Shown here: positions 1 to 64,000 of the stretch, piece by piece
Numbering within the stretch: position 1 is the stretch's first letter
Layout of the letters: each line of letters starts with the position of its first letter
Source of the DNA: Humisphaera borealis
GTDB taxonomy: Bacteria; Planctomycetota; Phycisphaerae; Tepidisphaerales; Tepidisphaeraceae
DNA length: 64,000 nt
NCBI RefSeq assembly: GCF_015169395.1
Contig: NZ_CP063458.1
Coordinates: forward strand, 868,001-932,000
Direction: 5' to 3'
Program-made: the position numbers and the translations under genes
The notes under the pieces: generated by a model
Database searches by the model: none
Seen by the model: the letters and a program-made list of their open reading frames with translations, nothing else
What the model was told of the DNA's origin: nothing

Positions 1-2
1 GA

Positions 3-194
3 ATGGTCCTGAACTTCGTCCGCTCACACGGCAAGGCCGATCACTTCGGTCGGCGCGACCTGGCGGCGGGGCTGATGGTGCTGTTCGTCGTCGGCGTCTA
101 CATCAAGCACGACCAGATCGATCTTGCAATCCGCGGCGAGCCGCCGGTCTTCAAGCAGCCTTCGACCAACATCAAGGGGATGGAAAAGACATAG
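3..194 (+). CDS. C-terminal end of a membrane protein (partial, cut by left edge)
   Basis: The frame is open to the left edge and ends with TAG at 192-194. Nearly every third codon position is G or C, as in the true genes here, so I read this as the tail of a gene that starts outside the window. The visible part has one hydrophobic segment (LAAGLMVLFVVGVYI) followed by a charged tail of about 25 residues, which suggests a membrane protein ending just after its last helix. The family cannot be named from this fragment. The internal ATG at position 3 is probably not the real start. Confidence 0.55.
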   Translation: MVLNFVRSHGKADHFGRRDLAAGLMVLFVVGVYIKHDQIDLAIRGEPPVFKQPSTNIKGMEKT

Positions 195-212
195 CTGCGC
201 TATCATGTCGCA

Positions 213-614
213 ATGGCAACGCAACCCATCCATACGCGCCGCTGGAACGATCCGCCGGCCGCGGCCGACGAGGGCACACGAATCCTCGTCACCCGCTACC
301 GCCCCCGTGGCGTCGCCAAGGCCGATGAGACATGGGATGAATGGGATCCCGCCCTGGGCCCAAGCAAGGAACTCCACGCCGCCGCCTACGGCAAGGGGAT
401 GCTGGCGATTCCCTGGGAAACCTATCGCACACTCTATCTGCGAGAAATGCGGCTCCAGAAGGACCGGATTGCGGCGCTGGCGAAACGCGTTGCGGCGGGG
501 GAGACGCTGACGCTGATCTGCTCGTCCGCCTGCGACCGGGAAAGCCGGTGCCATCGATCGCTGCTGCGCGAGTTGATCGAGAAGGCACTGACCCCGCCCG
601 ATCCGACAGATTAG
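213..614 (+). CDS. DUF488 family protein
   Basis: This 133-residue protein has the layout of DUF488: a basic RYRPRG near the N-terminus, an acidic/aromatic DETWDEWDPALGPS stretch with the typical 'P-S-x-E-L' continuation, an aromatic-rich middle (W..YRTLYLREM), and a C-terminal TLICSSACDRES strand like the family's 'TLLYA.KD' strand. The biochemical role of DUF488 is unknown; members are small cytoplasmic proteins. It starts 18 bases after the preceding stop, so the two could be co-transcribed. No clear ribosome-binding site is visible. Its TAG stop lies inside the left arm of a 25-bp perfect inverted repeat (611-689). Confidence 0.75.
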   Translation: MATQPIHTRRWNDPPAAADEGTRILVTRYRPRGVAKADETWDEWDPALGPSKELHAAAYGKGMLAIPWETYRTLYLREMRLQKDRIAALAKRVAAGETLTLICSSACDRESRCHRSLLRELIEKALTPPDPTD

Positions 615-689
615 CGGTCGCACCGCAGGTGCACTCTTCTCGTCGGGTGCAGGGGAAAGAAAACAGTGCACCTGCGGTGCGACCGCTAA
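611..689. repeat. 25-bp perfect inverted repeat between convergent genes
   Basis: Arms 611-635 and 665-689 are perfect reverse complements (left arm starts TTAGCGGTCGCACC), separated by 29 bases. Each arm also holds a small hairpin, GCACC-GCA-GGTGC, so this is an inverted pair of REP-like units. It contains the stop of the DUF488 gene and lies 24 bases beyond the end of the convergent peroxidase gene, so it could act as a two-way terminator. Confidence 0.85.
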
Positions 690-712
690 TCAGGAACCCT
701 TCCTCAGGAACA

Positions 713-1852
713 TCACTGCGGAAAGAGCGTCGGCCCGGCGTCCTGATAGCCTTCGCCGCTCAGCGCCTCCATGAACGCGACGAGTGCATCGACTTCCGAA
801 CTGCTGAGATTCAGCGGCTTCATTTTCGGGCTCAGGTGCGGATTGGGTTGGCCGCCCTTGCTGTAGAAATCGACCACTTCCCTGAGTGTCTTGTGTGACC
901 CATCGTGCATGTATGGAGCGCGGCTGGCGATTTCGCGCAGCGTCGGGGTTTTGAACGCACCGCGATCCTCGGTCCTTCTGCTGACCACGGAACGGCCTTC
1001 GTCTTTGAACGTCTTGGCCTGTTCGTCCCAGCCGACGCCGAGGTTGTGGAACTGCGAATCCGTAAAGTTCTGCCCGAGATGGCACTGGTTGCATGCAGCC
1101 TTCCCGAAGAAGAAAAGCTGGTGGCCGAGTTTCACCTGGTCATTAACGGCGTTTGCATCGCCCGCTTGCCAGCGGTCCCACGGGCTGTTGCCGCTGAGCC
1201 GCGTGCGCTCGTAGTCGGCGATCGCCCGGGCGATGCGCTCCTTGCTGATCGCGGCGTCGCCGAAGGCCTGACTGAAATACGGGGCGTACGCCTTGATACC
1301 CGAGATCGTGGCGATCATCGCTTCGTGCGAATTGCCCATCTCGATTGGGTTGGTCACCGGGCCCAGCGCCTGTTCTTCCAACGAACCGGCCCGGCCGTCC
1401 CAGAAGAAGTTTGGGAATATGGTCCACGCCAGGTTGAGGATCGGCGGCGCTTTGCGAGTTCCCTTCTGGCCGCGTGATCCGGTGGATACGGGTGTCGGCT
1501 CCGAGAAGCCGTTCGCCGGTCGGTGACAGGTGGCACAGGAAATGGTGCCATCAGCGCTCAGCCGTTTGTCGAAGAAAAGCCAGCGACCCAGTCGCACGGT
1601 TTCGGGCGTCGGCGGGATCGAAAGCTCGTCGAACGAACGGTCGATTCCCAGCGGCGGCCGGGGCAACGGGCTGAGGGGATTGTCGGCATCCAGTGCCGAG
1701 ACCGGCCCGGATGCCTGCTCGCGCTTCGACAGTTCCTGCCGATGGGCAAACACGCCGCCGGCCCAAAGGCCTGCACCGAGCAGTCCGAACAACAGGAGGA
1801 TTGCGACAGAACGGAGGGTCATCTCGGGTGGTTGGTCGCCTGAGCGTAGCAT
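713..1852 (-). CDS. Di-haem cytochrome c peroxidase / MauG family protein
   Basis: This 379-residue protein has two c-type haem motifs, CATCH (106-110) and CNQCH (254-258), spaced as in bacterial di-haem peroxidases, and a later RAPYMHDGSH stretch with a methionine (about 315) suited to act as haem ligand. An N-terminal hydrophobic segment (about 15-35) indicates Sec export to the periplasm. The family reduces hydrogen peroxide with electrons from small cytochromes, or in MauG-type members oxidises protein side chains; sequence alone does not separate these. It follows the DedA-like gene by 6 bases on the same strand, so it is probably translated from the same message. ATG 1852 overlaps an AAGAGG; ATG 1822, just before the hydrophobic segment, is an alternative start. 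Confidence 0.88.
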   Translation of the reverse strand: MLRSGDQPPEMTLRSVAILLLFGLLGAGLWAGGVFAHRQELSKREQASGPVSALDADNPLSPLPRPPLGIDRSFDELSIPPTPETVRLGRWLFFDKRLSADGTISCATCHRPANGFSEPTPVSTGSRGQKGTRKAPPILNLAWTIFPNFFWDGRAGSLEEQALGPVTNPIEMGNSHEAMIATISGIKAYAPYFSQAFGDAAISKERIARAIADYERTRLSGNSPWDRWQAGDANAVNDQVKLGHQLFFFGKAACNQCHLGQNFTDSQFHNLGVGWDEQAKTFKDEGRSVVSRRTEDRGAFKTPTLREIASRAPYMHDGSHKTLREVVDFYSKGGQPNPHLSPKMKPLNLSSSEVDALVAFMEALSGEGYQDAGPTLFPQ

Positions 1853-1858
1853 CCTCTT

Positions 1859-2596
1859 TCAGGCCGGTGGAATGAGGGGCGGCGTTTCAGGACTTTCTTT
1901 CTGGTCGCGCAGTTGCGCAACTTGCCGTGGCAACCACTTGCGGGCCACCAGCGCCGCCAGAAGGGGAATCATACCGGAGAGGATGATCGCCGGTGCAAAG
2001 GCGTTGTGGTTTCGAAAGTACGCGCCGGCGGCCGCGTAGGTGGCCGACACCAGGATGTTGCTCACCAGCACCGGCGGTAGAAATCGCCGCCAGGTCAGGC
2101 CGGTGGTTCCGACCACCAGTACGCACGCCTCGGCGAGGATCGGCAGTGGCCGTGTCACCACCAGTGCCACGGGCCCGTACCTGCCCACGAGTAGCGCGGT
2201 GCGTTCGCGGTCGCCGGCGTCGCTGCGGCGACTGACGAAGCGGTCCCCGAGCAGGCGTGAAAGCCCGAAGCCGAGCACCGCTCCCAGCGTCATCCCGAGT
2301 GTCGAGGCGGCGGTCGCGCCGGCAAGGCCGAGCACACCGCCACCCCAGGTCGTCACCGCGCTGGAAGGGATCGGCAAAAGGATATCGCCGGCGAGAAGTC
2401 CGACGATCACGCCGAACCGGGCTTCAGGCGAGAGCGACGCACCGGTCATCCAGCTTTCCACCCGGTCTTCAAAAGCCAGCCCGAGCAATAACAGGGGAAA
2501 GATCGGTACCGCGACCATCGCCAGAGAAATCAGGACCAGCCGACGCAACGGTCGGCTGTCGGGCGAAGGTGTGGTGGCAGGGTCGGCGGTGGTCAC
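1859..2596 (-). CDS. DedA / VTT-domain membrane protein
   Basis: This 245-residue protein has about five hydrophobic helices. A central GDILLPIPSSAVTTWGG segment followed by a glycine-rich GMTLGAVLGFGLSRLLG stretch and GRYGPVALVVTRPLPILAE matches the VTT (SNARE-associated) fold of the DedA family, with the conserved 'G-R-x-x-P' replaced by 'T-R-P-L-P'. Family members act in the inner membrane and have been linked to lipid-carrier flipping and membrane homeostasis; the substrate here is unknown. A Pro/Thr-rich cytoplasmic N-terminus and a hydrophilic tail flank the domain. It is the first gene of a two-gene unit with the di-haem peroxidase. Confidence 0.82.
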   Translation of the reverse strand: MTTADPATTPSPDSRPLRRLVLISLAMVAVPIFPLLLLGLAFEDRVESWMTGASLSPEARFGVIVGLLAGDILLPIPSSAVTTWGGGVLGLAGATAASTLGMTLGAVLGFGLSRLLGDRFVSRRSDAGDRERTALLVGRYGPVALVVTRPLPILAEACVLVVGTTGLTWRRFLPPVLVSNILVSATYAAAGAYFRNHNAFAPAIILSGMIPLLAALVARKWLPRQVAQLRDQKESPETPPLIPPA

Positions 2597-2890
2597 GAGC
2601 GTGCCGGTGAGGATAGATCAGCCGGCCCGGCTCTGTCGAATCCGGCGGGGCTGCGGGAAGGGGTTCTGGCGAGGGATTCGGGTTGGCGCAAAAAAAGGGC
2701 CGGGCGTGGGGGGCCGCCCGGCCGTGGGTCCGCCGGCGGGATGGGGAGGGTCTCCGCCGGCGTTGGGGGTCATCGTTGAAACAACCAACTGCTCGAGCAT
2801 TCTATTCACCCCACAGCCAACTTTTCCAGATGCGACTTTCCCTACTTCCGCCTACTTTTCCGCACGAGTCCGCAACCCGGCGTGCGACGG
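2597..2890. other. Gap between protease stop and DedA-like start
   Basis: The gap has the terminator at 2690-2723, a second GC-rich imperfect palindrome built on CCGCCGGCG (about 2728-2765), and an AT-richer stretch (2775-2880) next to the protease stop. No convincing coding frame is seen. The DedA/peroxidase promoter should lie near 2600-2690. Confidence 0.5.
2690..2723 (-). terminator. Rho-independent terminator of the subtilisin-like protease gene
   Basis: On the minus strand a perfect 9-bp stem (GGCCGGGCG / CGCCCGGCC, plus-strand 2715-2723 and 2698-2706) is followed by C and then seven T (2696-2690). It lies about 170 bases beyond the stop at 2891. This is the cleanest intrinsic terminator in the window. 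Confidence 0.85.
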
Positions 2891-5800
2891 TCAGACCAAT
2901 CGAACCACAAATTCGCCCCGGTCTACCAGATCGGTGACATCGTCGAGGTCTTTCAGCTTCAAAGCAACGCCATTGACGGACCCCTTGATCGACTTGGCCA
3001 CATCGGCCGCGAGCCCGAAAACCGGTGCGCCGGCAACCGATACGACATCGCCGATTACCGCTTTCCTGATAACAGGCGCGGCGATCAAAGAGCGGCCGAA
3101 GGCACCGCCGGCCTTGCTTCGAACAACAACCGACTTCAGCACGGCGGACAATGACGCGAAATCGTCCGGGGCATCCGGAAGATCGTTCACGGCGCTAACC
3201 ACCCCGGCGAAAATCCGCACGTCACCGAATGTGTCCGCAGAGATCGAATCGATATTGCCCGTCGATCGCACGTCGCCGTCCAACCTGCCGGCGACCTTGA
3301 TCTTCCCGACGAAACCGGCGTTGATTGACGCCGCGAAACCCGCCGACGAAGAGGCACTGATCACCGACGGCGCTGCGATGACATCGTCGCCGGCGGTATC
3401 GTTCCAAGCAGCCACCTTGAGCGATTTGATCGGTGAAGCGGAGGTGATGGAACTGTCGGTCACCACGCCGGCGGTGAGGCTCAGCGCTGCCGCTGAGCCC
3501 GCAACCGTCACGTCGGCTCCGGAGATGTTGGCGAACTGCAGTACGCGTACGGTGCCGGAGATCGACAGGTCGCCGTTGAGATTGACTTCCTTGCCGGCGA
3601 GCGATTTCAGCGAACCGGCGACCGAGATCTGCCCCACGCTGGTGGCTCCACGAATGGTCACGAGCGTGCCGTCGGTGGTGTTTTCCAGCAGAATCCTGCT
3701 GGCGTCGATGTTGCCGCTGTTGTCGAAGAAGACCGTGCCGCTGCCGGAGCCGGTCAGGGTGATGGAGACCGGCGTGCCGTCGGAATCGGTGTAGACCGCC
3801 TTGTTGTCGGGGCCGAAGACCACGAATCGCTCGCCGGCGGTCACGTTCAGCGTATAGCCGCCGGTATCACCTTCGCCGGCGCCGGTACCGGTGACGGGGT
3901 CGTACGCATCGGCATCGGGGCCGGCGCCGCTCACACCGACCAGGTACGACTGGCCGCCGGTCAGGTTCACGACGATCTCGCTGCCCCCGGTGTTCCCGCC
4001 GCCGTTGTCGTCCTTGGCCAGCTGCGTGCCGGCAGAGTTAAAGACGCGGAGGAAGGTGTCTGCGCCGAAGGCGTCGTCCGGGCCGGCGGTGAACGTGAAC
4101 TCGCCGGTGAAGGGGGCCGTGAAATGGTACAGGTCAACGTCGCTGGCACCCTTGGCAAATCCGCTGTCGTCACCCAGCGTTCCGGACAGCGCCTGGTCCA
4201 GGAACAGCCGACCGACGCCCCCATCCGACGCCGAGTCGTCCGAGAGATTCGCCCCGACCGATTCCGAAAGGACCGATGCGCTGAAGGAATACTCGCCTGT
4301 GTCACCAGACCCGCCGGACCCGAGCAGGAAGGGGTCGAAGTTGTCGTTGCCCGCGCCCGAGACGGCCAGGTAGTAGTCGGTGTCGGCCGAGATCTCGTAA
4401 TACAGCAGCGGGTCTGCGCCGTCGGGTCCGTTGTCGTTCAGTGCGAGCAGGTTCCCGCTGGAATCGAAGAGCCGCACCACCGCATCGACGGGATCGGTGA
4501 TGCTGCCGCCGTTGGCGTTGGAGTCGATATCGATCTTCAGGATGCCGGCGGTCGGGGAATTGAGCTTGATGAAATCCACGTCGCGGTCGCCGACACTGAC
4601 CAGGCCGGCGGTCGTGCCGTCCGAACCGATCTCACCGGGATTGGCGACGAGCGGAAGCGAAGTCGTGACGACGGCCTGCGGGATGGCGCCGTTGGCATCG
4701 CCGTTGCGGAAACTGACGAACAGGCTGTAGCCGCCGGTGCTGCCGGTGGAGATTCGGTCGTCGAGGTTGGTCGGTGAGAAGGCCCGGTTCTCGAAGTTGG
4801 CAACCGCGATGTAGTACGTCGTCCCCTTGGTGACCGCACCGCCGATGAAACTGTCGGTCTTGTGGCCCTGTGCCGCACCGGACCCGTCCACGACGTTGAT
4901 CAGGCCGGACCGAAACTCGATCTGCTGGCCGCTGATGTCCTCGGCCAGGTCGTCGTCGCTGAACGACTTCTGGTTACCGTCCTCGTCGAAGACGCGGACG
5001 TAAGTATCGGGATACGAAGAGCCGTTGGTGTCAATGTCGACAAGCAGCGTGCCGTCATCGGGGACGGTGACGCGGTAGAAGTCCACGTCCGATGCGCCGA
5101 CGCTCTTGCCGGGGTCCTGGCCGATGTTGGCGGTGATCGCCTGGGCACCGGTTCCGACGCTGATGTCGGTCGCGCCGTCGATGACGCCATCGGCATCGGC
5201 GGTGTCGAGCGAGAATGCGATCGCGTAAGTGCCGGTCGCACCATCGGGGCCGCTGCCGGGGATGTTCGGGTTGTAGACCGAGTTGGGGGCGCTGCTGAGG
5301 CCGACGTAATACGTGCCGGACTGAAGCGACACGACGCGGGAGAAGCCGCTGTTGCCGCCGGCCGTCGAGAGATCGACAGGCGTGCCGGCGGCGCTGAAGA
5401 CGCGGAGCACCGCCTGAAAGGTCGAGGTATCGACATCGATCTTCAGCTCGCCGGGCGACGTGACGCTGATGCGGTAGAGATCGACGTCGTCGCCGCCGAC
5501 GCTGGTCGATCCGTCCGAACCGATGTTGCTTTCGATCGCCGCCGACGGCGAGTCGTCCAGTTCCGGGCCATTTACCGCACCGGCAATCGTGCCGTTGGGA
5601 TCGACCTCGCCGGTGTTGACGCCGCCGGTGAACAGGTTGCGGACTGCCCTGACCGCGCTGTAGGCGTTGACGCGCTGGTAGGTCGCACCGGTCGTCTTGA
5701 CGGACGTGTTTTCGTCGTCGCCGTCCACGATCGTGTCGGCGGTCTGGCGGATGATGGACTGGATCTCGGCCGTCGAGAGCCTGCGTCCGCCGAACTGGAC

Positions 5801-6655
5801 GGCGGCTTCCTGCATCAGTGCGACCACGCCAGTGACCATCGGGGCCGCCATGCTCGTACCGGCCAGGTCTTGCGTTTTTCCGCCGGGAACGGTGCTGGTG
5901 ATGTACGCGCCGGGCGCGAAGATCTGGTTGCCGGTGTTGGGGCGCTGGCTGAAGTAGGTGAGCCGGTCGGCGTCGGTGGTGAAGTCGGTACCGCCGGCAC
6001 CGGCGCGGCGGCCTTCGTTGGTTTCGTAGACCGCGCCGACGTCGAGCGTGGAGAAGACGGCGGGGGAGGCCGATCCCTGTTTTTCCAGGTCGGCGTACGA
6101 GTTGCCGGCCGCCGAGACCACGGTAATGCCCGCGCCCTCCAGTCGTTTAACGTCGTCGTAAAGAATGTTGTCGTTTGCCGCCGCCGCAGACACGTAATTC
6201 CCGCTGCCCAGCGACATGTTCACGGCGACAATGTTGTACTTGACGGCGTTGTCGTAGACCCATTTAAGGGCCTTCTCGATGTCGGCGTCATACGCCTGCA
6301 CGCCGCCGTTTCGGCTCTCGGTGAACACCTGGATGCCGATCAGGCCGACACCGGTCGCGACGCCGATGTTGTCATTGCGAGCGCCGACGATGCCGGCGAC
6401 ATGGGTGCCGTGCTCGTCGGTCAGCCTTTCGGTGGTCCCGCCGTAGACGATGTCCTTTTCAGTGATCTTGGCGGCCGACAGTAGCGGGTGGGTGAAGTCA
6501 ACACCGGTGTCGATGACCGCGACCGTGACGCCCGAACCGTCGATCCCGGCAAAGACCGGATCGGCACGGAGGGCGTTCACCCCGATCAGATCGAGCGCCG
6601 CCGAGAACAGGCAGCGGGGCTCAAGAGGGTGGAAGTCGAATTCGAATCGATTCAT
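2891..6655 (-). CDS. Secreted subtilisin-like (S8) protease with PPC repeats and LEPR-type N-terminus
   Basis: The protein has 1254 residues from ATG 6655. I chose this start because it opens with FEFDFHPLEPRCLFSA, the LEPRxLxSA motif found near the N-terminus of many large planctomycete surface proteins; the open frame upstream runs through repeat DNA. The S8 catalytic triad is complete: Asp49 (VIDTG), His82 (EHGTHVAG), Ser268 (GTSMAAP), with Asn185 of the oxyanion hole. After the protease domain (about 25-310) come about four tandem beta-rich PPC-like modules (about 340-870), each with a DVDLY/DVDFYR core and a SGPGTY-like end, then a C-terminal beta-helix-like region (about 880-1254) rich in short V/I/S repeats. 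Inferred role: an extracellular or cell-surface protease. It is followed by a strong intrinsic terminator. Confidence 0.9.
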   Translation of the reverse strand: MNRFEFDFHPLEPRCLFSAALDLIGVNALRADPVFAGIDGSGVTVAVIDTGVDFTHPLLSAAKITEKDIVYGGTTERLTDEHGTHVAGIVGARNDNIGVATGVGLIGIQVFTESRNGGVQAYDADIEKALKWVYDNAVKYNIVAVNMSLGSGNYVSAAAANDNILYDDVKRLEGAGITVVSAAGNSYADLEKQGSASPAVFSTLDVGAVYETNEGRRAGAGGTDFTTDADRLTYFSQRPNTGNQIFAPGAYITSTVPGGKTQDLAGTSMAAPMVTGVVALMQEAAVQFGGRRLSTAEIQSIIRQTADTIVDGDDENTSVKTTGATYQRVNAYSAVRAVRNLFTGGVNTGEVDPNGTIAGAVNGPELDDSPSAAIESNIGSDGSTSVGGDDVDLYRISVTSPGELKIDVDTSTFQAVLRVFSAAGTPVDLSTAGGNSGFSRVVSLQSGTYYVGLSSAPNSVYNPNIPGSGPDGATGTYAIAFSLDTADADGVIDGATDISVGTGAQAITANIGQDPGKSVGASDVDFYRVTVPDDGTLLVDIDTNGSSYPDTYVRVFDEDGNQKSFSDDDLAEDISGQQIEFRSGLINVVDGSGAAQGHKTDSFIGGAVTKGTTYYIAVANFENRAFSPTNLDDRISTGSTGGYSLFVSFRNGDANGAIPQAVVTTSLPLVANPGEIGSDGTTAGLVSVGDRDVDFIKLNSPTAGILKIDIDSNANGGSITDPVDAVVRLFDSSGNLLALNDNGPDGADPLLYYEISADTDYYLAVSGAGNDNFDPFLLGSGGSGDTGEYSFSASVLSESVGANLSDDSASDGGVGRLFLDQALSGTLGDDSGFAKGASDVDLYHFTAPFTGEFTFTAGPDDAFGADTFLRVFNSAGTQLAKDDNGGGNTGGSEIVVNLTGGQSYLVGVSGAGPDADAYDPVTGTGAGEGDTGGYTLNVTAGERFVVFGPDNKAVYTDSDGTPVSITLTGSGSGTVFFDNSGNIDASRILLENTTDGTLVTIRGATSVGQISVAGSLKSLAGKEVNLNGDLSISGTVRVLQFANISGADVTVAGSAAALSLTAGVVTDSSITSASPIKSLKVAAWNDTAGDDVIAAPSVISASSSAGFAASINAGFVGKIKVAGRLDGDVRSTGNIDSISADTFGDVRIFAGVVSAVNDLPDAPDDFASLSAVLKSVVVRSKAGGAFGRSLIAAPVIRKAVIGDVVSVAGAPVFGLAADVAKSIKGSVNGVALKLKDLDDVTDLVDRGEFVVRLV

Positions 6656-6693
6656 GGGTCGGCGATGCTGCCGGGACTTCGGGATGCTGGAGT

Positions 6694-6726
6694 CGAACAT
6701 TGAACATCGAACATCGAACAACGAAC
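6694..6726. repeat. Short tandem repeat, GAACATCGAAC type
   Basis: About four degenerate copies of an 8-9 bp unit (GAACATT, GAACATC, GAACATC, GAACAAC) lie about 40 bases upstream of the protease start. Related wording (TCGAATGTTGAATGTCGATGGTCG) occurs at 23172-23195 after the sigma factor gene, which suggests a dispersed repeat. Confidence 0.6.
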
Positions 6727-6912
6727 GCCCGAGGAAATACGTCAATACATTCCAACTCGGCGTTCGAGATTCCCACGCGGCGACTGCGCCAGGCGAGCGG
6801 CCGGCGCGAACCAGATGGCGTGCGATCACCGCACTGACCACCCGATCCACCGCCGATACCATCCTCGCTGCAAACGCCATCGTGCTCCTTGACCTTCCGT
6901 GAGTATATGAAA

Positions 6913-6975
6913 GCGGGCAAGCCGCCGTGCACGCTTTCTCGCAGGATGAAAGCGTACACAAACGTGCTTGCCCGC
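6913..6975 (-). terminator. Nested hairpin downstream of htpG
   Basis: Outer arms GCGGGCAAGC (6913-6922) and GCTTGCCCGC (6966-6975) are perfect, and an inner pair ACGCTTTC (6931-6938) / GAAAGCGT (6948-6955) is also perfect. Read on the minus strand it begins 45 bases after the htpG stop and is followed by TTTCATAT, so it could terminate htpG transcription or protect its 3' end. Confidence 0.55.
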
Positions 6976-7019
6976 AAAGTCCGATTGCCTTCCCCAGTCT
7001 CCCAGGGGAAAGGCCGAGC

Positions 7020-8933
7020 TTACGAGGTGACCAACGCAATCAGCTCGTTAAGCCGCCTGGCGAATGCCGCCGGGTCTTCGATCTTTGACCCTTCGGCGAC
7101 AACGGCCTGGTCGTAAAGCAGCCGGCCGATCGATTCGATACGGGCGTCACCGGCATTGCGCTCGTGAAGCGACTGCAGCTTGGCAACCACCGGATGGGCC
7201 GGGTTCAGCTCGAGGACCCGCTTGCTCGGCGGGATCTCGCCGCCGCGACCCATACGGGCCATCAGCCGTTCCATCTGCGGCGACATGGCACCTTCTTCGG
7301 CCACGAGCACCGCGGCGCTCTCCTTCAGTCGCCGGGTCAGCCGCACGTCCGCGACCGCGTCGCCCAGCTTTTCCTTGATCACACCGACCAGGGGCTTGAG
7401 CGCCTCGGCCTGCTTCTTCTGGTCGTCGGTTTCTTCGTCTTTGACCTCGCCGCGATCGGCCGCCTTCAGTTGCTTATCCTTGTAGGTGCTGAGCGACTGG
7501 ATCAGGTATTCATCAATCGGCTCGGTCAGCAACAAAACTTCTTCGTTCCGTGCCTTGAAAGCCTCAAGGTACGGCGAGTTTTCCAGAAGCTGCCGCGACT
7601 CGCCAACGAGATAGAAGATCTCCTTCTGTTCGGCTTTCATCGCCGCGACGTACTTGTCCAACGTCGTGTACTCGCCGGCCTTCGTCGCCGTCGATTGAAA
7701 CAGAAGCAGGTCGGCAAGGCGTTCCTTGTCTTTGGTCGACCATTCGGTGGCCGTCCCTTCCTTCAAGTAGACCCCGAACTCGTCGAAAAACTTCCGGTAC
7801 GCGTCGAAGTCCGACGACTTCATGTCTTCGAGGGTTTTCAGTACCCGGTTGGCCAGATTGCTCTTGACCTTTGCCAGTACCGGGTTGTGCTGCAGGGTCT
7901 CCCGGCTGACGTTCAGGGGCAGGTCGGCACAATCCACAACCCCTTTCACGAACCGCAGATACGGCGGGGCGACTTCTTCCGACTCGTGCTGGATCAGCAC
8001 CCGCCGCACGTAAAGGTCGATGCTGCTCTTTTTCTCCGGACCGGCCATGAAGTCCATCCCCTTCTTGCTTGGGATAAACAGCAGGGCCCGGAACTCGACG
8101 GCACCCCCTTCGGCCGAGATGTGGATCGTCTTGGCGGGGTCCTCAAAGTCGTGGCTGATCTGCTTGTAGAACGCGTTGTAATCCTCGGCCTTCACCTCGT
8201 GCTTCGGCCGAAGCCAGATCGCCTGGCGACTGTTGAGAACCTCGTCGGTGGTCTCGGTCTTGCCATCCTTCTCGGTCACCTTCGCCTGGACGATGGGGTG
8301 CTCGATGTAGTCGGAGTACCGCTTGACGATCTCCCGCAGCTTCCAGGGGGATAGGAACTCAGAAGCGTCTTCGCGAAGGTGCAGGGTGACATCGGTCCCC
8401 CGTCCCTCAGGCCGCTCGGCCGGCGACACGCTGAACTCGCCTTGCCCGTCGCTCTCCCACTTAGCCGCTTCGCCACCGCCAGCGGGCCGGCTGATAACGG
8501 TCACTCGGTCGGCGACCATGAACGAGGCGTAAAACCCGACGCCGAACTGCCCGATCAGCTCCGGGCGTTCCTTTGCCTCGGCCTTCTGCAGGTTCTGCAG
8601 GAACGCCTTGGTACCGCTCTTGGCGATCGTTCCAAGGTTCTCGACGATCTGCTCGCGCGACATGCCGATGCCGTTGTCGCGAATGGTAAGCGTCTTGGCC
8701 TTCTCGTCGGGAATCAGGCGGATCTTCCAGTCGGTGTCGCCTTCCAGGATGCCCGGATTGGTCAGGCCCTCGAAGCGAACCTTGTCGATCGCGTCGGCGG
8801 CGTTCGACACCAGTTCCCGGAGGAAGATTTCCTTCTTCGTATAAAGCGAGTGAATAATCAGGTCCAGAAGCTGCTTCAGTTCGGTCTTGAACTGCATCGT
8901 CTGCGGGGCTTCGAGGTCGGCGGCTGCGGTCAT
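7020..8933 (-). CDS. htpG: Molecular chaperone HtpG (bacterial Hsp90)
   Basis: This 637-residue protein is a full-length bacterial Hsp90. The N-terminal GHKL ATPase domain shows LRELVSNAADAID (Asn44, Asp47 region), IRDNGIGM (Asp86 region), NLGTIAKSGT and GQFGVGFYASF in the right order. The middle domain carries DFMAG and YVRRVLIQ-type segments and the conserved GVVDCADLPLNVSRE stretch, and a C-terminal dimerisation region ends in RRLNELIALV. It is a homodimeric cytoplasmic chaperone that uses ATP to remodel client proteins. The start is supported by AAGGAG 8 bases upstream of ATG 8933. It appears to be transcribed alone, with a hairpin after the stop. Confidence 0.97.
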   Translation of the reverse strand: MTAAADLEAPQTMQFKTELKQLLDLIIHSLYTKKEIFLRELVSNAADAIDKVRFEGLTNPGILEGDTDWKIRLIPDEKAKTLTIRDNGIGMSREQIVENLGTIAKSGTKAFLQNLQKAEAKERPELIGQFGVGFYASFMVADRVTVISRPAGGGEAAKWESDGQGEFSVSPAERPEGRGTDVTLHLREDASEFLSPWKLREIVKRYSDYIEHPIVQAKVTEKDGKTETTDEVLNSRQAIWLRPKHEVKAEDYNAFYKQISHDFEDPAKTIHISAEGGAVEFRALLFIPSKKGMDFMAGPEKKSSIDLYVRRVLIQHESEEVAPPYLRFVKGVVDCADLPLNVSRETLQHNPVLAKVKSNLANRVLKTLEDMKSSDFDAYRKFFDEFGVYLKEGTATEWSTKDKERLADLLLFQSTATKAGEYTTLDKYVAAMKAEQKEIFYLVGESRQLLENSPYLEAFKARNEEVLLLTEPIDEYLIQSLSTYKDKQLKAADRGEVKDEETDDQKKQAEALKPLVGVIKEKLGDAVADVRLTRRLKESAAVLVAEEGAMSPQMERLMARMGRGGEIPPSKRVLELNPAHPVVAKLQSLHERNAGDARIESIGRLLYDQAVVAEGSKIEDPAAFARRLNELIALVTS

Positions 8934-9121
8934 GATGGAAACTCCTTGTAGGATCCGGAAACAGACTGAACCGACACCGCCTACAAAAGTCGTGCCTTTT
9001 TAGAGTTGTCTGTAAACGGTTTTCAGAATTGGACTTACATCCTCGGCAGTCGGCCGGTCGTCTGCCGAATTGGCAGTGATGCGTCTTCTGCCTCACGTGA
9101 TCGGCCACCACGCGAAAGGCT

Positions 9122-9145
9122 GGAGGGTCCGCCTTGGCGGACGCG
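9122..9145 (+). repeat. REP-like unit, GTCCGCCTTGGCGGAC family
   Basis: GGAG followed by GGTCCGCCTTGGCGGACGCG. The 7-bp stem GTCCGCC/GGCGGAC encloses TT. The same 20-base core recurs at 25887-25906, inverted at 25926-25945, and at 48139-48158. A tetranucleotide (GGAG here, GTAG elsewhere) ahead of a hairpin is the layout of REPs mobilised by RAYT enzymes. Confidence 0.75.
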
Positions 9146-9193
9146 ATCCCTTGCGGGCGGCGTCGACCAGATGTGATCGGCCACCATGAGAAC

Positions 9194-9226
9194 AAGGCAG
9201 GCCGGCGATCAGCGCCGGCCTGCCTT
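9194..9226. terminator. Strong hairpin at the 3' end of the PEP-CTERM gene
   Basis: A perfect 14-bp stem (AAGGCAGGCCGGCG, 9194-9207; complement 9213-9226) with a 5-base loop. The minus-strand gene ends 38 bases before it. On the plus strand it is followed by GGGTTTTT, so the T-tract favours plus-strand termination, but the stem could serve either strand. Confidence 0.65.
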
Positions 9227-9263
9227 GGGTTTTTCGATCTGCTGTCGCTGTTTGCGTAAGCGT

Positions 9264-10145
9264 CTAGACGCCGCGGGCGACGCGACGTCGAGCCAGCAAG
9301 CCGGCGGCGGCGAACAATGCCAGCCCGGCGACGGTGGGTTCCGGCACGGCCGTTGCCGCGAGGGAGGTGACCGAGCCGGCTCCAGCGCCGATGGTGCCCT
9401 TGGACGTCAGTCCGCCGGTGGCGAGATTGACGGAATAGAACGCGTTCCCGTCGGAGAGATAACTCACGCCGTTCTGAGCAATGTCGAACCCGACATTGCT
9501 GCCGACGGCGAAGTTCAGCGGTCCGACCGCGGCGATGGTATTGAAGGCGGGGCCGACCGAATGAATGATCAACTGGTCGGCGTTGGTATCGATGCTGTAA
9601 AGGGTGGTGTTGGCCGCCGGGACGCCGTCGAAGTTGTTCGTGTAAGCGCTGCCGACAAGTACCGCGCCGGCAACGCCGGTGAAATTGCCGTCGGCGGTGA
9701 CGTCGCCGGGCGAACCGGTCTGAGGCGCGGTGATCGCCGTCGCGTCAGGGACCATGCGGAAGTTCTGGGTCGCGCCGGTGCCGAAGATGCGCATGCGGTC
9801 GGCGGCGGGGTTGAAGTCCATCCGATTGATGACGATGCCGTTGAAAGCCGTCGAAGGATTCGGCGATGCCGCGAGCACCGCCGCACCCGTTGCCGGGTTG
9901 ATCGTGTAAACCACGCCGGCGGCGGTGATGCCGTAGAGCTTGCCGTTGGCCGGCGAGAAGTCGATATCGACAAAGCCACTTTGCGAGAGGTTCACCGGTG
10001 CCGACACCGTACCCGGGCTTTCGGAGTCGAAGGACGCAATCTGGTTTGCGGAGTTAAGTGCGTAAATCTGCGCCGCCGACGCCGATCCTGCCGTCGTCAG
10101 CATCGCCAGTACCGCAACCCCTGCCGTCGAATGAATCCGGTGCAT
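9264..10145 (-). CDS. DUF4394 protein with PEP-CTERM sorting signal
   Basis: This 293-residue secreted protein has a signal peptide (VLAMLTTAGSASAAQ, cleavage near 25). The body is a beta-propeller-like domain with the DUF4394 pattern: IYALNSANQIASFD, VDIDFSPANGKLYGI, FNGIVINRMDFNPAADRMRI and a late GFDI..NGVSYLS segment. It ends in VPEPTVAGLALFAAAG followed by RRR, a complete PEP-CTERM signal (VPEP, hydrophobic helix, basic end) recognised by exosortase in EPS-producing bacteria. It is therefore probably exported and anchored or released at the cell surface. No exosortase gene is present in the window. It ends at a strong hairpin. Confidence 0.88.
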   Translation of the reverse strand: MHRIHSTAGVAVLAMLTTAGSASAAQIYALNSANQIASFDSESPGTVSAPVNLSQSGFVDIDFSPANGKLYGITAAGVVYTINPATGAAVLAASPNPSTAFNGIVINRMDFNPAADRMRIFGTGATQNFRMVPDATAITAPQTGSPGDVTADGNFTGVAGAVLVGSAYTNNFDGVPAANTTLYSIDTNADQLIIHSVGPAFNTIAAVGPLNFAVGSNVGFDIAQNGVSYLSDGNAFYSVNLATGGLTSKGTIGAGAGSVTSLAATAVPEPTVAGLALFAAAGLLARRRVARGV

Positions 10146-10208
10146 GAACCTCTCCTGATACGGACGTTCCCCTGACCTCGGTCCAGAATCGGATCGAGTC
10201 AGTACGCC

Positions 10209-11027
10209 TTACGGAGCGGGATGCGGATCGGATTTCCCAAGTTCGGAATTCTCGAATCCGAGCGTTTTCTTCATCTTCGCGACTTCAATGTCCGCCAGGC
10301 GGGTAGGCTCAGGGATGCGATACCGCGTGCAGCATGCCAACAGCACCTGACGGACCGATGCCAGGTCGACGCGGTGCCCGATGCTGGCGTAGATGGGCTT
10401 GGTTGCCGACCGCGTTCGCAGCACCAGCCCAATCTGTTCGCCGGCGTGCGTGAGCGGTGACGATGAGCCCGCTTCTATTCCAGGTTCTTCGTGTGTGCCA
10501 ATCAGGCGGCTTTTGGCGCAGCCGATCGCGGGAACATCGAGCGAGACGCCGACGTGGGTCGCGAGCCCGCAGCGCCTGGGGTGGGCATAGCCCTGGCCGT
10601 CGAAGCACACCACACCGAAAGGGTGTGAAAGCCGCTGAATCGCCTCGGTGACGGCCGGCGCTTCTCGGAAGCTCAGAAATGTCGGGACGTAAGGGAACTC
10701 AAGCGGGCGAACGGACTGAGCCAGATCCACAACCTTCCGCTCTCGTCGGTCCCACACCAGCGCACAGGCGATCACACGTCCGCCGACTTCGTCGAAGCAC
10801 GCATCTGCGCCGGCGACAAAGCGGGGAATCTCCGTCAGCGATTCGATCACCAGCCGTGCCCGCAATTCGGCCTGGCAAGCCTTCCACTGTTCGATCAGCC
10901 CCGGCGGCACCTTTCGCGGCTTTGAAGATGGTCCGGCTTCCAAATGATCCCTCGTCCTGCGCCGCGTGTAGCCGGCGAGCCCGCTCGCCGGTCCGGTGAA
11001 TGCATAAAGTCCAAGTCTGACAAGCAC
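10209..11027 (-). CDS. nfi: Endonuclease V (deoxyinosine 3'-endonuclease)
   Basis: The protein matches endonuclease V: VAGADACFDE (Asp75 in the numbering from ATG 11027), YVPTFLSFREAP (Glu122), and VVCFDGQGYAHPRRCGLA (Asp143), the catalytic acids, followed by ATHVGVSLDVPAIGCAKS. The enzyme nicks DNA one base 3' of deoxyinosine and starts repair of deaminated adenine. From ATG 11027 it has 272 residues, longer than the usual 220-230. The first 28 residues look unlike the family, and a TTG at 10943 with GAGGG upstream gives 244 residues and is a good alternative start. An unusual loop rich in SS/E (EEPGIEAGSSSPLTHAG) lies in the second half. Confidence 0.9.
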   Translation of the reverse strand: MLVRLGLYAFTGPASGLAGYTRRRTRDHLEAGPSSKPRKVPPGLIEQWKACQAELRARLVIESLTEIPRFVAGADACFDEVGGRVIACALVWDRRERKVVDLAQSVRPLEFPYVPTFLSFREAPAVTEAIQRLSHPFGVVCFDGQGYAHPRRCGLATHVGVSLDVPAIGCAKSRLIGTHEEPGIEAGSSSPLTHAGEQIGLVLRTRSATKPIYASIGHRVDLASVRQVLLACCTRYRIPEPTRLADIEVAKMKKTLGFENSELGKSDPHPAP

Positions 11028-11120
11028 TTTCGTGCGTCCGTCCGCACGCGATCATTGGCCGCACCGGGTCGGAATGTCCAGCGCGAATCGTCACTCGATA
11101 TCGCCGGCACAATCTCGATA

Positions 11121-11942
11121 ATGGCAGGACCAACTATGGACGCGCCCTATTCTCCCGTTGCAATCGCTCCCCTGACGCCGACGTTCGACCAGCCGCCGCC
11201 GGACGAATCCCGGCTGCAATGGAAGCTCGCCGGCGGCTGGCCCATGGTCATTGTCGCAACGCTGCTGTTCCTGGTCGCCGTCGGGCTGACGATCGGGGTC
11301 GCTTACATGCTCCACCGCGACCACCGATACAGCGCACAGGGGAAGACGGCGTTGGGCACCATCCTCAGCAAGCGCAGCAATACCACGACCAACAGCAAGG
11401 GCCGAAAAACCACCAGCTATTACGTGACCTACGCTTTTCAGGATCACCAGAATCTGCGCCGCCAGACCGAAGAAAAAGTTCCTTCCGATCTGTATTACGA
11501 CACGACGCACGGCGAGCGTTGCCCCATCGAATACCTGCCGGACGACTCGACGCAGAACCGACTCAAACGCGACCGAAGCAACGCCGACAAATGGATCATG
11601 GGGTCGATCGCGGCGGTGCTGCTGGTCGTCAGCTATCTCATGTACTTCGGCAACCGCAAAGCCGCGCGACGAAGGACTGCCGTCGTCTTCCGAGGCCAGG
11701 CGCGACCGGGCCAGATCGTTCTGTCCGAACCTCAGGGCAAGGGGAAGAACCGGCGGTACGTCATCGGCTATCGCTACATCGACCTTGCCGGTGCCGAACA
11801 GGTGAGCAAGAACCTCACCGTTGCGGCGAAAGTCATGAACCAGTTCCCACGCGGTACGGTGATCACGGTTCTGATCGACCCCAATGACCCCGCCCGCCCC
11901 GAGCCCGACCTCTACGGGGTTCGGCCATTGCCGCAGATGTGA
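11121..11942 (+). CDS. DUF3592-like membrane protein
   Basis: This 273-residue protein has two transmembrane segments (about 41-62 and 155-175). The first extracytoplasmic part (HRYSAQGKTALGTILSKRS, then YYVTYAFQD) and the second repeat (RPGQIVLSEPQGKGKNRRYVIGYRY) each have the DUF3592 pattern of a 'G-x-I' strand followed by 'Y-x-V-x-Y' and a FPRGTVITVLIDPNDP end. The function of DUF3592 is unknown. ATG 11121 was chosen because the open frame further upstream is poorly biased. A second ATG at 11136 is possible. It is divergent from endonuclease V and convergent with the cardiolipin synthase-like gene. Confidence 0.75.
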   Translation: MAGPTMDAPYSPVAIAPLTPTFDQPPPDESRLQWKLAGGWPMVIVATLLFLVAVGLTIGVAYMLHRDHRYSAQGKTALGTILSKRSNTTTNSKGRKTTSYYVTYAFQDHQNLRRQTEEKVPSDLYYDTTHGERCPIEYLPDDSTQNRLKRDRSNADKWIMGSIAAVLLVVSYLMYFGNRKAARRRTAVVFRGQARPGQIVLSEPQGKGKNRRYVIGYRYIDLAGAEQVSKNLTVAAKVMNQFPRGTVITVLIDPNDPARPEPDLYGVRPLPQM

Positions 11943-11965
11943 ACGTCGGCCCAGCGACTCGCACG

Positions 11966-13414
11966 TCACAGCAGGGCATCGGCCATGCGGGCGATGTTCT
12001 GTATCAACCGCCGCCACGCCGGACGCCGGGCCCACTCGTCCGCGGCGAGTATCACGCTGCCGGCGAAATAGCGCTCCTGGATCACCCGCAGGCGACGGGT
12101 GACATCAATGTCATAGAAGATCGCCACCACCTCGGCATTCAGCTTGAACGATCGGATGTCCATGTTGCTCGTCCCGATGACGCAAATCCGGTCGTCGATC
12201 GACAGGTGCTTGGCGTGAAGGAAGCGTGGCCGATACCGATACACTTTTATCTTCGCGGCGAGTAGTTCGTCATAGAACGATTGCTGTGCGAACTCGGTGA
12301 TCAGCTGGTTCGACTTTTCCGAAACGACCAGTCGCACGTCCACCCCGCGCAGCACGGCCGACTGCATCGCCTGAAGCAATGGTTCGTCGGGGATGAAGTA
12401 CGGCGTGGCGATAACGACCCGCTCCTTGGCACCGTGCAGTAGGGCGACGATCAGTTCCTGCCCGTTCTCGTGCTGGTAACCAGGCCCGCTGGGAAGCAAC
12501 TGCGCGGTGACGCCAGTCGGTTTGCCCTCGGCGGGGGCTTGTAGCATCGGCGGGGGGAGCAAGTCCGGCGTGAGGATCGAATCGGCGGTTTCGGCAAAGC
12601 GATCGGCCAGAAACACCGCCTGCAACTGCATCACCAGCGGGCCCGTAATACGCATCATCAGTTCTTCGTTCGGCCGACCGGGAACGAACTCGGGATCGAC
12701 GATGTTCTGCGACCCGGTGTACCCGATCTGGCCGTCGATGACGGCAATCTTGCGGTGGTTGCGAAGGTCGAACCGCGCCGCGTTCTGGCGAAAAAAGCCG
12801 GTGGGCAACAGCGTGATGACTTCGACCCCACTCGAGCGAACCTCGGCCGCCATTCGCTTGAGGAATCCCTTGGACCCCACACCGTCAACCAGCAGGCGGG
12901 CGTTGACGCCGCGTTTGGCGGCGCGGATCAGGGCGTCGCAAACGCGTCGGCCGGTGCAATCGGGCGCGACAATGTAGAACAGCAGATGGGCGTGGTGAAC
13001 GGCGGCGTCGATGTCGGCGATCAGGCGGTCGATCGCGCCTTCGTAGTCGTCCAGGAGCTCGACTTCATTGCCGGAGAAGGGTTCGAAGTCGCCGAGGTGG
13101 GCCGCCAGGCTCGATGCCTGGGCGAGATTGGCCGGCAGTTCGGGCGTGGCGACGTGGTGACGGCCGATACGCTTCTGAATCTCGATGATCTGCCGACTGG
13201 CCAACTCCCGGGCACGCCGACGCTTCTCGGGTAGATACGGCCGGCCGATAAGCATGTAAACGATCAGGCCCGGCCATGGGAGCAGAAAGATGATCAGCAG
13301 CCAGGTCCGCGCGGCCGCGGGCGTTCGCTTCTGCGGAACGTGGAGTAGCATGATCAGCCGAATGGTCCATTCGCTGATCAGGTAAAGTGTCGCAAGGTGG
13401 GTCAGAATGAGCAC
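11966..13414 (-). CDS. cls: Cardiolipin synthase-like phospholipase D enzyme
   Basis: This 482-residue protein starts with two transmembrane segments (about 3-25 and 37-57; the PLDc_N region with RTWLLIIFLLPWPGLIVYML), as in bacterial Cls. It carries two HKD motifs: HRKIAVIDGQIGYTGSQN (His220, Lys222, Asp227) and HAKHLSIDDRICVIGTSN (around residue 400), each with the downstream G-S/T-x-N. The family joins phosphatidylglycerol molecules into cardiolipin at the inner membrane. The length fits the 480-510 usual for ClsA. It ends 23 bases from the convergent DUF3592 gene and is divergent from the DUF4139 gene. Confidence 0.92.
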   Translation of the reverse strand: MLILTHLATLYLISEWTIRLIMLLHVPQKRTPAAARTWLLIIFLLPWPGLIVYMLIGRPYLPEKRRRARELASRQIIEIQKRIGRHHVATPELPANLAQASSLAAHLGDFEPFSGNEVELLDDYEGAIDRLIADIDAAVHHAHLLFYIVAPDCTGRRVCDALIRAAKRGVNARLLVDGVGSKGFLKRMAAEVRSSGVEVITLLPTGFFRQNAARFDLRNHRKIAVIDGQIGYTGSQNIVDPEFVPGRPNEELMMRITGPLVMQLQAVFLADRFAETADSILTPDLLPPPMLQAPAEGKPTGVTAQLLPSGPGYQHENGQELIVALLHGAKERVVIATPYFIPDEPLLQAMQSAVLRGVDVRLVVSEKSNQLITEFAQQSFYDELLAAKIKVYRYRPRFLHAKHLSIDDRICVIGTSNMDIRSFKLNAEVVAIFYDIDVTRRLRVIQERYFAGSVILAADEWARRPAWRRLIQNIARMADALL

Positions 13415-13555
13415 CTGCGGATGATATCGCTGAAGCGATCGGAGGGTAGTCGGTGCGATTGCCGGGAAACTTTCGCCATCGGCCGACGTCTAACGGGCAG
13501 ACGCGGAGCTTGCCCTCAGATAGAAGAACGTCCAGTCAGTCCAGGAGAAACGAAC

Positions 13556-15796
13556 ATGCGTAAGGTTTTGGTCGCCGGAATTCTTGCGGCAGCGGTGGTG
13601 GGTGTCGGCTTCGTGGGGAGCGCGACCCTGTTCGCCCAAGCCAAGCCCGATACGACCAGGCCCGACGCGGCCAAGGCCGACGCACCTCAGGCCCAGGTGC
13701 CTGTGCGACAGGTCGTGCTTTACTCCTCGGGCGTCGGCTACTTCGAACACTTCGGCATGGTCAAAGGCAACGGGACGACCGAGCTGCGGTTCAAGACCCA
13801 GCAGATCAACGACATTCTCAAATCGCTGGTTCTGCAGGACATGGACAAGGGCAAGGTCGGGGTCATCACCTACCCCTCGCAGGACCCGATCTCCAAGACC
13901 CTCCGCAGCTTCCAGATCGACATCGCCAACAATCCCGGCGTGTTCGAACTGCTCGGCCAACTCCGCGGGGCACCGGTCAAAATCACGCTCGGCGGCGAAA
14001 CCGTCACCGGCACCGTGCTGGGTGTGGAAAAGAAACCCCGCGCCGTCGGTGCCGACAAAGACGGCAAAGGCGGCCAGGTGATTAACTCGCCTTTCGTCAA
14101 TCTCATCACCGACGCCGGCATCCGGAGCATTCCGCTGGACGATGTCCGGGCGTTCGAACTTCAGGACGCGAAGCTGAAGGACGAGCTCACCCGCGCGCTT
14201 GCGGCGCTGGCATCGGCCCGCGATCAGGACAAGAAGCCGGTGAACATCAGCTTCACCGGCGACGGTGAACGTCGGCTGCGCATCGGCTACGTCGTCGAGA
14301 CGCCGGTCTGGAAGACGAGCTACCGCCTGCTGCTGTCCGACAAGCCGGCCGACGGGCCCAAGGTTCCCGCGCCCAAGGCGGGCGATCCTAAAGCCGGGGA
14401 AGGCGATGCCTTGCAGGGCTGGGCGATTGTCGAGAACCAGACAGACAATGACTGGAACGACGTCCAACTGAGCCTCGTCAGCGGTCGGCCGATTAGTTTC
14501 ATCATGGACCTGTATCAGCCCCTGTATATTCCGCGGCCGATCGTGCAGCCGGAGCTGTATGCGAGCCTTCGCCCGCAAACCTACGACGGTGGAATTACAA
14601 TTCGTAAGGAGTTCGACCGCTTCGCCGACGGAAAGCAGGACGAACAGCGCGCCAACCGGGCCCGCGAGCGAGAGTCGCTGCAAGAACTTCAACAGCAGTC
14701 CGGCCGCAATGCCGCCCCAGCCAAACCCGGCACGGCGGCAGGTGGCCTGGGTGGCGGAGGGGGCGGTGGGATGTTTGCCGGTGCCGCGGAAGCGATCGAC
14801 CCAGGGGCCAGCGTCTCGTCGATTGCGTCGGCGGCGAAAGTCGGCGAGCTGTTCCAGTACACCGTCGGCAACGTCTCCCTTCCGCGCCAGACCAGCGCGA
14901 TGATCCCCGTCGTCACTGACCCTGTCGAAGTCGAAAAGCTCTCGATCTACAACCTCACTGTTCTGCCCAAGAATCCACTCCTGGGCGCACGGCTCAAAAA
15001 CACCACCGGCAAGCACCTGCTCCAGGGACCGATCACCGTCCTCGACGGCGGTTCTTACGCCGGCGACGCCCGCGTGGAAGACCTCCCGCCGGGCCAGGAA
15101 CGGCTGATCAGCTACGGCGTCGATCAGCAGATCATCGTGCAGGCCGAGAACAACGCGAGCCACTCAACACTCACCACAGGTAGGATCGTCAAAGGCGTTC
15201 TGTTCCTGACGTTCAAGGACGTCGAGATGCAGGAGTACGTCGCCGACAACAAAGGCGACAAGGACAAGACACTTCTGATCGAGCACGCCCGTCTCGGCAG
15301 CGAGTGGAAGCTGGTCGAGCCGGCCAAAGCCGACGAAACCACGGACGACCTCTATCGCTTCAAAGGCAAAGTCGCCGCCGGCAAGGCGACCAAGCTCGTC
15401 GTCAAACAGGAACTGACGCGGGCCGAGCAACTCGAAGTCCTGCCGATGGACCCCGGCGACGTCCTGAACTACTCGAACACCGGCGAGATTCCGAAGGACG
15501 TCCGCGACGCCCTGACGAAGGCCGTGACGCTGAAGCAGGCGGTCGTCGAGACGCAGCGCAAGATCGGCGAAAAACAGGCCCAGATCACCCAGATCTCGCA
15601 GGAACAGACTCGGCTTCGCGACAACATGAAGACCGTCGCGCAGAACACCGAGTACTACAACCGCCTGCTCAAGAAGCTCGACGAGCAGGAGAGCCAGATT
15701 GAAGCCCTGCAGAAGGAGATCGGCGTGCTGCAGGTCGAAGCGGCCAAGCAGAACAAGGCCGTCGCCGATTACCTGGCGACGTTGAACGTCGGATGA
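13556..15796 (+). CDS. Secreted DUF4139 domain protein
   Basis: This 746-residue protein has a signal peptide (VLVAGILAAAVVGVGFVG, cleavage near 30). An N-terminal strand pair (VPVRQVVLYSSGVGYFEH) and the central RLRIGYVVETPVWKTSYRLLL and GWAIVENQTDNDWNDVQLSLVSG are the hallmark of DUF4139 proteins, which also occur as mucoidy-inhibitor-like proteins. Between residues about 370 and 430 is a low-complexity linker with QELQQQSGR and a GGLGGGGGGG run. The C-terminal about 100 residues (from about 640) are a predicted coiled coil (KQAVVETQRKIGEKQAQIT). The function is unknown; the location should be periplasmic. The start has AGGAG 9 bases upstream. The next gene starts 64 bases later. Confidence 0.85.
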   Translation: MRKVLVAGILAAAVVGVGFVGSATLFAQAKPDTTRPDAAKADAPQAQVPVRQVVLYSSGVGYFEHFGMVKGNGTTELRFKTQQINDILKSLVLQDMDKGKVGVITYPSQDPISKTLRSFQIDIANNPGVFELLGQLRGAPVKITLGGETVTGTVLGVEKKPRAVGADKDGKGGQVINSPFVNLITDAGIRSIPLDDVRAFELQDAKLKDELTRALAALASARDQDKKPVNISFTGDGERRLRIGYVVETPVWKTSYRLLLSDKPADGPKVPAPKAGDPKAGEGDALQGWAIVENQTDNDWNDVQLSLVSGRPISFIMDLYQPLYIPRPIVQPELYASLRPQTYDGGITIRKEFDRFADGKQDEQRANRARERESLQELQQQSGRNAAPAKPGTAAGGLGGGGGGGMFAGAAEAIDPGASVSSIASAAKVGELFQYTVGNVSLPRQTSAMIPVVTDPVEVEKLSIYNLTVLPKNPLLGARLKNTTGKHLLQGPITVLDGGSYAGDARVEDLPPGQERLISYGVDQQIIVQAENNASHSTLTTGRIVKGVLFLTFKDVEMQEYVADNKGDKDKTLLIEHARLGSEWKLVEPAKADETTDDLYRFKGKVAAGKATKLVVKQELTRAEQLEVLPMDPGDVLNYSNTGEIPKDVRDALTKAVTLKQAVVETQRKIGEKQAQITQISQEQTRLRDNMKTVAQNTEYYNRLLKKLDEQESQIEALQKEIGVLQVEAAKQNKAVADYLATLNVG

Positions 15797-15860
15797 CCGG
15801 CTCGGGGACAAAACGCCTGCAACTCGCAACGACTCGCCCTGCCCGGTACGCTCGACGACG

Positions 15861-17705
15861 ATGCTCAACGCTATCTTTCGACATGCAACAGAGCGAGCCC
15901 ATGAGGCCTTTTTGCTGGCGTTGGCGTCGGTCCTCGGCCTGGCCGTCTGGGTCGACTGCCTGCGAGCGAGCTACGGCCAGCCCGTTCACCTGATTCTGCT
16001 GGGTTTGGCGGCCGGAGTCTGCCTCCTGCCGCCGATGAGAAGCCGCATCCAATCTGCTGCGGAGCGATTGCGTCACCCCCGTGCTTCGACCGCCTGGCTG
16101 ACCGCGCTTGCTGTCGCAGTTTTTTCGGTCTTCTTCCTGTATTTCGGTGCGGTCGTGCAGGAGACGTGGTTCGTCCCACGAGTGGTTGACGAATCGAGCT
16201 ACCTGATTCAGATGCGGATGCTGGCGACGGGGCGTCTGTGGGTCGAAGCGTATCCGCCGGAAATTCGCCCCTTTTTCGACTCCTTCAACATCCTGGTCGC
16301 TCCCGTTTACGGTTCGATGTATTTCCCCGGCACCTCACTTCTCTACGTTCCGGCGATATGGCTGGGCTTGCCATACTGGTTGCTTCCACTGCTCGTGTCC
16401 GGAGCGTGCGTCGGGTTGCTGTACCGACTGACGACCGAACTTGTGGGCGGCATCTACGGCTTTGTGGCGGCGGTGATGTTGCTAGGCCTAACGAAGTTCC
16501 GCTGCCTCTCCGTTATGCTCTTTTCGCAAACCCCGATGCTGCTCTTCGCGCTGCTCATGATGCTTCTATACATGCAGTGGCGAAAGAGGCGTAAATGGAG
16601 ATGGGCTCTGGCGACCGGCGTACTTGCAGGATGGGCCGGGATCACCAGGCCCGCGGATGCCCTTTGCTATGCCATACCCATCGGTGTGGCGATGATGCTC
16701 GATCTGGCCGCGGCAAACGCCTCGTTCGGCACATACGCAAAACAGGCGGTGGCACTCCTGCTCGGGGGATTGCCGTTCCTGGCGTTACAGGGGTTCCAGA
16801 ACCACGGCATGACTGGCCAATGGTGGGAGTTTCCGGAGGCGCGTTACGCCGACGAGACCTATCCCGCTCCCATGCTCGGCTTCCATCGTATAGACCCGGC
16901 CAAGGTACCAAAGCCGCCGTTGCTTCAGAAGCGCGTGCTCAATGAGCAGATGGTCGTTTCACTATACGAAAGACACACGCCATCGAAACTGTTCCAGACC
17001 TGGTGGACGGATCGGCTCGCGGCACTACTGTCCTTTGGCCTGCCACATCCATTTTTCGCAGTCCTGCTGCCAATTGGAGTCGCCGCGACGCTACCCTTTC
17101 GCGCCAACGGCGAGCGACGAGTTCGTATCACGCTCCTTGTGTCGGTTCTGTTCTTCGTGGGGTTCTATGCGTTCTATGTGTTTTTTATCCCACACTACAT
17201 GATCGTTGTCGCGCCCGGCCTGATCCTCCTCTCCATCTTTGGTGTAGAGCGGCTGACCTGCAAGTACACCCCGACCCTTTGCCAGGCTGTTCCTGCCTTT
17301 GCGATGATCGCCTTGTCCTGCGGTTCCTTTCCGTGCATCAACCCCACTGTTCGCGACCCTGAGATTTTCGGTCCCGGATACTTTCACGGGGAATTGCCGG
17401 TTATCGCCGTCGATCTGGCGGAATTGGAATCACAACTGCAAGCCGCCGATCGAAAAGCCTTGGTCTTATTCCGATACACGCCACAATCGAGTGCTCCGGA
17501 TGAAGAGCCTGTCTACAACACATCTGTCATATTTCCGCACGACTCGCGGGTGATCCGCGCTCACGACCTGGGGCCTCAGAACGTGGCGCTTTTCCGTTAT
17601 TTCCTCTCCGTCCGAAACGAGCCGAATCGCGAAGTCTACCTCTACGACCGGGCGACGCTCGGGCTGCAGAAGCTGGGGACCGTCCATCAGCTTGCCGGCC
17701 ATTGA
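15861..17705 (+). CDS. GT-C fold membrane glycosyltransferase (GT39/ArnT-like)
   Basis: This 614-residue protein has about 10-11 hydrophobic helices over the first 470 residues and a soluble C-terminal part. The first large extracytoplasmic loop has VVDESSYLIQMRM (Asp110, Glu111), the acidic pair typical of GT-C glycosyltransferases that use lipid-linked sugars, and SMYFPGTSLLYVPAIWLG resembles the conserved loop before the third helix. GITRPADALCYAIP fits the family's R-P pattern. The acceptor is unknown; glycosylation of a surface protein or lipid is the likely role. Codon use is less GC-biased than in neighbours (many T- or A-ending codons around 16500-17350), which could reflect later acquisition. 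Confidence 0.75.
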   Translation: MLNAIFRHATERAHEAFLLALASVLGLAVWVDCLRASYGQPVHLILLGLAAGVCLLPPMRSRIQSAAERLRHPRASTAWLTALAVAVFSVFFLYFGAVVQETWFVPRVVDESSYLIQMRMLATGRLWVEAYPPEIRPFFDSFNILVAPVYGSMYFPGTSLLYVPAIWLGLPYWLLPLLVSGACVGLLYRLTTELVGGIYGFVAAVMLLGLTKFRCLSVMLFSQTPMLLFALLMMLLYMQWRKRRKWRWALATGVLAGWAGITRPADALCYAIPIGVAMMLDLAAANASFGTYAKQAVALLLGGLPFLALQGFQNHGMTGQWWEFPEARYADETYPAPMLGFHRIDPAKVPKPPLLQKRVLNEQMVVSLYERHTPSKLFQTWWTDRLAALLSFGLPHPFFAVLLPIGVAATLPFRANGERRVRITLLVSVLFFVGFYAFYVFFIPHYMIVVAPGLILLSIFGVERLTCKYTPTLCQAVPAFAMIALSCGSFPCINPTVRDPEIFGPGYFHGELPVIAVDLAELESQLQAADRKALVLFRYTPQSSAPDEEPVYNTSVIFPHDSRVIRAHDLGPQNVALFRYFLSVRNEPNREVYLYDRATLGLQKLGTVHQLAGH

Positions 17706-17777
17706 TGGATGCTGTCGCTTCTCCTGCCGGCGAACGTGTCTATAATCCTCCGCCCACAACCAAAGGTCCGAACGCCC

Positions 17778-18377
17778 ATGACAGACAACCAGACGCGCAT
17801 CGATCAGTTCCGCAAGATGGCCAACGACGATCCCGGCAACGAGCTGGGGCATTTCTCGCTCGGCAAGGCGCTGCTCGAAGCCGGCCAGCACGCCGAGGCG
17901 ATTGCCAGCCTTGAAAGAGTCCTCGCGATCAAGCCCGATTTCAGCAAGGCGTATTCATTGCACGCACAGGCGCTGATCGGCCTGGGCAAAAAAGAAGACG
18001 CGACCGCGCTGCTGACCAAAGGCGTTGTCGTGGCCCACAATCGTGGCGACAAGATGCCGCGCGACGAGATGGTCGCGCTGCTCAAGGAGCTGGGCGCACC
18101 GGTACCCGAGCTCAAGGAATCCGCCGTCCAACAGGCCGTCGGCGAAGGGGAAGTCATCTGTCGCCGCTGCGGCAAGCCCGGCCCCAAGCTCGCCAAGCCG
18201 CCGTTCCGCAACGCCTTCGGCCAGCAGGTGTTCGAAGGCATCTGCGCGCCGTGCTGGGAAGAGGCCAAGAAGATGGGCGTGAAGGTCATCAACGAGCTCC
18301 GCCTTCCGCTCAACGATCCAAACGCGAACAAGCTCTGGGAGCAGCACATCCGCGAGTTCCTGAATCTTCAGGTGTAA
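17778..18377 (+). CDS. TPR protein with C-terminal YggX-like (Fe2+-trafficking) domain
   Basis: This 199-residue cytoplasmic protein has an N-terminal pair of tetratricopeptide repeats (about 20-87; LGHFSLGKALLEAGQHAEAI and AYSLHAQALIGLGKKEDA). A second domain (about 125-199) has CRRCGKPGPKLAKPPF, FGQQVFEGICAPCW, KVINELRLPL and HIREFLNL. The last three parts line up with the Fe(2+)-trafficking protein family YggX (LGKRIYNEIS, W, MLINEKKLNM, FL). Two CxxC pairs (128/131 and 156/159) are present, which canonical YggX lacks and which could bind zinc or iron. ATG 17778 is preferred over an upstream ATG because the coding pattern begins there. The link to iron-sulfur repair is inference. Confidence 0.8.
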   Translation: MTDNQTRIDQFRKMANDDPGNELGHFSLGKALLEAGQHAEAIASLERVLAIKPDFSKAYSLHAQALIGLGKKEDATALLTKGVVVAHNRGDKMPRDEMVALLKELGAPVPELKESAVQQAVGEGEVICRRCGKPGPKLAKPPFRNAFGQQVFEGICAPCWEEAKKMGVKVINELRLPLNDPNANKLWEQHIREFLNLQV

Positions 18378-18594
18378 AGAGCCGGACGGGTGTTGGGGTG
18401 GAAGAGCGTTGTGGCCGCGTAGCAGTGTTCGACGGCACAGAGGCACTGAGCATCAAGCCGCGACCACGCCACCCAACCACCCCGATACCCGTCCACTCGT
18501 TTCTCTTCCAACTCCCTCCGTCTCAATCCGATTCGTGTGACCGGATAAAGTTTTGCTTGACCCGGCGACAACCAAAGATGCAGAATCATCGGGT
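18378..18594. other. Short gap before the HicB-like gene
   Basis: Lower-GC, pyrimidine-rich DNA (CCACCCAACCACCCCGATACCC and similar) with no convincing coding frame. No HicA-type toxin frame with a dsRBD-like GSH motif was found here. Confidence 0.4.
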
Positions 18595-18855
18595 ATGAGA
18601 CAACGCTACCACACGATCATACGGCCTGAAGCGAACGGCTGGTTTGTCGGGTGGGTGGAAGAAGTCCCAGGCACCATCACCTCTGGTAAATCACTTTCAG
18701 AATGCCGCGACAAACTCCGCCGGTCCCTCTCGCTGATGATCGAAACCTATCGTGACGAGGCCCGCGCCGGCCTGACCGCCGGCTGCATCCAGGAATCCGT
18801 GGAGATCGACGTCGACGACGCAAATACTCACGTGGTCGAACCCGCCCACGCTTAG
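18595..18855 (+). CDS. HicB-like protein (orphan type II antitoxin fold)
   Basis: This 86-residue protein starts RYHTIIRPEANGWFVGWVEE and continues PGTITSGKSLSECRDKLRRS, the beta-beta-beta-alpha layout of HicB: an antiparallel sheet, the V/P-E-x-P-G turn, 'G-K/x-S/T-x-x-E' and then a long helix. The C-terminal part lacks an obvious DNA-binding domain. HicB normally neutralises HicA, an mRNA interferase encoded beside it. I find no HicA in the flanking sequence, so this is an orphan antitoxin or a HicB-fold protein with another job. Base composition around it is less GC-rich than in neighbouring genes, and it is followed by two palindromes. Confidence 0.65.
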   Translation: MRQRYHTIIRPEANGWFVGWVEEVPGTITSGKSLSECRDKLRRSLSLMIETYRDEARAGLTAGCIQESVEIDVDDANTHVVEPAHA

Positions 18856-18870
18856 TTGGTGAACCTTCGT

Positions 18871-18922
18871 CCACCGACGGCAATCGGTGGATCTTCGCAT
18901 TCCCCACGGACTGCCGTCCGTG
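18871..18922. repeat. Pair of palindromes after the HicB-like gene
   Basis: Two hairpins: CCACCGA-cggcaa-TCGGTGG (18871-18890) and CACGGAC-tgcc-GTCCGTG (18905-18922). They are similar in form but not in sequence, and lie between convergent genes. Confidence 0.65.
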
Positions 18923-18970
18923 AGCACTTGCTGCGCTCTAAGTTGAGACTCCATTCGACCCCCACCAGCC

Positions 18971-20557
18971 TTACTTTTGCCCATCCAGCAACGGCCGATC
19001 CGGCACCGTCGGCGGTGGGGGCTCGGCGAACCTTCGGTCCATGATCGACGGCTTTTCAAACGGCACGATCGGCTTGCGCGGCTGCGTCGCCGGGGGTGAT
19101 GCGGGCATCGTGGCCGGCGCCGTCGCAGGGGCCGGTCGAGCTTCCGGCGGGCGGTTTGCCACCGGCGGTGCGTCGGCCACCGGCAGGGCGCCGGCCTTGC
19201 CGAAAATCGGCGTCCCTTCCCATTCGATCAGCCTCTGTGCACCCGTGTACTTGGGCGTGGGAATCGTCTGTTGCAGCTTGCGCGCCTGCTGCCGCATCTG
19301 CTCCTGCTCGGCCATCCGCTGGTCACGCTCGGCCTTGAGCACTGCCAGGTCGCGAACGAACTCGTAGTAGCTTGGCGGCAGCGGATAGCGCACCATCCGC
19401 CCGTTGGCATCCAATCCCACGCTGTTGGCTTCCATCTGCCGGATGGTGTTCTGCGCCGAAGCGATATCGACCTCCAGCCGTTTCTGCCGCGCACTGATCG
19501 CGTTGTATTCCAGTTCCATCTGGTCGATCTTCGCTCGCACCTCACGCTCCAGCGCCTGCAACTGTGCGATGTCCGCCTGGCTAACCCAGGTCGAGCCCCA
19601 CCGGTACAGCGATTGGACCGCCATCTGCTGCTGGAGCAGCGAATCCTGATCGTTGAAGTGTCGCACGATCCGCTTAACGTGGTTTCCGTCGCGAAGCTCG
19701 ACCGGCAGTGCCGCCAGTGCCTCGGCCATGTTGTCGAGCACGCCGCGATGCAGCGGGGCGGCGAGCAGCGCCTTCTCATAGTTCAGCAGCGCCGCGACGT
19801 GCTGATTCTGCCGCCAGAGCACCACTGCCAGGTTGTTGTAGGTCGCGGCGTGGTCGGGGACGAGCGACGAAGCGGTCTCGAACGCCTTGCGGGCCTCGAC
19901 CGCCTTGTCCTGCTTGAAGAGCAGGATCCCCTTCATGTACCACGCGGCGGCGTTCTTCGGATTCTCCACCAGCGACTGCTCGAGCAGCGGCATGCCTTGA
20001 TTGGTACGGCCCTGCAAAAGCAACGTCAGAGCCTGCTCGGCGGTCTGATACGACTTCTCGGCGGTCGCCTCCCGTTCCGCGTCGGTCATCCACACGTCGC
20101 CGACCTTCGTCAGCTTCCGGTCCAGACGATCCTGCCAGATGACCAGGTCGGCCTTGGCGGCGTCGGCGGCGGGGGAGCCTGCAAACTGCACGATGAAACC
20201 CCGATACCGCTCGATGACCTGCTTGATGTCCGGCATCGCCTCGGCGGCCCGCCGAAGCGATGCCAGCCGTTCGTCGGGCACGGTGGCGCCCGGTTTGGGC
20301 TTGGCTTCCAGCGCCTTGACCTTGTCCGTCGGGATGACCAGCTTCTTGCCGCCCGGCAAAACCACTTCCCACCCGTCGGCCGACCGCTTGATCTCCCCTT
20401 CGTAGCTGGTGCCGTCCTTCAGACGGATGACGTCCGACCATGCCGGCACCGCCAAACACGCCACCGCCACGGCGGCGACCGCCGCGCGCCGCAGGAGGTT
20501 TCGACGGACGAAAGACAGGCAGACCAGGGTCGGCAAGCGTTTGCGTTGATCGAGCAT
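18971..20557 (-). CDS. Secreted TPR protein of unknown function
   Basis: This 528-residue protein has a long basic N-terminus then a signal helix (AAVAAVAVACLAVPAWSD, cleavage near 39). The mature start, VIRLKDGTSYEGEIKRS, is a small beta-barrel-like module that also opens other planctomycete TPR proteins. TPRs span about 160-290 (AAWYMKGILLFKQDKAVEA and TYNNLAVVLWRQNQHVA). A coiled coil follows (about 335-455; rich in EREVRAKIDQMELEYN-type heptads), then a Pro/Ala-rich tail (about 475-528). Likely periplasmic scaffold; the partner is unknown. ATG 20557 has GAGG 7 bases upstream; ATG 20587 is another option. Divergent from trpA. Confidence 0.8.
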   Translation of the reverse strand: MLDQRKRLPTLVCLSFVRRNLLRRAAVAAVAVACLAVPAWSDVIRLKDGTSYEGEIKRSADGWEVVLPGGKKLVIPTDKVKALEAKPKPGATVPDERLASLRRAAEAMPDIKQVIERYRGFIVQFAGSPAADAAKADLVIWQDRLDRKLTKVGDVWMTDAEREATAEKSYQTAEQALTLLLQGRTNQGMPLLEQSLVENPKNAAAWYMKGILLFKQDKAVEARKAFETASSLVPDHAATYNNLAVVLWRQNQHVAALLNYEKALLAAPLHRGVLDNMAEALAALPVELRDGNHVKRIVRHFNDQDSLLQQQMAVQSLYRWGSTWVSQADIAQLQALEREVRAKIDQMELEYNAISARQKRLEVDIASAQNTIRQMEANSVGLDANGRMVRYPLPPSYYEFVRDLAVLKAERDQRMAEQEQMRQQARKLQQTIPTPKYTGAQRLIEWEGTPIFGKAGALPVADAPPVANRPPEARPAPATAPATMPASPPATQPRKPIVPFEKPSIMDRRFAEPPPPTVPDRPLLDGQK

Positions 20558-20847
20558 ACGAATCCTCGAATAGGCGCCGTCAACCATTGCCCCGCCGGGC
20601 CGGCGAGCTTGTTCGCCGTCATCCTGCGCCGAACGCGGAGGTACGAATGTCACGCTCTGTCACAGCATATCCCACGCCGACGAACGGCGTGAAGAAAGTT
20701 TCGTGAGCCTTCTTGGCCCAGTCCGCCATAGGCCTTGATCCTGACCTCGGACCCTCTTCACGGCTTGCCATCATCTTGACCCTGCTTCACGTCCCCTTAT
20801 CATCGCGCGGCTTACGAATCCGTTCCCCTTTATCCGCAGGACGAGGA

Positions 20848-21690
20848 ATGCCCGCAGCCACCGCCGGTTCGACTACCCAACGCCTTTCGATCGCCCGGGC
20901 CTTCGAGGCCGTCCGTGCCGGGCCTCACGCAGGGCTCGGCGGGGGCCTCGGGCTCGTGCCGTTCGTCCCTGCCGGCTTTCCGTCGCTGGAGACGACCGCC
21001 GAGCTCTTGCCGCGGCTCGAAACCGTCGGAGCGACGTTGATTGAAGTCGGCTTTCCTTTCTCCGACCCTGTCGCCGACGGGCCGGTCATCCAGGAAGCGT
21101 TCACGTATGCCCTGTCGCGGGGCGTGAAAGTCGCCGACGTCTTTGCCGTCGTGAAGTCGGTCCGCGACCGCGTGTCGATCCCGATCGTTGGCATGCTCAG
21201 CTACAGCATCGTATTCCGAATCGGTGTCGAGGCGTTCGTCGCGCGTGCCAAAGAGTCCGGCTTCGACGGTCTGATCATCCCCGACCTGCCGCCACCGGAA
21301 GCGCAGAAGATCTGCAAGATCATCCACGCCGGCGGGCTCGACACGAGCCTGCTCGTCGCCCCTACCACCGCCGAGCACCGCCGAAGCGAAATCGCTCGTC
21401 TGAGCACCGGGTTCGTCTACTACCTGTCTGTGTCCGGCATCACCGGCGAGCGCGACCAGCTGCCAGCCGACCTTGCGGCGAGCGTCCGTTCGCTCAAGGC
21501 CCTGACCGATAAGCCGGTCTGCGTCGGTTTTGGCATCTCCAAGCCGAGCCACGTCGCGATGCTGCGAGGCGTCGCCGACGGGGCGATCATCGGTAGCGCG
21601 ATCGTCCGCCGAATGCAGAAACATGTCACCGAGTCACCCAAGGCGATCGCCGACGCCGTCTGTGCGTACCTGAGCGAGCTGCGCGTCTGA
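20848..21690 (+). CDS. trpA: Tryptophan synthase alpha chain
   Basis: This 280-residue protein has the TrpA TIM-barrel signatures: LVPFVPAGFPSLE, LIEVGFPFSDPVADGPVIQ with catalytic Glu66 and Asp77, GFDGLIIPDLPPPEA, and the phosphate-binding GVADGAIIGSAIV. It converts indole-3-glycerol phosphate to indole and glyceraldehyde 3-phosphate and passes indole to TrpB. No other trp gene is nearby, so the trp genes are scattered in this genome. The start is supported by GAGG just ahead of ATG 20848, and the N-terminus is about 15 residues longer than usual. A repeat-rich gap follows the stop. Confidence 0.96.
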   Translation: MPAATAGSTTQRLSIARAFEAVRAGPHAGLGGGLGLVPFVPAGFPSLETTAELLPRLETVGATLIEVGFPFSDPVADGPVIQEAFTYALSRGVKVADVFAVVKSVRDRVSIPIVGMLSYSIVFRIGVEAFVARAKESGFDGLIIPDLPPPEAQKICKIIHAGGLDTSLLVAPTTAEHRRSEIARLSTGFVYYLSVSGITGERDQLPADLAASVRSLKALTDKPVCVGFGISKPSHVAMLRGVADGAIIGSAIVRRMQKHVTESPKAIADAVCAYLSELRV

Positions 21691-22469
21691 CCGGCGTCAG
21701 ACGTTCGTTGCTTCGCCGAACGAACCCAGGATTGCCAAACGAACCCAAGCCGTCCCGGTGCCACGGGTCGGCGGTACTCCGCAGACCCGTGCGCGAGTGC
21801 GGCCGATACCACGGGTCCCCGGCGTACCGGCGACGCCGTGGCACCAGATCGACGACGACCGACATCCGCCGAACGAACCCAAGATCGCCGAACGAACCCA
21901 AGATTGCCGAACGAACCCGAGCCGTCCCGGTGCCACGGGTCGGCGGTACCCCGCAGACCCGTGCGCGAGTGCGGCCGATACCACGGGTCTCCGGCGTACC
22001 GGCGACGCCGTGGCACCAGCTCGACGACGACCGCCGTCCGCCGAACGAACCCGAGGCGGCCAAACGAACCCAAGATTGCCAAACGAACCCGAGGCGTGTC
22101 AGGCGGCCCGCGTTCCCGGTTCATCGCTCCACTCCCTTCTCCGGCATTCCCGATAACCGTACATTGTACTAACAAGCCAAGTTCTGTCACCATCGAAATC
22201 GCCTGGCAGGCGGGAATGCCCAAGCCCGGCGACGTCTCTTTGGTCATGCTCCACCGCAGTGCCCCTGTACATCCGATCGTCGCCTCGCCCGATAAGCCCC
22301 GCCAGAACTCCGCAAGTATCCCAATAAACCGGCTTTACGCCTCGGAGGCAGGGGTTTACCATGCCTTGTGCCGTTGCCCGGTTCGGGGCATTTGCCAGCT
22401 TCGGGCAAATTGTCCGTAATGTCGTACATGTTGTTGGCAAACCTTCTTACCCCTTCGAGTGTCAAGTTA
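21691..22469. other. 779-bp repeat-rich gap between trpA and the sigma factor gene
   Basis: It holds the 172-bp tandem repeat (21714-22094), then about 370 bases of lower-GC DNA with no supported gene. Open frames cross the repeat on both strands, but their composition follows the repeat and they share no family features. Confidence 0.7.
21714..22094. repeat. Two 172-bp tandem units with eight GAACGAACCC boxes
   Basis: Two near-identical units are offset by exactly 172 bp (CGTCCCGGTGCCACGGG at 21751 and 21923; GGCGACGCCG at 21829 and 22001). Each has a central palindromic block of about 89 bp bounded by GGTGCCACGG and CCGTGGCACC, with an inner CACGGGTC/GACCCGTG hairpin. The blocks are separated and flanked by eight copies of a box close to GCCRAACGAACCCRAG, spaced 18-19 bp apart within clusters of two or three. 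Confidence 0.9.
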
Positions 22470-23168
22470 ATGGAAAAGCGGGTGACTGATCCTCAGACTG
22501 CCGGGAAGGTTACGGCCGACCCGACCGCCGGGAACCCGCCGCCTGCTTCTCCGATGGCACCAGCCGCGGCTCCTCCGTCTGACGGCGGACCGCCCGATGG
22601 AATGCTCGTCGAGCGGACCATCGCCGGCGACCGGACGGCGTTTGACATGCTCATCCGCCGGTACCAGCGGCAGGCCGTCGCGGTGTCGTATCGGCTGCTC
22701 GGCAACACGCACGATGCGCTGGAAGTCACCCAGGACGCGTTCCTGAAGTCTTACAGCAGCCTCACAACGTTGCAGAAGGCCGATGCGTTTGGCGGCTGGC
22801 TGATGCGGATCGTTTCGAACCTTTCGCTCAACTACCGCCGCAGCCGCAAGACCCGCTCGCAACTGCCCCTCGACGATCTGCTCGGCCCGAATGAGCCCAG
22901 CGCGTCAGACGTGGGCGGCGGCAGTGACTGGATGAGCCAGAGCGGCGACCCCGTCCATAAGCTGCAAAGCCGCGAGATGGGCAAACGGCTGGCCGCGGCG
23001 ATGCAGGAGCTGCCCGAAAAACAGCGGCTGGCGATCGTCATGTTCACGATCGAAGAAATGCCGCAAAAGCAGGTCGCCGACGCACTCGGCTGCAGCGTGG
23101 AAGCGGTCAAGTGGCACGTGTTCCAAGGCCGGAAAAAGCTTCGGGAACTGTTGAAGGAACACCTGTAG
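22470..23168 (+). CDS. ECF-type RNA polymerase sigma factor
   Basis: This 232-residue protein has sigma region 2 (FDMLIRRYQRQAVAVSYRLL, then DALEVTQDAFLKSYSSL, about 55-110) and region 4 (ELPEKQRLAIVMFTIEEM, then QVADALGCSVEAVKWHVFQG, about 175-225) with no region 1 or 3, which defines an ECF sigma factor. An Ala/Pro-rich N-terminal extension of about 45 residues precedes region 2. It directs RNA polymerase to a specific stress or envelope regulon. The next gene downstream looks like its membrane anti-sigma partner, although 356 bases of repeat DNA separate them. ATG 22470 is a plausible start, without a strong Shine-Dalgarno sequence. Confidence 0.92.
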   Translation: MEKRVTDPQTAGKVTADPTAGNPPPASPMAPAAAPPSDGGPPDGMLVERTIAGDRTAFDMLIRRYQRQAVAVSYRLLGNTHDALEVTQDAFLKSYSSLTTLQKADAFGGWLMRIVSNLSLNYRRSRKTRSQLPLDDLLGPNEPSASDVGGGSDWMSQSGDPVHKLQSREMGKRLAAAMQELPEKQRLAIVMFTIEEMPQKQVADALGCSVEAVKWHVFQGRKKLRELLKEHL

Positions 23169-23524
23169 AGTCGAATGTTGAATGTCGATGGTCGAAAGTG
23201 GAACGCGGCGGTTCATTGGTCGACGTTGGCCGTGGAGCGTCATCGGAGATCGGGAATCTGAAATCTCACATTTGAGATTTGAGATCTGAGATTTGTGATT
23301 TGAGATTTGGGATCTGAGATTCGAGATTCGAATCATCTGATCCGAATCAAAATGCCGATTCTCCGCTCCGCAATGTCCTGACCTGTTGTGGCTTGGCCAA
23401 CGTTTTGTGACCAACGTTTCGTCACAGCCGTGTCTGATGGAGTGACGCGGACCAGGAAACTTATAAGAGGCCGTCCGGCGAGTGTGCCGGGGCCGAGGAA
23501 GACACAAGAACGCTTTCGTCCAGA
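23169..23524. other. Gap between sigma and anti-sigma genes
   Basis: It holds a short TCGAATGTTGAATGTCGATGG repeat tract, the 7-bp minisatellite (23273-23328), and about 190 bases with no clear feature apart from a possible promoter region. No supported gene. Confidence 0.6.
23273..23328. repeat. 7-bp minisatellite, TGAGATT type
   Basis: Eight consecutive 7-bp units (TGAGATT, TGAGATC, TGAGATT, TGTGATT, TGAGATT, TGGGATC, TGAGATT, CGAGATT) in a strongly AT-rich block inside GC-rich DNA. Less regular copies extend 20-30 bases to the left. Confidence 0.85.
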
Positions 23525-24532
23525 ATGGCAGAACCGATCATGCGGCCCGACGACCTTGAATTTCTCATCGCCCAGTACGCCGACGGCTCGCTCGACGCGA
23601 AGCGGTCTGCGGATCTGGAGGCGGTTCTCCGCCGAGATGAGGACGCCCGGGCGATTCTGGAGTCGTACCGTGCCATCAACGGCGCGCTGACCGGTATCGT
23701 TGCCAGCCAGCCCGTGCCGGAAGTGCGGTGGGACCGGCTCGAAGCGTCCATCAGCCGACAGATCGCGACGCTCGCCGTCGCCGGGGCAGTGTCGGAAACC
23801 GACGAAGAATCCATCTCGCGTTTCTCCAGCGGCGACGTGTTGGAGCAGGAACTGCGGTCGATCGATGACAAGATCGCCGCCGACCCGCGCAGCCGGCTTT
23901 TGCTGGCGGAGTACGCCTCGCTCGATCGCACGTTCGATGCTGCCCGCGACGTGGAGATTCCCAACGTGCAGTGGGAGCAGTTCGCCAGCCACATTTCGGC
24001 GCAGATCGATCGAGCGGAAGACGCGTCGTCGGAATCGATGAAGATCGGGCCGGAGACGGTCGAACGCACGATCCGCCAGGCGGATTCTTCGAGCGTGTTC
24101 GGCCGGATCGGCAACTTCTTCATGCAGCCCAGCCGACTGGCGATCGCCGCATGCTTGGTATTGGCGGCGTCGATCTCGTTCAAACTGATCAACCAGGGTG
24201 GCAACACGAACGGCGGGGCACCGGCACCGGCGGGCACCACCGGTGGCACTGGCGGCGCGCCGATGGCGACCGTCACGCCGGCCCCGGTCGAGATTCGCGT
24301 CGGGCCGTCGTTTACGCCGGGCATGAACCCGCTGGAAAACACGACCGTCACCAGCATTCATGTCGGCCCGCCGAGCGGACCCGGGTTTGACGTCGCCGCG
24401 ATGGCGGACTGGGCGAAGGAGTTTCCTTTCACCCGTCCGAGCCAGATGAGCATTGGCAAAGCGGCGACGCAGCCGGAAGATAAGCCTTCGAAGGATACCG
24501 TCGAGAACGGCGCGCTTTTTCCGTCGCGGTAA
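23525..24532 (+). CDS. Probable membrane anti-sigma factor
   Basis: This 335-residue protein has a cytoplasmic N-terminal half (1-200), one transmembrane helix (about 203-220, LAIAACLVLAASISFKLI) and a Gly/Pro-rich periplasmic tail. The cytoplasmic half is internally duplicated: LAQYADGSLDA...ILESYRAINGAL...VPEVRWDRLEASISRQI and a second copy with DPRSRLLLAEYASLDRTF...IPNVQWEQFASHISAQI. An acidic start with DGSLD and a single membrane pass is the layout of zinc-free anti-sigma proteins. No ZAS HxxxCxxC motif is present. Placement directly after an ECF sigma gene is the main support for the role; the match to a named family is weak. Confidence 0.65.
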   Translation: MAEPIMRPDDLEFLIAQYADGSLDAKRSADLEAVLRRDEDARAILESYRAINGALTGIVASQPVPEVRWDRLEASISRQIATLAVAGAVSETDEESISRFSSGDVLEQELRSIDDKIAADPRSRLLLAEYASLDRTFDAARDVEIPNVQWEQFASHISAQIDRAEDASSESMKIGPETVERTIRQADSSSVFGRIGNFFMQPSRLAIAACLVLAASISFKLINQGGNTNGGAPAPAGTTGGTGGAPMATVTPAPVEIRVGPSFTPGMNPLENTTVTSIHVGPPSGPGFDVAAMADWAKEFPFTRPSQMSIGKAATQPEDKPSKDTVENGALFPSR

Positions 24533-24601
24533 GCGAGGCGAGCGCTGGCACAGGAATGTGCTCCTCGGCCGCCGCGACGGCAAAGCCTTCCGGGAGTCCG
24601 C

Positions 24602-25882
24602 ATGTTGCGCCACGCTTTGCAGTCACGCGTCCGGTCTTCCTCGACTTCAGTCACGCCGCAACAAGAACCAAGAGAACGCGAAGGCGCGAACCCGCGAAGA
24701 AAGCCGCGAAGTTCATTCAATCCTGTTTTTGGCCTTCGCGTTTCCTTCGCGTCTTCGCGGCTTCGCGTTCTCTTCGTTCTCCTCGCAACGTTCGCCACGA
24801 ACCCCACCCGCGCCAGCGAGACTTCTGCCCTGATCAACGACGCCCTCGACCGGCAGGTCAATCTGGACCTGGACGGCTTCCTTCCCGACGTGATGAAGGG
24901 GATTGAAGACCGCACGAGCGTGCCGATTCGCGCCGACCCGCTTGTGTGGGAACTGCTCCCCTGGGGCCAGCAAACCAAGGTCACCGCCAAGATTCAAAAC
25001 CAGACGCTGCGGCAGTCGCTCTCGGCGATCACGCAGAAGCTCGGCCTTCGGCTGAGGCTCGCCGACGAAGCGGTCATGCTCGAACCGATGCCCGGCCTGC
25101 GCCGGCTCGGCCGGCGGTCGACGGTTCAGGAACTGCAATCGCTCGACATCCTGGCCTCCACGCCCATGCCGCCGGTGACGGATGCCGGTTCGGTGCGGTC
25201 GGTGCTGACCGCGATCGACCTGAAGCTCGACGCGATGCAGGCCCCGCTGGCGATCGAAGATCGGTTGGACGTCGAGACGCGCGGCAAGATCCTCACGCTG
25301 CCCCGTGGCGCGACGATGATGGACGCACTGGAACAGATCGCCAAGCAGACCCGCGGCACCTGGTACCCATGGAGCAAGACGATCGTCGTCGTTCCGAAGG
25401 ACGTGCAGATTCGCGATCAGCTCTCCAAGACGCTGACGACGCGATACAACAGCATTCCCATTGCACAGGTTCTGGAAGACCTGCGCCGCCGTGCCGACGT
25501 GCCGTTCGAAATTGACGCCGGTGCACTGCAGAAGATCCCGGCGGACTCGCGGAACATCCGAATTTTCTGGGACAACGTGTCGGTCGAGCAGGCGTTGCAG
25601 GAGCTGCGCGGCTTCGCCGGCATCGAGTTCGCCGTCACGGACGCCGGCGTGAAGATCAGCCACCCCGGCGGCCCCAACGCCGCCGTCGCGATGGCCGACC
25701 CGGTCGTGGCGATGGTCACGCTGGAAAACGGCATGACGCTGCTGGTGCGGGAATCACAAATCCCACCGGAGCTGCGCGACTATCTGAAGCTGCGGCTGGA
25801 CAAAACGCTCGGCGAGTTGCGCTCCTTGGCCGAGAAGGATAAGTTCCCCCTGACCAAGCCGACAACGAAAAGCGTGGACTAA
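24602..25882 (+). CDS. Secreted protein with secretin-N/STN-like repeats
   Basis: This 426-residue protein has three similar beta-alpha-beta modules. In each a strand is followed by 'Q/V-x-L-x-x-A/S-L-x-x-I/L' (LRQSLSAITQKLGLRLR, MMDALEQIAKQTRGTWYPW, VEQALQELRGFAGIEFAV), as in the short STN/secretin-N domains that face the periplasm. It lacks the C-terminal secretin pore domain, so it is not itself a secretin. An export signal probably lies at 58-72 (LLATFATNPTRAS), yet the only in-frame start is ATG 24602. The stretch between, residues 24-58, is encoded by a palindromic repeat. It follows the anti-sigma gene by 70 bases and may be its regulatory target or partner (inference). Confidence 0.65.
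   Translation: MLRHALQSRVRSSSTSVTPQQEPREREGANPRRKPRSSFNPVFGLRVSFASSRLRVLFVLLATFATNPTRASETSALINDALDRQVNLDLDGFLPDVMKGIEDRTSVPIRADPLVWELLPWGQQTKVTAKIQNQTLRQSLSAITQKLGLRLRLADEAVMLEPMPGLRRLGRRSTVQELQSLDILASTPMPPVTDAGSVRSVLTAIDLKLDAMQAPLAIEDRLDVETRGKILTLPRGATMMDALEQIAKQTRGTWYPWSKTIVVVPKDVQIRDQLSKTLTTRYNSIPIAQVLEDLRRRADVPFEIDAGALQKIPADSRNIRIFWDNVSVEQALQELRGFAGIEFAVTDAGVKISHPGGPNAAVAMADPVVAMVTLENGMTLLVRESQIPPELRDYLKLRLDKTLGELRSLAEKDKFPLTKPTTKSVD
24671..24773. repeat. Palindromic TTCGCG-type repeat inside a coding region
   Basis: Arms AGAGAACGCGAAG (24671-24683) and CTTCGCGTTCTCT (24761-24773) are perfect complements, with a further inner pair GCCGCGAAG (24703-24711) / CTTCGCGGC (24753-24761). It is built of GCGAAG/CTTCGC words and encodes residues 24-58 of the STN-like protein. 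Confidence 0.8.
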
Positions 25883-25949
25883 GTAGGGTCCGCCTTGGCG
25901 GACGCGAGCGCGTTCGGATGGGTCCCGCGTCCGCCAAGGCGGACCCTAC
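25883..25949. repeat. Inverted pair of GTAG-headed REP units
   Basis: Two 24-bp arms (25883-25906 and 25926-25949) are perfect reverse complements, GTAG followed by the GGTCCGCCTTGGCGGACGCG core, separated by 19 bases. GTAG lies at both outer ends. The right-hand arm supplies, as TAG at 25948-25946 on the minus strand, the stop codon of the HEAT-repeat gene. The STN-like gene stops one base before the left arm. Confidence 0.92.
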
Positions 25950-26926
25950 GAGAAGACCCGCTGCACCGCTTCAAGCAGCGATGGATTGCCGCTCTGTTGC
26001 ACGAATGCCGTAACGCGGGATTTGACCGATTCATCCAGCCTGAACGGCGACAGGGCGTCGATCGCCATCTCGGCCGTTCGGCGGTCTTTCTCGACGAGCG
26101 ATACCAGCCACTCCACCGCCGCCGGCAGTCGTGAGCTGGCGGCGGCGATCAGGATCGTCTTGAGAACCTCCGGCTCTTTTTCGCGATCGTAAGCCTGGCG
26201 CAACCGATCCAACGCCGCCGGCAGGCGACTGGCGCCCAGGGCCAGCGCCGCGCCCGCTCTTGCCGCTTCTTCGCGATGCGACATTAACCCGGCGACGACA
26301 TCCAGCGACTCGGCGGGCGCGAGTTGCATCAGTCCCGTCGCACACTCGGCGAGCACCTCCGGCTCGGAATCGCCGACGCGAAGTTTCAATCGCATCACCA
26401 GCACCGCGCCTTCGCGGCCGCTGGCCGACAAGGCCCGGGCGGCCGCGACGCGAACGAGCGAAGCCAGATCCGTCAAAAGATCGGTGCAGATCGTCAGCGC
26501 CTCCGGATGCGCCATCGTCGCCAGTCCGAACGCGGCGGTCGCCCGCAGCTCTGCGGCAGGGTCGGCGAGCATCACGCCCGACGGCCGGCCGGCGCCCTGC
26601 TTCACCGCCGACAGGTAGACGTCGGCCGCCTCGCCGCCGGCATAGAGATCGACCAGGCTCCGCACGACGCCGGTGCGGGCGACGTAGTTTTTGTCGTCAT
26701 GCCCCGGATTCATCTCCGCGAACCGCCAGTAAGCGCCGGCGAGGTCGCCCGCGAGTTCCTTTTTCTCATACCGGGACGCCAGCTCGGCACCGCGGGCCAC
26801 GACCACGACGGAAGAGTGCCCGATCGACTTCTTAAGTTCCGCCAGGAACTCTGGCGAAGACGGCACCTGCCGAAGCGCCGACAGGCGATCGAGGATGGCG
26901 TCGGGGTTGCTGGCGCGTTTGGCCAT
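25946..26926 (-). CDS. HEAT-repeat protein
   Basis: This 326-residue cytoplasmic protein is made of helical repeats with the HEAT pattern: LRATAAFGLATMAHPEALTI, VRVAAARALSASGREGAVLV, VLAECATGLMQLAPAESLDV, RAGAALALGASRLPAALDRL. Such arrays are protein-interaction scaffolds; no catalytic motif is seen. It is the last of three closely packed minus-strand genes: its ATG lies 4 bases after the stop of the 132-residue protein, which points to translational coupling. Its TAG stop is inside a REP arm, so the true C-terminus may have been changed by insertion of the repeat. Confidence 0.8.
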   Translation of the reverse strand: MAKRASNPDAILDRLSALRQVPSSPEFLAELKKSIGHSSVVVVARGAELASRYEKKELAGDLAGAYWRFAEMNPGHDDKNYVARTGVVRSLVDLYAGGEAADVYLSAVKQGAGRPSGVMLADPAAELRATAAFGLATMAHPEALTICTDLLTDLASLVRVAAARALSASGREGAVLVMRLKLRVGDSEPEVLAECATGLMQLAPAESLDVVAGLMSHREEAARAGAALALGASRLPAALDRLRQAYDREKEPEVLKTILIAAASSRLPAAVEWLVSLVEKDRRTAEMAIDALSPFRLDESVKSRVTAFVQQSGNPSLLEAVQRVFS

Positions 26927-26930
26927 GGGT

Positions 26931-27329
26931 TCACATCGCCGCGTCGTCAGTCCGATCGGCTTCGTCGATGACATCCGTCGATTCCAGCCCCTGTTCCAAC
27001 GACTTCAGCAGTTCCCGTCGCTGGCGATTCATCGTCGCATCGGACGACGCATAGGTTCGCTTCGCTTCTCCCGTGCCGATCAGATCGAGTGCGGCGTCGC
27101 GAATGAATGCCATCACCCGCCCGTCGCGCAGTTGCAGCGCGGCCAGGGCCAGGAAAATGACCGGCCCTTCCTGCGGGTCGGCGAGCAGGTCGCGGAAGAT
27201 GGCCAGGACGTCGCGCGTGGCGTCGGAGACCGGAACGCCGTGGTCGATCCGGCCGGCGTATTCCCGTCGGACCTCGGCGGCGAGGTCCGAGGCGAAGAAG
27301 GGTTCGTAGTCGGCGTCAGTCAAGGGCAC
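26931..27329 (-). CDS. Conserved-looking protein of unknown function in HEAT operon
   Basis: This 132-residue hydrophilic, mostly helical protein has an acidic N-terminus (DADYEPFFASDLAAEV) and a middle helix pair (VIFLALAALQLRDGRVM). I recognise no family. The pattern 'FLALA-x-x-Q' resembles a single HEAT/TPR-type hairpin. It lies 24 bases after the amidohydrolase gene and 4 bases before the HEAT gene, so the three form one operon, and it probably works with the HEAT protein. GC3 bias supports true coding. Confidence 0.7.
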   Translation of the reverse strand: MPLTDADYEPFFASDLAAEVRREYAGRIDHGVPVSDATRDVLAIFRDLLADPQEGPVIFLALAALQLRDGRVMAFIRDAALDLIGTGEAKRTYASSDATMNRQRRELLKSLEQGLESTDVIDEADRTDDAAM

Positions 27330-27353
27330 TCGCTTGCGGGGAACGCTTGCGGT

Positions 27354-29804
27354 TCACTCGAACCCCATCCCCAGTTTCCCGAGCAATCGGGTGGCGTTGT
27401 CGTGGTAGATCTTCTGCAACACCGCGTCCGGCAGCGCCAGCCCGCGGACGGTTGGCTGCTGATCGGCCGGCACGTCAGGGTCGATGATCGGGCTCGGGCC
27501 GATGTACGCCGTCTCCCACAGCTTGCGGTGGCACCAGATGCGGCTGGCGAGGAAGTCGAACTGGCGGTCGTCGCCGCTGACCTGGTCGGAGCCGAAGAGA
27601 ATGCGATCGGCGTTGCGGATAAAGAACTCACGGGCCGGTTCGCGGCGCGCGGAGATCTCGCGAACCATCCAGCGGGTTGCCGAGCAGTCGAGCCAGAGGT
27701 CGGGGAACTTGTCGAGCAGGCGCTGGAGCCGCGGAAGGTCTTCGGGATTTCCGCCCAGGTGGGCGCCGATCCAGGTGTGGCCGCGGTGCTCTTCGAGCAG
27801 GCTTTCCCACATGGCGTAGTGTTCGTCGCGGGTACCGAACTTGGCCGGGTCGTAGCGGCCGTTGTACCAGGTGTCGGGGTCGCCGATGTGCGTCATGATC
27901 GCCATGCCGCGGGCTTTGACGTCGGCAAAGAGTGGCTTGTAGACGGGCGAATCAAGGCGGTGGCCGCGCATCGCCATCGTGCCGGGGGCGGCGTGGAACT
28001 TGGCGATCCGACTGCCGAGGTTGTAGAACGCCTCGATGCGGTTCAGCCAGTTGTCCACCCAGCGGTCCGACGCATCGCCCCATTGCGGCACGGCGATAAA
28101 GCGGAGCCGCCGACCCCAGTCGCGCACCAGTGCGACGGCTTCTTCCAACGGCGACATGGTAACGAACACGTCCATGCCGTAGTGGTCGGCCGCCTCGAAC
28201 CAATCCTCGGCGTGCCGCCGGGCCAGCAGGTGGCAGTGGAAGTCGATCACCAACCCCCGGACCTTGGGCCGGGGCCAGGGCCGGCGGAAATCGATATTGG
28301 TCCGGTTGTATTCGTCGCGAACCGCCGGGGCCATGACGGTCGATGCCGTCGTCTTGACGGCCTGCTTCACTTCAACCACGACGGCGGGCGCCGGGGTTTG
28401 GGCCGACGTCGATTCGTTCGCCTCTTCAACGGCGGGCTCCGGCACGGGCTCGTCGACTCGATCGGGGACTAACGTGGGCGCAGACTCGGCCACGCTATCG
28501 TCGGCCGATGGGACAGTCCCGTCGTGCGTGACAACAACCTCGTCAATGCGGCTGTCGGCGATGTGCCCGTCCGCTTCAATTGCAGAGGCCTCCTCGATCG
28601 CGGGAGGTTCATCGGGCGTCGCGTCGACGACGAGGGCAACGGGCTCGGCGGGAATGGTTTCGGGTGTGCCGGCGTCGACCGCAACTGCTTCGCGGGCCAC
28701 CTCATCGACCGGCGGAAGATTGACGGTCTCTGCGATCGTCGTCGATGCCTCGGGGACGGATGAGGCGGCGTCCGACGCCGCGGACACTTCGGTCGCGGTG
28801 TCGGTGGAGGTTTGAGCTGATTCGCTGGAGCGATCCAAGTGAGCCTCGGGAGACGTCAAAGCCGGGTCCGCAGCGGCACGCACCGGCGGGCGGACGGTGT
28901 CAAAACCTGACCGCTCGGCGGTCCACTCCAGGCGGGCGGCCATCGCCGGCAGGGCGTCATCGGACGGCACGTACGCCGAAGCGGCCTCGAACGCCGCGTC
29001 GAACGCATCGGTGTCAACGCTGTCCAGCCCGGTCGAATCGATACCGCCGGCGGGCATCACAGACGACAGCAGGTCAGTGATCGCACTGATCTCCGCCGTC
29101 GCGGTCGCCAAGGCCGAACCCGCCAGAGTAATGGAGTCTACGTCGGCAACGGCCGTGATTTCTTCCTCCACCACCGAGACGATAGCGGCCGGGGCGGTGA
29201 CTGGCACGTCAACGGGCACCTCGACGGCGACCTGTTCCGGAGACGGGGCTTCCGCCGGTTCCACGGCAACTTCTGCCGGTTCCGCTGCGACGTCGGCCGG
29301 CATCTCTGTCGGGGCGGCGGTCGCTGCAACAAGGTTCGAGGCAGCCTCGGCGTTAGCGATCTCGCTCGCGGCGACGAGGTTCATCGCCCGGGCCGTGGCA
29401 AGCAACTGGCGCGTCAGGCGGACGTCGTCGGTCGAATCGTGGGCCATCGTCGAAGCGGCCGACAGCAGGGTCGCCAGTTCTGATGTCAGCGTCGCGGGGG
29501 GAACGGTCGTGCCGATGCCATCGTTCGGGTGCCCGTACGGCCGGTCGGCGGTCGGGCGTCCGCCGGAGAACAGGCGGTCGGCGATCGTGGTTTGCGGCCA
29601 GACGAATCGGGGTGCCCAGGCTGCGATGTCTTCGGCGCTGGGCTCGCTATTGCGACGCCAGGGGTCGGGGATCACCACCACCGGGTCCCACAGCGGTTCG
29701 CGGAGCGTCGCTAGGTCGCCGGCGTCAGACACTGCAGCGGTGGCGCGTTCCTCCCGGGATTGCTTCGCCCACCCGAAAAGCCGCTTCGGCGATTGTTTCG
29801 TCAT
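27354..29804 (-). CDS. Amidohydrolase-2 family protein with long Ala/Val/Thr-rich N-terminal half
   Basis: The protein has 816 residues. The last 300 are an amidohydrolase-2 domain: VIDFHCHLLARRH (metal-binding HxH), then MTHIGD, IGAHLGGNPEDL and LFGSDQVSG, matching the His and Asp ligands of metal-dependent hydrolases and decarboxylases of this family, with the typical DNATRLLG end. The first about 490 residues are very unusual: acidic low-complexity sequence dominated by Ala, Val, Thr, Ser, Pro and Asp, with repeated VAEPAEVAVEPAEA-like phrases. A short start segment (KRLFGWAKQS) and one around 35-70 (WDPVVVIPDPWRR) are better conserved-looking. The substrate is unknown. It is the first gene of the operon with the 132-residue protein and the HEAT protein. 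Confidence 0.82.
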   Translation of the reverse strand: MTKQSPKRLFGWAKQSREERATAAVSDAGDLATLREPLWDPVVVIPDPWRRNSEPSAEDIAAWAPRFVWPQTTIADRLFSGGRPTADRPYGHPNDGIGTTVPPATLTSELATLLSAASTMAHDSTDDVRLTRQLLATARAMNLVAASEIANAEAASNLVAATAAPTEMPADVAAEPAEVAVEPAEAPSPEQVAVEVPVDVPVTAPAAIVSVVEEEITAVADVDSITLAGSALATATAEISAITDLLSSVMPAGGIDSTGLDSVDTDAFDAAFEAASAYVPSDDALPAMAARLEWTAERSGFDTVRPPVRAAADPALTSPEAHLDRSSESAQTSTDTATEVSAASDAASSVPEASTTIAETVNLPPVDEVAREAVAVDAGTPETIPAEPVALVVDATPDEPPAIEEASAIEADGHIADSRIDEVVVTHDGTVPSADDSVAESAPTLVPDRVDEPVPEPAVEEANESTSAQTPAPAVVVEVKQAVKTTASTVMAPAVRDEYNRTNIDFRRPWPRPKVRGLVIDFHCHLLARRHAEDWFEAADHYGMDVFVTMSPLEEAVALVRDWGRRLRFIAVPQWGDASDRWVDNWLNRIEAFYNLGSRIAKFHAAPGTMAMRGHRLDSPVYKPLFADVKARGMAIMTHIGDPDTWYNGRYDPAKFGTRDEHYAMWESLLEEHRGHTWIGAHLGGNPEDLPRLQRLLDKFPDLWLDCSATRWMVREISARREPAREFFIRNADRILFGSDQVSGDDRQFDFLASRIWCHRKLWETAYIGPSPIIDPDVPADQQPTVRGLALPDAVLQKIYHDNATRLLGKLGMGFE

Positions 29805-29984
29805 CTTGCACCGTCCGTGGCGATCGACCGTTCCCGCGTCGCAACTCCCGCGACGGCAAATAGTGTCGTGAAATGTTTGGAAATCGTCAATTCAGGTCCG
29901 GGACGCGCACGAAGCGAGCTGGATACTGATTGTGGCAGAGGCATGCGATCGATGCCTGTGTCCGTCGTCGTACGGCACCGAGAT

Positions 29985-30073
29985 TGAACGCCAAGACGCC
30001 AAGACGCCAAGACGCCAAGACGCCAAGAATTGCCTTGAATGGCGTCCTTGGCGACTCGGCGTCTTGGCGTTCA
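29985..30073. repeat. Palindromic repeat with five tandem CGCCAAGA copies
   Basis: Outer arms TGAACGCCAAGACGCC (29985-30000) and GGCGTCTTGGCGTTCA (30058-30073) are perfect. The left part is five exact copies of CGCCAAGA (29989-30028); the right part has complementary words (GGCGTCCTTGGCG, GGCGTCTTGGCG). Confidence 0.9.
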
Positions 30074-30092
30074 TCACTTGCGGTTTCGGAGA

Positions 30093-30164
30093 AGGACACT
30101 GAGTTCAAGGACATGAAGACGGAGAAGCGAGTTCACCGTGATTTCTCCTTGCTCTCAGTGTCCT
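30093..30164. repeat. Imperfect palindrome with GGACACTGAG arms
   Basis: AGGACACTGAG (30093-30103) pairs with CTCAGTGTCCT (30154-30164), and GGAGAA (30121-30126) with TTCTCC (30143-30148). It lies just downstream of the symporter stop and could fold in its mRNA 3' end. Confidence 0.7.
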
Positions 30165-30189
30165 CCGTGGTGATTCCGTCTTCTTCAAG

Positions 30190-31956
30190 CTAAGCCGTCG
30201 CCAAACCGTCCTTCTTCGCGTAGCGCACGTCTGCCTCCGGCGGCGGCGAAAGCAGCGAGACGACCACCAGCACGAGGAAGCCCAGCGGAATGGTGACCAA
30301 GCCCGGCTGGCTGAACGGCACGATCGCCGTGGCCGGGTCCCATCCATAGACGTCCTTGTACGCCTGCCCGGACATCAGCACCCAAGCGAGCGACGACACC
30401 AGACCGATGATAATCGCCCAGGTGATTCCCTGCTTGGTCGTCCGCTTCCAGAACAGCAGCATGACCAGTGCCGGCAGGTTTGCACTGGCGGCGATGTTGA
30501 ACGCCCAGCCGACCAAGAACGACACGTTGAGCTTCTGGAACACGATGCCCAGCACCATGGCGATCGCGCCGACGACGACCGCCGCGATCTTGCCGGCCTT
30601 CACCTTGCCGTGGTCGTCGAGCTTGATACCCAGGAAGTTGGTCATCAAGTCATGTGCGACCGCGCCGCTGGCGGCCATGATCAGGCCGCTGACGGTACCG
30701 AGCACGGTCGTGAACGCGATCGCCGAGATGATCGCAAACTGCAGCTCGCCGAACGTCTTGGCCAGCAGCGGGGCGGCCATGTTGTTGTTGGTCGGGTCCA
30801 TGCCGTTGCTGGTCATGGCACCCAGGCCGAGGAACAGCGTCAGCACGTAGAAAAACCCGATGCTCGCGATACCGACGACGGTGCTCTTGCGGGCGGCGTT
30901 GCCGTCTTTCACGGTGTAGTAGCGAATCAGGATATGTGGCAGCGACGCAGTGCCGCAGAACAGTGCGAGCATCAGCGAGATGAAGTCGAGCTTGTCCGAC
31001 AGCTTCTCGCTGCGAATACCTTTGAAGGTGGGCGTACCGCCGGGCTGGAGCAGGTCTTCGCCACTGCGGACCACCGGCTTGTAGGTGGTGACTTCCGCGC
31101 CGTCGGGCGCGGTGGTCTTGGCCGACGTCCACGTGACGATCTGGCTCTTTTGAATCGTGGCGATGTACTCCAGCGGTCCGAGCGGGCCGGTTTCGGTCTT
31201 GCCGTCGGGCAACGCGGCGACGGTGCCGACAAACTTCAGATCCGCCTGCCCTTCGCCATGACCCTGCGGCTTGCCGTCGACGAACGTCTTGCCGTCCTTC
31301 TTGGTGACGACCTGCGGCTGGGTCGGCGTCGGCGACACCTTTAGCCCGCGGTTGAGAATCGAGACCGTCAGGCCGAGGCAGAAGATCACCAGCAGCGAGC
31401 CCTTGATGAACTGCACCCACGTGGTCGAAACCATGCCCGCCGTTGCCACGATCAGGATGACGACGATACCCACCGTGATCACTCCGGTCTCATGGCTGAA
31501 GCCGAGCAGCGGCTGGATGAGCACGCCGGCGCCGACCATCTGCGGGATCAGGTAGAAAAGGCTCACCAGCAGGGTGCTGATGGCCGCTGCCAGCTTGATG
31601 CCCGGGCTGTTGAACTTGGCGTCCAGTGCATCGGCGAAGGTGAACTTGCCCATACGCTTGAGTGGCTCGGCGATCACGAACAGCGCCACTACCCAGCCGG
31701 CGAGATAGCCGATCGAGTAGAGAAAGCCGTCGTAGCCGAAAAACGCGATCATCCCGCAGATGCCGAGGAACGAAGCCGCCGACAGGTAATCGCCGGCGAA
31801 CGCGATACCGTTGACGAACCAGTTGATCTGGCCGTGCGCGGCGTAGTAACCCTTGGCGCTCTTGGCCTTGCGGCCCAGGTAAAAGCTCAGGCCCAGCACG
31901 ATGCCGACGAAGAACGCGAACACGGAAAAAGCAGTCCAGGAAAAATCGTACTTCAC
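30190..31956 (-). CDS. actP: ActP-like sodium:solute (acetate/carboxylate) symporter
   Basis: This 588-residue membrane protein has the SSS-family fold: an N-terminal helix, then SAKGYYAAHGQINWFVNGIA and GDYLSAASFLGICGMIAFFG, which match the ActP/YjcG subgroup, then LFYLIPQMVGAGVLI and GTASLPHILIRYYTV. A soluble insertion of about 100 residues (about 215-315) lies between helices 6 and 7; it is hydrophilic and longer than in E. coli ActP. It should take up acetate or a related short carboxylate with sodium. It starts with GTG at 31956, overlapping the DUF485 stop by 4 bases (GTGA), so the two are translationally coupled, the usual arrangement of this pair. Confidence 0.88.
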   Translation of the reverse strand: MKYDFSWTAFSVFAFFVGIVLGLSFYLGRKAKSAKGYYAAHGQINWFVNGIAFAGDYLSAASFLGICGMIAFFGYDGFLYSIGYLAGWVVALFVIAEPLKRMGKFTFADALDAKFNSPGIKLAAAISTLLVSLFYLIPQMVGAGVLIQPLLGFSHETGVITVGIVVILIVATAGMVSTTWVQFIKGSLLVIFCLGLTVSILNRGLKVSPTPTQPQVVTKKDGKTFVDGKPQGHGEGQADLKFVGTVAALPDGKTETGPLGPLEYIATIQKSQIVTWTSAKTTAPDGAEVTTYKPVVRSGEDLLQPGGTPTFKGIRSEKLSDKLDFISLMLALFCGTASLPHILIRYYTVKDGNAARKSTVVGIASIGFFYVLTLFLGLGAMTSNGMDPTNNNMAAPLLAKTFGELQFAIISAIAFTTVLGTVSGLIMAASGAVAHDLMTNFLGIKLDDHGKVKAGKIAAVVVGAIAMVLGIVFQKLNVSFLVGWAFNIAASANLPALVMLLFWKRTTKQGITWAIIIGLVSSLAWVLMSGQAYKDVYGWDPATAIVPFSQPGLVTIPLGFLVLVVVSLLSPPPEADVRYAKKDGLATA

Positions 31957-32270
31957 GCTGCGCCCTCCTCTTCGGCGGCCTTGTTCGCCACTTCGATCTC
32001 GGTCAGTTCCGGCCGGGTGTCGGGCTCGCTCTTGCAGATGACCATGTAGATCACGGCCAGCACGAATGCGCCAACGATCAGCCCGAAGCCGTACACGATC
32101 GCCAGGTTCACGCCGGCGATGGACGGGGTCTTCATCGTGTCGCGCATGAACGCGCTCAGCACGATGAAAACGCCGTAAAGGATCAGGTAGATCACGAAGA
32201 GGATCAGTCCGATTCTGGCGTTGTGCGCCCAGGCATCGGTGTGAGCCTTGGAATGGTTAGGGTCAGACAC
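31953..32270 (-). CDS. DUF485 membrane protein, partner of the symporter
   Basis: This 105-residue protein has two transmembrane helices (ARIGLILFVIYLILYGVFIV and NLAIVYGFGLIVGAFVLAVI), matching DUF485, which is almost always encoded just ahead of ActP-type symporters. The start is GTG at 32270: an AGGAGG sits 9 bases upstream, and there is no better in-frame ATG. A longer frame reaching to an ATG at 32435 is less likely because it would put 55 poorly biased residues before the conserved part. It probably assists symporter assembly or activity (inference). Confidence 0.85.
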   Translation of the reverse strand: MSDPNHSKAHTDAWAHNARIGLILFVIYLILYGVFIVLSAFMRDTMKTPSIAGVNLAIVYGFGLIVGAFVLAVIYMVICKSEPDTRPELTEIEVANKAAEEEGAA

Positions 32271-32519
32271 GGCCGGTTGCCTCCTGCGAAGTAGAGTTGG
32301 GCCGGCATTGAACCGGAAAACGTGGCTGGACGCAAAGTTATGCGCGGCGATCGACGTCTTGCATAAGTAGAGCACCGACCTTCGCACCACGGGCCAGATG
32401 AACTGCAGGCTCGCTTCGCACGAGTGCGAATTCATCTCAAGTTTGCCGAACCTCCCATCCTACAGTCCGGTGGTCCGCTCAGTGGACCTTGTGCGAAATT
32501 CAGAGAATGAGGAGACCCC
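32271..32519. promoter_or_regulatory. Divergent promoter region, symporter operon and DUF2959 gene
   Basis: 249 bases between divergent starts; it must hold both promoters, though I cannot fix -35/-10 boxes with confidence. No repeat of the palindromic families is present. A GAATGAGGAG Shine-Dalgarno region precedes ATG 32520. Confidence 0.4.
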
Positions 32520-33356
32520 ATGTATACCACCAAGATGTTCAGAATCGGATCACTCGGTTTGACAGCCGGCCTTCTCGGCGTCGTCGCCGGGTGCTCGTCC
32601 AACCAAGGCAGCGCTAACTCGGCAACGATGGGTGATGCGCAGCCGGCGTCGGCGATCAGCAGGCGGTCCACCAATGGCACTATACCGGGCGTTGACAGGA
32701 CGCTTGAGGCTGTTTCGTCGGTCCGCGACCTGCGAACTGCGCTGACGGCCGAGCGGCTGCAGGTCGATAAAACGCTGGTCGCATTGACCGCCGTCACCAA
32801 CAGCCAGGGGGACCTGATCCCGGCGTTTCAGCAGTACGTGCAATCACTGGCGGATCTGAAGGCGGCTCGACAGAACAGCGCGTCGTCCGCCGACGCCATG
32901 CGGGACAAGGCGAGGGGCTACATCACCGGGTGGGAGGTCGAAGTGTATGGCGTGGAAGACCAGGCGCTGCGGACTCAGGCCGAACGCCGTCGCAATGAGG
33001 TTCGCAAGGACTACGCTGCCGTCACCGACAGCCTGCGAACGGTGCAGGACGCGTACGAAAAGTTCGAGAGTAAGGCGGACGACGTTCGGCGGTTCCTGGC
33101 GAACGATCTGACCGGAGCCGGCGTGCAGGCGGCGGCATCGGCCGGACAGCAGACCGTGACCGCCGGCGGCGAGCACAAGGGCCGCATCGACGCCACCGTC
33201 ACCACGCTCGATCTGGTGCTCGGCCACATGAGCCCTAACGGGCCCAACGGCCCGCAGAATGCCCAGCCGACCAACGGCCGCTCTGCCGCTGCACCTGCGG
33301 CGCCGCAACCCGCGCCTGTCGGCGTAGATGCCGATAAGGGTTTGAACAAGCCGTAA
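32520..33356 (+). CDS. DUF2959 family lipoprotein
   Basis: This 278-residue protein has a lipoprotein signal peptide ending in the lipobox GVVAGC (Cys about 25). The mature part is mostly helical and coiled (about 55-215): VDRTLEAVSSVRDLRTALTA and QVDKTLVALTAVTNSQGDL, then a long hydrophilic helix pair with EVRKDYAAVTDSLRTVQDAY, matching DUF2959. A Pro/Ala-rich tail closes it. Function unknown; location is the inner or outer membrane surface. GAGGAG upstream supports ATG 32520. A hairpin follows the stop. Confidence 0.82.
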   Translation: MYTTKMFRIGSLGLTAGLLGVVAGCSSNQGSANSATMGDAQPASAISRRSTNGTIPGVDRTLEAVSSVRDLRTALTAERLQVDKTLVALTAVTNSQGDLIPAFQQYVQSLADLKAARQNSASSADAMRDKARGYITGWEVEVYGVEDQALRTQAERRRNEVRKDYAAVTDSLRTVQDAYEKFESKADDVRRFLANDLTGAGVQAAASAGQQTVTAGGEHKGRIDATVTTLDLVLGHMSPNGPNGPQNAQPTNGRSAAAPAAPQPAPVGVDADKGLNKP

Positions 33357-33420
33357 GCAGGGCGCCGCCGGTGTTCCACCGTCCAGACCGTCAACAATCG
33401 CCGACATCCGTCGAGTGAAA

Positions 33421-33459
33421 CGAAAGCCGCCCGATCGCAATGCGACCGGGCGGCTTTCG
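33421..33459. terminator. Bidirectional hairpin between convergent genes
   Basis: CGAAAGCCGCCCG (33421-33433) and CGGGCGGCTTTCG (33447-33459) form a perfect 13-bp stem. It sits between the DUF2959 stop (33356) and the serC stop (33488) and is followed by TTCTG on the plus strand and TTTCAC on the minus strand. Confidence 0.75.
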
Positions 33460-33487
33460 TTCTGAACATCGCGGGATTTCTCAGTGG

Positions 33488-34567
33488 TTACGACTTCTTG
33501 GACGCAAAGTCCTTCATGAACGTCGCCAGTGCCTGTGCGCCCTCCACCGGCATCGCGTTATAGATGCTGGCGCGAATGCCGCCGACGGTGCGGTAACCCT
33601 TCAGGCCGACCATGCCCGCCTTGGAAGCGGTCTTGATGAATTCTTCGGTCAGTTCTTCGCTGGGCAGGGTGTAGGTGACGTTCATCCGCGAACGCTGTTC
33701 CTTGACGCTGACCGTGCCTTTGTAGAAGCCGTTGCTGGCGTCGATCGCGTCGTAGATCGCCTTGGCCTTGGTCTCGTTGATTTTCTCCATCGCCGCCAAG
33801 CCGCCCTTGGCATCGAGCCAGCGGAACACTTCCAGCAGGATGTAGATGCCGAAGGTCGGGGGCGTATTGACCATGCTCCTGCCTTCGGCCTGGTCCTTGA
33901 AGCTCCAGAGCTTGCTGGGCACCTTCTTCTGCTTGGCGTACATGTCCTTGCGAACAATCGTGAGCACCACGCCGGCAGGGCCGAGGTTCTTCTGAGCGCC
34001 GCCGTAAACCAGCGCACAGTCGCCAACCGGATGCGGGCGGCTCATGAACTCGCTGCTGGCGTCAACAATCAGGTTCGGGTGCTTCGGCCAGGCCGGCAGG
34101 CGATGGCCGTGGACGGTCTCGTTCGAGCAGACATGGAAGTAATCAGCACCCTCGTTGAGCTTCCACTCGGCGGTGGGGGTGCTGTGATCGAAGTTGCTCG
34201 CCTCGGTCGTGCCGACGACATTCGCCTTGCCCAGGTCCTTCGCCGCGCCGGCGGCCTTCTTGCTCCATTCGCCGCTGACGAGGTAGTCGGCGCTACCGTG
34301 CAGGAAGTTCATCGCGATGGTCGTGAAGAGCATCGTCGCACCGCCCTGCAGGAAGAGCACATCGTGCGTGTCGCCCAGGCCGAGCAGCTTCTTGCAGAGG
34401 GTCATCGCCTCGTCGTTGACGGCCTCGAACTCCTTGCCGCGATGACTCACCTCGGCAATGCCAAAGCCCTTGCCCTGGTAATCGACCAGCGCGACGGCGG
34501 ATTTTTCGAGAACTTCGGTCGGGAGCATCGCCGGGCCGGCGCTGAAATTGAAGATGCGGTTGGACAT
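33488..34567 (-). CDS. serC: Phosphoserine aminotransferase
   Basis: This 359-residue protein is a full-length SerC. It starts RIFNFSAGPAMLPTEVLEKS, with the PLP-binding lysine in ALVYGGAQKNLGPAGV (Lys193), and has NFDHSTPTAEW, VDASSEFMSRP and the end GLKGYRTVGGIRASIYNAM, the substrate-binding region. It transfers the amino group of glutamate to 3-phosphohydroxypyruvate in serine synthesis; in some bacteria it also acts in pyridoxal phosphate synthesis. It stands alone; no serA or serB is in the window. Confidence 0.97.
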   Translation of the reverse strand: MSNRIFNFSAGPAMLPTEVLEKSAVALVDYQGKGFGIAEVSHRGKEFEAVNDEAMTLCKKLLGLGDTHDVLFLQGGATMLFTTIAMNFLHGSADYLVSGEWSKKAAGAAKDLGKANVVGTTEASNFDHSTPTAEWKLNEGADYFHVCSNETVHGHRLPAWPKHPNLIVDASSEFMSRPHPVGDCALVYGGAQKNLGPAGVVLTIVRKDMYAKQKKVPSKLWSFKDQAEGRSMVNTPPTFGIYILLEVFRWLDAKGGLAAMEKINETKAKAIYDAIDASNGFYKGTVSVKEQRSRMNVTYTLPSEELTEEFIKTASKAGMVGLKGYRTVGGIRASIYNAMPVEGAQALATFMKDFASKKS

Positions 34568-34692
34568 AGTTCTGACCTCAAATTGGCTTAGCTACACTGG
34601 AAAAGCGAGGGGAGGATAGTAGGGGGAGTTGATTTCGGATGCCAGCGGTTAGCCGCGACGCGCCGCCGAGCGCTAAAACGCAGGTTCTCCAG

Positions 34693-35469
34693 CTACTCCC
34701 GCACCGCAATCCCGTCGGCCGTCACGAGCAGCAGCTCGTCGGTTACCTGGTGCGGCATCTTCTTGAAGTCTTCCTTGATCTGGGCCCGAAGCCGGGCCAC
34801 CGTTTCGTCGTCGTTGCGGAAGCACAGCAGGATATCGCGATTGGGGATGCCGGCGCAGAACGGGCTGCCAAGGTGCTCGCGCAGCTTTTCGTGCAGGGTC
34901 GGCAGCAGCACCCGGCTGGCGTCGTAGCCGTCCATCGTCTGGAAGATGATCAGGCTGATCTTGCCGTCTTCGTCCTGGGCGGCGTGGGCTGACATTTGCT
35001 CGCTGCGGCGGATGAGATTCTCGATCGCCGTATCGTGCAGGTCATCGACGCTGATACCCCAGTTGGCAAAGTGCGACTGCGGGATGTATGCGATGGTTCG
35101 GTCGTTATCGATCGCGTAACCGATGCGCAGCCCTTCGACCAGCGATTCGGAGATGACGCCGTCATGCGCGGCCGAGTTCTCCGGCAAAATCATCGGAAGG
35201 ATGCGTTCCTTCAGTTCGTCGAACGCCAGTTCGCGGTCGGGCGAGCCTTCGGCGGCGCGGAGCAGTTCGACCACCCAGCGTTCGATGCTGTGGGTGACGT
35301 CTTCCGGCTTGAGAATCGACATCCGGTACAGATTCTCGAGCCCGACGAGATTCCCATTGACGCGGACCGTGAACGGTTCATCACCTTCGGCCAGTTTCAC
35401 CAGCGGAAACCGCTTGGTGACGACCTTGAAAAGTTGCTCGACGAACTGTTCGCGACTCGGAGAAGACAT
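34693..35469 (-). CDS. DUF1444 family protein
   Basis: This 258-residue cytoplasmic protein matches DUF1444 (YtpQ-like): an N-terminal REQFVEQLFKVVTKRFP, GNLVGLENLYRMSI, then VIPQ-like AYIPQSHFANWGIS, LHDTAIENLIRRS, and a late NRDILLCFRNDDETVARLR. The function is unknown; in Firmicutes the family is encoded near peptidases and tRNA-binding proteins. ATG 35469 begins MSSPSREQF; the open frame upstream is not convincing. It is divergent from the oxidoreductase gene. Confidence 0.82.
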   Translation of the reverse strand: MSSPSREQFVEQLFKVVTKRFPLVKLAEGDEPFTVRVNGNLVGLENLYRMSILKPEDVTHSIERWVVELLRAAEGSPDRELAFDELKERILPMILPENSAAHDGVISESLVEGLRIGYAIDNDRTIAYIPQSHFANWGISVDDLHDTAIENLIRRSEQMSAHAAQDEDGKISLIIFQTMDGYDASRVLLPTLHEKLREHLGSPFCAGIPNRDILLCFRNDDETVARLRAQIKEDFKKMPHQVTDELLLVTADGIAVRE

Positions 35470-35615
35470 TTGAGCGATTGTATCGCAGGAAGATTGCCGT
35501 TTGCCAACGGGTCGATCGGAATTGCGAATTGCCCGCCAGCGGCTCGGTGCAGGCAATTGGCAATCCCACGCCTCACCGCTACAACACGCACCCTTGTTTC
35601 CAACCGCGGAGCGTA

Positions 35616-36791
35616 ATGGCAGCGATACGAGTGGCAATTCTGGGTGCGGGTCGACCGGGCGTGCGGCATGCGGAGGGGTTCAAAGCGGCCGGCGGATTTG
35701 AAATCGCCGCTGTCGCGGACCTCATTCCCCAGCGTCGCAAGACGATCATGGAGGCGTTCGGCGTTAAGAAGGAAGTTGCCGACGCGCTGGACGTCATGTC
35801 CGATGCCGGCATCGACGCCGTCAGCATCTGCCTGCCGAACCACCTGCATCTTCCGGTGGCGGTGGCGGCGCTGAGGGCCAAGAAGCATGTCATCTGCGAG
35901 ACCCCGCCGACGCTGTCGGCGTCGGAAGCGCGCAAGCTTCTGACGGCCGCGGCGAAGTACGGGCGGACGGTGCTCTTTGCCGCCCAGCGCCGCTTCGGCG
36001 GTGCCGAACAGGCCGCCAAGCAAGCCGTCGACAAGGGCTATATCGGCGACGCCTATCACGCTCGCGCCGCGTGGATGCGCACCCGTGGCATTCCCGTCGG
36101 TTCCGGTGAAGGCGGCGTTGGCTGGTACTTCGACCCGTCCAAGAGTGGGGGCGGCGTCGTGCTGGACCTGGGCGTTCAGATGCTGGATCTGGCCCACGAC
36201 CTGCTCGGCCGGCCTCGACCGGTCAGTGTCTTTGCGACCATGAGCGATCACTTTCACCCCGCCGGCCGGCTCCCGGCGGCGGCGGTCTCCGTCAACACCG
36301 CCGCCGACGACCATCCCGCTGATGACTCGGCGGCGGTTTCGTCCGAGGGCACCGGCGACGGTTCCGACGCCGACGCAACCACCCCCTCAGGTGCCGCCGC
36401 AGGACCTTCCGGCGTCGAAGACACGTTTTTCGCGTTGATGAAGTTCGAAGGCGGGAAAACGCTCGAGCTGTCGTCGAGCTGGGCGATCAACCAGCCGCCG
36501 ACCCAGAACGGAACGATCTGCCGCGTTCACGGAACTGAAGGGGCGGTTGACGTCTACACCCGCCAGGGTCCGGTCCTGCACCGCAAATTCAGCCAGCGTG
36601 GGGACAGCCGGGAAACACCGCTCAAGACGCCGAAGGTGACCCACTATCACGCGATGATGCGGCACTTCCGTGAATGCATCCAGGGCAAAGCACAGCCGCT
36701 GGTCGGTCCCGATGCCGGCGCACTGCTGATGGCGATGGTGGACGCGATCTACAAAAGTGCCGAGACGGGCAAATCAGTGGACGTCAGATAG
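35616..36791 (+). CDS. Gfo/Idh/MocA family oxidoreductase
   Basis: This 391-residue protein has an N-terminal Rossmann fold (VAILGAGRPGVRHAEGF, 5-21) that binds NAD(P), then VSICLPNHLHLPVAVAAL and KHVICETPPTLS. The family's usual 'E-K-P' is here E-T-P, so the catalytic lysine of the EKP motif is replaced by threonine. A second domain starts with a GGGVVLDLGVQMLD segment like the 'G-G-x-x-x-D-x-G-x-H' motif but with Gln in place of His. A low-complexity insert of about 55 residues (about 215-270; Ala/Asp/Ser-rich) interrupts it. With both catalytic positions changed, activity is uncertain. Stop TAG is inside a 15-bp tandem repeat. Confidence 0.85.
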   Translation: MAAIRVAILGAGRPGVRHAEGFKAAGGFEIAAVADLIPQRRKTIMEAFGVKKEVADALDVMSDAGIDAVSICLPNHLHLPVAVAALRAKKHVICETPPTLSASEARKLLTAAAKYGRTVLFAAQRRFGGAEQAAKQAVDKGYIGDAYHARAAWMRTRGIPVGSGEGGVGWYFDPSKSGGGVVLDLGVQMLDLAHDLLGRPRPVSVFATMSDHFHPAGRLPAAAVSVNTAADDHPADDSAAVSSEGTGDGSDADATTPSGAAAGPSGVEDTFFALMKFEGGKTLELSSSWAINQPPTQNGTICRVHGTEGAVDVYTRQGPVLHRKFSQRGDSRETPLKTPKVTHYHAMMRHFRECIQGKAQPLVGPDAGALLMAMVDAIYKSAETGKSVDVR

Positions 36792-36821
36792 ACGCACGTC
36801 AGATAGACGGACGTCAGGCAG
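36779..36821 (+). repeat. 15-bp direct repeat at the oxidoreductase stop codon
   Basis: GGACGTCAGATAGAC, GCACGTCAGATAGAC and a partial GGACGTCAGGCAG follow each other from 36779. The stop codon of the oxidoreductase (36789-36791) lies in the first copy. Slippage has duplicated the gene end. Confidence 0.85.
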
Positions 36822-36845
36822 TCGGCTGGTTCCTGTGCGAGCCGA

Positions 36846-37247
36846 TCACTTCATCGCCGGCTGGGCCGCAGCGAGATAGAACCGCGCGATCTTGGCCTGG
36901 AAGGTGCTGCCGTCGTCGCGGCGCATTTCGTATTCGCCTTCCATCGTGCCCCATGCGGTCTTCAGCGGGCAGTAGCTCTGGTACTTGAATGCCTGCCCCG
37001 GCTCCAGCCGAGGGGTCTGCCCGATCACGCCAGGGCCCCGCACCTCTTCCTGCCGGCCGTTGCCGTCGATGATCAGCCAGTAACGCGAAACCAGCTGCGC
37101 GGGCTCGGTGCCCTCGTTCTTAATCACGATCGTGTAGCCGAAGAGAAACTTCCGATCGTCCGGATCGGATTCTTCGGGCAGGAAGTAGGCGGTCGCGCCG
37201 ACGCGAATGCCGTTGGTCTCGGTATTAGATAACTCCGGGGTTGCCAT
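36846..37247 (-). CDS. apaG: ApaG family protein
   Basis: This 133-residue protein matches ApaG: VGATAYFLPEESDPDDRKFLFGYTI-type start, then VIKNEGTEPAQLVSRYWLII, the conserved EEVRGPGVIGQTPRLEPGQAF and YCPLKTAWGTMEGEYEM. ApaG is a fibronectin-III-like single domain whose role is unsettled; it is linked to cobalt and magnesium resistance and diadenosine tetraphosphate levels in E. coli. Length fits the family (about 125). It is convergent with the oxidoreductase and divergent from the ABC importer operon, starting 127 bases from it. Confidence 0.92.
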   Translation of the reverse strand: MATPELSNTETNGIRVGATAYFLPEESDPDDRKFLFGYTIVIKNEGTEPAQLVSRYWLIIDGNGRQEEVRGPGVIGQTPRLEPGQAFKYQSYCPLKTAWGTMEGEYEMRRDDGSTFQAKIARFYLAAAQPAMK

Positions 37248-37373
37248 GTGACCGACATGGTAGGATACGGACGGGCCTGCGGACAAGCGGCGACGGGCAC
37301 GGCGAGCCGTTGCGCTAACATCTTTAACCGCGCTGCGCAACTTCCGGACAGTTCGCTACAATCCGCCCCCGAC

Positions 37374-38444
37374 ATGACGTCGGTCCGCCTAGAACACATC
37401 TCCAAGCGTTTCGGCCAAACGACTGCCCTGGCCGACATCGACTTCACGATTAACTCCGGCGAGCTGTTCTTTTTGCTGGGCCCCAGCGGCTGCGGCAAGA
37501 GCACGCTGCTACGCCTGATCGCCGGGCTTCATGACCCCTCGAAGGGGAAGATCCTGTTCAATGACCGTGACGTCACGGCGCTGGGCACCGACAAACGCAA
37601 CGCCGTGATGTGCTTTCAGAGCTACGCGCTTTGGCCGCACATGAGCGTCCGCGAGAACGTCCGATTCGGGCTGGCCGTACGGAAGCAACCCAAGCCGGAG
37701 CAGGACAAGCGGATCGCCGACGTGCTCAAGCTCGTGCAGATGGAGCCTTACGCCGACCGCAAGCCGAACCAGCTCTCCGGCGGGCAGCAGCAGCGGGTCG
37801 CCCTGGCCCGGGCGCTGGCGGTGAACCCCGATTGCCTGCTGCTGGACGAGCCGCTGTCAAACCTCGACGCCAAGCTGCGCCACGAGATGCGGTCGGAGAT
37901 CCGCCGCATCTGCAAGACGGCGGGGTACACGACGATCTACGTCACGCACGACATGAAAGAGGCGCTGAGCGTCGCCGACCGGATTGCGGTGATGAAGGAC
38001 GGGAAGATCGCACAGATCGGCACGCCGGGTGATCTTTACCATAAGCCGATGAACAGCTTCGTCGCCGACTTTGTCGGCTCGACGAACCTGCTGACGGGAA
38101 AGGTCGTCGGCACCGACGCCGGTCGGTACGAAATCGAAACACCTGCCGGGCGCGTCTTCGGCTCGGCGGTGAACAACGGCTTTCTGCGCGACGCCAATGT
38201 CATTGTCAGTATCCGCCCCGAGCAGATGCAGGTCGCCCGGCGGACGGCCGCCGCCGGCGAGGCCGGGCCGAATCGCTTCACGGGCAAAGTGCTTGAAACA
38301 ACGTTCCTCGGCGAAGCGAGCGAGCACGTGCTGGCGGTCAACGGGCAGAGGCTGAAGGTGATCGCCGCGCCGCCGTTGTTCAATGTGCCCGAAGAACTGA
38401 CAGTGCAGTTTGATCCGGAGGATGTGGTCGTACTGAAAGAGTAG
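37374..38444 (+). CDS. ABC importer ATP-binding protein (FbpC/PotA type)
   Basis: This 356-residue ATPase has Walker A GPSGCGKST (36-44), Q-loop CFQSYALWPHMSV, signature LSGGQQQR, Walker B CLLLDEPLSNLD, and H-loop VTHDMKEAL. After residue 240 comes an OB-type (TOBE) regulatory domain with a FTGKVLETTFLGEASEHVL segment, as in iron(III), spermidine/putrescine and similar importers. It powers uptake through the two-domain permease encoded downstream. Its TAG stop is within the GTAG of a REP-like unit (38441-38462), and 159 bases of repeat DNA separate it from the binding-protein gene. Confidence 0.93.
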   Translation: MTSVRLEHISKRFGQTTALADIDFTINSGELFFLLGPSGCGKSTLLRLIAGLHDPSKGKILFNDRDVTALGTDKRNAVMCFQSYALWPHMSVRENVRFGLAVRKQPKPEQDKRIADVLKLVQMEPYADRKPNQLSGGQQQRVALARALAVNPDCLLLDEPLSNLDAKLRHEMRSEIRRICKTAGYTTIYVTHDMKEALSVADRIAVMKDGKIAQIGTPGDLYHKPMNSFVADFVGSTNLLTGKVVGTDAGRYEIETPAGRVFGSAVNNGFLRDANVIVSIRPEQMQVARRTAAAGEAGPNRFTGKVLETTFLGEASEHVLAVNGQRLKVIAAPPLFNVPEELTVQFDPEDVVVLKE

Positions 38445-38593
38445 GGTGGGGTTCACCCCACCAGAGCCCGTTCGTCAACCGGTTGTGTCGATTCGCGGGC
38501 TAGTTGCAACAGAACATTCGACCTCGGGTCCTGACCGGTAATCGAACACAGCCGGTTCATCGGAGCGATGCGGTGGGCTGAAGCCCACCCTAC
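38441..38593. repeat. Long imperfect palindrome with GTAG ends (GTAGGGTGGG family)
   Basis: Left unit GTAGGGTGGGGTTCACCCCA... (38441-38462) and right unit GGTGGGCTGAAGCCCACCCTAC (38572-38593) point outward with GTAG at both ends. The interior is also imperfectly palindromic (CCGTTCGTCAACCGGTTGTG against the complement of CACAGCCGGTTCATCGG), so the whole 153 bp can fold as one element. TAG at 38442-38444 is the stop of the ATPase gene. Confidence 0.8.
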
Positions 38594-38603
38594 AGAATAC
38601 AGC

Positions 38604-40028
38604 ATGCGTCGCTATATCTTCCCCATCCTCTTTGTCCTCGTCCTGGCGACGCCATTCGTCGTGCGGGCGATCATTGGCGACGCCACGGAGCGGCCTTCGA
38701 GCGGGGAACTTCGCCTGGTCGTCATCACGCCGCACGGCGAACCGATCCGACGCGAGTTCGGCGACGCGTTCTCCGAGTGGCATCGTGCCCGGTTCGGTAA
38801 GACGGTGGTTGTCGACTACCGCAATTTCGGTGGCGGCGCCAGCGATATCGTCAAGTACTTCAATGCCACCAGCGACTCGGGCTACTTCCAGAAGACTGGC
38901 ACCTACGGCGTGGACGTCGCCTGGGGCGGCGGGGAGACGCTGTTCAGCGTCGATCTCAAGAAGCACCTGCTGCCGGTCAAGCTGTCGCCGGAGGTGATGT
39001 CGACGGCCTATCCGAAGCCGGACATTGGCGGCGTGGCGCTCTACGACAAGGACGGCAACTGGTTCGGCACCACACTCGGCAGTTTCGGCATCGTCTACAA
39101 CAAGGACGTTCTCCGGTATCTCGGCCTGCCCGAGCCCAAGACCTGGGAAGACCTCACCGACCCCCGGTACCGCAACTACATCATTCTCGCCGACCCCACC
39201 CGCAGTAGCTCCGCCCGTACCGCGTTCATGGCGATCGTGGAAAAGCAGATGGCGATCGCGAAGGAAGCCGCTGGCGCTGATGACAAGGGGGCTGAAGACC
39301 GGGGCTGGGCCCGCGGCATGGGGCTGATACGCCAGATCGCGGCCAATGCCCGTGTCTTTACCGACGCCAGTTCGTCGGTTCCTTCGGTCGTAGGCTCCGG
39401 AGACGCCGCCGCCGGCATGGCGATCGATTTTTATGGCCGTACGCAGGTGGAGATGTCCGGAGAATCTCGCGTCGGGTATGTCGAGCCGGCCGAGGCCACC
39501 ATCGTCAACCCGGACCCGATCGCCGTGGTCAAGGGTACGCAGAACAAGGAACTGGCGATCCGGTTTATCGAGTTCATCCTCAGTACCGAAGGACAGCGCC
39601 TGTGGAATTACCGGGTCGGCGCGCCGGGCGGTCCGAAGCAGACGACCCTTCGGCGTTTACCAATCGTTCCGTCGGTCTATGCCGACCAAACCTACTTCAC
39701 CGACAAGGTCAACCCGTTTCTGATCGCCGGTACTTTCAACACCCGGCGGGAACGCACGGGTACGTTCAAGACACTCGGCGATCAGATCCAGGTGAGCTGC
39801 ATCGACGTGCTGGCGGAACTGCGCGAGACGCGAAAGCTCATCCTCGCGTCGCCCGCAGCGGTAGAGCTGGACAAGAAGCTGGGGACGTTTCCCTTCGATC
39901 AGAAAGAGGCGCTGGCACGGCAGAAGACGCTTAACGCCGCCAAACCGCTGCAGCGACTGGAGTTGATTCGCGGCTGGGAGCAGGAGTTCAAGGCCGAGTA
40001 CAAGGCATTGCGGGAACAGGTGAAGTGA
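38604..40028 (+). CDS. ABC importer substrate-binding protein (iron(III)/polyamine type)
   Basis: This 474-residue protein starts with a membrane/signal segment (YIFPILFVLVLATPFVVRAI). A periplasmic-binding-protein fold type II follows: LRLVVITPHGEPIRREFGD, TVVVDYRNFGGGASDIVKYF, a hinge with GTTLGSFGIVYNKDVLRYLG, the EPKTWEDLTDPRYRNYI motif typical of Fe(3+)-binding FbpA/FutA-like proteins, and AIRFIEFILSTEGQRLWNY. The C-terminus carries an extra helical region of about 100 residues (from about 380). The signal helix may stay as a membrane anchor, as no clear cleavage site follows. The operon context makes it the receptor of the importer. A hairpin with T-tract follows the stop. Confidence 0.9.
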   Translation: MRRYIFPILFVLVLATPFVVRAIIGDATERPSSGELRLVVITPHGEPIRREFGDAFSEWHRARFGKTVVVDYRNFGGGASDIVKYFNATSDSGYFQKTGTYGVDVAWGGGETLFSVDLKKHLLPVKLSPEVMSTAYPKPDIGGVALYDKDGNWFGTTLGSFGIVYNKDVLRYLGLPEPKTWEDLTDPRYRNYIILADPTRSSSARTAFMAIVEKQMAIAKEAAGADDKGAEDRGWARGMGLIRQIAANARVFTDASSSVPSVVGSGDAAAGMAIDFYGRTQVEMSGESRVGYVEPAEATIVNPDPIAVVKGTQNKELAIRFIEFILSTEGQRLWNYRVGAPGGPKQTTLRRLPIVPSVYADQTYFTDKVNPFLIAGTFNTRRERTGTFKTLGDQIQVSCIDVLAELRETRKLILASPAAVELDKKLGTFPFDQKEALARQKTLNAAKPLQRLELIRGWEQEFKAEYKALREQVK

Positions 40029-40032
40029 TGTG

Positions 40033-40104
40033 ACACGGGCGTTTCGCCCGTGTTTTTCGTGTTCCGAAGGACGAATCCATCACGGGCGAGGCGCCCGTGC
40101 CACC
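40033..40104. repeat. Inverted pair of CACGGGCG palindromes in the importer operon
   Basis: Unit one, ACACGGGCG-TTT-CGCCCGTGT (40033-40053), is followed by TTTTT. Unit two, CACGGGCG-AGG-CGCCCGTG (40081-40099) followed by CCACC, is its reverse-complement relative (GTGGCACGGGCG against GTGACACGGGCG). They fill the gap between binding-protein stop and permease start. The first looks like an intrinsic terminator on the plus strand and could lower permease expression. Confidence 0.85.
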
Positions 40105-40107
40105 AGA

Positions 40108-41955
40108 ATGCGTCGACTGCAACAACTTATCTTCCTCCTTCTCATCGCCGTGATCTTCGGCGTGTTTCTCATCCTGCCGATCATCCAGGTGATCTCCGTC
40201 GCGTTCTTCGGCATGAGCGACCAGCAGGAAGGCTTCACGTTTGGATACATCGCGGCGATTTTTCAGGACGAATCGCTGCGCGAGGGTCTTTTTAACTCAG
40301 CCAAGATCGCCGTCGGCACGACCTTGCTCTGCATCCTGATCAGCGTTCCGCTGGCGATGCTTTCGGTGCGCTACAACTTCTGGGGCAAGGGGCTGATGAG
40401 CGGCCTGTTGCTGGTGCCGCTGATCCTTCCGCCGTTCGTCGGCGCAATTGGCATGCGGCAGATTCTCGGCCATTACGGCAGCCTGACGGCCGTCGTCCAC
40501 GAGGCGGCGATCTGGCTTGGGCAATTTGAACTCTTTGCCGGTGTGGTGCGCGACTCTGGCTTGACCGACAAAAACATGCCGATCGACTGGGTCGGCAACG
40601 CCCGCATCTGGGGTGTGATCCTCGTTGAAGCCCTCAGCCTGTACCCGATCCTGTTCCTCAACGTCTCGGCGGCGCTGGCCAATCTCGATCCGGCCATGGA
40701 ACAGGCCGCCGCCAACCTGGGTGCCAGCCGATGGACGATCTTCCGCAAGATCACTCTTCCGCTGATGCGCCCCGGCTTGTTCGCCGGCGGAACGATCGTT
40801 CTGATCTGGAGCTTTACCGAGCTCGGCACACCGCTGATGTTCGAATACTTCCGGTGCACGCCGGTGCAGATCTTCCAGCGGTTGACGCAGGTGTCGGGGA
40901 ACCCGACGCCTTACGCGCTGGTGGTCGTCACGCTGTTTATGAGCGTGGGCTTGTATGTCGTCGGCAAGCTGGTCCTGGGCCGGAATCTCACCAGCGCAGT
41001 CACCAAGGCGAGCGTGCAGATGACGCCGAAGAAGCTGGGCTTCTTCAAGGGGCTGGCGGCGCTGCTTCCGTTCGTGATCGTCACGTTCCTGGCGTTGCTG
41101 CCGCACATCGGTGTCGTGCTGATGAGCGTGAGCGATGTTCGCCCGGAATCTTGGTACCAGTCGATCGTGCCGACGAGCTTTACGGGCGATCACTATCGTG
41201 CCGCGCTCTCCGGCGACAACACAATCCCGTCCGTCCGCAACAGCGTCCTGTTCGCACTTTGCAGCACCATCGTGGACATCGCCCTGGGATTGATGATCGC
41301 CTGGCTCATCGTCCGCTCGCCGCTGCCGGGCTGGCTTCGGACTACCGTGGACAGCATTGCGATGCTGCCGCTGGCGGTGCCGGGTTTGGTAATGGCGTTC
41401 GGCTATCTCGCGATGAGCCTGGCAGCCAAGGGGTGGCTGAGCGATATCGGTCCGCAGTTCCACCAGTGGTTTGGCCAGGGCAACGGCGACTGGCTGAAGA
41501 TGAAGCTGGAAGTCATCCTGAATGTGCAGGAGAACCCGACGTTCTTCCTCATCATCGCGTACGCCATGCGCCGGCTGCCCTACGTCGTCCGCAGCGCCGT
41601 CGCCGGTCTGCAACAAACACCCGCCGACCTGGAACTGGCGGCGCGCAACCTGGGCGCCGGCAGCTGGCTGACGATGCGGCGGATCACCATCCCGCTGATC
41701 GCCGCGAATCTGCTCGCCGGCGGACTCCTCGCGTTCGCGTTCGCGATGCTGGAGGTCAGCGACTCGCTCATCCTGGCGCAAAAGGCCGACTACTGGCCTA
41801 TCACCAAGGCGATTTATGAGCTGTTCTTCCGAATCGGCGACGGCCGGTATATCGCCAGCGCTCTGGGCGTCTGGGCGATGGTCCTGCTGATGCTGACGAT
41901 CCTGTCGGCCAACACGCTGCTGGGGAAACGGATGGGGGCAATCTTCAGGGTGTGA
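40108..41955 (+). CDS. ABC importer permease, fused two-domain (FbpB type)
   Basis: This 615-residue protein has about 12 transmembrane helices and two copies of the inner-membrane permease domain. Each has the EAA loop that contacts the ATPase: EQAAANLGASRWTIFRKITLP (about 195-215) and ELAARNLGAGSWLTMRRITIP (about 510-530). A duplicated permease is typical of FbpB/AfuB iron(III) and some thiamine or polyamine importers. With the ATPase and binding protein it makes a complete importer. The start is ATG 40108, placed 4 bases after a palindrome with no clear Shine-Dalgarno sequence, so translation initiation may be weak or structure-dependent. Confidence 0.93.
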   Translation: MRRLQQLIFLLLIAVIFGVFLILPIIQVISVAFFGMSDQQEGFTFGYIAAIFQDESLREGLFNSAKIAVGTTLLCILISVPLAMLSVRYNFWGKGLMSGLLLVPLILPPFVGAIGMRQILGHYGSLTAVVHEAAIWLGQFELFAGVVRDSGLTDKNMPIDWVGNARIWGVILVEALSLYPILFLNVSAALANLDPAMEQAAANLGASRWTIFRKITLPLMRPGLFAGGTIVLIWSFTELGTPLMFEYFRCTPVQIFQRLTQVSGNPTPYALVVVTLFMSVGLYVVGKLVLGRNLTSAVTKASVQMTPKKLGFFKGLAALLPFVIVTFLALLPHIGVVLMSVSDVRPESWYQSIVPTSFTGDHYRAALSGDNTIPSVRNSVLFALCSTIVDIALGLMIAWLIVRSPLPGWLRTTVDSIAMLPLAVPGLVMAFGYLAMSLAAKGWLSDIGPQFHQWFGQGNGDWLKMKLEVILNVQENPTFFLIIAYAMRRLPYVVRSAVAGLQQTPADLELAARNLGAGSWLTMRRITIPLIAANLLAGGLLAFAFAMLEVSDSLILAQKADYWPITKAIYELFFRIGDGRYIASALGVWAMVLLMLTILSANTLLGKRMGAIFRV

Positions 41956-42012
41956 GACGGCAGTCTCTCGCATCCTGTCACTTTCCCCGCCGGCCCCTAT
42001 AATCCCCGCCAG

Positions 42013-43437
42013 GTGAAAACCATGGCTCGATTACATCTCTCCGATTCGGTCCGGGCGGCTGTTCTTTCCGCGGGTGTTTGCGTTGTTGCCGCCGGGTGCG
42101 GCAGCAGTGACGAGCGCTCGGCCAAGCAGCTCACGGCGGACCAGTTCGTGACGCGTGCCGCCAGCGTGCCTCCGGACGGGGGTCGCCTGACCGGAGCGCC
42201 GGTCGAGAGCGGCGGCGCGGTTCGTGTGGATGGTGTCAGCCGATTCCCCAAGACCCCCGATCCTTCGGCCGATCCGATCGTCAATCCACAGAGCATCAAC
42301 CCGACGGTCGATCAGGGTGTCCGCAGCCCCTACGCTGCCGACGGCAATGCGGCCGCCGGTCCGATCGCGCCGACCACGACGCGCGTTGACCTGGCGGGAA
42401 AGCCGGCGACCAACAAGGCCACCGCCGATGCCGGCGGGCCCCGCGCCGTCGATGTCGGCTTCGTGGTCATGGAAGTCAACGGAAAGCCGATCTATAGCGA
42501 CAAGATCCTCTCGGCACTGGAGCGCCCGCTTGCCGCCGAAGCCAAGAAGAACAACGTCGACAACTTCCGCAATCTCGCCAAGGAACTGCTCGAACAGCAG
42601 GTCCAGCTTTACAAGCGCGACGAACTGGAAGTGGCATCGGCGGATCTGTCTCTGTCCGAGGCCGACAAGCAACTCGCGCAGGCGTTGACGGCGCAGTGGC
42701 GGCAGCAACAGATCACCGCGGCCGGAGGGTCCCTGGAGATGGCCCGGATCAAGGCCCGGGACGAGGGATGGGAGTTTGAGGACCTTGTCCAGCAGCAGTT
42801 CCGTCTGAAGCTCGTGCAGATTTTCTATCAGAAGCGCATTTTCCCCAAGATCTTCGTGCCACCCGCCGATCAGCGGGCCTACTACGAACAGAACAAGGCC
42901 AAGGAGTTCACGCAGGTGGCCCGGCTGAAGTTCCGGGTGATCAAGATCGATCCGAAGACGGGATTCAGCAGCGACGGCGACGCCGTTGCACTGGCCCAGA
43001 AGGTTCGCGAGCGTGCCAAATCCGAGGATTTCGCCAAGCTCGCCGACGAGATCAACAAGGATGGTCGCGGCGGGGCGATCGGACAATCCGATTCCGGCGG
43101 CTGGGTGGATGCCAACAGCTACCGCTACGAAAAGGTCGAGAAGACCGCTGCGCAGCTGAAGCCGGGTGAAGTCAGCGACGTCATCCTTGAAGAGAACCGG
43201 CTGCTGTTCGTGGTCAAGCTCGAGGCAATCCAGGAAGGCACGGTCCAGGCGTTCGAAGAACCGTCCGTCCAGGAGCGAATCACGCAGCGGCTTCGCGGCA
43301 TCCAGTTGCAGGCGCTCCGCGAGGCGCACATCCGCAAACTCGAACGCGACGCAGTCACCCGCCGCAACGAAGGCAAGGTCAACGACCTGCTCGATATCGT
43401 GATGAAGAAGTATCCGGACTGGGCCAAGGCGGGATAA
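42013..43437 (+). CDS. Parvulin-type peptidyl-prolyl isomerase lipoprotein (SurA/PrsA-like)
   Basis: This 474-residue protein has a lipoprotein signal (VLSAGVCVVAAGC, Cys about 29), a Pro/Gly/Asp-rich linker (about 40-145) and then a SurA-N-like helical region that begins VVMEVNGKPIYSDKILSAL. A parvulin domain (about 295-400) follows: ARLKFRVIKIDPKTG, FAKLADEIN...GGAIGQSDSGGWV and LKPGEVSDVILEENRLLFVVKL, with the PPIC strand order. It probably folds exported proteins at the membrane. It begins 57 bases after the permease and could share transcription. ATG 42022 is a second possible start. Confidence 0.87.
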   Translation: MKTMARLHLSDSVRAAVLSAGVCVVAAGCGSSDERSAKQLTADQFVTRAASVPPDGGRLTGAPVESGGAVRVDGVSRFPKTPDPSADPIVNPQSINPTVDQGVRSPYAADGNAAAGPIAPTTTRVDLAGKPATNKATADAGGPRAVDVGFVVMEVNGKPIYSDKILSALERPLAAEAKKNNVDNFRNLAKELLEQQVQLYKRDELEVASADLSLSEADKQLAQALTAQWRQQQITAAGGSLEMARIKARDEGWEFEDLVQQQFRLKLVQIFYQKRIFPKIFVPPADQRAYYEQNKAKEFTQVARLKFRVIKIDPKTGFSSDGDAVALAQKVRERAKSEDFAKLADEINKDGRGGAIGQSDSGGWVDANSYRYEKVEKTAAQLKPGEVSDVILEENRLLFVVKLEAIQEGTVQAFEEPSVQERITQRLRGIQLQALREAHIRKLERDAVTRRNEGKVNDLLDIVMKKYPDWAKAG

Positions 43438-43504
43438 CGCCGTCGCCCCGGCATGCGGCTTGTGCCAAAGCGGGCAAGGACACCCGCGCTCCGAGGAGGA
43501 ACTC

Positions 43505-44545
43505 TTGCCGCTTCCGACCGCCATCCGCGATCTCGATCACCTCGAAGACCTTCTTTCCGAACCGAGCGAGGGTGTCATCGACACCTGCCGGCGGTTGGAC
43601 GGGGATGTCCTGGTCCTGGGCGTAGGCGGGAAGATGGGGCCGAGCCTGTCACGGATGATGCGCCGGGCGTCCGACGCCGCAGGTGCAAAACGCCGGATCA
43701 TAGGCGTATCGCGCTTCGCCGGCGGGACGTCACGGCTGCAGCGGCAGCTCAACGATTGGGGCATCGAAACCATCGCCTGTGACCTGCTGGATCAGGCCGC
43801 CCTCGACCGGCTCCCCGATACCCCCAACGTCGTCTACATGACCGGGATGAAGTTCGGCACCACCGGGCAGCAGTCGCTCACATGGGCGATGAACGGCTTC
43901 CTGCCCAGCATCGTCTGTCAGCGGTTTAGCCGCAGCCGGATCGTGGCGTTCTCCAGCGGCAACATCTACGCGATGTCCGCCGTTTGCAGCGGCGGCCCCA
44001 CGGAGGGCGTCGATACCGCGCCGGTCGGCGAGTACGGCATGAGCGTGCTGGCGAGAGAGCGGATGTTCGAGCACTTCAGCCGGACACTGAAGATCCCGGT
44101 CACGCTCCTGCGGCTGAACTATGCGGTCGAGATGCGTTACGGCGTGCTGGTTGACCTTGCGACAAAGGTGTGGCGCGGGCAGCCGATCGACGTCTCGATG
44201 GGCGTGTTCAACGTGATCTGGCAGGGGGATGCCAACGCGCAGGCGATCCAGTCGTTCGATCACGTCGCCAGCCCGCCGCGAGTGCTCAACATCACCGGCC
44301 CTGAGACTCTGTCGGTTCGGGCGCTTGCCGAGGCATTTGGCCGGGCGATGGGAAAGCAGCCAGCCATCGTCGGCACCGAAGCCGCCACCGCCCTGTTGAA
44401 CAACGCCCAGCTCAGCCATCGCCTGTTCGGCTACCCGCGGGTACCGATTCAACAGGTGGTGGAGTGGACGGCGGAGTGGGTGATGAAGGGTGGCGTCAAC
44501 CTGGACAGGCCGACGCATTTCGAGACGCGCGACGGACGGTTTTGA
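43505..44545 (+). CDS. NAD-dependent epimerase/dehydratase-like protein
   Basis: This 346-residue protein has a Rossmann fold with GVGGKMGPSLSRMM, the SDR-extended nucleotide loop, followed by VIYMTG-like NVVYMTGMKFGTTG and IVAFSSGNIYAMS. The catalytic region YGMSVLARERMFEHFS offers a Tyr but the usual YxxxK Lys is replaced (YGMSV, with R later), so catalysis is unsure. A LNITGPETLSVRALAEAF segment matches the C-terminal part of NAD-epimerases. The start is TTG 43505 because CCGAGGAGG lies 5 bases upstream; an upstream ATG at 43460 lacks a Shine-Dalgarno sequence. Substrate unknown, perhaps a nucleotide sugar or uronate derivative. Confidence 0.8.
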   Translation: MPLPTAIRDLDHLEDLLSEPSEGVIDTCRRLDGDVLVLGVGGKMGPSLSRMMRRASDAAGAKRRIIGVSRFAGGTSRLQRQLNDWGIETIACDLLDQAALDRLPDTPNVVYMTGMKFGTTGQQSLTWAMNGFLPSIVCQRFSRSRIVAFSSGNIYAMSAVCSGGPTEGVDTAPVGEYGMSVLARERMFEHFSRTLKIPVTLLRLNYAVEMRYGVLVDLATKVWRGQPIDVSMGVFNVIWQGDANAQAIQSFDHVASPPRVLNITGPETLSVRALAEAFGRAMGKQPAIVGTEAATALLNNAQLSHRLFGYPRVPIQQVVEWTAEWVMKGGVNLDRPTHFETRDGRF

Positions 44546-44554
44546 ATGGGAAGG

Positions 44555-44602
44555 TCAGGAGTCAGGAGTCGGAAGCTGAGGCCTTCGACTTCTAACTCCT
44601 GA
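44555..44602. repeat. Imperfect palindrome TCAGGAGT between convergent genes
   Basis: TCAGGAGTCAGGAGTCGGAAG (44555-44575) is an imperfect complement of CTTCGACTTCTAACTCCTGA (44583-44602). It lies between the stops of the epimerase-like gene and the PpiD-like gene and may terminate both. Confidence 0.7.
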
Positions 44603-44618
44603 TTTTCTAACTGCGATC

Positions 44619-46742
44619 TCAGTTCTCTTCCTTCTTGAAGTTCATTCGGGTCGCGACGGCTTCGGGGTCGAACCAGGATTGCAGGGCGTCCTGAACGGCC
44701 TGCTCACGCATCAATTGGGTTCGGGCCATGCCGACCATCTGCATCTGCATACGGGCGTCTTCGTCGGCGGTCCACGGCCGCTCGTAGGACCGCAGTTCCA
44801 GCGCAAGCACCTTCTGCTTCGAAGGCATGTCAACCACTGTCGAAGGGTGCGGCAGATCGGCCTTGGCCTGGCTGAGCAGGCGGAACAGGCCGGGGATCAA
44901 CGCCTGCTGAACGGTCGGATCGGTGAGGTCGTATCCGGGGATCTCCGGCCGGCGGTTGTCCAGCACGATGGGGCCGACTTCCTTGACTGGCGGACTGACG
45001 ACCGGAAGGCCGCCGATCGGGCTGTTGGCGGCGGCAGAGCCGGCAGCGTCGCGAACGACGACCGCCTTTTTCTTCGCCAACTCGTACGCACTGACGAGCT
45101 TCAGATCCTTGATGATCAGCGGACGGGCTTCGTCCAGCGTCGGAACGTGATCCCCTTCAAATGCGGTCAGGCGGAAGACGTAGGCATTACCGGTTGTATC
45201 GCGGAGCAGCGGCGACGGCTCGTACATCGCCAGGGCAGCCTTGGCCGGCTTGGTGGACTCGACGGTGATCCCGGGTGTTGCGGCCGGTGCCGTGGCGGGC
45301 GCCGTCGCCGGAGCAGTCCCCGGAAGGGTTGCAGGGCTGGTGGAAGGCCCGGTGGCGGCCGGCTGAGTTTTCGGGGCGACAGGACCTTCCGGCAGAACTT
45401 CCTGCCCGTGCTTCGTCGCCAGTTGCGCCAGCGCCGTTCCGTCCGCCGACGCCTGTCCGATCCCCGGCAGCGCCGACAGCTCGGTCGCCGTCAGGAACTC
45501 GCTCGCGAGCGACTTAACCACGGGTCGCACGCCCTGGGCTTTTTCAAAGTCGGCGGCGACCTTCTCGAGGTACTCGAGCTTCTCGACTTTGCCGATTTCC
45601 TTCGCTGCCACGGCGTCCTTGTAATCTTTCACGAGGCGGTCACGCAGCGCGTTACGAATCTCATCGGCGCGAGCCTCCACCTTCTGACGCAGCATCTGGG
45701 CGGCGGCGACATCCTCGGCCGGGGCGTTCGGTGCCGACACCTCGTTCATCAGTACCTTCTGGCGGATCTCCGCACGCACGTCGGCGAACGGACGTGTGGT
45801 CGGTGCCGTCGCAGCGGATGTCGCCGGAAGGGTGCCCGGTGCCGTGCCAGGCTGACTCGAAGCCTGGCTCGACGGCTGGCTGGCTGGCGTGGTCTGGAAC
45901 TGACCCTGGTTGGCGGTGTAGTAGGCGAACGCAACGCTGTCGAGCGGCAGCAGGTCCACCGGCTTGAGCGCCTTCATCGCCGCGGCCGTCACGTCCGAGT
46001 TCGCCAACTCCACGTACTGAAGCTTGAGCTTGTCCTTCTGACGATATCCGAACTGCACCGGCTGGGTCGCGGCCATCGCGAATGACGGGGCCGGTGTCGA
46101 TGCGGCATACTGGTTGTAATGCGAGATGATCTGGGCTTCGGACGGCGTCGGCGCTTCGGCGATGAAATCGGCCGCGGCGAACTCGACGACGTTCAGGGTC
46201 GGCTGCTGGCGCTGGACAATCCCGTCACGCACGAGCGGCCGGGTGATCTTGATGTCGCCGAGCACACGCTGGTAGTAATCGCGGACCAGGACGAAGCGTT
46301 CGACGGCGGCGCGGTAGGCGGCGGCCTCGTCGGGCTTGAGGGTTCGGCCGGGCTGCTTGAAATAGACCTCGAAAAGCTCGTTGACGGTGTCGGTGTCGGG
46401 CTTTACGCCGGCGGCCCGCGCCTCACGTTGAAGCAGGGCGTAGGTGACCGGCTTGTCCCGCAGCGCCGCGGCGACGCGCCCGCCACCCTGCCCGAACGAA
46501 GCCATGCTTTCGCCGAGTTGCCGCAGGGGGGCAAAGCCGAACTCGATCAGGGCGTCGATGTCGCGGCGGGCCTCGCCGACTTCCCCCCTGGTGAGTTTTT
46601 CGTTACCGATGCGCCCGTAGAGCAGCGAATCGTTGTCGTTATGCATCTGCTTCATCCCGAAAGGCAGGATGAAGACGATCATCAGCATGACGCCGAAGAT
46701 CGCGAGCAGGAGCTTTTTCTTCCGCTGGATGAACTTGTACAT
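44619..46742 (-). CDS. Membrane-anchored SurA/PpiD-like folding protein
   Basis: This 707-residue protein has one N-terminal transmembrane helix (LLLAIFGVMLMIVFILPFGM, 12-31) and a periplasmic body with the SurA-N/PpiD pattern: RIGNEKLTRGEVGEARRDI, a helical region to about 160, then TPSEAQIISHYNQYA. No complete parvulin motif is visible where the PPIase domain would lie, so it may act as a chaperone without isomerase activity. Two Pro/Thr/Ala-rich linkers with PATxPA repeats occur (about 283-315 and 455-495). A C-terminal domain contains PVVSPPVKEVGPIVLDNRR. It converges with the epimerase-like gene and is a counterpart of the PPIase at 42 kb. Confidence 0.8.
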   Translation of the reverse strand: MYKFIQRKKKLLLAIFGVMLMIVFILPFGMKQMHNDNDSLLYGRIGNEKLTRGEVGEARRDIDALIEFGFAPLRQLGESMASFGQGGGRVAAALRDKPVTYALLQREARAAGVKPDTDTVNELFEVYFKQPGRTLKPDEAAAYRAAVERFVLVRDYYQRVLGDIKITRPLVRDGIVQRQQPTLNVVEFAAADFIAEAPTPSEAQIISHYNQYAASTPAPSFAMAATQPVQFGYRQKDKLKLQYVELANSDVTAAAMKALKPVDLLPLDSVAFAYYTANQGQFQTTPASQPSSQASSQPGTAPGTLPATSAATAPTTRPFADVRAEIRQKVLMNEVSAPNAPAEDVAAAQMLRQKVEARADEIRNALRDRLVKDYKDAVAAKEIGKVEKLEYLEKVAADFEKAQGVRPVVKSLASEFLTATELSALPGIGQASADGTALAQLATKHGQEVLPEGPVAPKTQPAATGPSTSPATLPGTAPATAPATAPAATPGITVESTKPAKAALAMYEPSPLLRDTTGNAYVFRLTAFEGDHVPTLDEARPLIIKDLKLVSAYELAKKKAVVVRDAAGSAAANSPIGGLPVVSPPVKEVGPIVLDNRRPEIPGYDLTDPTVQQALIPGLFRLLSQAKADLPHPSTVVDMPSKQKVLALELRSYERPWTADEDARMQMQMVGMARTQLMREQAVQDALQSWFDPEAVATRMNFKKEEN

Positions 46743-47011
46743 GCGGGTTGAGTTTCGTTCGTCGTTAGGAGTCCGGCCGGCCCGGGAGCGACCCTCTGTC
46801 TCAGCCGGGCTGGGAAGGTTAAGGGAGGGTGGGACGGTCCGGCAAGGGCACGTGAGGATGAATGTTTCGTGCCGACGGTCACAACGACCGCCGGAGAGCG
46901 CTCCGCTGCCGGCTGCATGATTGCGGACACAGTTCGCCGAAAGGCGCTAAGACCGGCGTCATGCCCGACACTGATTGCCGCGAAACGCACCGGATGGGAT
47001 GCCGTGGGAAC
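46743..47011. other. Gap between PpiD-like start and TPR protein stop
   Basis: 269 bases; the PpiD-like promoter should lie near 46750-46850. A GACGGTCACAACGACCG imperfect palindrome occurs at about 46873. No gene and no member of the repeat families is seen. Confidence 0.4.
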
Positions 47012-48070
47012 TCATTTGGGCTTCGCGGCGGCGGCAAGGCGGTCGTAGTTCGCCTTGGCGTCAGCGGCCGACTTGCTTCCCTTGAACTTGGGGTCTTCTG
47101 CGACCTGCTTATAAAGCGCGGCCGCTTCTGTGGCCTGCCCGCCGTCTTCCAGCAGCTTGGCCGCCTTCAGCAGTGAACTCAGCACCATCGGGCTGGATTT
47201 ATTGCTGAAGTGGGCCACGACGCGCATGTAGGCGATCGCGGCGTCCTGACGCTTTGCCGGGTCATTACCGGCGGTTGCGGCGGAGCACTCGGCCAGCGTG
47301 TACAAGGCCGTAAGCTGGTGCGTCGGATCGGTGAACAACGCCTTGTTCTTGTTGATCACGTCTGACGCGGCGGCGTAGTTCTTGGTGCTCAGTGCGGCAT
47401 TGGCCTGCATGACGAGCAACGCCGGGTTCTTGTCGGCACCCGGAGCGCCGGCGAGTAGCCGCATCGCCTTGTCGGGCTCGGAATTGGCAATATAGAGCTC
47501 GCCGAGGAACTCCCGGACCAGGTCGGTCTGCTTGGTGGCAAAGGCACGTTCGACGTCGGGAATGGCCCGGCCGATCAGCGCCTTGTCATCGGGAATGGCC
47601 GGCTTCTTTTCCTTCGCCTGGTTGGGGTCGCGGGCGGCCAGCTGTACGAACGCCTTGGCCGACAGCGGGAACTGGCCGGCCTTTTCCGCCGCGGCCACCA
47701 GCCGGAACACCGAGCGATCCTTCACCCAATCCTTGCGGCTGGCGCTGATTGCCTTGTCGTAGTTAGTCGCCGCGACGTCCCACTTCTCGGCCTCGTAGGC
47801 GTCCTCGGCGGCGTTGAGAGCGGCTTCGCCGTCGGCGTTTACCTTGACGATCGCGTCCAAGGGTCGCTGAGTGCTGTTGCCGGTGGACTTGTTCTGCCAG
47901 ACGAGGTTGCCGCCCTCGACCTTCATGACCGTCCCCTCGGCCTTGATTGCAGCACCACCGGTGCCGTACCAGATCGTGTCGGCCAGACCGGCGGACGGGA
48001 TGGCGGTCGCCACGAGAAAGGCGAGCGAGCGGCCGATGCGTTTCATGGAAGTCGAATGGCTGCGGGTCAT
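47012..48070 (-). CDS. Secreted TPR protein of unknown function
   Basis: This 352-residue protein has a signal peptide (RSLAFLVATAIPSAGLAD, cleavage near 31) and a mature start TIWYGTGGAAIKAEGTVMKV, like the small beta module at the start of the TPR protein at 20 kb. TPRs follow (about 90-340): EDAYEAEKWDVAATNYDKAI, LLVMQANAALSTKNYAAAS, ALYTLAECSAATAGNDPAKR. Likely a periplasmic scaffold. ATG 48070 is preferred to ATG 48046 because AAAGGA lies 10 bases upstream. The two proteins with this shared layout form a small local family. Confidence 0.8.
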   Translation of the reverse strand: MTRSHSTSMKRIGRSLAFLVATAIPSAGLADTIWYGTGGAAIKAEGTVMKVEGGNLVWQNKSTGNSTQRPLDAIVKVNADGEAALNAAEDAYEAEKWDVAATNYDKAISASRKDWVKDRSVFRLVAAAEKAGQFPLSAKAFVQLAARDPNQAKEKKPAIPDDKALIGRAIPDVERAFATKQTDLVREFLGELYIANSEPDKAMRLLAGAPGADKNPALLVMQANAALSTKNYAAASDVINKNKALFTDPTHQLTALYTLAECSAATAGNDPAKRQDAAIAYMRVVAHFSNKSSPMVLSSLLKAAKLLEDGGQATEAAALYKQVAEDPKFKGSKSAADAKANYDRLAAAAKPK

Positions 48071-48134
48071 CGAAGTCGTTTCCTTTCCGCCAGGACGATC
48101 GCGAGGGAAGGCGGGGTTCGTCTGGCGGCTGTTA

Positions 48135-48158
48135 GTACGGTCCGCCTTGGCGGACGCG
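48135..48158 (+). repeat. REP-like unit, GTCCGCCTTGGCGGAC family, single copy
   Basis: GTAC followed by GGTCCGCCTTGGCGGACGCG, identical over 20 bases to the units at 9126 and 25887. It lies upstream of the TPR gene start, in the gap before tRNA-Leu. Confidence 0.85.
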
Positions 48159-48238
48159 CTGCCGACGGCAAGGCGATCACATCATCGAACGGAAACCGCG
48201 TCAGTTCTCCGCCGGGAGTTTTGCGGTTTCCAAGCCAA

Positions 48239-48320
48239 TGCAGGAGAGGGGGGTCGAACCCCTACACCTTGCGGTACAGGATCCTAAGTCCTGCGCGTCT
48301 GCCAATTCCGCCACTCCTGC
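48239..48320 (-). tRNA. tRNA-Leu (anticodon UAG)
   Basis: On the minus strand GCAGGAG (48320-48314) pairs with CTCCTGC (48246-48240), with discriminator A at 48239. The D-arm GCGGAATTGGCAGACGC has the Leu pattern. The anticodon stem CAGGA/TCCTG encloses CTTAGGA, giving UAG for CUA. A long variable arm (TACCGCAAGGTGT region) and the T-arm AGGGGTTCGACCCCT complete a class II tRNA. CCA is not encoded. Confidence 0.95.
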
Positions 48321-48490
48321 AAGGATTGCTCAGTTGTCACGACCCAGCTTTCACAACTCTGTGGAATGGCCGCCTTCAGTCAGAACGCTTGAAGGGGCGG
48401 CGTCTTAGGTCGTTCCGGCATTACATAGGGGAAAGGAAGCGGAGTCAAACAAATCGTGGGTGGTACGGTGGCAGTTCGAAAGCAGCAAAA

Positions 48491-48703
48491 TCAGGCGGCA
48501 TGGTTCTCCGCAAAGTCGATGGCCCGCTTATTCATGTTGCGGCGCGTGTAATTGGAATATCCCTCAGGATTGTCCGTGAGAAGGCCCCTAGCCTGCCTCT
48601 GAAGGCGCGCCATGAGTTCCATGCGCTCTTCTGGGGTGCGGTGCTCCGAAATCCGCTTGAGAAAGCGATCACGGATCGCAAGTTGTTCGGCTATGTCTTC
48701 CAT
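48491..48703 (-). CDS. Small helical protein of unknown function
   Basis: This 70-residue hydrophilic protein is rich in Arg and Glu: an N-terminal helix (EDIAEQLAIRDRFLKRIS), a turn, then TPEERMELMARLQRQARGLL and NPEGYSNYTRRNMNKRA. The codon pattern is less GC-biased than in neighbours. Short proteins of this look, with 'PEERL..L..LQ' and 'NP.GY.....RN', are found next to nucleotidyltransferase or HEPN-type genes, but none is present here, so it may be a remnant or a stand-alone gene. It lies antisense to the leader of miaB. Moderate confidence only. Confidence 0.5.
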   Translation of the reverse strand: MEDIAEQLAIRDRFLKRISEHRTPEERMELMARLQRQARGLLTDNPEGYSNYTRRNMNKRAIDFAENHAA

Positions 48704-48799
48704 CGCTGCATTAGTATACTCGACGGATTAACCGTTCAAAGCACAGGCTTTTCGGCCTGTGACCGTGTCCGCTGCAGGACGGAAGACTCTGCTACTCCT

Positions 48800-50395
48800 A
48801 TGCCACGCAAGCTGTACCTCGAAACCTTCGGCTGCCAGATGAACGTGCTCGACAGCGAGCTTGTCTTGGGCCAGCTCCGCGCGCAAGGCTATGTCTCGAC
48901 TGAAGATCGAGAATCGGCCGACGTCATCCTCTACAACACCTGCTCTGTCCGCGAACACGCCGAGCAGAAGGTGTGGAGCAGGCTTGGGGAGCTGCGACAG
49001 CGAAAGAAGGACGATCCGAACCTGGTCATCGGCGTCATCGGCTGCATGGCCGAGCGCGATGGCAAGAACATCTTCGACAAGTTCCCGCAAGTCGACATCC
49101 TGTGCGGTCCCGGGGAGTTGGATAAGCTGCCCGGTCTGATCCACAACGCCAGCGTTACCACGCTGGCGAAGGATGAAGGCGGAAGGATGAAGGATGAAGG
49201 GAATCCTTCTTCCATTCATCCGTCATCCGTCATCGCTCATCCTTCCGGCTACCGTCAGGTTGCCCTGATGGGCGCCAATGTTCGCCGGTCTGGCACGCTC
49301 GACGCCGCCAAGGACAACTTGGAGATGCTCGACCTGTCGCGGGCGATCAGTCCGGAAGACGACCTGGCGCAGGCGTACGTCCGCATTACCCGCGGGTGCA
49401 ACAAGTTCTGCACCTACTGCGTGGTGCCGTACACACGCGGGCCCGAGGTCCACCGTCCGCCGGAGAACATCGTTGATGAGGTCCGCCGTCTCGCCGACGC
49501 CGGCGTGCGCGAAGTGACGCTGCTCGGGCAGACGATCAACCACTACCATTTTAAGTTCGGCGACGGCCGAGAGACTTCGTTCGCCGAGCTGCTCTACCAG
49601 ATCCATGAAGCCGTCCCGCATCTGCCACGGCTGCGCTTCGTCACCAGCTTCCCGCGCGACTTCACCGACGAGGCGCTCATGGCGATGCGCGACTGCGAGC
49701 GCATCTGCCGTTACCTGCACGTGCCGGCACAGCACGGCAGCGACCGCATTCTCAAGATCATGAACCGCGGCTACACCGCCCAGCAGTACCGCGACTTCAT
49801 CGACCGCGCCCGCGGCTACATGCCCGACATCTCGATCGCGTCCGACTTCATCGTCGGCTTCCCGACCGAGACCGAGGAAGAGTTCCAGACCTGCAAGGAC
49901 ATCATCCGCCACGGCCGATTCAAGAACAGCTTCATTTTCAAGTACTCACCAAGGCCGGGGACGATTGCGATCGACCGCTTCACCGATGATGTGCCCGAAG
50001 ACGTCAAACGCCGGCGGAACAACGAGCTGCTTGCAGTGCAGCATGAAGTCAGCGCTCAGAACAACCGGGAGATGATCGGCCGGACGGTGCAGGTTCTGGT
50101 CGAAGGCCAAAGCAAGCTGGTCAGCAAGCAGCAGGCTGCGGCTTACCCCAAAGCGCCTGCAAGCGGCGTGGAGCTGGGATGGGAGACCCGCAAGAAGGCC
50201 CGGCTCGCCGAGATTCAAACGATTGAGCCCGCCGTCACCAGCACCCAGATGGTCGGTCGCACGTCGGGCGATCAAGTCGTCGTGTTCGACGGGGAGATGT
50301 CTCTGAAGGGGCGGTTGCTCGACGTCGAGATCATCGACGCGAAGCAGATGACGTTGTTCGCGCGGTTGGCCGAGCTGCCGGCTGTCGTGCCATAG
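48800..50395 (+). CDS. miaB: tRNA-2-methylthio-N6-dimethylallyladenosine synthase MiaB
   Basis: This 531-residue protein has the MTTase layout: an N-terminal UPF0004 domain with three Cys (TFGCQMN, YNTCSVREHA, VIGCMAER), the radical-SAM domain with CNKFCTYCVVPYTRG, then IASDFIVGFPTETEEEF, and a C-terminal TRAM region with VQVLVEG and QVVVFDG. It methylthiolates i6A37 of tRNAs that read UNN codons. It is longer than usual (about 440-480). About 27 extra residues (about 123-149, KDEGGRMKDEGNPSS and following) are encoded by a palindromic repeat inserted in frame between the first two domains. A second insert (QAAAYPKAPASG...) lies in the TRAM region. ATG 48800 starts the conserved sequence. Confidence 0.94.
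   Translation: MPRKLYLETFGCQMNVLDSELVLGQLRAQGYVSTEDRESADVILYNTCSVREHAEQKVWSRLGELRQRKKDDPNLVIGVIGCMAERDGKNIFDKFPQVDILCGPGELDKLPGLIHNASVTTLAKDEGGRMKDEGNPSSIHPSSVIAHPSGYRQVALMGANVRRSGTLDAAKDNLEMLDLSRAISPEDDLAQAYVRITRGCNKFCTYCVVPYTRGPEVHRPPENIVDEVRRLADAGVREVTLLGQTINHYHFKFGDGRETSFAELLYQIHEAVPHLPRLRFVTSFPRDFTDEALMAMRDCERICRYLHVPAQHGSDRILKIMNRGYTAQQYRDFIDRARGYMPDISIASDFIVGFPTETEEEFQTCKDIIRHGRFKNSFIFKYSPRPGTIAIDRFTDDVPEDVKRRRNNELLAVQHEVSAQNNREMIGRTVQVLVEGQSKLVSKQQAAAYPKAPASGVELGWETRKKARLAEIQTIEPAVTSTQMVGRTSGDQVVVFDGEMSLKGRLLDVEIIDAKQMTLFARLAELPAVVP
49168..49246. repeat. Palindromic GGATGAAGG element inside miaB
   Basis: A left part of GAAGGATGAAGG words (49168-49200) and a right part of CATCCGTCATCC/CATCCTTC words (49212-49246) form an imperfect hairpin. 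It begins right at the end of a perfect CGCCAGCG/CGCTGGCG hairpin (49147-49154 and 49161-49168). Its length leaves the miaB frame open. Confidence 0.85.
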
Positions 50396-50437
50396 AACCA
50401 AACGGGTCTTGGAAAGCTGAAAAGGGAGAGGGAACCG

Positions 50438-51076
50438 ATGTCGGAATCCGATGTGACGGGAAATGACATTCCGATCTCGGAGACAAGCTCCGAGGCAACC
50501 GCGCCGGCAGGTTCCCTTGCCTATTCCACCGGAGACGAACATTCGATCCCCGACCAGGCCCCGGTCGGACGTCTCGACGTGGCTGTCATCGGTATGAGGC
50601 TGCTGGCCACTTATTTCGTTGCGACATCGGCACCGGCGCTGGTCACCTATCCATTTCTGGCATTGTCGATCAAGAACATCTCGATTCAGTACGAGCTGGT
50701 ACGGCTCGCTCCGTCACTGGCGGGCCTCGCTATCGGGATGGCGTTGTGGTTTATCGCCCGACCCGCGGCCCGGTGGATGCTTCGCGACGTGAGCGGGCTT
50801 GTCGGCGCACCCCGCGCTCGACTTTCGGCAGCCCACGCCCAATCGCTCGCGTTCTCTGTACTCGGCCTTGCGCTTGGTGCATACGCGTGTCGGCATGTCG
50901 CGACCATCGGGATCGCGGTTACGGCCCCCGGGATTGACGGCATGGTTCAAGACAAGAGTGCTCTGCTGCGAGAATCCGGGATCGACCTGTTCGTTGAAGG
51001 GGCCGTGGCATCCGGCATCTTCTTCGGTGCAAGGGGCATCGCATATCTCTGGCACCGTGCCCGTGCGACGAATTGA
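50438..51076 (+). CDS. Multi-pass membrane protein of unknown function
   Basis: This 212-residue protein has an acidic, disordered first 45 residues, then about four hydrophobic helices (about 48-70, 88-108, 130-150, 175-200: LLATYFVATSAPALVTYPFL, PSLAGLAIGMALWFIA, LAFSVLGLALGAYAC and VEGAVASGIFFGARG). I recognise no family. Codon bias is somewhat weaker than in miaB, 42 bases upstream, with which it may be co-transcribed. AAAGGGAGAG lies 9 bases ahead of ATG 50438. Confidence 0.65.
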   Translation: MSESDVTGNDIPISETSSEATAPAGSLAYSTGDEHSIPDQAPVGRLDVAVIGMRLLATYFVATSAPALVTYPFLALSIKNISIQYELVRLAPSLAGLAIGMALWFIARPAARWMLRDVSGLVGAPRARLSAAHAQSLAFSVLGLALGAYACRHVATIGIAVTAPGIDGMVQDKSALLRESGIDLFVEGAVASGIFFGARGIAYLWHRARATN

Positions 51077-51111
51077 AGGCTCCGCCGAGCAGGCCAGTCA
51101 GGCCCGCCGTT

Positions 51112-52026
51112 TCATTGAACTGGTTTGGCAGCCGTTCCGACGTCAGATTCGATCGTCGTCAGAACCTTGTTCCATTGATCGGCAAAACGCCGGCTCAGTT
51201 CGGTGGTGGGCTTGGGCAGCAGGCTGCGTGCCTTGGCGATCACGGTCCGCGCCGATGCCGTATTACCCTCAGCGTGCCGCTTGCGTGCATCATCAATTGC
51301 AGCTTCGATCGCCGGCTGAACCACAGTCGCCAGTCGATAGCAATCCTCGGTCATCGTCGAAACGCCCGGCGCGGTGGCGTGGCCGACCTTCGGCCAATAC
51401 TTCGCCTCATAGCAGAAGCCCGCTTCGGCGATCTGCTTCTCGAACACCCTGGCCCATTCGTAGCGGCCGAACGGTGCGGCGGGGTTGGACTTGGCCGTGT
51501 CGGCTTCACCGCACGACATGACAAAAGGGATCGCCGCGGCTTTGGGGTTGATCGACATCCACTGATCGCCCGTCGCCCAGGTGCCGCCCGAGTGGGCCGA
51601 GCAGCCGGCGACAAGCTCCGGATACTTCATCATGAACCGATGGGCGAACTGTGATCCGCCGGAGAAACCGTAAACAAACAGTTTCGGCCGGAGCTTGAAC
51701 TGTTTCTGGAGGGATTCGAAGAGCCTGACCAGCTGCTCGTCGGCCTGCTTCTGGAGAAGCTGATACCCGTCATTGGGAAAGCTGGGGCCGACGACGATGC
51801 AGTCGCCGTTGCGCACCCAGCCGGCGAGCCCGGCGGCACCCTTGCCGTTGCCGCCGTAGCCATGAACGCCGACGACGAGCCAGTAGGTCTTTCTGGCGTC
51901 GATGCGGGACGGCTCATACAGGTAGTAATCTCGCCCCATTTCATCACGAATCGCCGCGTTCTCTGCCGCGCCGGCGGTCATGGCGGTGAGTGCGATCGTC
52001 ATCAGCAGCAGGTGTGGTCGCATCAT
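51112..52026 (-). CDS. Secreted alpha/beta-hydrolase (esterase-like)
   Basis: This 304-residue protein has a signal peptide (PHLLLMTIALTAMTAGAAE, cleavage near 21). The alpha/beta-hydrolase fold is shown by VVGVHGYGGNGKG (oxyanion loop after the HG motif), the nucleophile elbow FVYGFSGGSQF (GxSxG), an Asp-bearing FVMSCGEADTA, and GHATAPGVSTM with a likely catalytic His. The pattern resembles PHB-depolymerase or dienelactone-type esterases. A C-terminal helical segment (about 255-300) is additional. ATG 52026 is chosen because AAGGA lies 9 bases upstream. The substrate is unknown, probably a polymer ester or peptide outside the cytoplasm. Confidence 0.8.
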   Translation of the reverse strand: MMRPHLLLMTIALTAMTAGAAENAAIRDEMGRDYYLYEPSRIDARKTYWLVVGVHGYGGNGKGAAGLAGWVRNGDCIVVGPSFPNDGYQLLQKQADEQLVRLFESLQKQFKLRPKLFVYGFSGGSQFAHRFMMKYPELVAGCSAHSGGTWATGDQWMSINPKAAAIPFVMSCGEADTAKSNPAAPFGRYEWARVFEKQIAEAGFCYEAKYWPKVGHATAPGVSTMTEDCYRLATVVQPAIEAAIDDARKRHAEGNTASARTVIAKARSLLPKPTTELSRRFADQWNKVLTTIESDVGTAAKPVQ

Positions 52027-52142
52027 CGGATGGATTCCTTCAGACATTGACATCGTCGACCGCAATTCGCATTACGGAAACAGCGAGGTATTCTCGCGAA
52101 ACGCGGACTGCTATCTAAATGACTGTGCGTGAATCGGCGCCG

Positions 52143-52193
52143 TTGTGGTGCAGCCGTCCCGGCTGCATCGCAGGCGGGACGCCTGCACCACAA
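52143..52193. repeat. Inverted pair of GTGGTGCAG palindromes
   Basis: Arms 52143-52161 (TTGTGGTGCAGCCGTCCCG) and 52175-52193 (CGGGACGCCTGCACCACAA) are complementary with one mismatch. Each half is itself a hairpin: GCAGCCG-tcc-CGGCTGC and GCAGGCG-gga-CGCCTGC. It lies 22 bases beyond the stop of the methyltransferase gene. Confidence 0.88.
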
Positions 52194-52215
52194 GCGCTGA
52201 ATCCCGCACTGCCAT

Positions 52216-52956
52216 CTAGCGCTTCACCGCGCCGAATGCGGCGAAGCACCCATTCTTGTGAAGCACGACCACCTCGGCAAACCCCACCCGGCGGAGGAGG
52301 TCGGTCTGATACTCCAGCGGGCGAGGGGTGTCTTCCTTCTCGACGTAGGCAAACACATCCTGACGATACTTCTCGCCGGCAGTCCCGCCGCCACGCAGTT
52401 CGGAGAGATAAGCACCGTAGCGACGCCACATCATGGCCTGGATGCCGGGGTGATCGTGAGCCACCAGGTCGGAGATCCAGACCGATCCGCCCGGGCGCAA
52501 CACGCGGTAGAACATCGCGAATACGGCCTCCCATTCGGCATCCGTTCGCAGATGGTGGAGCACGGCCGCTGCGGCAATGAGATCGAATGACCCCGGTTGA
52601 AGATCGAGGGAACGAACATCGTCCTGGACTGGCGTGACAATGCCCGTCGTCGCCGCCGAGACGCGCTCGACTGCACGGTCGAGCATTGGGCGGCTCAGGT
52701 CCACCAGCGTGCAGTGCATTCCGGGCAGGCGGGAAAGTAGCTTCAGTGCGTAGTTCCCGGCGCCACAGCCGACATCGAGCAGGGACCCCGCGCCCGGCGT
52801 GACAACGGACGCCGCCTCGGCGATCAATTCCAGCACCAGCGGCGCATCCACAGTAGCGGACTGCCCGGTCTGCAGGTTGCTGAACCGCTCGACATCGGCA
52901 TCAAAACGGGCCCGGATTTCTTCAACGGTTGATTTCATGACGTGGCGATACTTCAA
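52216..52956 (-). CDS. SAM-dependent methyltransferase (class I)
   Basis: This 246-residue protein has motif I LLDVGCGAGNYALKLL (about 60-75), followed by CTLVDLSRPML, an acidic GSFDLIAAAAVLHHL motif and FYRVLRPGGSVWISDLVAH, the order of class I methyltransferases of the Methyltransf_25 type. The substrate is unknown. C-terminal residues (LRRVGFAEVVVLHKNG) also fit the family. ATG 52938 is a possible second start. It stands alone, followed by a palindrome pair. Confidence 0.87.
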   Translation of the reverse strand: MKYRHVMKSTVEEIRARFDADVERFSNLQTGQSATVDAPLVLELIAEAASVVTPGAGSLLDVGCGAGNYALKLLSRLPGMHCTLVDLSRPMLDRAVERVSAATTGIVTPVQDDVRSLDLQPGSFDLIAAAAVLHHLRTDAEWEAVFAMFYRVLRPGGSVWISDLVAHDHPGIQAMMWRRYGAYLSELRGGGTAGEKYRQDVFAYVEKEDTPRPLEYQTDLLRRVGFAEVVVLHKNGCFAAFGAVKR

Positions 52957-53061
52957 CGCGCCGTTATCGCAATGTCACGCCAACAAAGAAACGGGCAGGC
53001 GAGATTCGCCTGCCCGTAGATACGTAGGACTATATTTACCGTGAATCCGGTGCAGATCCCC

Positions 53062-53319
53062 TTACCGCTGAGGAACCTGAACGAAGCCACCCTGGCCGGT
53101 ACGAAGCGTGATCGTCTTCGACTGCGACGCCTGTCCGTTGCCAGTCAGTTGGTAGGGCTGCGCCTCGCGTTGGCCGTTTGCGGGAATGACCACGGTCGAA
53201 ACGTCACCCTGCCCGCCGCGAATTGTCACCGTGCGCGACGACTGCGATTCGGTGGCAAAAGACGCTGAACTTGCGAGCAACAGGCTGGCGATCGCGACGA
53301 AAGTTGATTTATTGAACAT
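53062..53319 (-). CDS. Small secreted protein of unknown function
   Basis: This 85-residue protein has a signal peptide (FVAIASLLLASSASFATES, cleavage near 23) and a short mature part of two similar segments, RTVTIRGGQGDVSTVVIPAN and KTITLRTGQGGFVQVPQR. Each pairs 'T-x-T-I/L-R' with 'G-Q-G', which suggests a beta-hairpin repeat. AGAGGTG lies 5 bases ahead of ATG 53319. I recognise no family. Confidence 0.75.
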   Translation of the reverse strand: MFNKSTFVAIASLLLASSASFATESQSSRTVTIRGGQGDVSTVVIPANGQREAQPYQLTGNGQASQSKTITLRTGQGGFVQVPQR

Positions 53320-53481
53320 GGGCACCTCTAAGCATTCGGTTTGTGTCGCTGCGGCGAACGATTCGCTGCATTGGACGACAGTAGGATGCCCGTGGGCCGT
53401 CCGAGGTGACAAATGGCTCATTCAGGCATGAACTCAATGTTTCATCACACCGCTGAGTTGGCTTGCCGCAGGTCTCGTCTG

Positions 53482-56040
53482 CTACTGCTTGACGGGCAGT
53501 GGTGCGCCAAGCTTGTCGCCATTAGCTTTGAACCCGTTGCCGTCGAAATCGACGTAGATGGGGTTGCTGATTGCCATCGGCGGCTCGCCGCCGGCACCCA
53601 TCACCGGCGCGGTGGTGCCGCCTTCTTCGGTCGCGACCACGATCACATGCGCGTCGGCGGCGAACTTGATGGGCAGCACCTGATCGAATTTGACCACGCC
53701 GTCGGCGAACATCGCCGGGTGGGTTTTGCGGGTGAAGTTGAGCGTGGCGTCGGGCTTGCCATTGACGAGCACCTGAATCCTGTTCACGCCAAACCAGTTG
53801 GGGCACTGGACGCGAATCCTCAGTTTGCCGTCGCCGGAGATCCTGATGTCGTCACCGGGGATGGCCGGTGTCGTTGACTCGCCACCGCTGAGCCAGGCTT
53901 CGAGGAACGGTCCGCTGGACATCGTCAACCGGCCCTTTCGGCTTTCGCGGACCACATCCATCTCCTTGATCTCCGCCGGGATGTCGGTCTCGCTCTTGAC
54001 CCAGTTGCGGATCGTGCCGCTGTCATGGAAGCAAATGTGGGCGTCGGTGTTCGCGACACCCGGCAGGCGATGACCCTGGTTCAGCAATTGGAGCCAGTTG
54101 AACATCCGGTCGTTGGATTTGTTGCCTTTGAAGCCGATGAACGGTTTCTGGTCCAGGATCGTGGTCGTCCAGATTTCAATCACGTCCGTGTAGGCGAGAG
54201 TGCCGTTGCCGCCGTCGGGCTTGCCGTCGCCGTCCTTGTCGAAGACAAGCCAGCCGATATCGGGGTGGTTCTGCTGCATGAGCTTGTCGGAACCGTTGTC
54301 GTGGTCCTTAAGCCGACGGATCTGTGTAAGCGCGTCCTTGTCGATCATCGGTCCACCACCGAACTGCGTGTGCGGATGAGCGTGCAGCGGGAACGTGTTG
54401 AGATGCATCAGCGGCAGGGGGGACCCGGTCAGTTCCATGCCGTCGCTGGTGGCCATCAATGCTTCGACCCCCATCGCCTTGAGGTAAGGCTTGTAGGAAG
54501 TGATGCGCTGGTGCTCTGTCGCGGCGGCAAACTCCACATGCTCGGCGATCAGGCAGGCGAGTCGGCCTTCGGTCTGCGTCGAGTTGTCGCCGCTGAGCGT
54601 TGAATGGTTGTGGAAGTCGGCGGAGATCCACCCCTTGGTATCGACGACGCGCGGGAGGCGGGCAGACACGGTGGCCTTGCGTCCGGGCGTCAGCTTTAAA
54701 GTCCGCCACGCCGCGTCGTACTCCGGCCCTCGCGACAGGAGGACGTAGTAGTCTCCGGCCGGCAGGGGGACCTCAAATTGTCCCTTCACGGAGAACCAGA
54801 GATTGCGGCAACCATCGGCGCGCTGATCGGGCCCCAGATCGGGATTCGGGGTCGAACCGACCCCAATAAACTGAACCTTCACCGGCGACGACTGTCCCGC
54901 TTCGTCAACGACATCAAACGCCACCGAGCACGCGGCCCCCAACTGCACCGCGGTCGATCGTTTGTCACCGCCATCAACCGTCACCGGTACGAAGGTATCG
55001 GCCCGGCCGGGCGTCGCAACCATCGCGATGAACTGGCCCTCCGACAGCGGCAGGTCGACGATACCCTTGGCCGACGTGAATCCACTGCAAACCACCGGCC
55101 CCTTGGCGTCGGAAAGTCGCTCGCCGGCGACGGCAGCCGTCTGGCGGATGGCAACGTAGGCGCCTTCCACAGGCTTGCCGGTGTCGGACGTCACGGCGAC
55201 GGCGTACGTCTTGACCGCCGTTCCGACGGCGGCGGCCGCAGCCTGCTGCGCTCTGGCGGCGTCGTCGGCGACGACGAGCAGACGCGACAGGATCACCTCT
55301 TTGCCGGGCCCAATTTCCGCGGTGCCCGCGCCGGCCCCGGCCGTCACGGCATCGGGGTAGTCGATCAATCCTGCCGAGTTCTTGACCGTCGCCGACGATG
55401 GCGCAACCGACAACATCCCGCCGTCGGTTCGCACCAGCGCGTAAGCCATTCCGAAGTACCGGTCGAACGACTGCACGATCCGATGCTGCCCGGCAGCCGA
55501 AAACTCAGCGGGCTTCTCGTGAAAAAGCCGTTCTGTCAGACGCACTTTCACGGATTTGTCTGAGGTGTTGGTTCGGCGCGTAACTACCGTCAGATGCTGA
55601 TCGCCGTCCTTCAGTGTGTAGTCGGTCACCGTCTCGATCGGGTCCTTGGCACTGGCCTTGCGCGTGGCGCGGAGCGTGACTTGGGTACCGTCGGACTTGA
55701 TGACCTCCACCCGGTTGGCGGCGGGGCCTTCGCCGGCGAAGGCATGAGGGTGATAAACCGTCAGCTGGTCGTTGTTGGATCCCAGGAGTGCGAAGTCGAT
55801 AACCGAACCCTGGGCACCAGTGATTCGCAAGTTCAGCTGCCGCTCGGGGAGCGACGAACCGATCACCGCGACGACCTTGTCGTTTTTCATCAGGAAGTCG
55901 CCGTAGATGGCATCAACTTCCTTGCCGCCGGGCACAAGGCCCCAATTATTCTTGTCGAGGGTCACGATCTGGCCGGCATGGGCCATACCGGTAAGGGCAG
56001 CACACACGCCGATTGCCATCAAGCCTGTTTTCAATGTCAT
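53482..56040 (-). CDS. CehA/McbA-like PHP-domain metallohydrolase, secreted
   Basis: This 852-residue protein has a signal peptide (MAIGVCAALTGMAHAG, cleavage near 22). The N-terminal half (about 25-430) is beta-rich with PHHAFAGEG-like and VTRRTNTSD segments and a carboxypeptidase-regulatory-like repeat. The C-terminal half has the PHP pattern of metal-binding His: WISADFHNHSTLSGDN, FAAATEHQRITSY, HPDIGWLVFDKDG and VANTDAHICF, as in CehA/McbA-type hydrolases. Targets in the family include phosphoesters and carbamates; the substrate here is unknown. GGAGG lies 9 bases ahead of ATG 56040. It is divergent from the LTA-synthase-like gene. Confidence 0.82.
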   Translation of the reverse strand: MTLKTGLMAIGVCAALTGMAHAGQIVTLDKNNWGLVPGGKEVDAIYGDFLMKNDKVVAVIGSSLPERQLNLRITGAQGSVIDFALLGSNNDQLTVYHPHAFAGEGPAANRVEVIKSDGTQVTLRATRKASAKDPIETVTDYTLKDGDQHLTVVTRRTNTSDKSVKVRLTERLFHEKPAEFSAAGQHRIVQSFDRYFGMAYALVRTDGGMLSVAPSSATVKNSAGLIDYPDAVTAGAGAGTAEIGPGKEVILSRLLVVADDAARAQQAAAAAVGTAVKTYAVAVTSDTGKPVEGAYVAIRQTAAVAGERLSDAKGPVVCSGFTSAKGIVDLPLSEGQFIAMVATPGRADTFVPVTVDGGDKRSTAVQLGAACSVAFDVVDEAGQSSPVKVQFIGVGSTPNPDLGPDQRADGCRNLWFSVKGQFEVPLPAGDYYVLLSRGPEYDAAWRTLKLTPGRKATVSARLPRVVDTKGWISADFHNHSTLSGDNSTQTEGRLACLIAEHVEFAAATEHQRITSYKPYLKAMGVEALMATSDGMELTGSPLPLMHLNTFPLHAHPHTQFGGGPMIDKDALTQIRRLKDHDNGSDKLMQQNHPDIGWLVFDKDGDGKPDGGNGTLAYTDVIEIWTTTILDQKPFIGFKGNKSNDRMFNWLQLLNQGHRLPGVANTDAHICFHDSGTIRNWVKSETDIPAEIKEMDVVRESRKGRLTMSSGPFLEAWLSGGESTTPAIPGDDIRISGDGKLRIRVQCPNWFGVNRIQVLVNGKPDATLNFTRKTHPAMFADGVVKFDQVLPIKFAADAHVIVVATEEGGTTAPVMGAGGEPPMAISNPIYVDFDGNGFKANGDKLGAPLPVKQ

Positions 56041-56295
56041 CTGATCAATCCTCCAAAGATTCTGCCTGGGTCGGCCTGGACCATAGCCACCGCTCATGGC
56101 GCTTGGAACAGGAAACGATGAGCGTCCGATTCAGATACTGCGAGAGGTGCCTCTGGCGGCTACCGACGTGCGAGTGCAACTCACCCGGAGCATACCCCGA
56201 ATTCGTTAAACATCGCCGGCGGCGACGCTCGGAATCCTGACGAGAATTGAATATGATACTAACAATTCGGCAACCGGCTGCAGCTTCGTTGGACG
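56041..56295. promoter_or_regulatory. Divergent promoter region, CehA-like and LTA-synthase-like genes
   Basis: 255 bases with low-GC patches, including AATTGAATATGATACTAAC (56246-56264), in which TATGAT resembles a -10 box facing the LTA-synthase-like gene. A small Cys-rich frame (56118-56240) lies here. Confidence 0.4.
56118..56240 (+). CDS. Possible 40-residue Cys-rich protein
   Basis: The frame starts ATG with AGGA 4 bases upstream and encodes CERC, then CEC (Cys-x2-Cys and Cys-x-Cys separated by 7 residues) followed by a basic HRRRRRS end. This could be a small zinc-binding protein. It ends 55 bases before the LTA-synthase-like start. There is no independent support, so it is low confidence. 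Confidence 0.3.
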   Translation: MSVRFRYCERCLWRLPTCECNSPGAYPEFVKHRRRRRSES

Positions 56296-58494
56296 GTGCC
56301 GATCGTCTTCTGCCAGGATGGCAATTTGCAGATCCAACCCTCTGTTACCGTCACTACGCCATCGGACGCCACTCCGGCGATCACTCGACGCTACCTGCCA
56401 GTCAATCTCAAGCTCCTTCTGGGGCTGACCACTCTGCTGCTCGTTCTGTTTGCCCTGCTGCGGTTGGGCTTGATCATTCGTGTTCGTACCGCGGCGGACG
56501 CGAGCTGGTCGGAACTACTCTCGGCCTTCGTCATCGGTACACGCTTCGATCTGTCGGTCATCTCGTTCGTGATGACGCCGATCATGATCATCTGTTACCT
56601 CCCCTGGTTCGCGCCTTGGGCAGGTCCCCGACGGCGACGGATCTTTACATGGGGCGTCACCCTGTTGTTTGGCGTGATGGCCCTGATCCTGATCGCGGAG
56701 TTTGAGTTTTTCAACGAGTTTCAGGCGCGCTACAACCAGTTGGCAATCCGCTATCTGAATCACCCTGAAATCGTCGGGGGCATGACCTGGTACAACTTCC
56801 CGGTCGTCCGTTATCTGCTGGGATGGGCGGCGTTGACTGGCGTCATCCATCTGGGCGTCCGCACCGCGATGCGATTTGCCGGCGGAACCTCCAGTCCCGC
56901 GCGAGCGTCGGACGACACTACGGCTTCCATCGTCGAGCCGAAGGCCTCAAGCGTCAGTCGAACGGCAGAGTTCGTCGGTATCGGACTGATCATTGCTTCG
57001 ATCGTCACAGGCGTTCGTGGCGGTGTGCAGGGTGAGCCGCTGCAGTGGGGCGATGCGTTTCGCGGCGACAACGAGTTTGTGAGCCAGATGAGCCTCAACG
57101 GGCTTTGGTCGCTCGCACATGCCGGCCTCGACTCGATCGATCGCGACCGCGAATCAGGGGCCTGGGCCAAAGGTATGGCACCTGACGAAGCGCGCCAGAT
57201 TACCCAGAGGCTTATGACCGCCCCGGGCGAATCAGCGATCGAACCCGGCAAGCGTACGGCACTGCGAACGCGCGGCTCGGCCAAATCATCCGTCAACCTT
57301 ACGACCGAGGACGGCCGGCCGGTCAACGTTGTTGTGGTCATGATGGAGAGCTTCTCGGGACGCTTCAGCGGCTCGACCGGCGCGCCGCGATCATTTACAC
57401 CGGCTTTCGACAAGATCGCCAAGGAAGGCCGACTGTTCGATCGCGCTTTTTCCGCCGGATCGCACACGCACCAGGGCATCTTCGCAACGCAGCTGGGGTT
57501 CCCCAACCTGCCCGGCTACGAGACGCTGATGGAGAGCAGCGTCTCGAACCAGGAATTCTGCTCGCTCTCGTCCATCTTCCAGTCGCGTGGCTACCAGACG
57601 TTCTTCCTCTACAACGGCGATTTCGCGTGGGACAACATGCGCGGGTTCTTCCGTAAGCAGGGCGTGAAGACCTTCGTCGGCGGGGAGGAAATGCTCGTCG
57701 ACGCCAAGTATCGCGATCCCGTCTGGGGCGTCTCCGATGGCGACCTGTTCGATCGGTGCAACAAGGAGTTCGAGGCGGCATCGAAGAAGGGGCCGTTCAT
57801 GGCGGCCATCATGACACTCTCCAACCATGCCCCGTTCTCCGTGCCACCGGTGCCGGGTGCGCCGCCGATCACTGACATGGGCGAGCTCAACAAGCGACTT
57901 GAGGCTATGCGATACGCCGACTGGGCGGTCGGCAAGTTTGTCGAAGACGCAAAGAAGCTGAGCTACTTCAAGAACACGCTGTTCGTGTTCGTAGGCGACC
58001 ACGGATTCGCCGTCCGCCCGAAGCTGACGGACGTGAACCTGCTTTACCATCACGTCCCGTTGCTTTTCGTGGCACCAGGGTTGGTCGGCGCGAAGGATTT
58101 GCCCGGCGTCGATCACCGGGTGGCGGCCCACATGAACGTCGCGGCGAGTGTGCTGGGGCTGATCGGCGTGACTGATACGCCGCACGCATCGTGGGGTCGC
58201 AGTCTCTTCGACGACACGTTCCCCGACGAGAACTTTGCCGTCTTCAAGATGAGCGGCGGCGGCAAGGCGGTTGCACTCGCTCGCGGCGACGAACTGCTGG
58301 TCCTCAACGATGCCAAGGCCGATCCGCAGCTTTTGAAGTACACCCTCTGGCCGCCCGCGGTAAGTCCGGCGACCGATCCTGATGCCCCCAACCGCCGAAA
58401 AGCGATGTCTCGCGAACTGCGGGCCTATGTGCAGTCGGGATTGGAAGACCTCACGCGGAGCAAGGCGGGTACGGTTCCGGCGGCAGGCAACTAG
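56296..58494 (+). CDS. LTA-synthase-like sulfatase-fold membrane enzyme
   Basis: This 732-residue protein has about five N-terminal transmembrane helices (about 38-250), then a large extracytoplasmic sulfatase-type domain. Metal/catalytic motifs: VVVMMESFSGRF (Glu ligand), SAGSHTHQGIFATQ (nucleophilic Thr in the S-x-T-x-x-G context), LYNGDFAWDNM, and FVFVGDHGFA (Asp/His ligands). This order matches LtaS/OpgB-like phosphoglycerol or phosphoethanolamine transferases. Gram-negative planctomycetes lack teichoic acids, so a periplasmic glycan or lipid is the likelier acceptor. The start is unsure: GTG 56296 opens the frame, and TTG 56326 has AGGA upstream. Confidence 0.85.
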   Translation: MPIVFCQDGNLQIQPSVTVTTPSDATPAITRRYLPVNLKLLLGLTTLLLVLFALLRLGLIIRVRTAADASWSELLSAFVIGTRFDLSVISFVMTPIMIICYLPWFAPWAGPRRRRIFTWGVTLLFGVMALILIAEFEFFNEFQARYNQLAIRYLNHPEIVGGMTWYNFPVVRYLLGWAALTGVIHLGVRTAMRFAGGTSSPARASDDTTASIVEPKASSVSRTAEFVGIGLIIASIVTGVRGGVQGEPLQWGDAFRGDNEFVSQMSLNGLWSLAHAGLDSIDRDRESGAWAKGMAPDEARQITQRLMTAPGESAIEPGKRTALRTRGSAKSSVNLTTEDGRPVNVVVVMMESFSGRFSGSTGAPRSFTPAFDKIAKEGRLFDRAFSAGSHTHQGIFATQLGFPNLPGYETLMESSVSNQEFCSLSSIFQSRGYQTFFLYNGDFAWDNMRGFFRKQGVKTFVGGEEMLVDAKYRDPVWGVSDGDLFDRCNKEFEAASKKGPFMAAIMTLSNHAPFSVPPVPGAPPITDMGELNKRLEAMRYADWAVGKFVEDAKKLSYFKNTLFVFVGDHGFAVRPKLTDVNLLYHHVPLLFVAPGLVGAKDLPGVDHRVAAHMNVAASVLGLIGVTDTPHASWGRSLFDDTFPDENFAVFKMSGGGKAVALARGDELLVLNDAKADPQLLKYTLWPPAVSPATDPDAPNRRKAMSRELRAYVQSGLEDLTRSKAGTVPAAGN

Positions 58495-58533
58495 AGATGT
58501 CTGTCTGAGCGCCAGACGTTTCCAGGCGCCCCT

Positions 58534-59151
58534 CTACCGCTTGAGTCCCTCCGGCAGTTCTTTCAGGCGTTCAACTTCCAGCACCTCGGTGTAGTACCAC
58601 GCCTTCCCGCTCGATTTCTTGTAGCCGACGACCTTCGCCGGATACTTTGCACCGTCGTGTTCTTTCCAATTGCTGAAACGGTGGATGTCGGATCGCCAGT
58701 CGATCCGGGCCAGCCGGCTTTCGGCTTTGTCGAAGTACAGGTCCATCGGCGGAGTGATCGTTCCGCTGACTCGCAAGCCAAACGCCGGCTTTTCCGCTTC
58801 GACAATTTCCGGGATCGCCTCGACCTTCGACTTCGGATCGGTCAGTGCCCCCAGCGTCCAGGCCCAGACCAGGAAGATCGCCGGCTCCTTCTCGTCCATA
58901 ACGCGCTCTTTCTTCCCGAGCCACCAGTAGTTCGGCGGTTCGATGACGGAGACCCGCTCTTTTCCCTTGGCGGCCGGATCGGGGCTGACGTTCAGTCGTT
59001 CCTTGACGCGAAAGAGCTTGAGTAGTTTGTCTTCCCCGCCGGCTGCCTTGACGATCGTCGCAATACGCGCCTTGGTATCGCCGTCTGCGGCACTCAACGG
59101 CAGGGCGAACAAGACCGCGAACAGGACGATCGGAAGGTGGAACTGCTTCAT
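58534..59151 (-). CDS. Secreted protein of unknown function
   Basis: This 205-residue protein has a signal peptide (LPIVLFAVLFALPLSAAD, cleavage near 23). The mature part begins with a helix, IATIVKAAGGEDKLLKLFRV, and alternating strands follow (RVSVIEPPNYWWLGKKERV, FGLRVSGTITPPMDLYFDK, KYPAKVVGYKKSSGKAW), a layout like the LolA/outer-membrane-lipoprotein-sorting fold or DUF-type relatives. That match is weak, so I leave it unnamed. It ends 40 bases after the convergent LTA-synthase-like gene. Confidence 0.75.
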   Translation of the reverse strand: MKQFHLPIVLFAVLFALPLSAADGDTKARIATIVKAAGGEDKLLKLFRVKERLNVSPDPAAKGKERVSVIEPPNYWWLGKKERVMDEKEPAIFLVWAWTLGALTDPKSKVEAIPEIVEAEKPAFGLRVSGTITPPMDLYFDKAESRLARIDWRSDIHRFSNWKEHDGAKYPAKVVGYKKSSGKAWYYTEVLEVERLKELPEGLKR

Positions 59152-59299
59152 ATGTAGTCTCGCGGTCGGCACAATTGACATGGGCTGAATGCCGAAACAA
59201 CCCCAGGCCGGCTATCGGGCCGGACATGACGGCCTTCGGCTCTCGCACCCTTTTACCGACCGAACGGCCATGCGTGGTGATCGCCCACAGACACAAGGT

Positions 59300-59328
59300 T
59301 TGTCCCGGCGTTCCCGGTTCGCTATGAT
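59300..59328 (+). promoter_or_regulatory. Possible sigma-70 promoter of the NifU-like gene
   Basis: TTGTCC (59300-59305) and TATGAT (59323-59328) are separated by 17 bases, ending 45 bases ahead of ATG 59373. The -10 box differs from TATAAT at one position. Confidence 0.45.
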
Positions 59329-59372
59329 TGGTGCGTAGGAGATCGTCCCAGCCCGACGCCACGGACACCCGA

Positions 59373-59633
59373 ATGACCCCAGTAACCGCCGACGCCACCA
59401 ATACCCCCCTCCGCGACAAAGTGCTGGCGGTGATCAATCTGATCCGCCCGGCCGTTCAGGCCGACGGAGGCGACATCGAACTGGTCGACATCCAGCCCGA
59501 TGGGCAGGTTTCGATCCGTTTCCACGGTGCCTGTATCGGCTGCCCGAGCAGCCACATGACGCTTCAGCACGGCATCGAACGCAGCTTGCGAGAGAAGGTC
59601 CCCGAAGTGACGAAAGTCGTGCCTGTGGTGTGA
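59373..59633 (+). CDS. NifU C-terminal domain (NfuA/Nfu-type) iron-sulfur protein
   Basis: This 86-residue protein is a single Nfu domain: DKVLAVINLIRPAVQADGGD, VDIQPDGQVSIRFHGAC, then CIGCPSSHMTL with the CxxC that carries a 4Fe-4S cluster between two subunits, and GIERSLREKVPEV. It acts as a cytoplasmic carrier in iron-sulfur cluster delivery. Length fits stand-alone Nfu proteins. ATG 59373 is preferred over a TTG at 59328, since the first 15 residues would overlap the -10 box. Confidence 0.92.
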   Translation: MTPVTADATNTPLRDKVLAVINLIRPAVQADGGDIELVDIQPDGQVSIRFHGACIGCPSSHMTLQHGIERSLREKVPEVTKVVPVV

Positions 59634-59780
59634 CAGGGCTTCGGGACACATTTCGCCTGAGGGTCGCTGATCGACCTTGGACCCCCGCTTAAGAGCCCAC
59701 CAGCAAATCCGTGCCTTTAAGAGTACGCCCAGAACGCGGCGTACCTTTTCGCTCCACCTTTTGAATCCTGAATGACCGCC

Positions 59781-60950
59781 CTATGCCGTCTTGGCGACGC
59801 GCCGCCGCGGACCGCGGGGGACACGCTTGCGGCCGAATGCATCGGTCTCGGTCATCACCTTGCTGGCGCGGGTGTCGTCAAGGACCACCGATGCCGCCAA
59901 TGCCCCTGACGCGGCCGAGCTGTTGATCGGGGACGTCGACACCCTCAGTGCGTGTTCGAGGCGTTTCCTGGCGTAGGCGACGTATTCCGCGCTCTGATCG
60001 ATGCCGACGTACTGGCGGTTGTTCAGTGCGGCGCTGACGACCGTTGTTCCCGAGCCGTTGAACGGGTCGAGTACCACATCGCCGGGGTTGGAACTGGCTT
60101 TGATGATGCGGTCGAGGACCGCGATCGGCATCTGGCAGCCGTGCCAGCCTTCGCGTTCCTTGAACGTGCCGCAGATTCGGCTGACGTTCCACGTATCACT
60201 CACCGGGTCAAAGAAATCGACCGGAAGAAACGCATCGGCCGGCAGGTCTTTCTGCTGCTCCACGTACTGCGAATAGCCTGATTCATAGAACGACGTCTCC
60301 TGCGGGCGCAGGAACCAAGTGTCGTCGGGCAACTTTCCTTTGGCGTTGGCGCGGGAATCGCCGTAGGTCGTCTGGCGGGCCGAGGCGACGCGGATGGCGT
60401 CGGCATTGAACGTGAGGTTGGTCATCCCCGATTCGGGTTTCTGCTTCGTGAAGTAGAGGATGTGCGTGTGGCTCTTGGCGAACATCTTCTTGGTCTGTTG
60501 CCCGAAGGTGTAGTGCCAGATGATCCAGTTCCGCATGTGGAACCCGATCTTCCGCCGGGCTACGACGGCCAGATCGGCGGCAAACTCGTCGCCAATTGCC
60601 AGGTAGAAACTGCCGGTCGGCTTCAGTGCCCGGTGCACGGCCGACATCCAGCGTTCCGACCAATCAACGTACTCGTCGACATCTTTGCGGTCGTCGTAGT
60701 TGTGGTAGAGGTAGCCGATGTTGAACGGCGGGTCGGCGAAGACCAGATCAACCCAGCCTTCAGGCCCGTCATTGAGCACTTTTATCGAGTCGCCGCGGAT
60801 GATCTGGTTCGTTTCGGGCATTCCGGCTGGATTGTAGAGCCGTGGACCGACATGCCCAAGGGATTGTGCTTTTTTCAACAGCCGGGATTTGGGCCGGGAC
60901 CGCTTGATCGCGTCTAAACCCTTTACGAACGCTTGTTTACGCTGATTCAT
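59781..60950 (-). CDS. Orphan site-specific DNA methyltransferase (beta class, N4/N6 type)
   Basis: This 389-residue protein has motif IV FADPPFNIGYLYHNY (about 65-80) before motif I DPFNGSGTTVVSAAL (about 290-305), the order of beta-class amino-methyltransferases; DPPF and the G-x-G loop bind the target base and SAM. The N-terminus is basic (KAFVKGLDAIKRSRPKSRLLKKA), and a target-recognition region (about 130-260) lies between the motifs. The C-terminal tail is Arg-rich (RKRVPRGPRRRV). No restriction enzyme gene is adjacent, so it looks like an orphan enzyme with a regulatory or protective role. The recognition sequence is unknown. Confidence 0.88.
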   Translation of the reverse strand: MNQRKQAFVKGLDAIKRSRPKSRLLKKAQSLGHVGPRLYNPAGMPETNQIIRGDSIKVLNDGPEGWVDLVFADPPFNIGYLYHNYDDRKDVDEYVDWSERWMSAVHRALKPTGSFYLAIGDEFAADLAVVARRKIGFHMRNWIIWHYTFGQQTKKMFAKSHTHILYFTKQKPESGMTNLTFNADAIRVASARQTTYGDSRANAKGKLPDDTWFLRPQETSFYESGYSQYVEQQKDLPADAFLPVDFFDPVSDTWNVSRICGTFKEREGWHGCQMPIAVLDRIIKASSNPGDVVLDPFNGSGTTVVSAALNNRQYVGIDQSAEYVAYARKRLEHALRVSTSPINSSAASGALAASVVLDDTRASKVMTETDAFGRKRVPRGPRRRVAKTA

Positions 60951-61056
60951 CCGACTCCCACTCCGTGGCTGGCCTTTGAACCAAGTTTCAGACCGTTGCG
61001 CGGTCCATGGGTTTCGAGGCGCTTCGCCCTATAATCGACCCCGGTCGGCACTAAGC

Positions 61057-62730
61057 ATGAATCCCGAATTCCCCAAACTTCCGCCGGCGGAGCCGTCGCT
61101 TCAGCCAGGCGATGGCGCGGCGTCCTCCGGGGCGGATTCATGGGCAGACGGTTCAGGCCGGTTGCCTGCCGGACCGATCTTACGCCTGCTCGACGCCAAC
61201 GCGAACCGCGCCCGCGAAGCATTGCGAGTTCTGGAGGACTACGCCCGCTTTATCCTCGATTCCGAGAGTCTGAGCGGTCGGCTGAAACACGTCCGCCACG
61301 GCTTGGCCGAAGCAGTGGGGCCGATCCTGCCCGAGGCGATCCTTCACCGCGATACGCCCGGCGATGTCGGGACGACGAACAAAACAGCCGCGGAGCTGAC
61401 AAGGTCCAGCATCGAGGACGTCGTCGTTGCCGCCGGCAAACGGCTGGGCGAGGCGCTCCGTGCGATCGAGGAATACCTTAAAACGCTCGACCCGTCGGCG
61501 GCGCAGAAGGTCGAGACCTTGCGATACGCCTCGTACGACCTGGAACAACGCATCGCCCGGACCCTCCGCCCGCCGGCCTGCGATTTTGGCTCCATCGAGC
61601 TCTACGTACTGGTCACCGAGTCGGTCTGCAAAGGCAACTGGCTCGACGCGGCGACCGACGCCCTGATGGGCGGCGCGGACTGCCTGCAACTGCGGGAGAA
61701 ATCGCTCGAATCCGGTGAGCTTCTGTCGCGTGCCAGGCAACTGGTCGCCCTCTGCCGGGAGTTCGGCGTCCCCTGCATCATCAACGACCGCCCTGACATC
61801 GCCGTGCTTGCTGACGCGGATGGTGTTCATGTCGGTCAGGGTGATCTGCCGGCCGTCGAGGCAAGGAAGATTGTCGGGCCCAACCGCATCGTCGGCGTCA
61901 GCACCCACAACATCGAACAGGCGCGGCAGGCGGTCCTCGACGGCGCGGACTACATCGGCGTCGGCCCGTTCTTCCGCAGTAGCACCAAGCCCAGGGACTT
62001 CATCGCCGGGCCGGAATACGCAAGGAAGGTCGCCGAAACGATTGGAATTCCCGCGGTGGCGATCGCGGGAATCACAGAGGAGAACGTCAGTGAAGTTTTG
62101 GCGACGGGGATCAGGGCCGTAGCGGTCAGCTCGGCGGTGCTGGGCGTGGATGATGTGAGAGTGGCGGCGGCAAGACTGAAAGAAAAGGTCAGGTCGGACG
62201 AGTCCGTCTCCCCGGTGGGGCAGACATTCTTGTCTGCCGATTCAAGGGCACGGGCATTCTTGCCCGGCCCGGTTCCGAGCATGTCGGCCCTTGAAAAGCG
62301 GCGTCGGCGACTCCCTCACTGGACCTTGGCAGGTTCTGCTTACTTCATCACCTTTCGCGTTGATAGCGGCGAATTGAGTGAAGCAGAGCGAACCATTGTC
62401 CTGACGCACATCCGCGAAGGCCACGAAAAGTTCTACTTCTTGATCGGGACCGTGGTGATGCCGGATCATGTGCATGCAGTGCTCGAACCTATCGGTGGCG
62501 TGACGCTGCCTCGCATCACCAAAGGCATGAAGGGCGTCTCTGCACGAAAGGTCAATTTGATACGCGGAGGCTCAGGCTCCGTATGGCAGGATGAGTCGTG
62601 GGACCGAATACTTCGAGATCAGGATGAACTGGATGAGAAGCTGAAGTACATGCTCGACAATCCCGTTCGAAAGGGACTCGCTGAAGACGGCTGGAGCTAC
62701 CCTTGGTGGCTCTTTATGGGTAAGAGATGA
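61057..62730 (+). CDS. thiE: ThiD2-ThiE thiamine biosynthesis fusion read in frame into a RAYT transposase
   Basis: One 557-residue frame has three parts. ThiD2 (about 38-165; RLLDANANRAREALRVLEDY, then RDTPGDVGT) phosphorylates hydroxymethylpyrimidine phosphate. ThiE (about 183-385; CLQLREKSLE, CIINDRPDIAV, DGVHVGQGDLP, GVGPFFRSSTKPRD, GIPAVAIAGITEENV) couples HMP-PP to the thiazole phosphate; ThiD2-ThiE fusions are known. After ThiE, about 20 residues (about 388-408) are encoded by palindromic repeats. From Met409 (62281) a RAYT enzyme runs to the end: AYFITFR, the HUH motif PDHVHAVLEP, KGMKGVSARK, WQDESWDRILRD and KLKYMLDNPVRKGLA with the candidate nucleophilic Tyr. No stop separates ThiE from RAYT. 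ATG 61057 starts the conserved part. Confidence 0.88.
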   Translation: MNPEFPKLPPAEPSLQPGDGAASSGADSWADGSGRLPAGPILRLLDANANRAREALRVLEDYARFILDSESLSGRLKHVRHGLAEAVGPILPEAILHRDTPGDVGTTNKTAAELTRSSIEDVVVAAGKRLGEALRAIEEYLKTLDPSAAQKVETLRYASYDLEQRIARTLRPPACDFGSIELYVLVTESVCKGNWLDAATDALMGGADCLQLREKSLESGELLSRARQLVALCREFGVPCIINDRPDIAVLADADGVHVGQGDLPAVEARKIVGPNRIVGVSTHNIEQARQAVLDGADYIGVGPFFRSSTKPRDFIAGPEYARKVAETIGIPAVAIAGITEENVSEVLATGIRAVAVSSAVLGVDDVRVAAARLKEKVRSDESVSPVGQTFLSADSRARAFLPGPVPSMSALEKRRRRLPHWTLAGSAYFITFRVDSGELSEAERTIVLTHIREGHEKFYFLIGTVVMPDHVHAVLEPIGGVTLPRITKGMKGVSARKVNLIRGGSGSVWQDESWDRILRDQDELDEKLKYMLDNPVRKGLAEDGWSYPWWLFMGKR

Positions 62731-62911
62731 AGTGTGTGCATGCCGGTGGGGCAGACATTCTTATCTGCCGCGGGCCCCCGACCCCGGCATTCCTGCCGGG
62801 TTGAGCGGGACCGCAGCCGGACGGCGGTGGAGCTGTTTCGCATGACCTCGACCGGGCAGGAATGCCCGGCACTCGGCCATTCGAGGCAGGCAAGAATGCC
62901 TGCCCCACCGG
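62212..62911 (+). mobile_element. REP-RAYT-REP element inserted at the 3' end of thiE
   Basis: A Y1-type RAYT frame (Met at 62281, stop 62730) is bordered by hairpins that share one design: a variable stem and a TTCT or TTCC loop. Left: GGCAGACA-TTCT-TGTCTGCC (62219-62238) and CGGGCA-TTCT-TGCCCG (62251-62266). Right: GGCAGACA-TTCT-TATCTGCC (62750-62769), CCCGGCA-TTCC-TGCCGGG (62783-62800), and in inverse CCGGGCA-GGAA-TGCCCGG (62852-62869) and GGCAGGCA-AGAA-TGCCTGCC (62885-62904). The outermost right-hand words CCGGTGGGGCAG (62743) and CTGCCCCACCGG (62900) are perfect inverses, and the left hairpin begins with the same CCGGTGGGGCAG (62212). Confidence 0.9.
62281..62730 (+). CDS. REP-associated tyrosine transposase (RAYT) portion
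   Basis: Listed separately because ATG 62281 could be its own start, giving 149 residues, the length of compact RAYTs. The HUH pair (DHVHA) and a Tyr in KLKYMLDNP on the predicted helix alpha are placed as in Y1 transposases of the IS200/TnpA-REP kind, and SGSVWQDESWDRILRDQDEL is typical of the family. The family binds and cleaves REP hairpins as single-stranded DNA. It may be expressed alone or as the ThiE fusion; no Shine-Dalgarno sequence is seen at this ATG. Confidence 0.85.
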   Translation: MSALEKRRRRLPHWTLAGSAYFITFRVDSGELSEAERTIVLTHIREGHEKFYFLIGTVVMPDHVHAVLEPIGGVTLPRITKGMKGVSARKVNLIRGGSGSVWQDESWDRILRDQDELDEKLKYMLDNPVRKGLAEDGWSYPWWLFMGKR

Positions 62912-62952
62912 AAGATCCCTGCGCGACCCGCGATGCCTCAATTCGGACACGG
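62731..62952. other. Gap between RAYT and murJ
   Basis: 222 bases almost entirely made of REP hairpins (62743-62911) followed by the murJ leader. Frames here that run antisense are repeat-derived and not supported. Confidence 0.6.
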
Positions 62953-64000
62953 ATGTCCCAACCTTCCTCATTCCTTCGCCACGCCAAAGTCGTCGGCCTC
63001 CTCACGCTCGCGAGCCGGGTTCTGGGGCTGGGACGCGAGATTGTCTCGGCCCACTTTCTCGGGACCGGCCTGATCGCTTCGGCGTTTACTGTCGCGTTCA
63101 CCATTCCGAACCTCTTCCGAAAGCTCTTCGGCGAAGGGGCGCTGTCGGCGGCGTTTATTCCGCTTTACGCCAGGGCGGTGAAGGACGATCGGACCTCCGC
63201 CGCCGATTTCGCCGCGTCGGGCATCAACCTGCTCGTCGCGATCCTCCTGGCCATCACCATTCTTGGCGAACTTCTATTGGTGGGCATTCTGGCCCTTTGG
63301 CCGGGGCTGCGGGCGGACCACCTGCTTACGCTTCGCCTGACGGCGATCATGCTGCCGTACGTTCTGCTCATCTGCGGAATGGCGTTTCTCTCCGGCATCC
63401 TCCAAGTGCACCGCCGATTCGCCGCACCTGCGGCGGCGCCGATCCTGCTCAACCTCTGCCACATCGCCGTGCTGGTGATCGGGGCAGCGACGCTCGGGCT
63501 TAGCGGTCGAACCGATGACGATCGCGCCGCCGAGCTGCAAACCTCCCTCGTCTACTGGCTGGCGTTTGCCGTGCTCGTCGCCGGCGTGTTGCAGACCGCC
63601 ATCCTGCTGCCGAGCCTGCGTGCCGTCGGCTTTCGCTTCCGCCTGGCCGTCGGCCTCTGGACGCCGATGACCCGAAACATGTTCCGGCTGACCATTCCCG
63701 TCGCGCTGGGTGCCGGCGTCGTCCAGTTGTCGGTGCTGCTCGACCGAAGTCTGTCCACGTTGCTGATGGCCGGCGTCGATGCCGCCGGCAACCAGATCAC
63801 GCACTTCTCGATCTTCGGCCAGGTATTGCGTTATCCGATGGAAGCCGGCGCACCCGCCCGGCTGGCCGTCGCGCAGTTTATGTACCTCTTTCCGCTGGGC
63901 ATCTTCGCCACAGCTCTGGCAACGGCGATCTTTCCTTCGCTCAGCAGCGATGCGCTTGAAAAAGACCAGTCGAAGTTCAAAGCATCGCTTCGGCAGGGAA
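62953..64000 (+). CDS. murJ: Lipid II flippase MurJ (partial, cut by right edge)
   Basis: The frame is open to the right edge, giving 349 residues of a protein that is usually about 500-530. It begins SSFLRHAKVVGLLTLASRVL followed by GLGREIVSAHFLGTGLIA, and IPNLFRKLFGEGALSAAFIP is the MurJ/MviN signature. About nine hydrophobic helices are visible; the fold belongs to the MOP superfamily. MurJ moves lipid II across the inner membrane for peptidoglycan synthesis, which would mean this organism makes peptidoglycan. ATG 62953 starts the conserved sequence 41 bases after the last REP. Confidence 0.93.
   Translation, partial: MSQPSSFLRHAKVVGLLTLASRVLGLGREIVSAHFLGTGLIASAFTVAFTIPNLFRKLFGEGALSAAFIPLYARAVKDDRTSAADFAASGINLLVAILLAITILGELLLVGILALWPGLRADHLLTLRLTAIMLPYVLLICGMAFLSGILQVHRRFAAPAAAPILLNLCHIAVLVIGAATLGLSGRTDDDRAAELQTSLVYWLAFAVLVAGVLQTAILLPSLRAVGFRFRLAVGLWTPMTRNMFRLTIPVALGAGVVQLSVLLDRSLSTLLMAGVDAAGNQITHFSIFGQVLRYPMEAGAPARLAVAQFMYLFPLGIFATALATAIFPSLSSDALEKDQSKFKASLRQG

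Follow-up and report, generated by a model that had tools for sequence, protein, structure and literature searches.

An in-frame RAYT domain at the C terminus of ThiD2-ThiE in Humisphaera borealis and related RAYTs inside other genes of Phycisphaerae

The fused reading frame and its REP surroundings

The window analyzed here is a stretch of 64,000 nucleotides of the Humisphaera borealis genome (contig NZ_CP063458.1, positions 868,001 to 932,000, forward strand), and positions are counted from its first letter. It holds a reading frame that encodes ThiD2, ThiE, a linker, and a RAYT in succession (Table 1). An initial annotation, made from the sequence alone, had proposed that thiE lacks a stop of its own and continues in frame into the RAYT; this was borne out, with no stop codon between the ATG at 61057 and the TGA ending at 62730, and with the same junction in three other genera. 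Use of an upstream TTG at 60976 as the start would lengthen the fused ORF to 584 aa. The ThiE part also matched the ThiE/TMP-TENI family of Pfam (E = 1.5e-59), and this gene is the sole ThiE match of the genome.

Table 1. Features of the fused ORF and the adjoining REP sequences (window positions)
Feature	Position	Strand	Remarks
Fused ORF ThiD2-ThiE-linker-RAYT	61057-62730	+	557 aa
ThiD2 domain	61183-61548	+	Pfam PF17792, E = 5e-39
ThiE (thiamine phosphate synthase) domain	61600-62178	+	TIGR00693, 184.8 bits (cut-off 145.1)
Translated linker, ThiE to RAYT core	62191-62304	+	38 aa, mostly REP DNA, predicted disordered
Upstream REP	62212-62239	+	GTGG head + GGCAGACA-TTCT-TGTCTGCC; translated VGQTFLSA
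Second linker hairpin (shorter, TTCT loop)	62247-62272	+	Single-strand folding
RAYT domain from first in-frame ATG	62281-62730	+	149 aa, NCBIfam NF047646 (REP_Tyr_transpos)
HVH metal-binding motif	62467-62475	+	Both His invariant in 25 RAYTs
Catalytic Tyr candidate (KLKYMLDNP)	62647-62649	+	Invariant in 25 RAYTs
Downstream REPIN	62743-62911		Span 163 bp, outside ORF
Direct REP of downstream REPIN	62743-62770
Inner hairpins of downstream REPIN	62780-62805 and 62843-62871
Inverted REP of downstream REPIN	62882-62911	-	Head GTGG

The RAYT was matched by NF047646 with 82 bits on its own (cut-off, 80) and 77.8 bits within the fusion, and by the Pfam Y1_Tnp family exactly at the 23-bit cut-off. An alignment of 25 RAYTs left H63, H65, Y123, and N127 invariant. 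When a profile of the four ThiE-RAYTs (see below) was compared with solved structures in the PDB, the first match was the E. coli TnpAREP (4er8; E = 2.2e-8), with HVH aligned to the HUH motif, the candidate tyrosine to Y115, and the asparagine to N119. A fold search with the whole fusion returned thiamin phosphate synthases as best folds, and the top 50, mostly ThiE-like, included no RAYT; the RAYT domain was then folded alone with AF2 (mean pLDDT, 90), and Foldseek again gave 4er8 first (E = 1.8e-8; TM = 0.68 by query length). Linker residues 383 to 421 were modeled with pLDDT below 50, and the linker is predicted to be disordered. A complete HUH/Y1 RAYT with an HVH motif and a candidate tyrosine had been proposed at the outset, with the reservation that alignment might reveal another kind of domain; the alignment to TnpAREP instead confirmed the assignment.

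The extent first given for the element, 62212 to 62911, does contain the RAYT with its REP hairpins but joins two things, as the ORF ends at 62730 and the remainder from 62743 onward is a separate REPIN. Six hairpins, two in the linker and four downstream, fold as single strands (z = -2.7 to -5.6), and their loops read TTCT/TTCC or its complement, in agreement with the initial annotation. Inverted GT(A/G)G-headed REPs bound the RAYT on both sides, one on the plus strand in the linker and one on the minus strand at the far end of the REPIN, as published for RAYT loci (PMC2817692). The REP motif occurs three times in the window (0.00 expected), and the window REP (GTGG followed by GGCAGACATTCTTGTCTGCC) has 47 copies genome-wide at up to three mismatches, compared with none for a reversed control. 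Inverted REP pairs were present in 18 of 20 stretches from the same genome, with spans of 119 to 125 or 148 to 167 bp; these pairs are REPINs, and the downstream REPIN fits one of the two size classes. One other stretch of this genome (L319; G000:C1:2940985 and 2942635) departs from the inverted REPIN pattern: its two REPs point the same way and are 1.65 kb apart.

A Y1/HUH profile, the His, Tyr, and Asn residues, a TnpAREP fold, flanking inverted REPs, and dispersed REPs and REPINs are thus all found together, and, judged from sequence and predicted fold, the C-terminal part of the fused ORF is a genuine RAYT. A stand-alone gene is usual for RAYTs but does not define the family; here, four genera have it in frame with thiE.

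The fusion in related genera

Among 26 genomes of the family, the in-frame arrangement of ThiE, REP linker, and RAYT was also found, and checked on the DNA, in G023, G004, and G022, which represent three other genera. Their linkers are 49, 60, and 33 aa long, respectively, and the linkers of fused carriers hold translated REPs (VGQTFLSA, VGQTFLSV, VGQAFLPV). The distribution is patchy: thiE was detectable in 24 family genomes and fused in 4 of them. In relatives without the RAYT, the frame stops a few to a few dozen codons past ThiE, and murJ usually comes next. A search of 397 genomes of the class with the whole fusion gave, among the roughly 150 matches listed, the fusion only in these four. 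Because the same in-frame junction recurs in three other genera, chance or a sequencing error or frameshift, which the initial annotation had named as a possible source of the fusion, is very unlikely. The joint chance that all four are in frame and open is about 2e-4 if the cases are independent.

An alternative hypothesis takes the RAYT for an ordinary gene of its own beside thiE, started from the ATG at 62281, with a linker frame that is open only incidentally in GC-rich DNA. In the window this ATG is in frame and is followed by a typical RAYT N terminus, and on shuffling, the GC-rich linkers would each be open with a probability of 0.24 to 0.61. Against this, no Shine-Dalgarno sequence is evident at the ATG, and in each of the four the RAYT is in frame with ThiE and the linker is open. 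G023 has a GTG and a TTG inside its REP, and G022 has a single start-like codon, a TTG in mid-linker. G004 has no ATG, GTG, or TTG from the end of ThiE to the RAYT core, so that fusion seems to be the only form in which its RAYT is made. In addition, most related RAYTs of the class lie inside long frames, and those sampled have host domains on both sides. We therefore regard a stand-alone gene as unlikely.

The RAYTs of the four carriers share 45 to 62% identity, and the HxH motif and tyrosine are kept in all of them. Across their codons, pN was 0.28 to 0.37 and pS 0.72 to 0.88; since synonymous sites are close to saturated, the ratio is only a qualitative sign, by which all four fused RAYTs look to be under purifying selection. 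This bears on the proposal that the element landed at the end of ThiE and erased its stop, leaving a fusion, neutral or somewhat damaged, that is bound to decay. Close relatives without the fusion, such as G002, where the frame stops soon past ThiE although it belongs to the genus of G023, would fit such an event. However, four genera carry the fusion with intact active sites and signs of purifying selection, and a recent single origin would need near-identical RAYTs, which the identities contradict for the four genera as a group. As a simple recent event, the insertion is unsupported, and we consider it extremely improbable.

The ThiE tree rejects a single clade of fused ThiEs (p-AU = 3e-6) and needs at least four changes. 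In the RAYT tree, the four fused RAYTs fall within a clade of ten (support, 99/98) whose other members are RAYTs of Ignavibacteriae, Zixibacteria, Desantisbacteria, Deltaproteobacteria, and other Planctomycetota; constraining the four to one clade is neither supported nor rejected (p-AU = 0.21). Together, these two results do not establish a single ancestral fusion. As the fused ThiEs are not one clade, gains or losses must have recurred at the thiE site, through either repeated gain or one early gain with many losses. The exact REP motif is present in 4 of 4 carriers (12 to 164 copies) versus 4 of 22 other family genomes, the remaining 18 having none (Fisher p = 0.005, not corrected for relatedness). 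One of the noncarriers with REPs is G002, which has 41 copies and no such RAYT. This is consistent with loss, and it indicates that REP copies need no such RAYT at present.

RAYTs in frame within other genes

RAYTs from other long frames were used as queries against the 397 genomes of the class (Phycisphaerae; E up to 1e-15). Of 150 RAYT matches listed, 103 had a surrounding frame of at least 400 aa, which for 75 reached at least 800 aa. The premise of the initial annotation, that RAYTs are stand-alone genes, fails for this bacterial group. Host homology was found on both sides of the RAYT in 72 of 94 nonredundant frames of at least 350 aa, a count that is not a rate because the 94 were picked for length from several searches. 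RAYT matches in frames of about 280 to 480 aa (L122 to L130) were inspected and left out of the host insertions. Hosts named by Pfam in the sample were ValS, IleS-type and LeuS proteins, a DinG-like helicase, PurH, Ham1, an ETF-domain protein, and DNA methyltransferases (type ISP restriction-modification and DUF1156 proteins). The long open frame as a mere effect of GC content is ruled out for these sampled hosts, as Pfam domains flank the RAYT on both sides.

In ValS, the RAYT occupies the same loop, between FWYLRYPL and TVATTRPET, in 15 carriers, and most have REP-like coded edges. These edges differ among loci (L118, L119, L218, L220, L224, L225, L228, L229, L231, L232, L234, L235, L236, L238, and L239). 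The RAYT-bearing valS is the only valS above the curated cut-off in all 14 carrier genomes scanned, although some are split at contig ends. Because valS is essential, single-copy, and in frame with its insert, the inserted sequence is presumably translated and tolerated.

In the DinG-like helicase, the stretch from SATL to GSPF spans about 29 to 62 residues in relatives without the element, 83 residues in G002, where it includes REP-coded peptide but no RAYT, and 267 to 287 residues in six measured RAYT carriers; a seventh, G004, runs off its contig. The DinG loops of L293 (G002) and L291 (G023) hold a REP-coded peptide (HGLETRAT and TGFQPV or similar) and no RAYT. H. borealis itself has a second in-frame RAYT, in a DinG-like helicase (L082, G000:C1:3413000-3419000) at genome positions 3416023 to 3416586 on the minus strand, edged by SDTGFQPV and HGLEARVTD.

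Two further observations concern other loci. RAYT frames L132, L134, L137, L144, L147, and L172, from Desantisbacteria, Deltaproteobacteria, Bacteroidota, and Kapaibacterium, cluster with methyltransferase or DUF1156 hosts, the hosts being assigned by sequence clustering only. At L252 (G304:C212), two separate RAYT-like pieces lie in different open frames of one 6.5-kb stretch.

The range of hosts also bears on a possible role of the fusion in thiamine metabolism, in which, for example, RAYT activity might depend on thiamine status or the RAYT might regulate thiE. In favor of such a role, the association with thiE in one family has either recurred or been kept for long. On the other side, related RAYTs ride in unrelated genes, and a search of 58500 to 64000 gave no Rfam element, TPP riboswitches included. 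A thiamine role is therefore very improbable. Of the earlier suggestion that the fusion is used, and couples RAYT level to thiE expression, the first part appears to hold, given four genera and the G004 linker with no alternative start; the coupling is unlikely, given the many unrelated host genes.

A probable frame-riding RAYT and its relation to known systems

The fusion thus presents an observed reading frame with its domains, conserved, associated with REPs, and in single copy. From these features, it is likely a frame-riding REP-RAYT unit that is translated together with the single-copy ThiD2-ThiE as its C-terminal domain, as one case of a wider habit. We propose that REP DNA supplies an open, flexible linker peptide (VGQTFLSA and onward) and that, if the fused protein is produced, the host protein includes the RAYT as a domain. 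With an intact HUH/Tyr site, the domain would most likely nick and join single-stranded REP and REPIN hairpins of the same sequence family, by analogy with REP cleavage by TnpAREP (PMC8266576). The frame of a needed gene would provide the RAYT with transcription and translation without signals of its own, and imprecise deletion should be costly, which we suggest as the selective reason. Related RAYTs, often REP-edged, likewise lie in frame, in loops or at the tails of further housekeeping proteins that occur in single copy. Thiamine is probably not the point of the fusion, and thiE would be one site among many.

More broadly, single-copy essential proteins across Phycisphaerae seem likely to house a REP-RAYT lineage as in-frame domains, as do some methyltransferase genes in other phyla; in this intein-like niche without splicing, the element would be expressed and protected by the host gene. 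RAYTs have been portrayed as single-copy genes that are inherited vertically and have no known benefit for the host (PMC8049555). A seat inside ValS, LeuS, or ThiE would be a simple way for a RAYT to persist and be expressed, and in-frame RAYTs make it testable whether such genes are kept for a function or are just not cleanly removable. They also suggest that essential proteins tolerate enzyme-sized insertions, and annotation pipelines will misname the host genes that bear them. In the open-access literature searched, intragenic REPs are reported but a RAYT in frame inside a host gene is not, and the wider habit of RAYTs within single-copy housekeeping genes such as those for tRNA synthetases is apparently undescribed.

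The closest known system is the RAYT/TnpAREP REPtron (Nunvar 2010, PMC2817692; Quentin 2018, PMC6006769; PMC8266576), which shares the HUH/Y1 domain, the catalytic tyrosine with its following asparagine, flanking inverted GT(A/G)G-headed REPs, and REPs and REPINs dispersed in the genome. Described rayt genes are separate REP-bounded ORFs, whereas the present one encodes the C-terminal domain of a metabolic enzyme, with its upstream REP inside the translated sequence. Residues are also added to proteins by intragenic REPs and the Rickettsia palindromic elements, which lie in frame in coding sequences such as those of DNA-repair proteins and tRNA synthetases (Di Nocera 2013, PMC3733652). In those cases, palindromic sequences alone (about 20 to 82 aa) are in frame; here, it is a whole transposase. 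Inteins, too, place the enzyme of a mobile element in frame within conserved single-copy genes. In contrast, no intein/Hint family was found in Pfam scans of the fusion (E of 0.01) or of 14 other RAYT-bearing frames (E of 1e-5), and there was no sign of splicing; an intein identity was therefore rejected and protein splicing is not expected.
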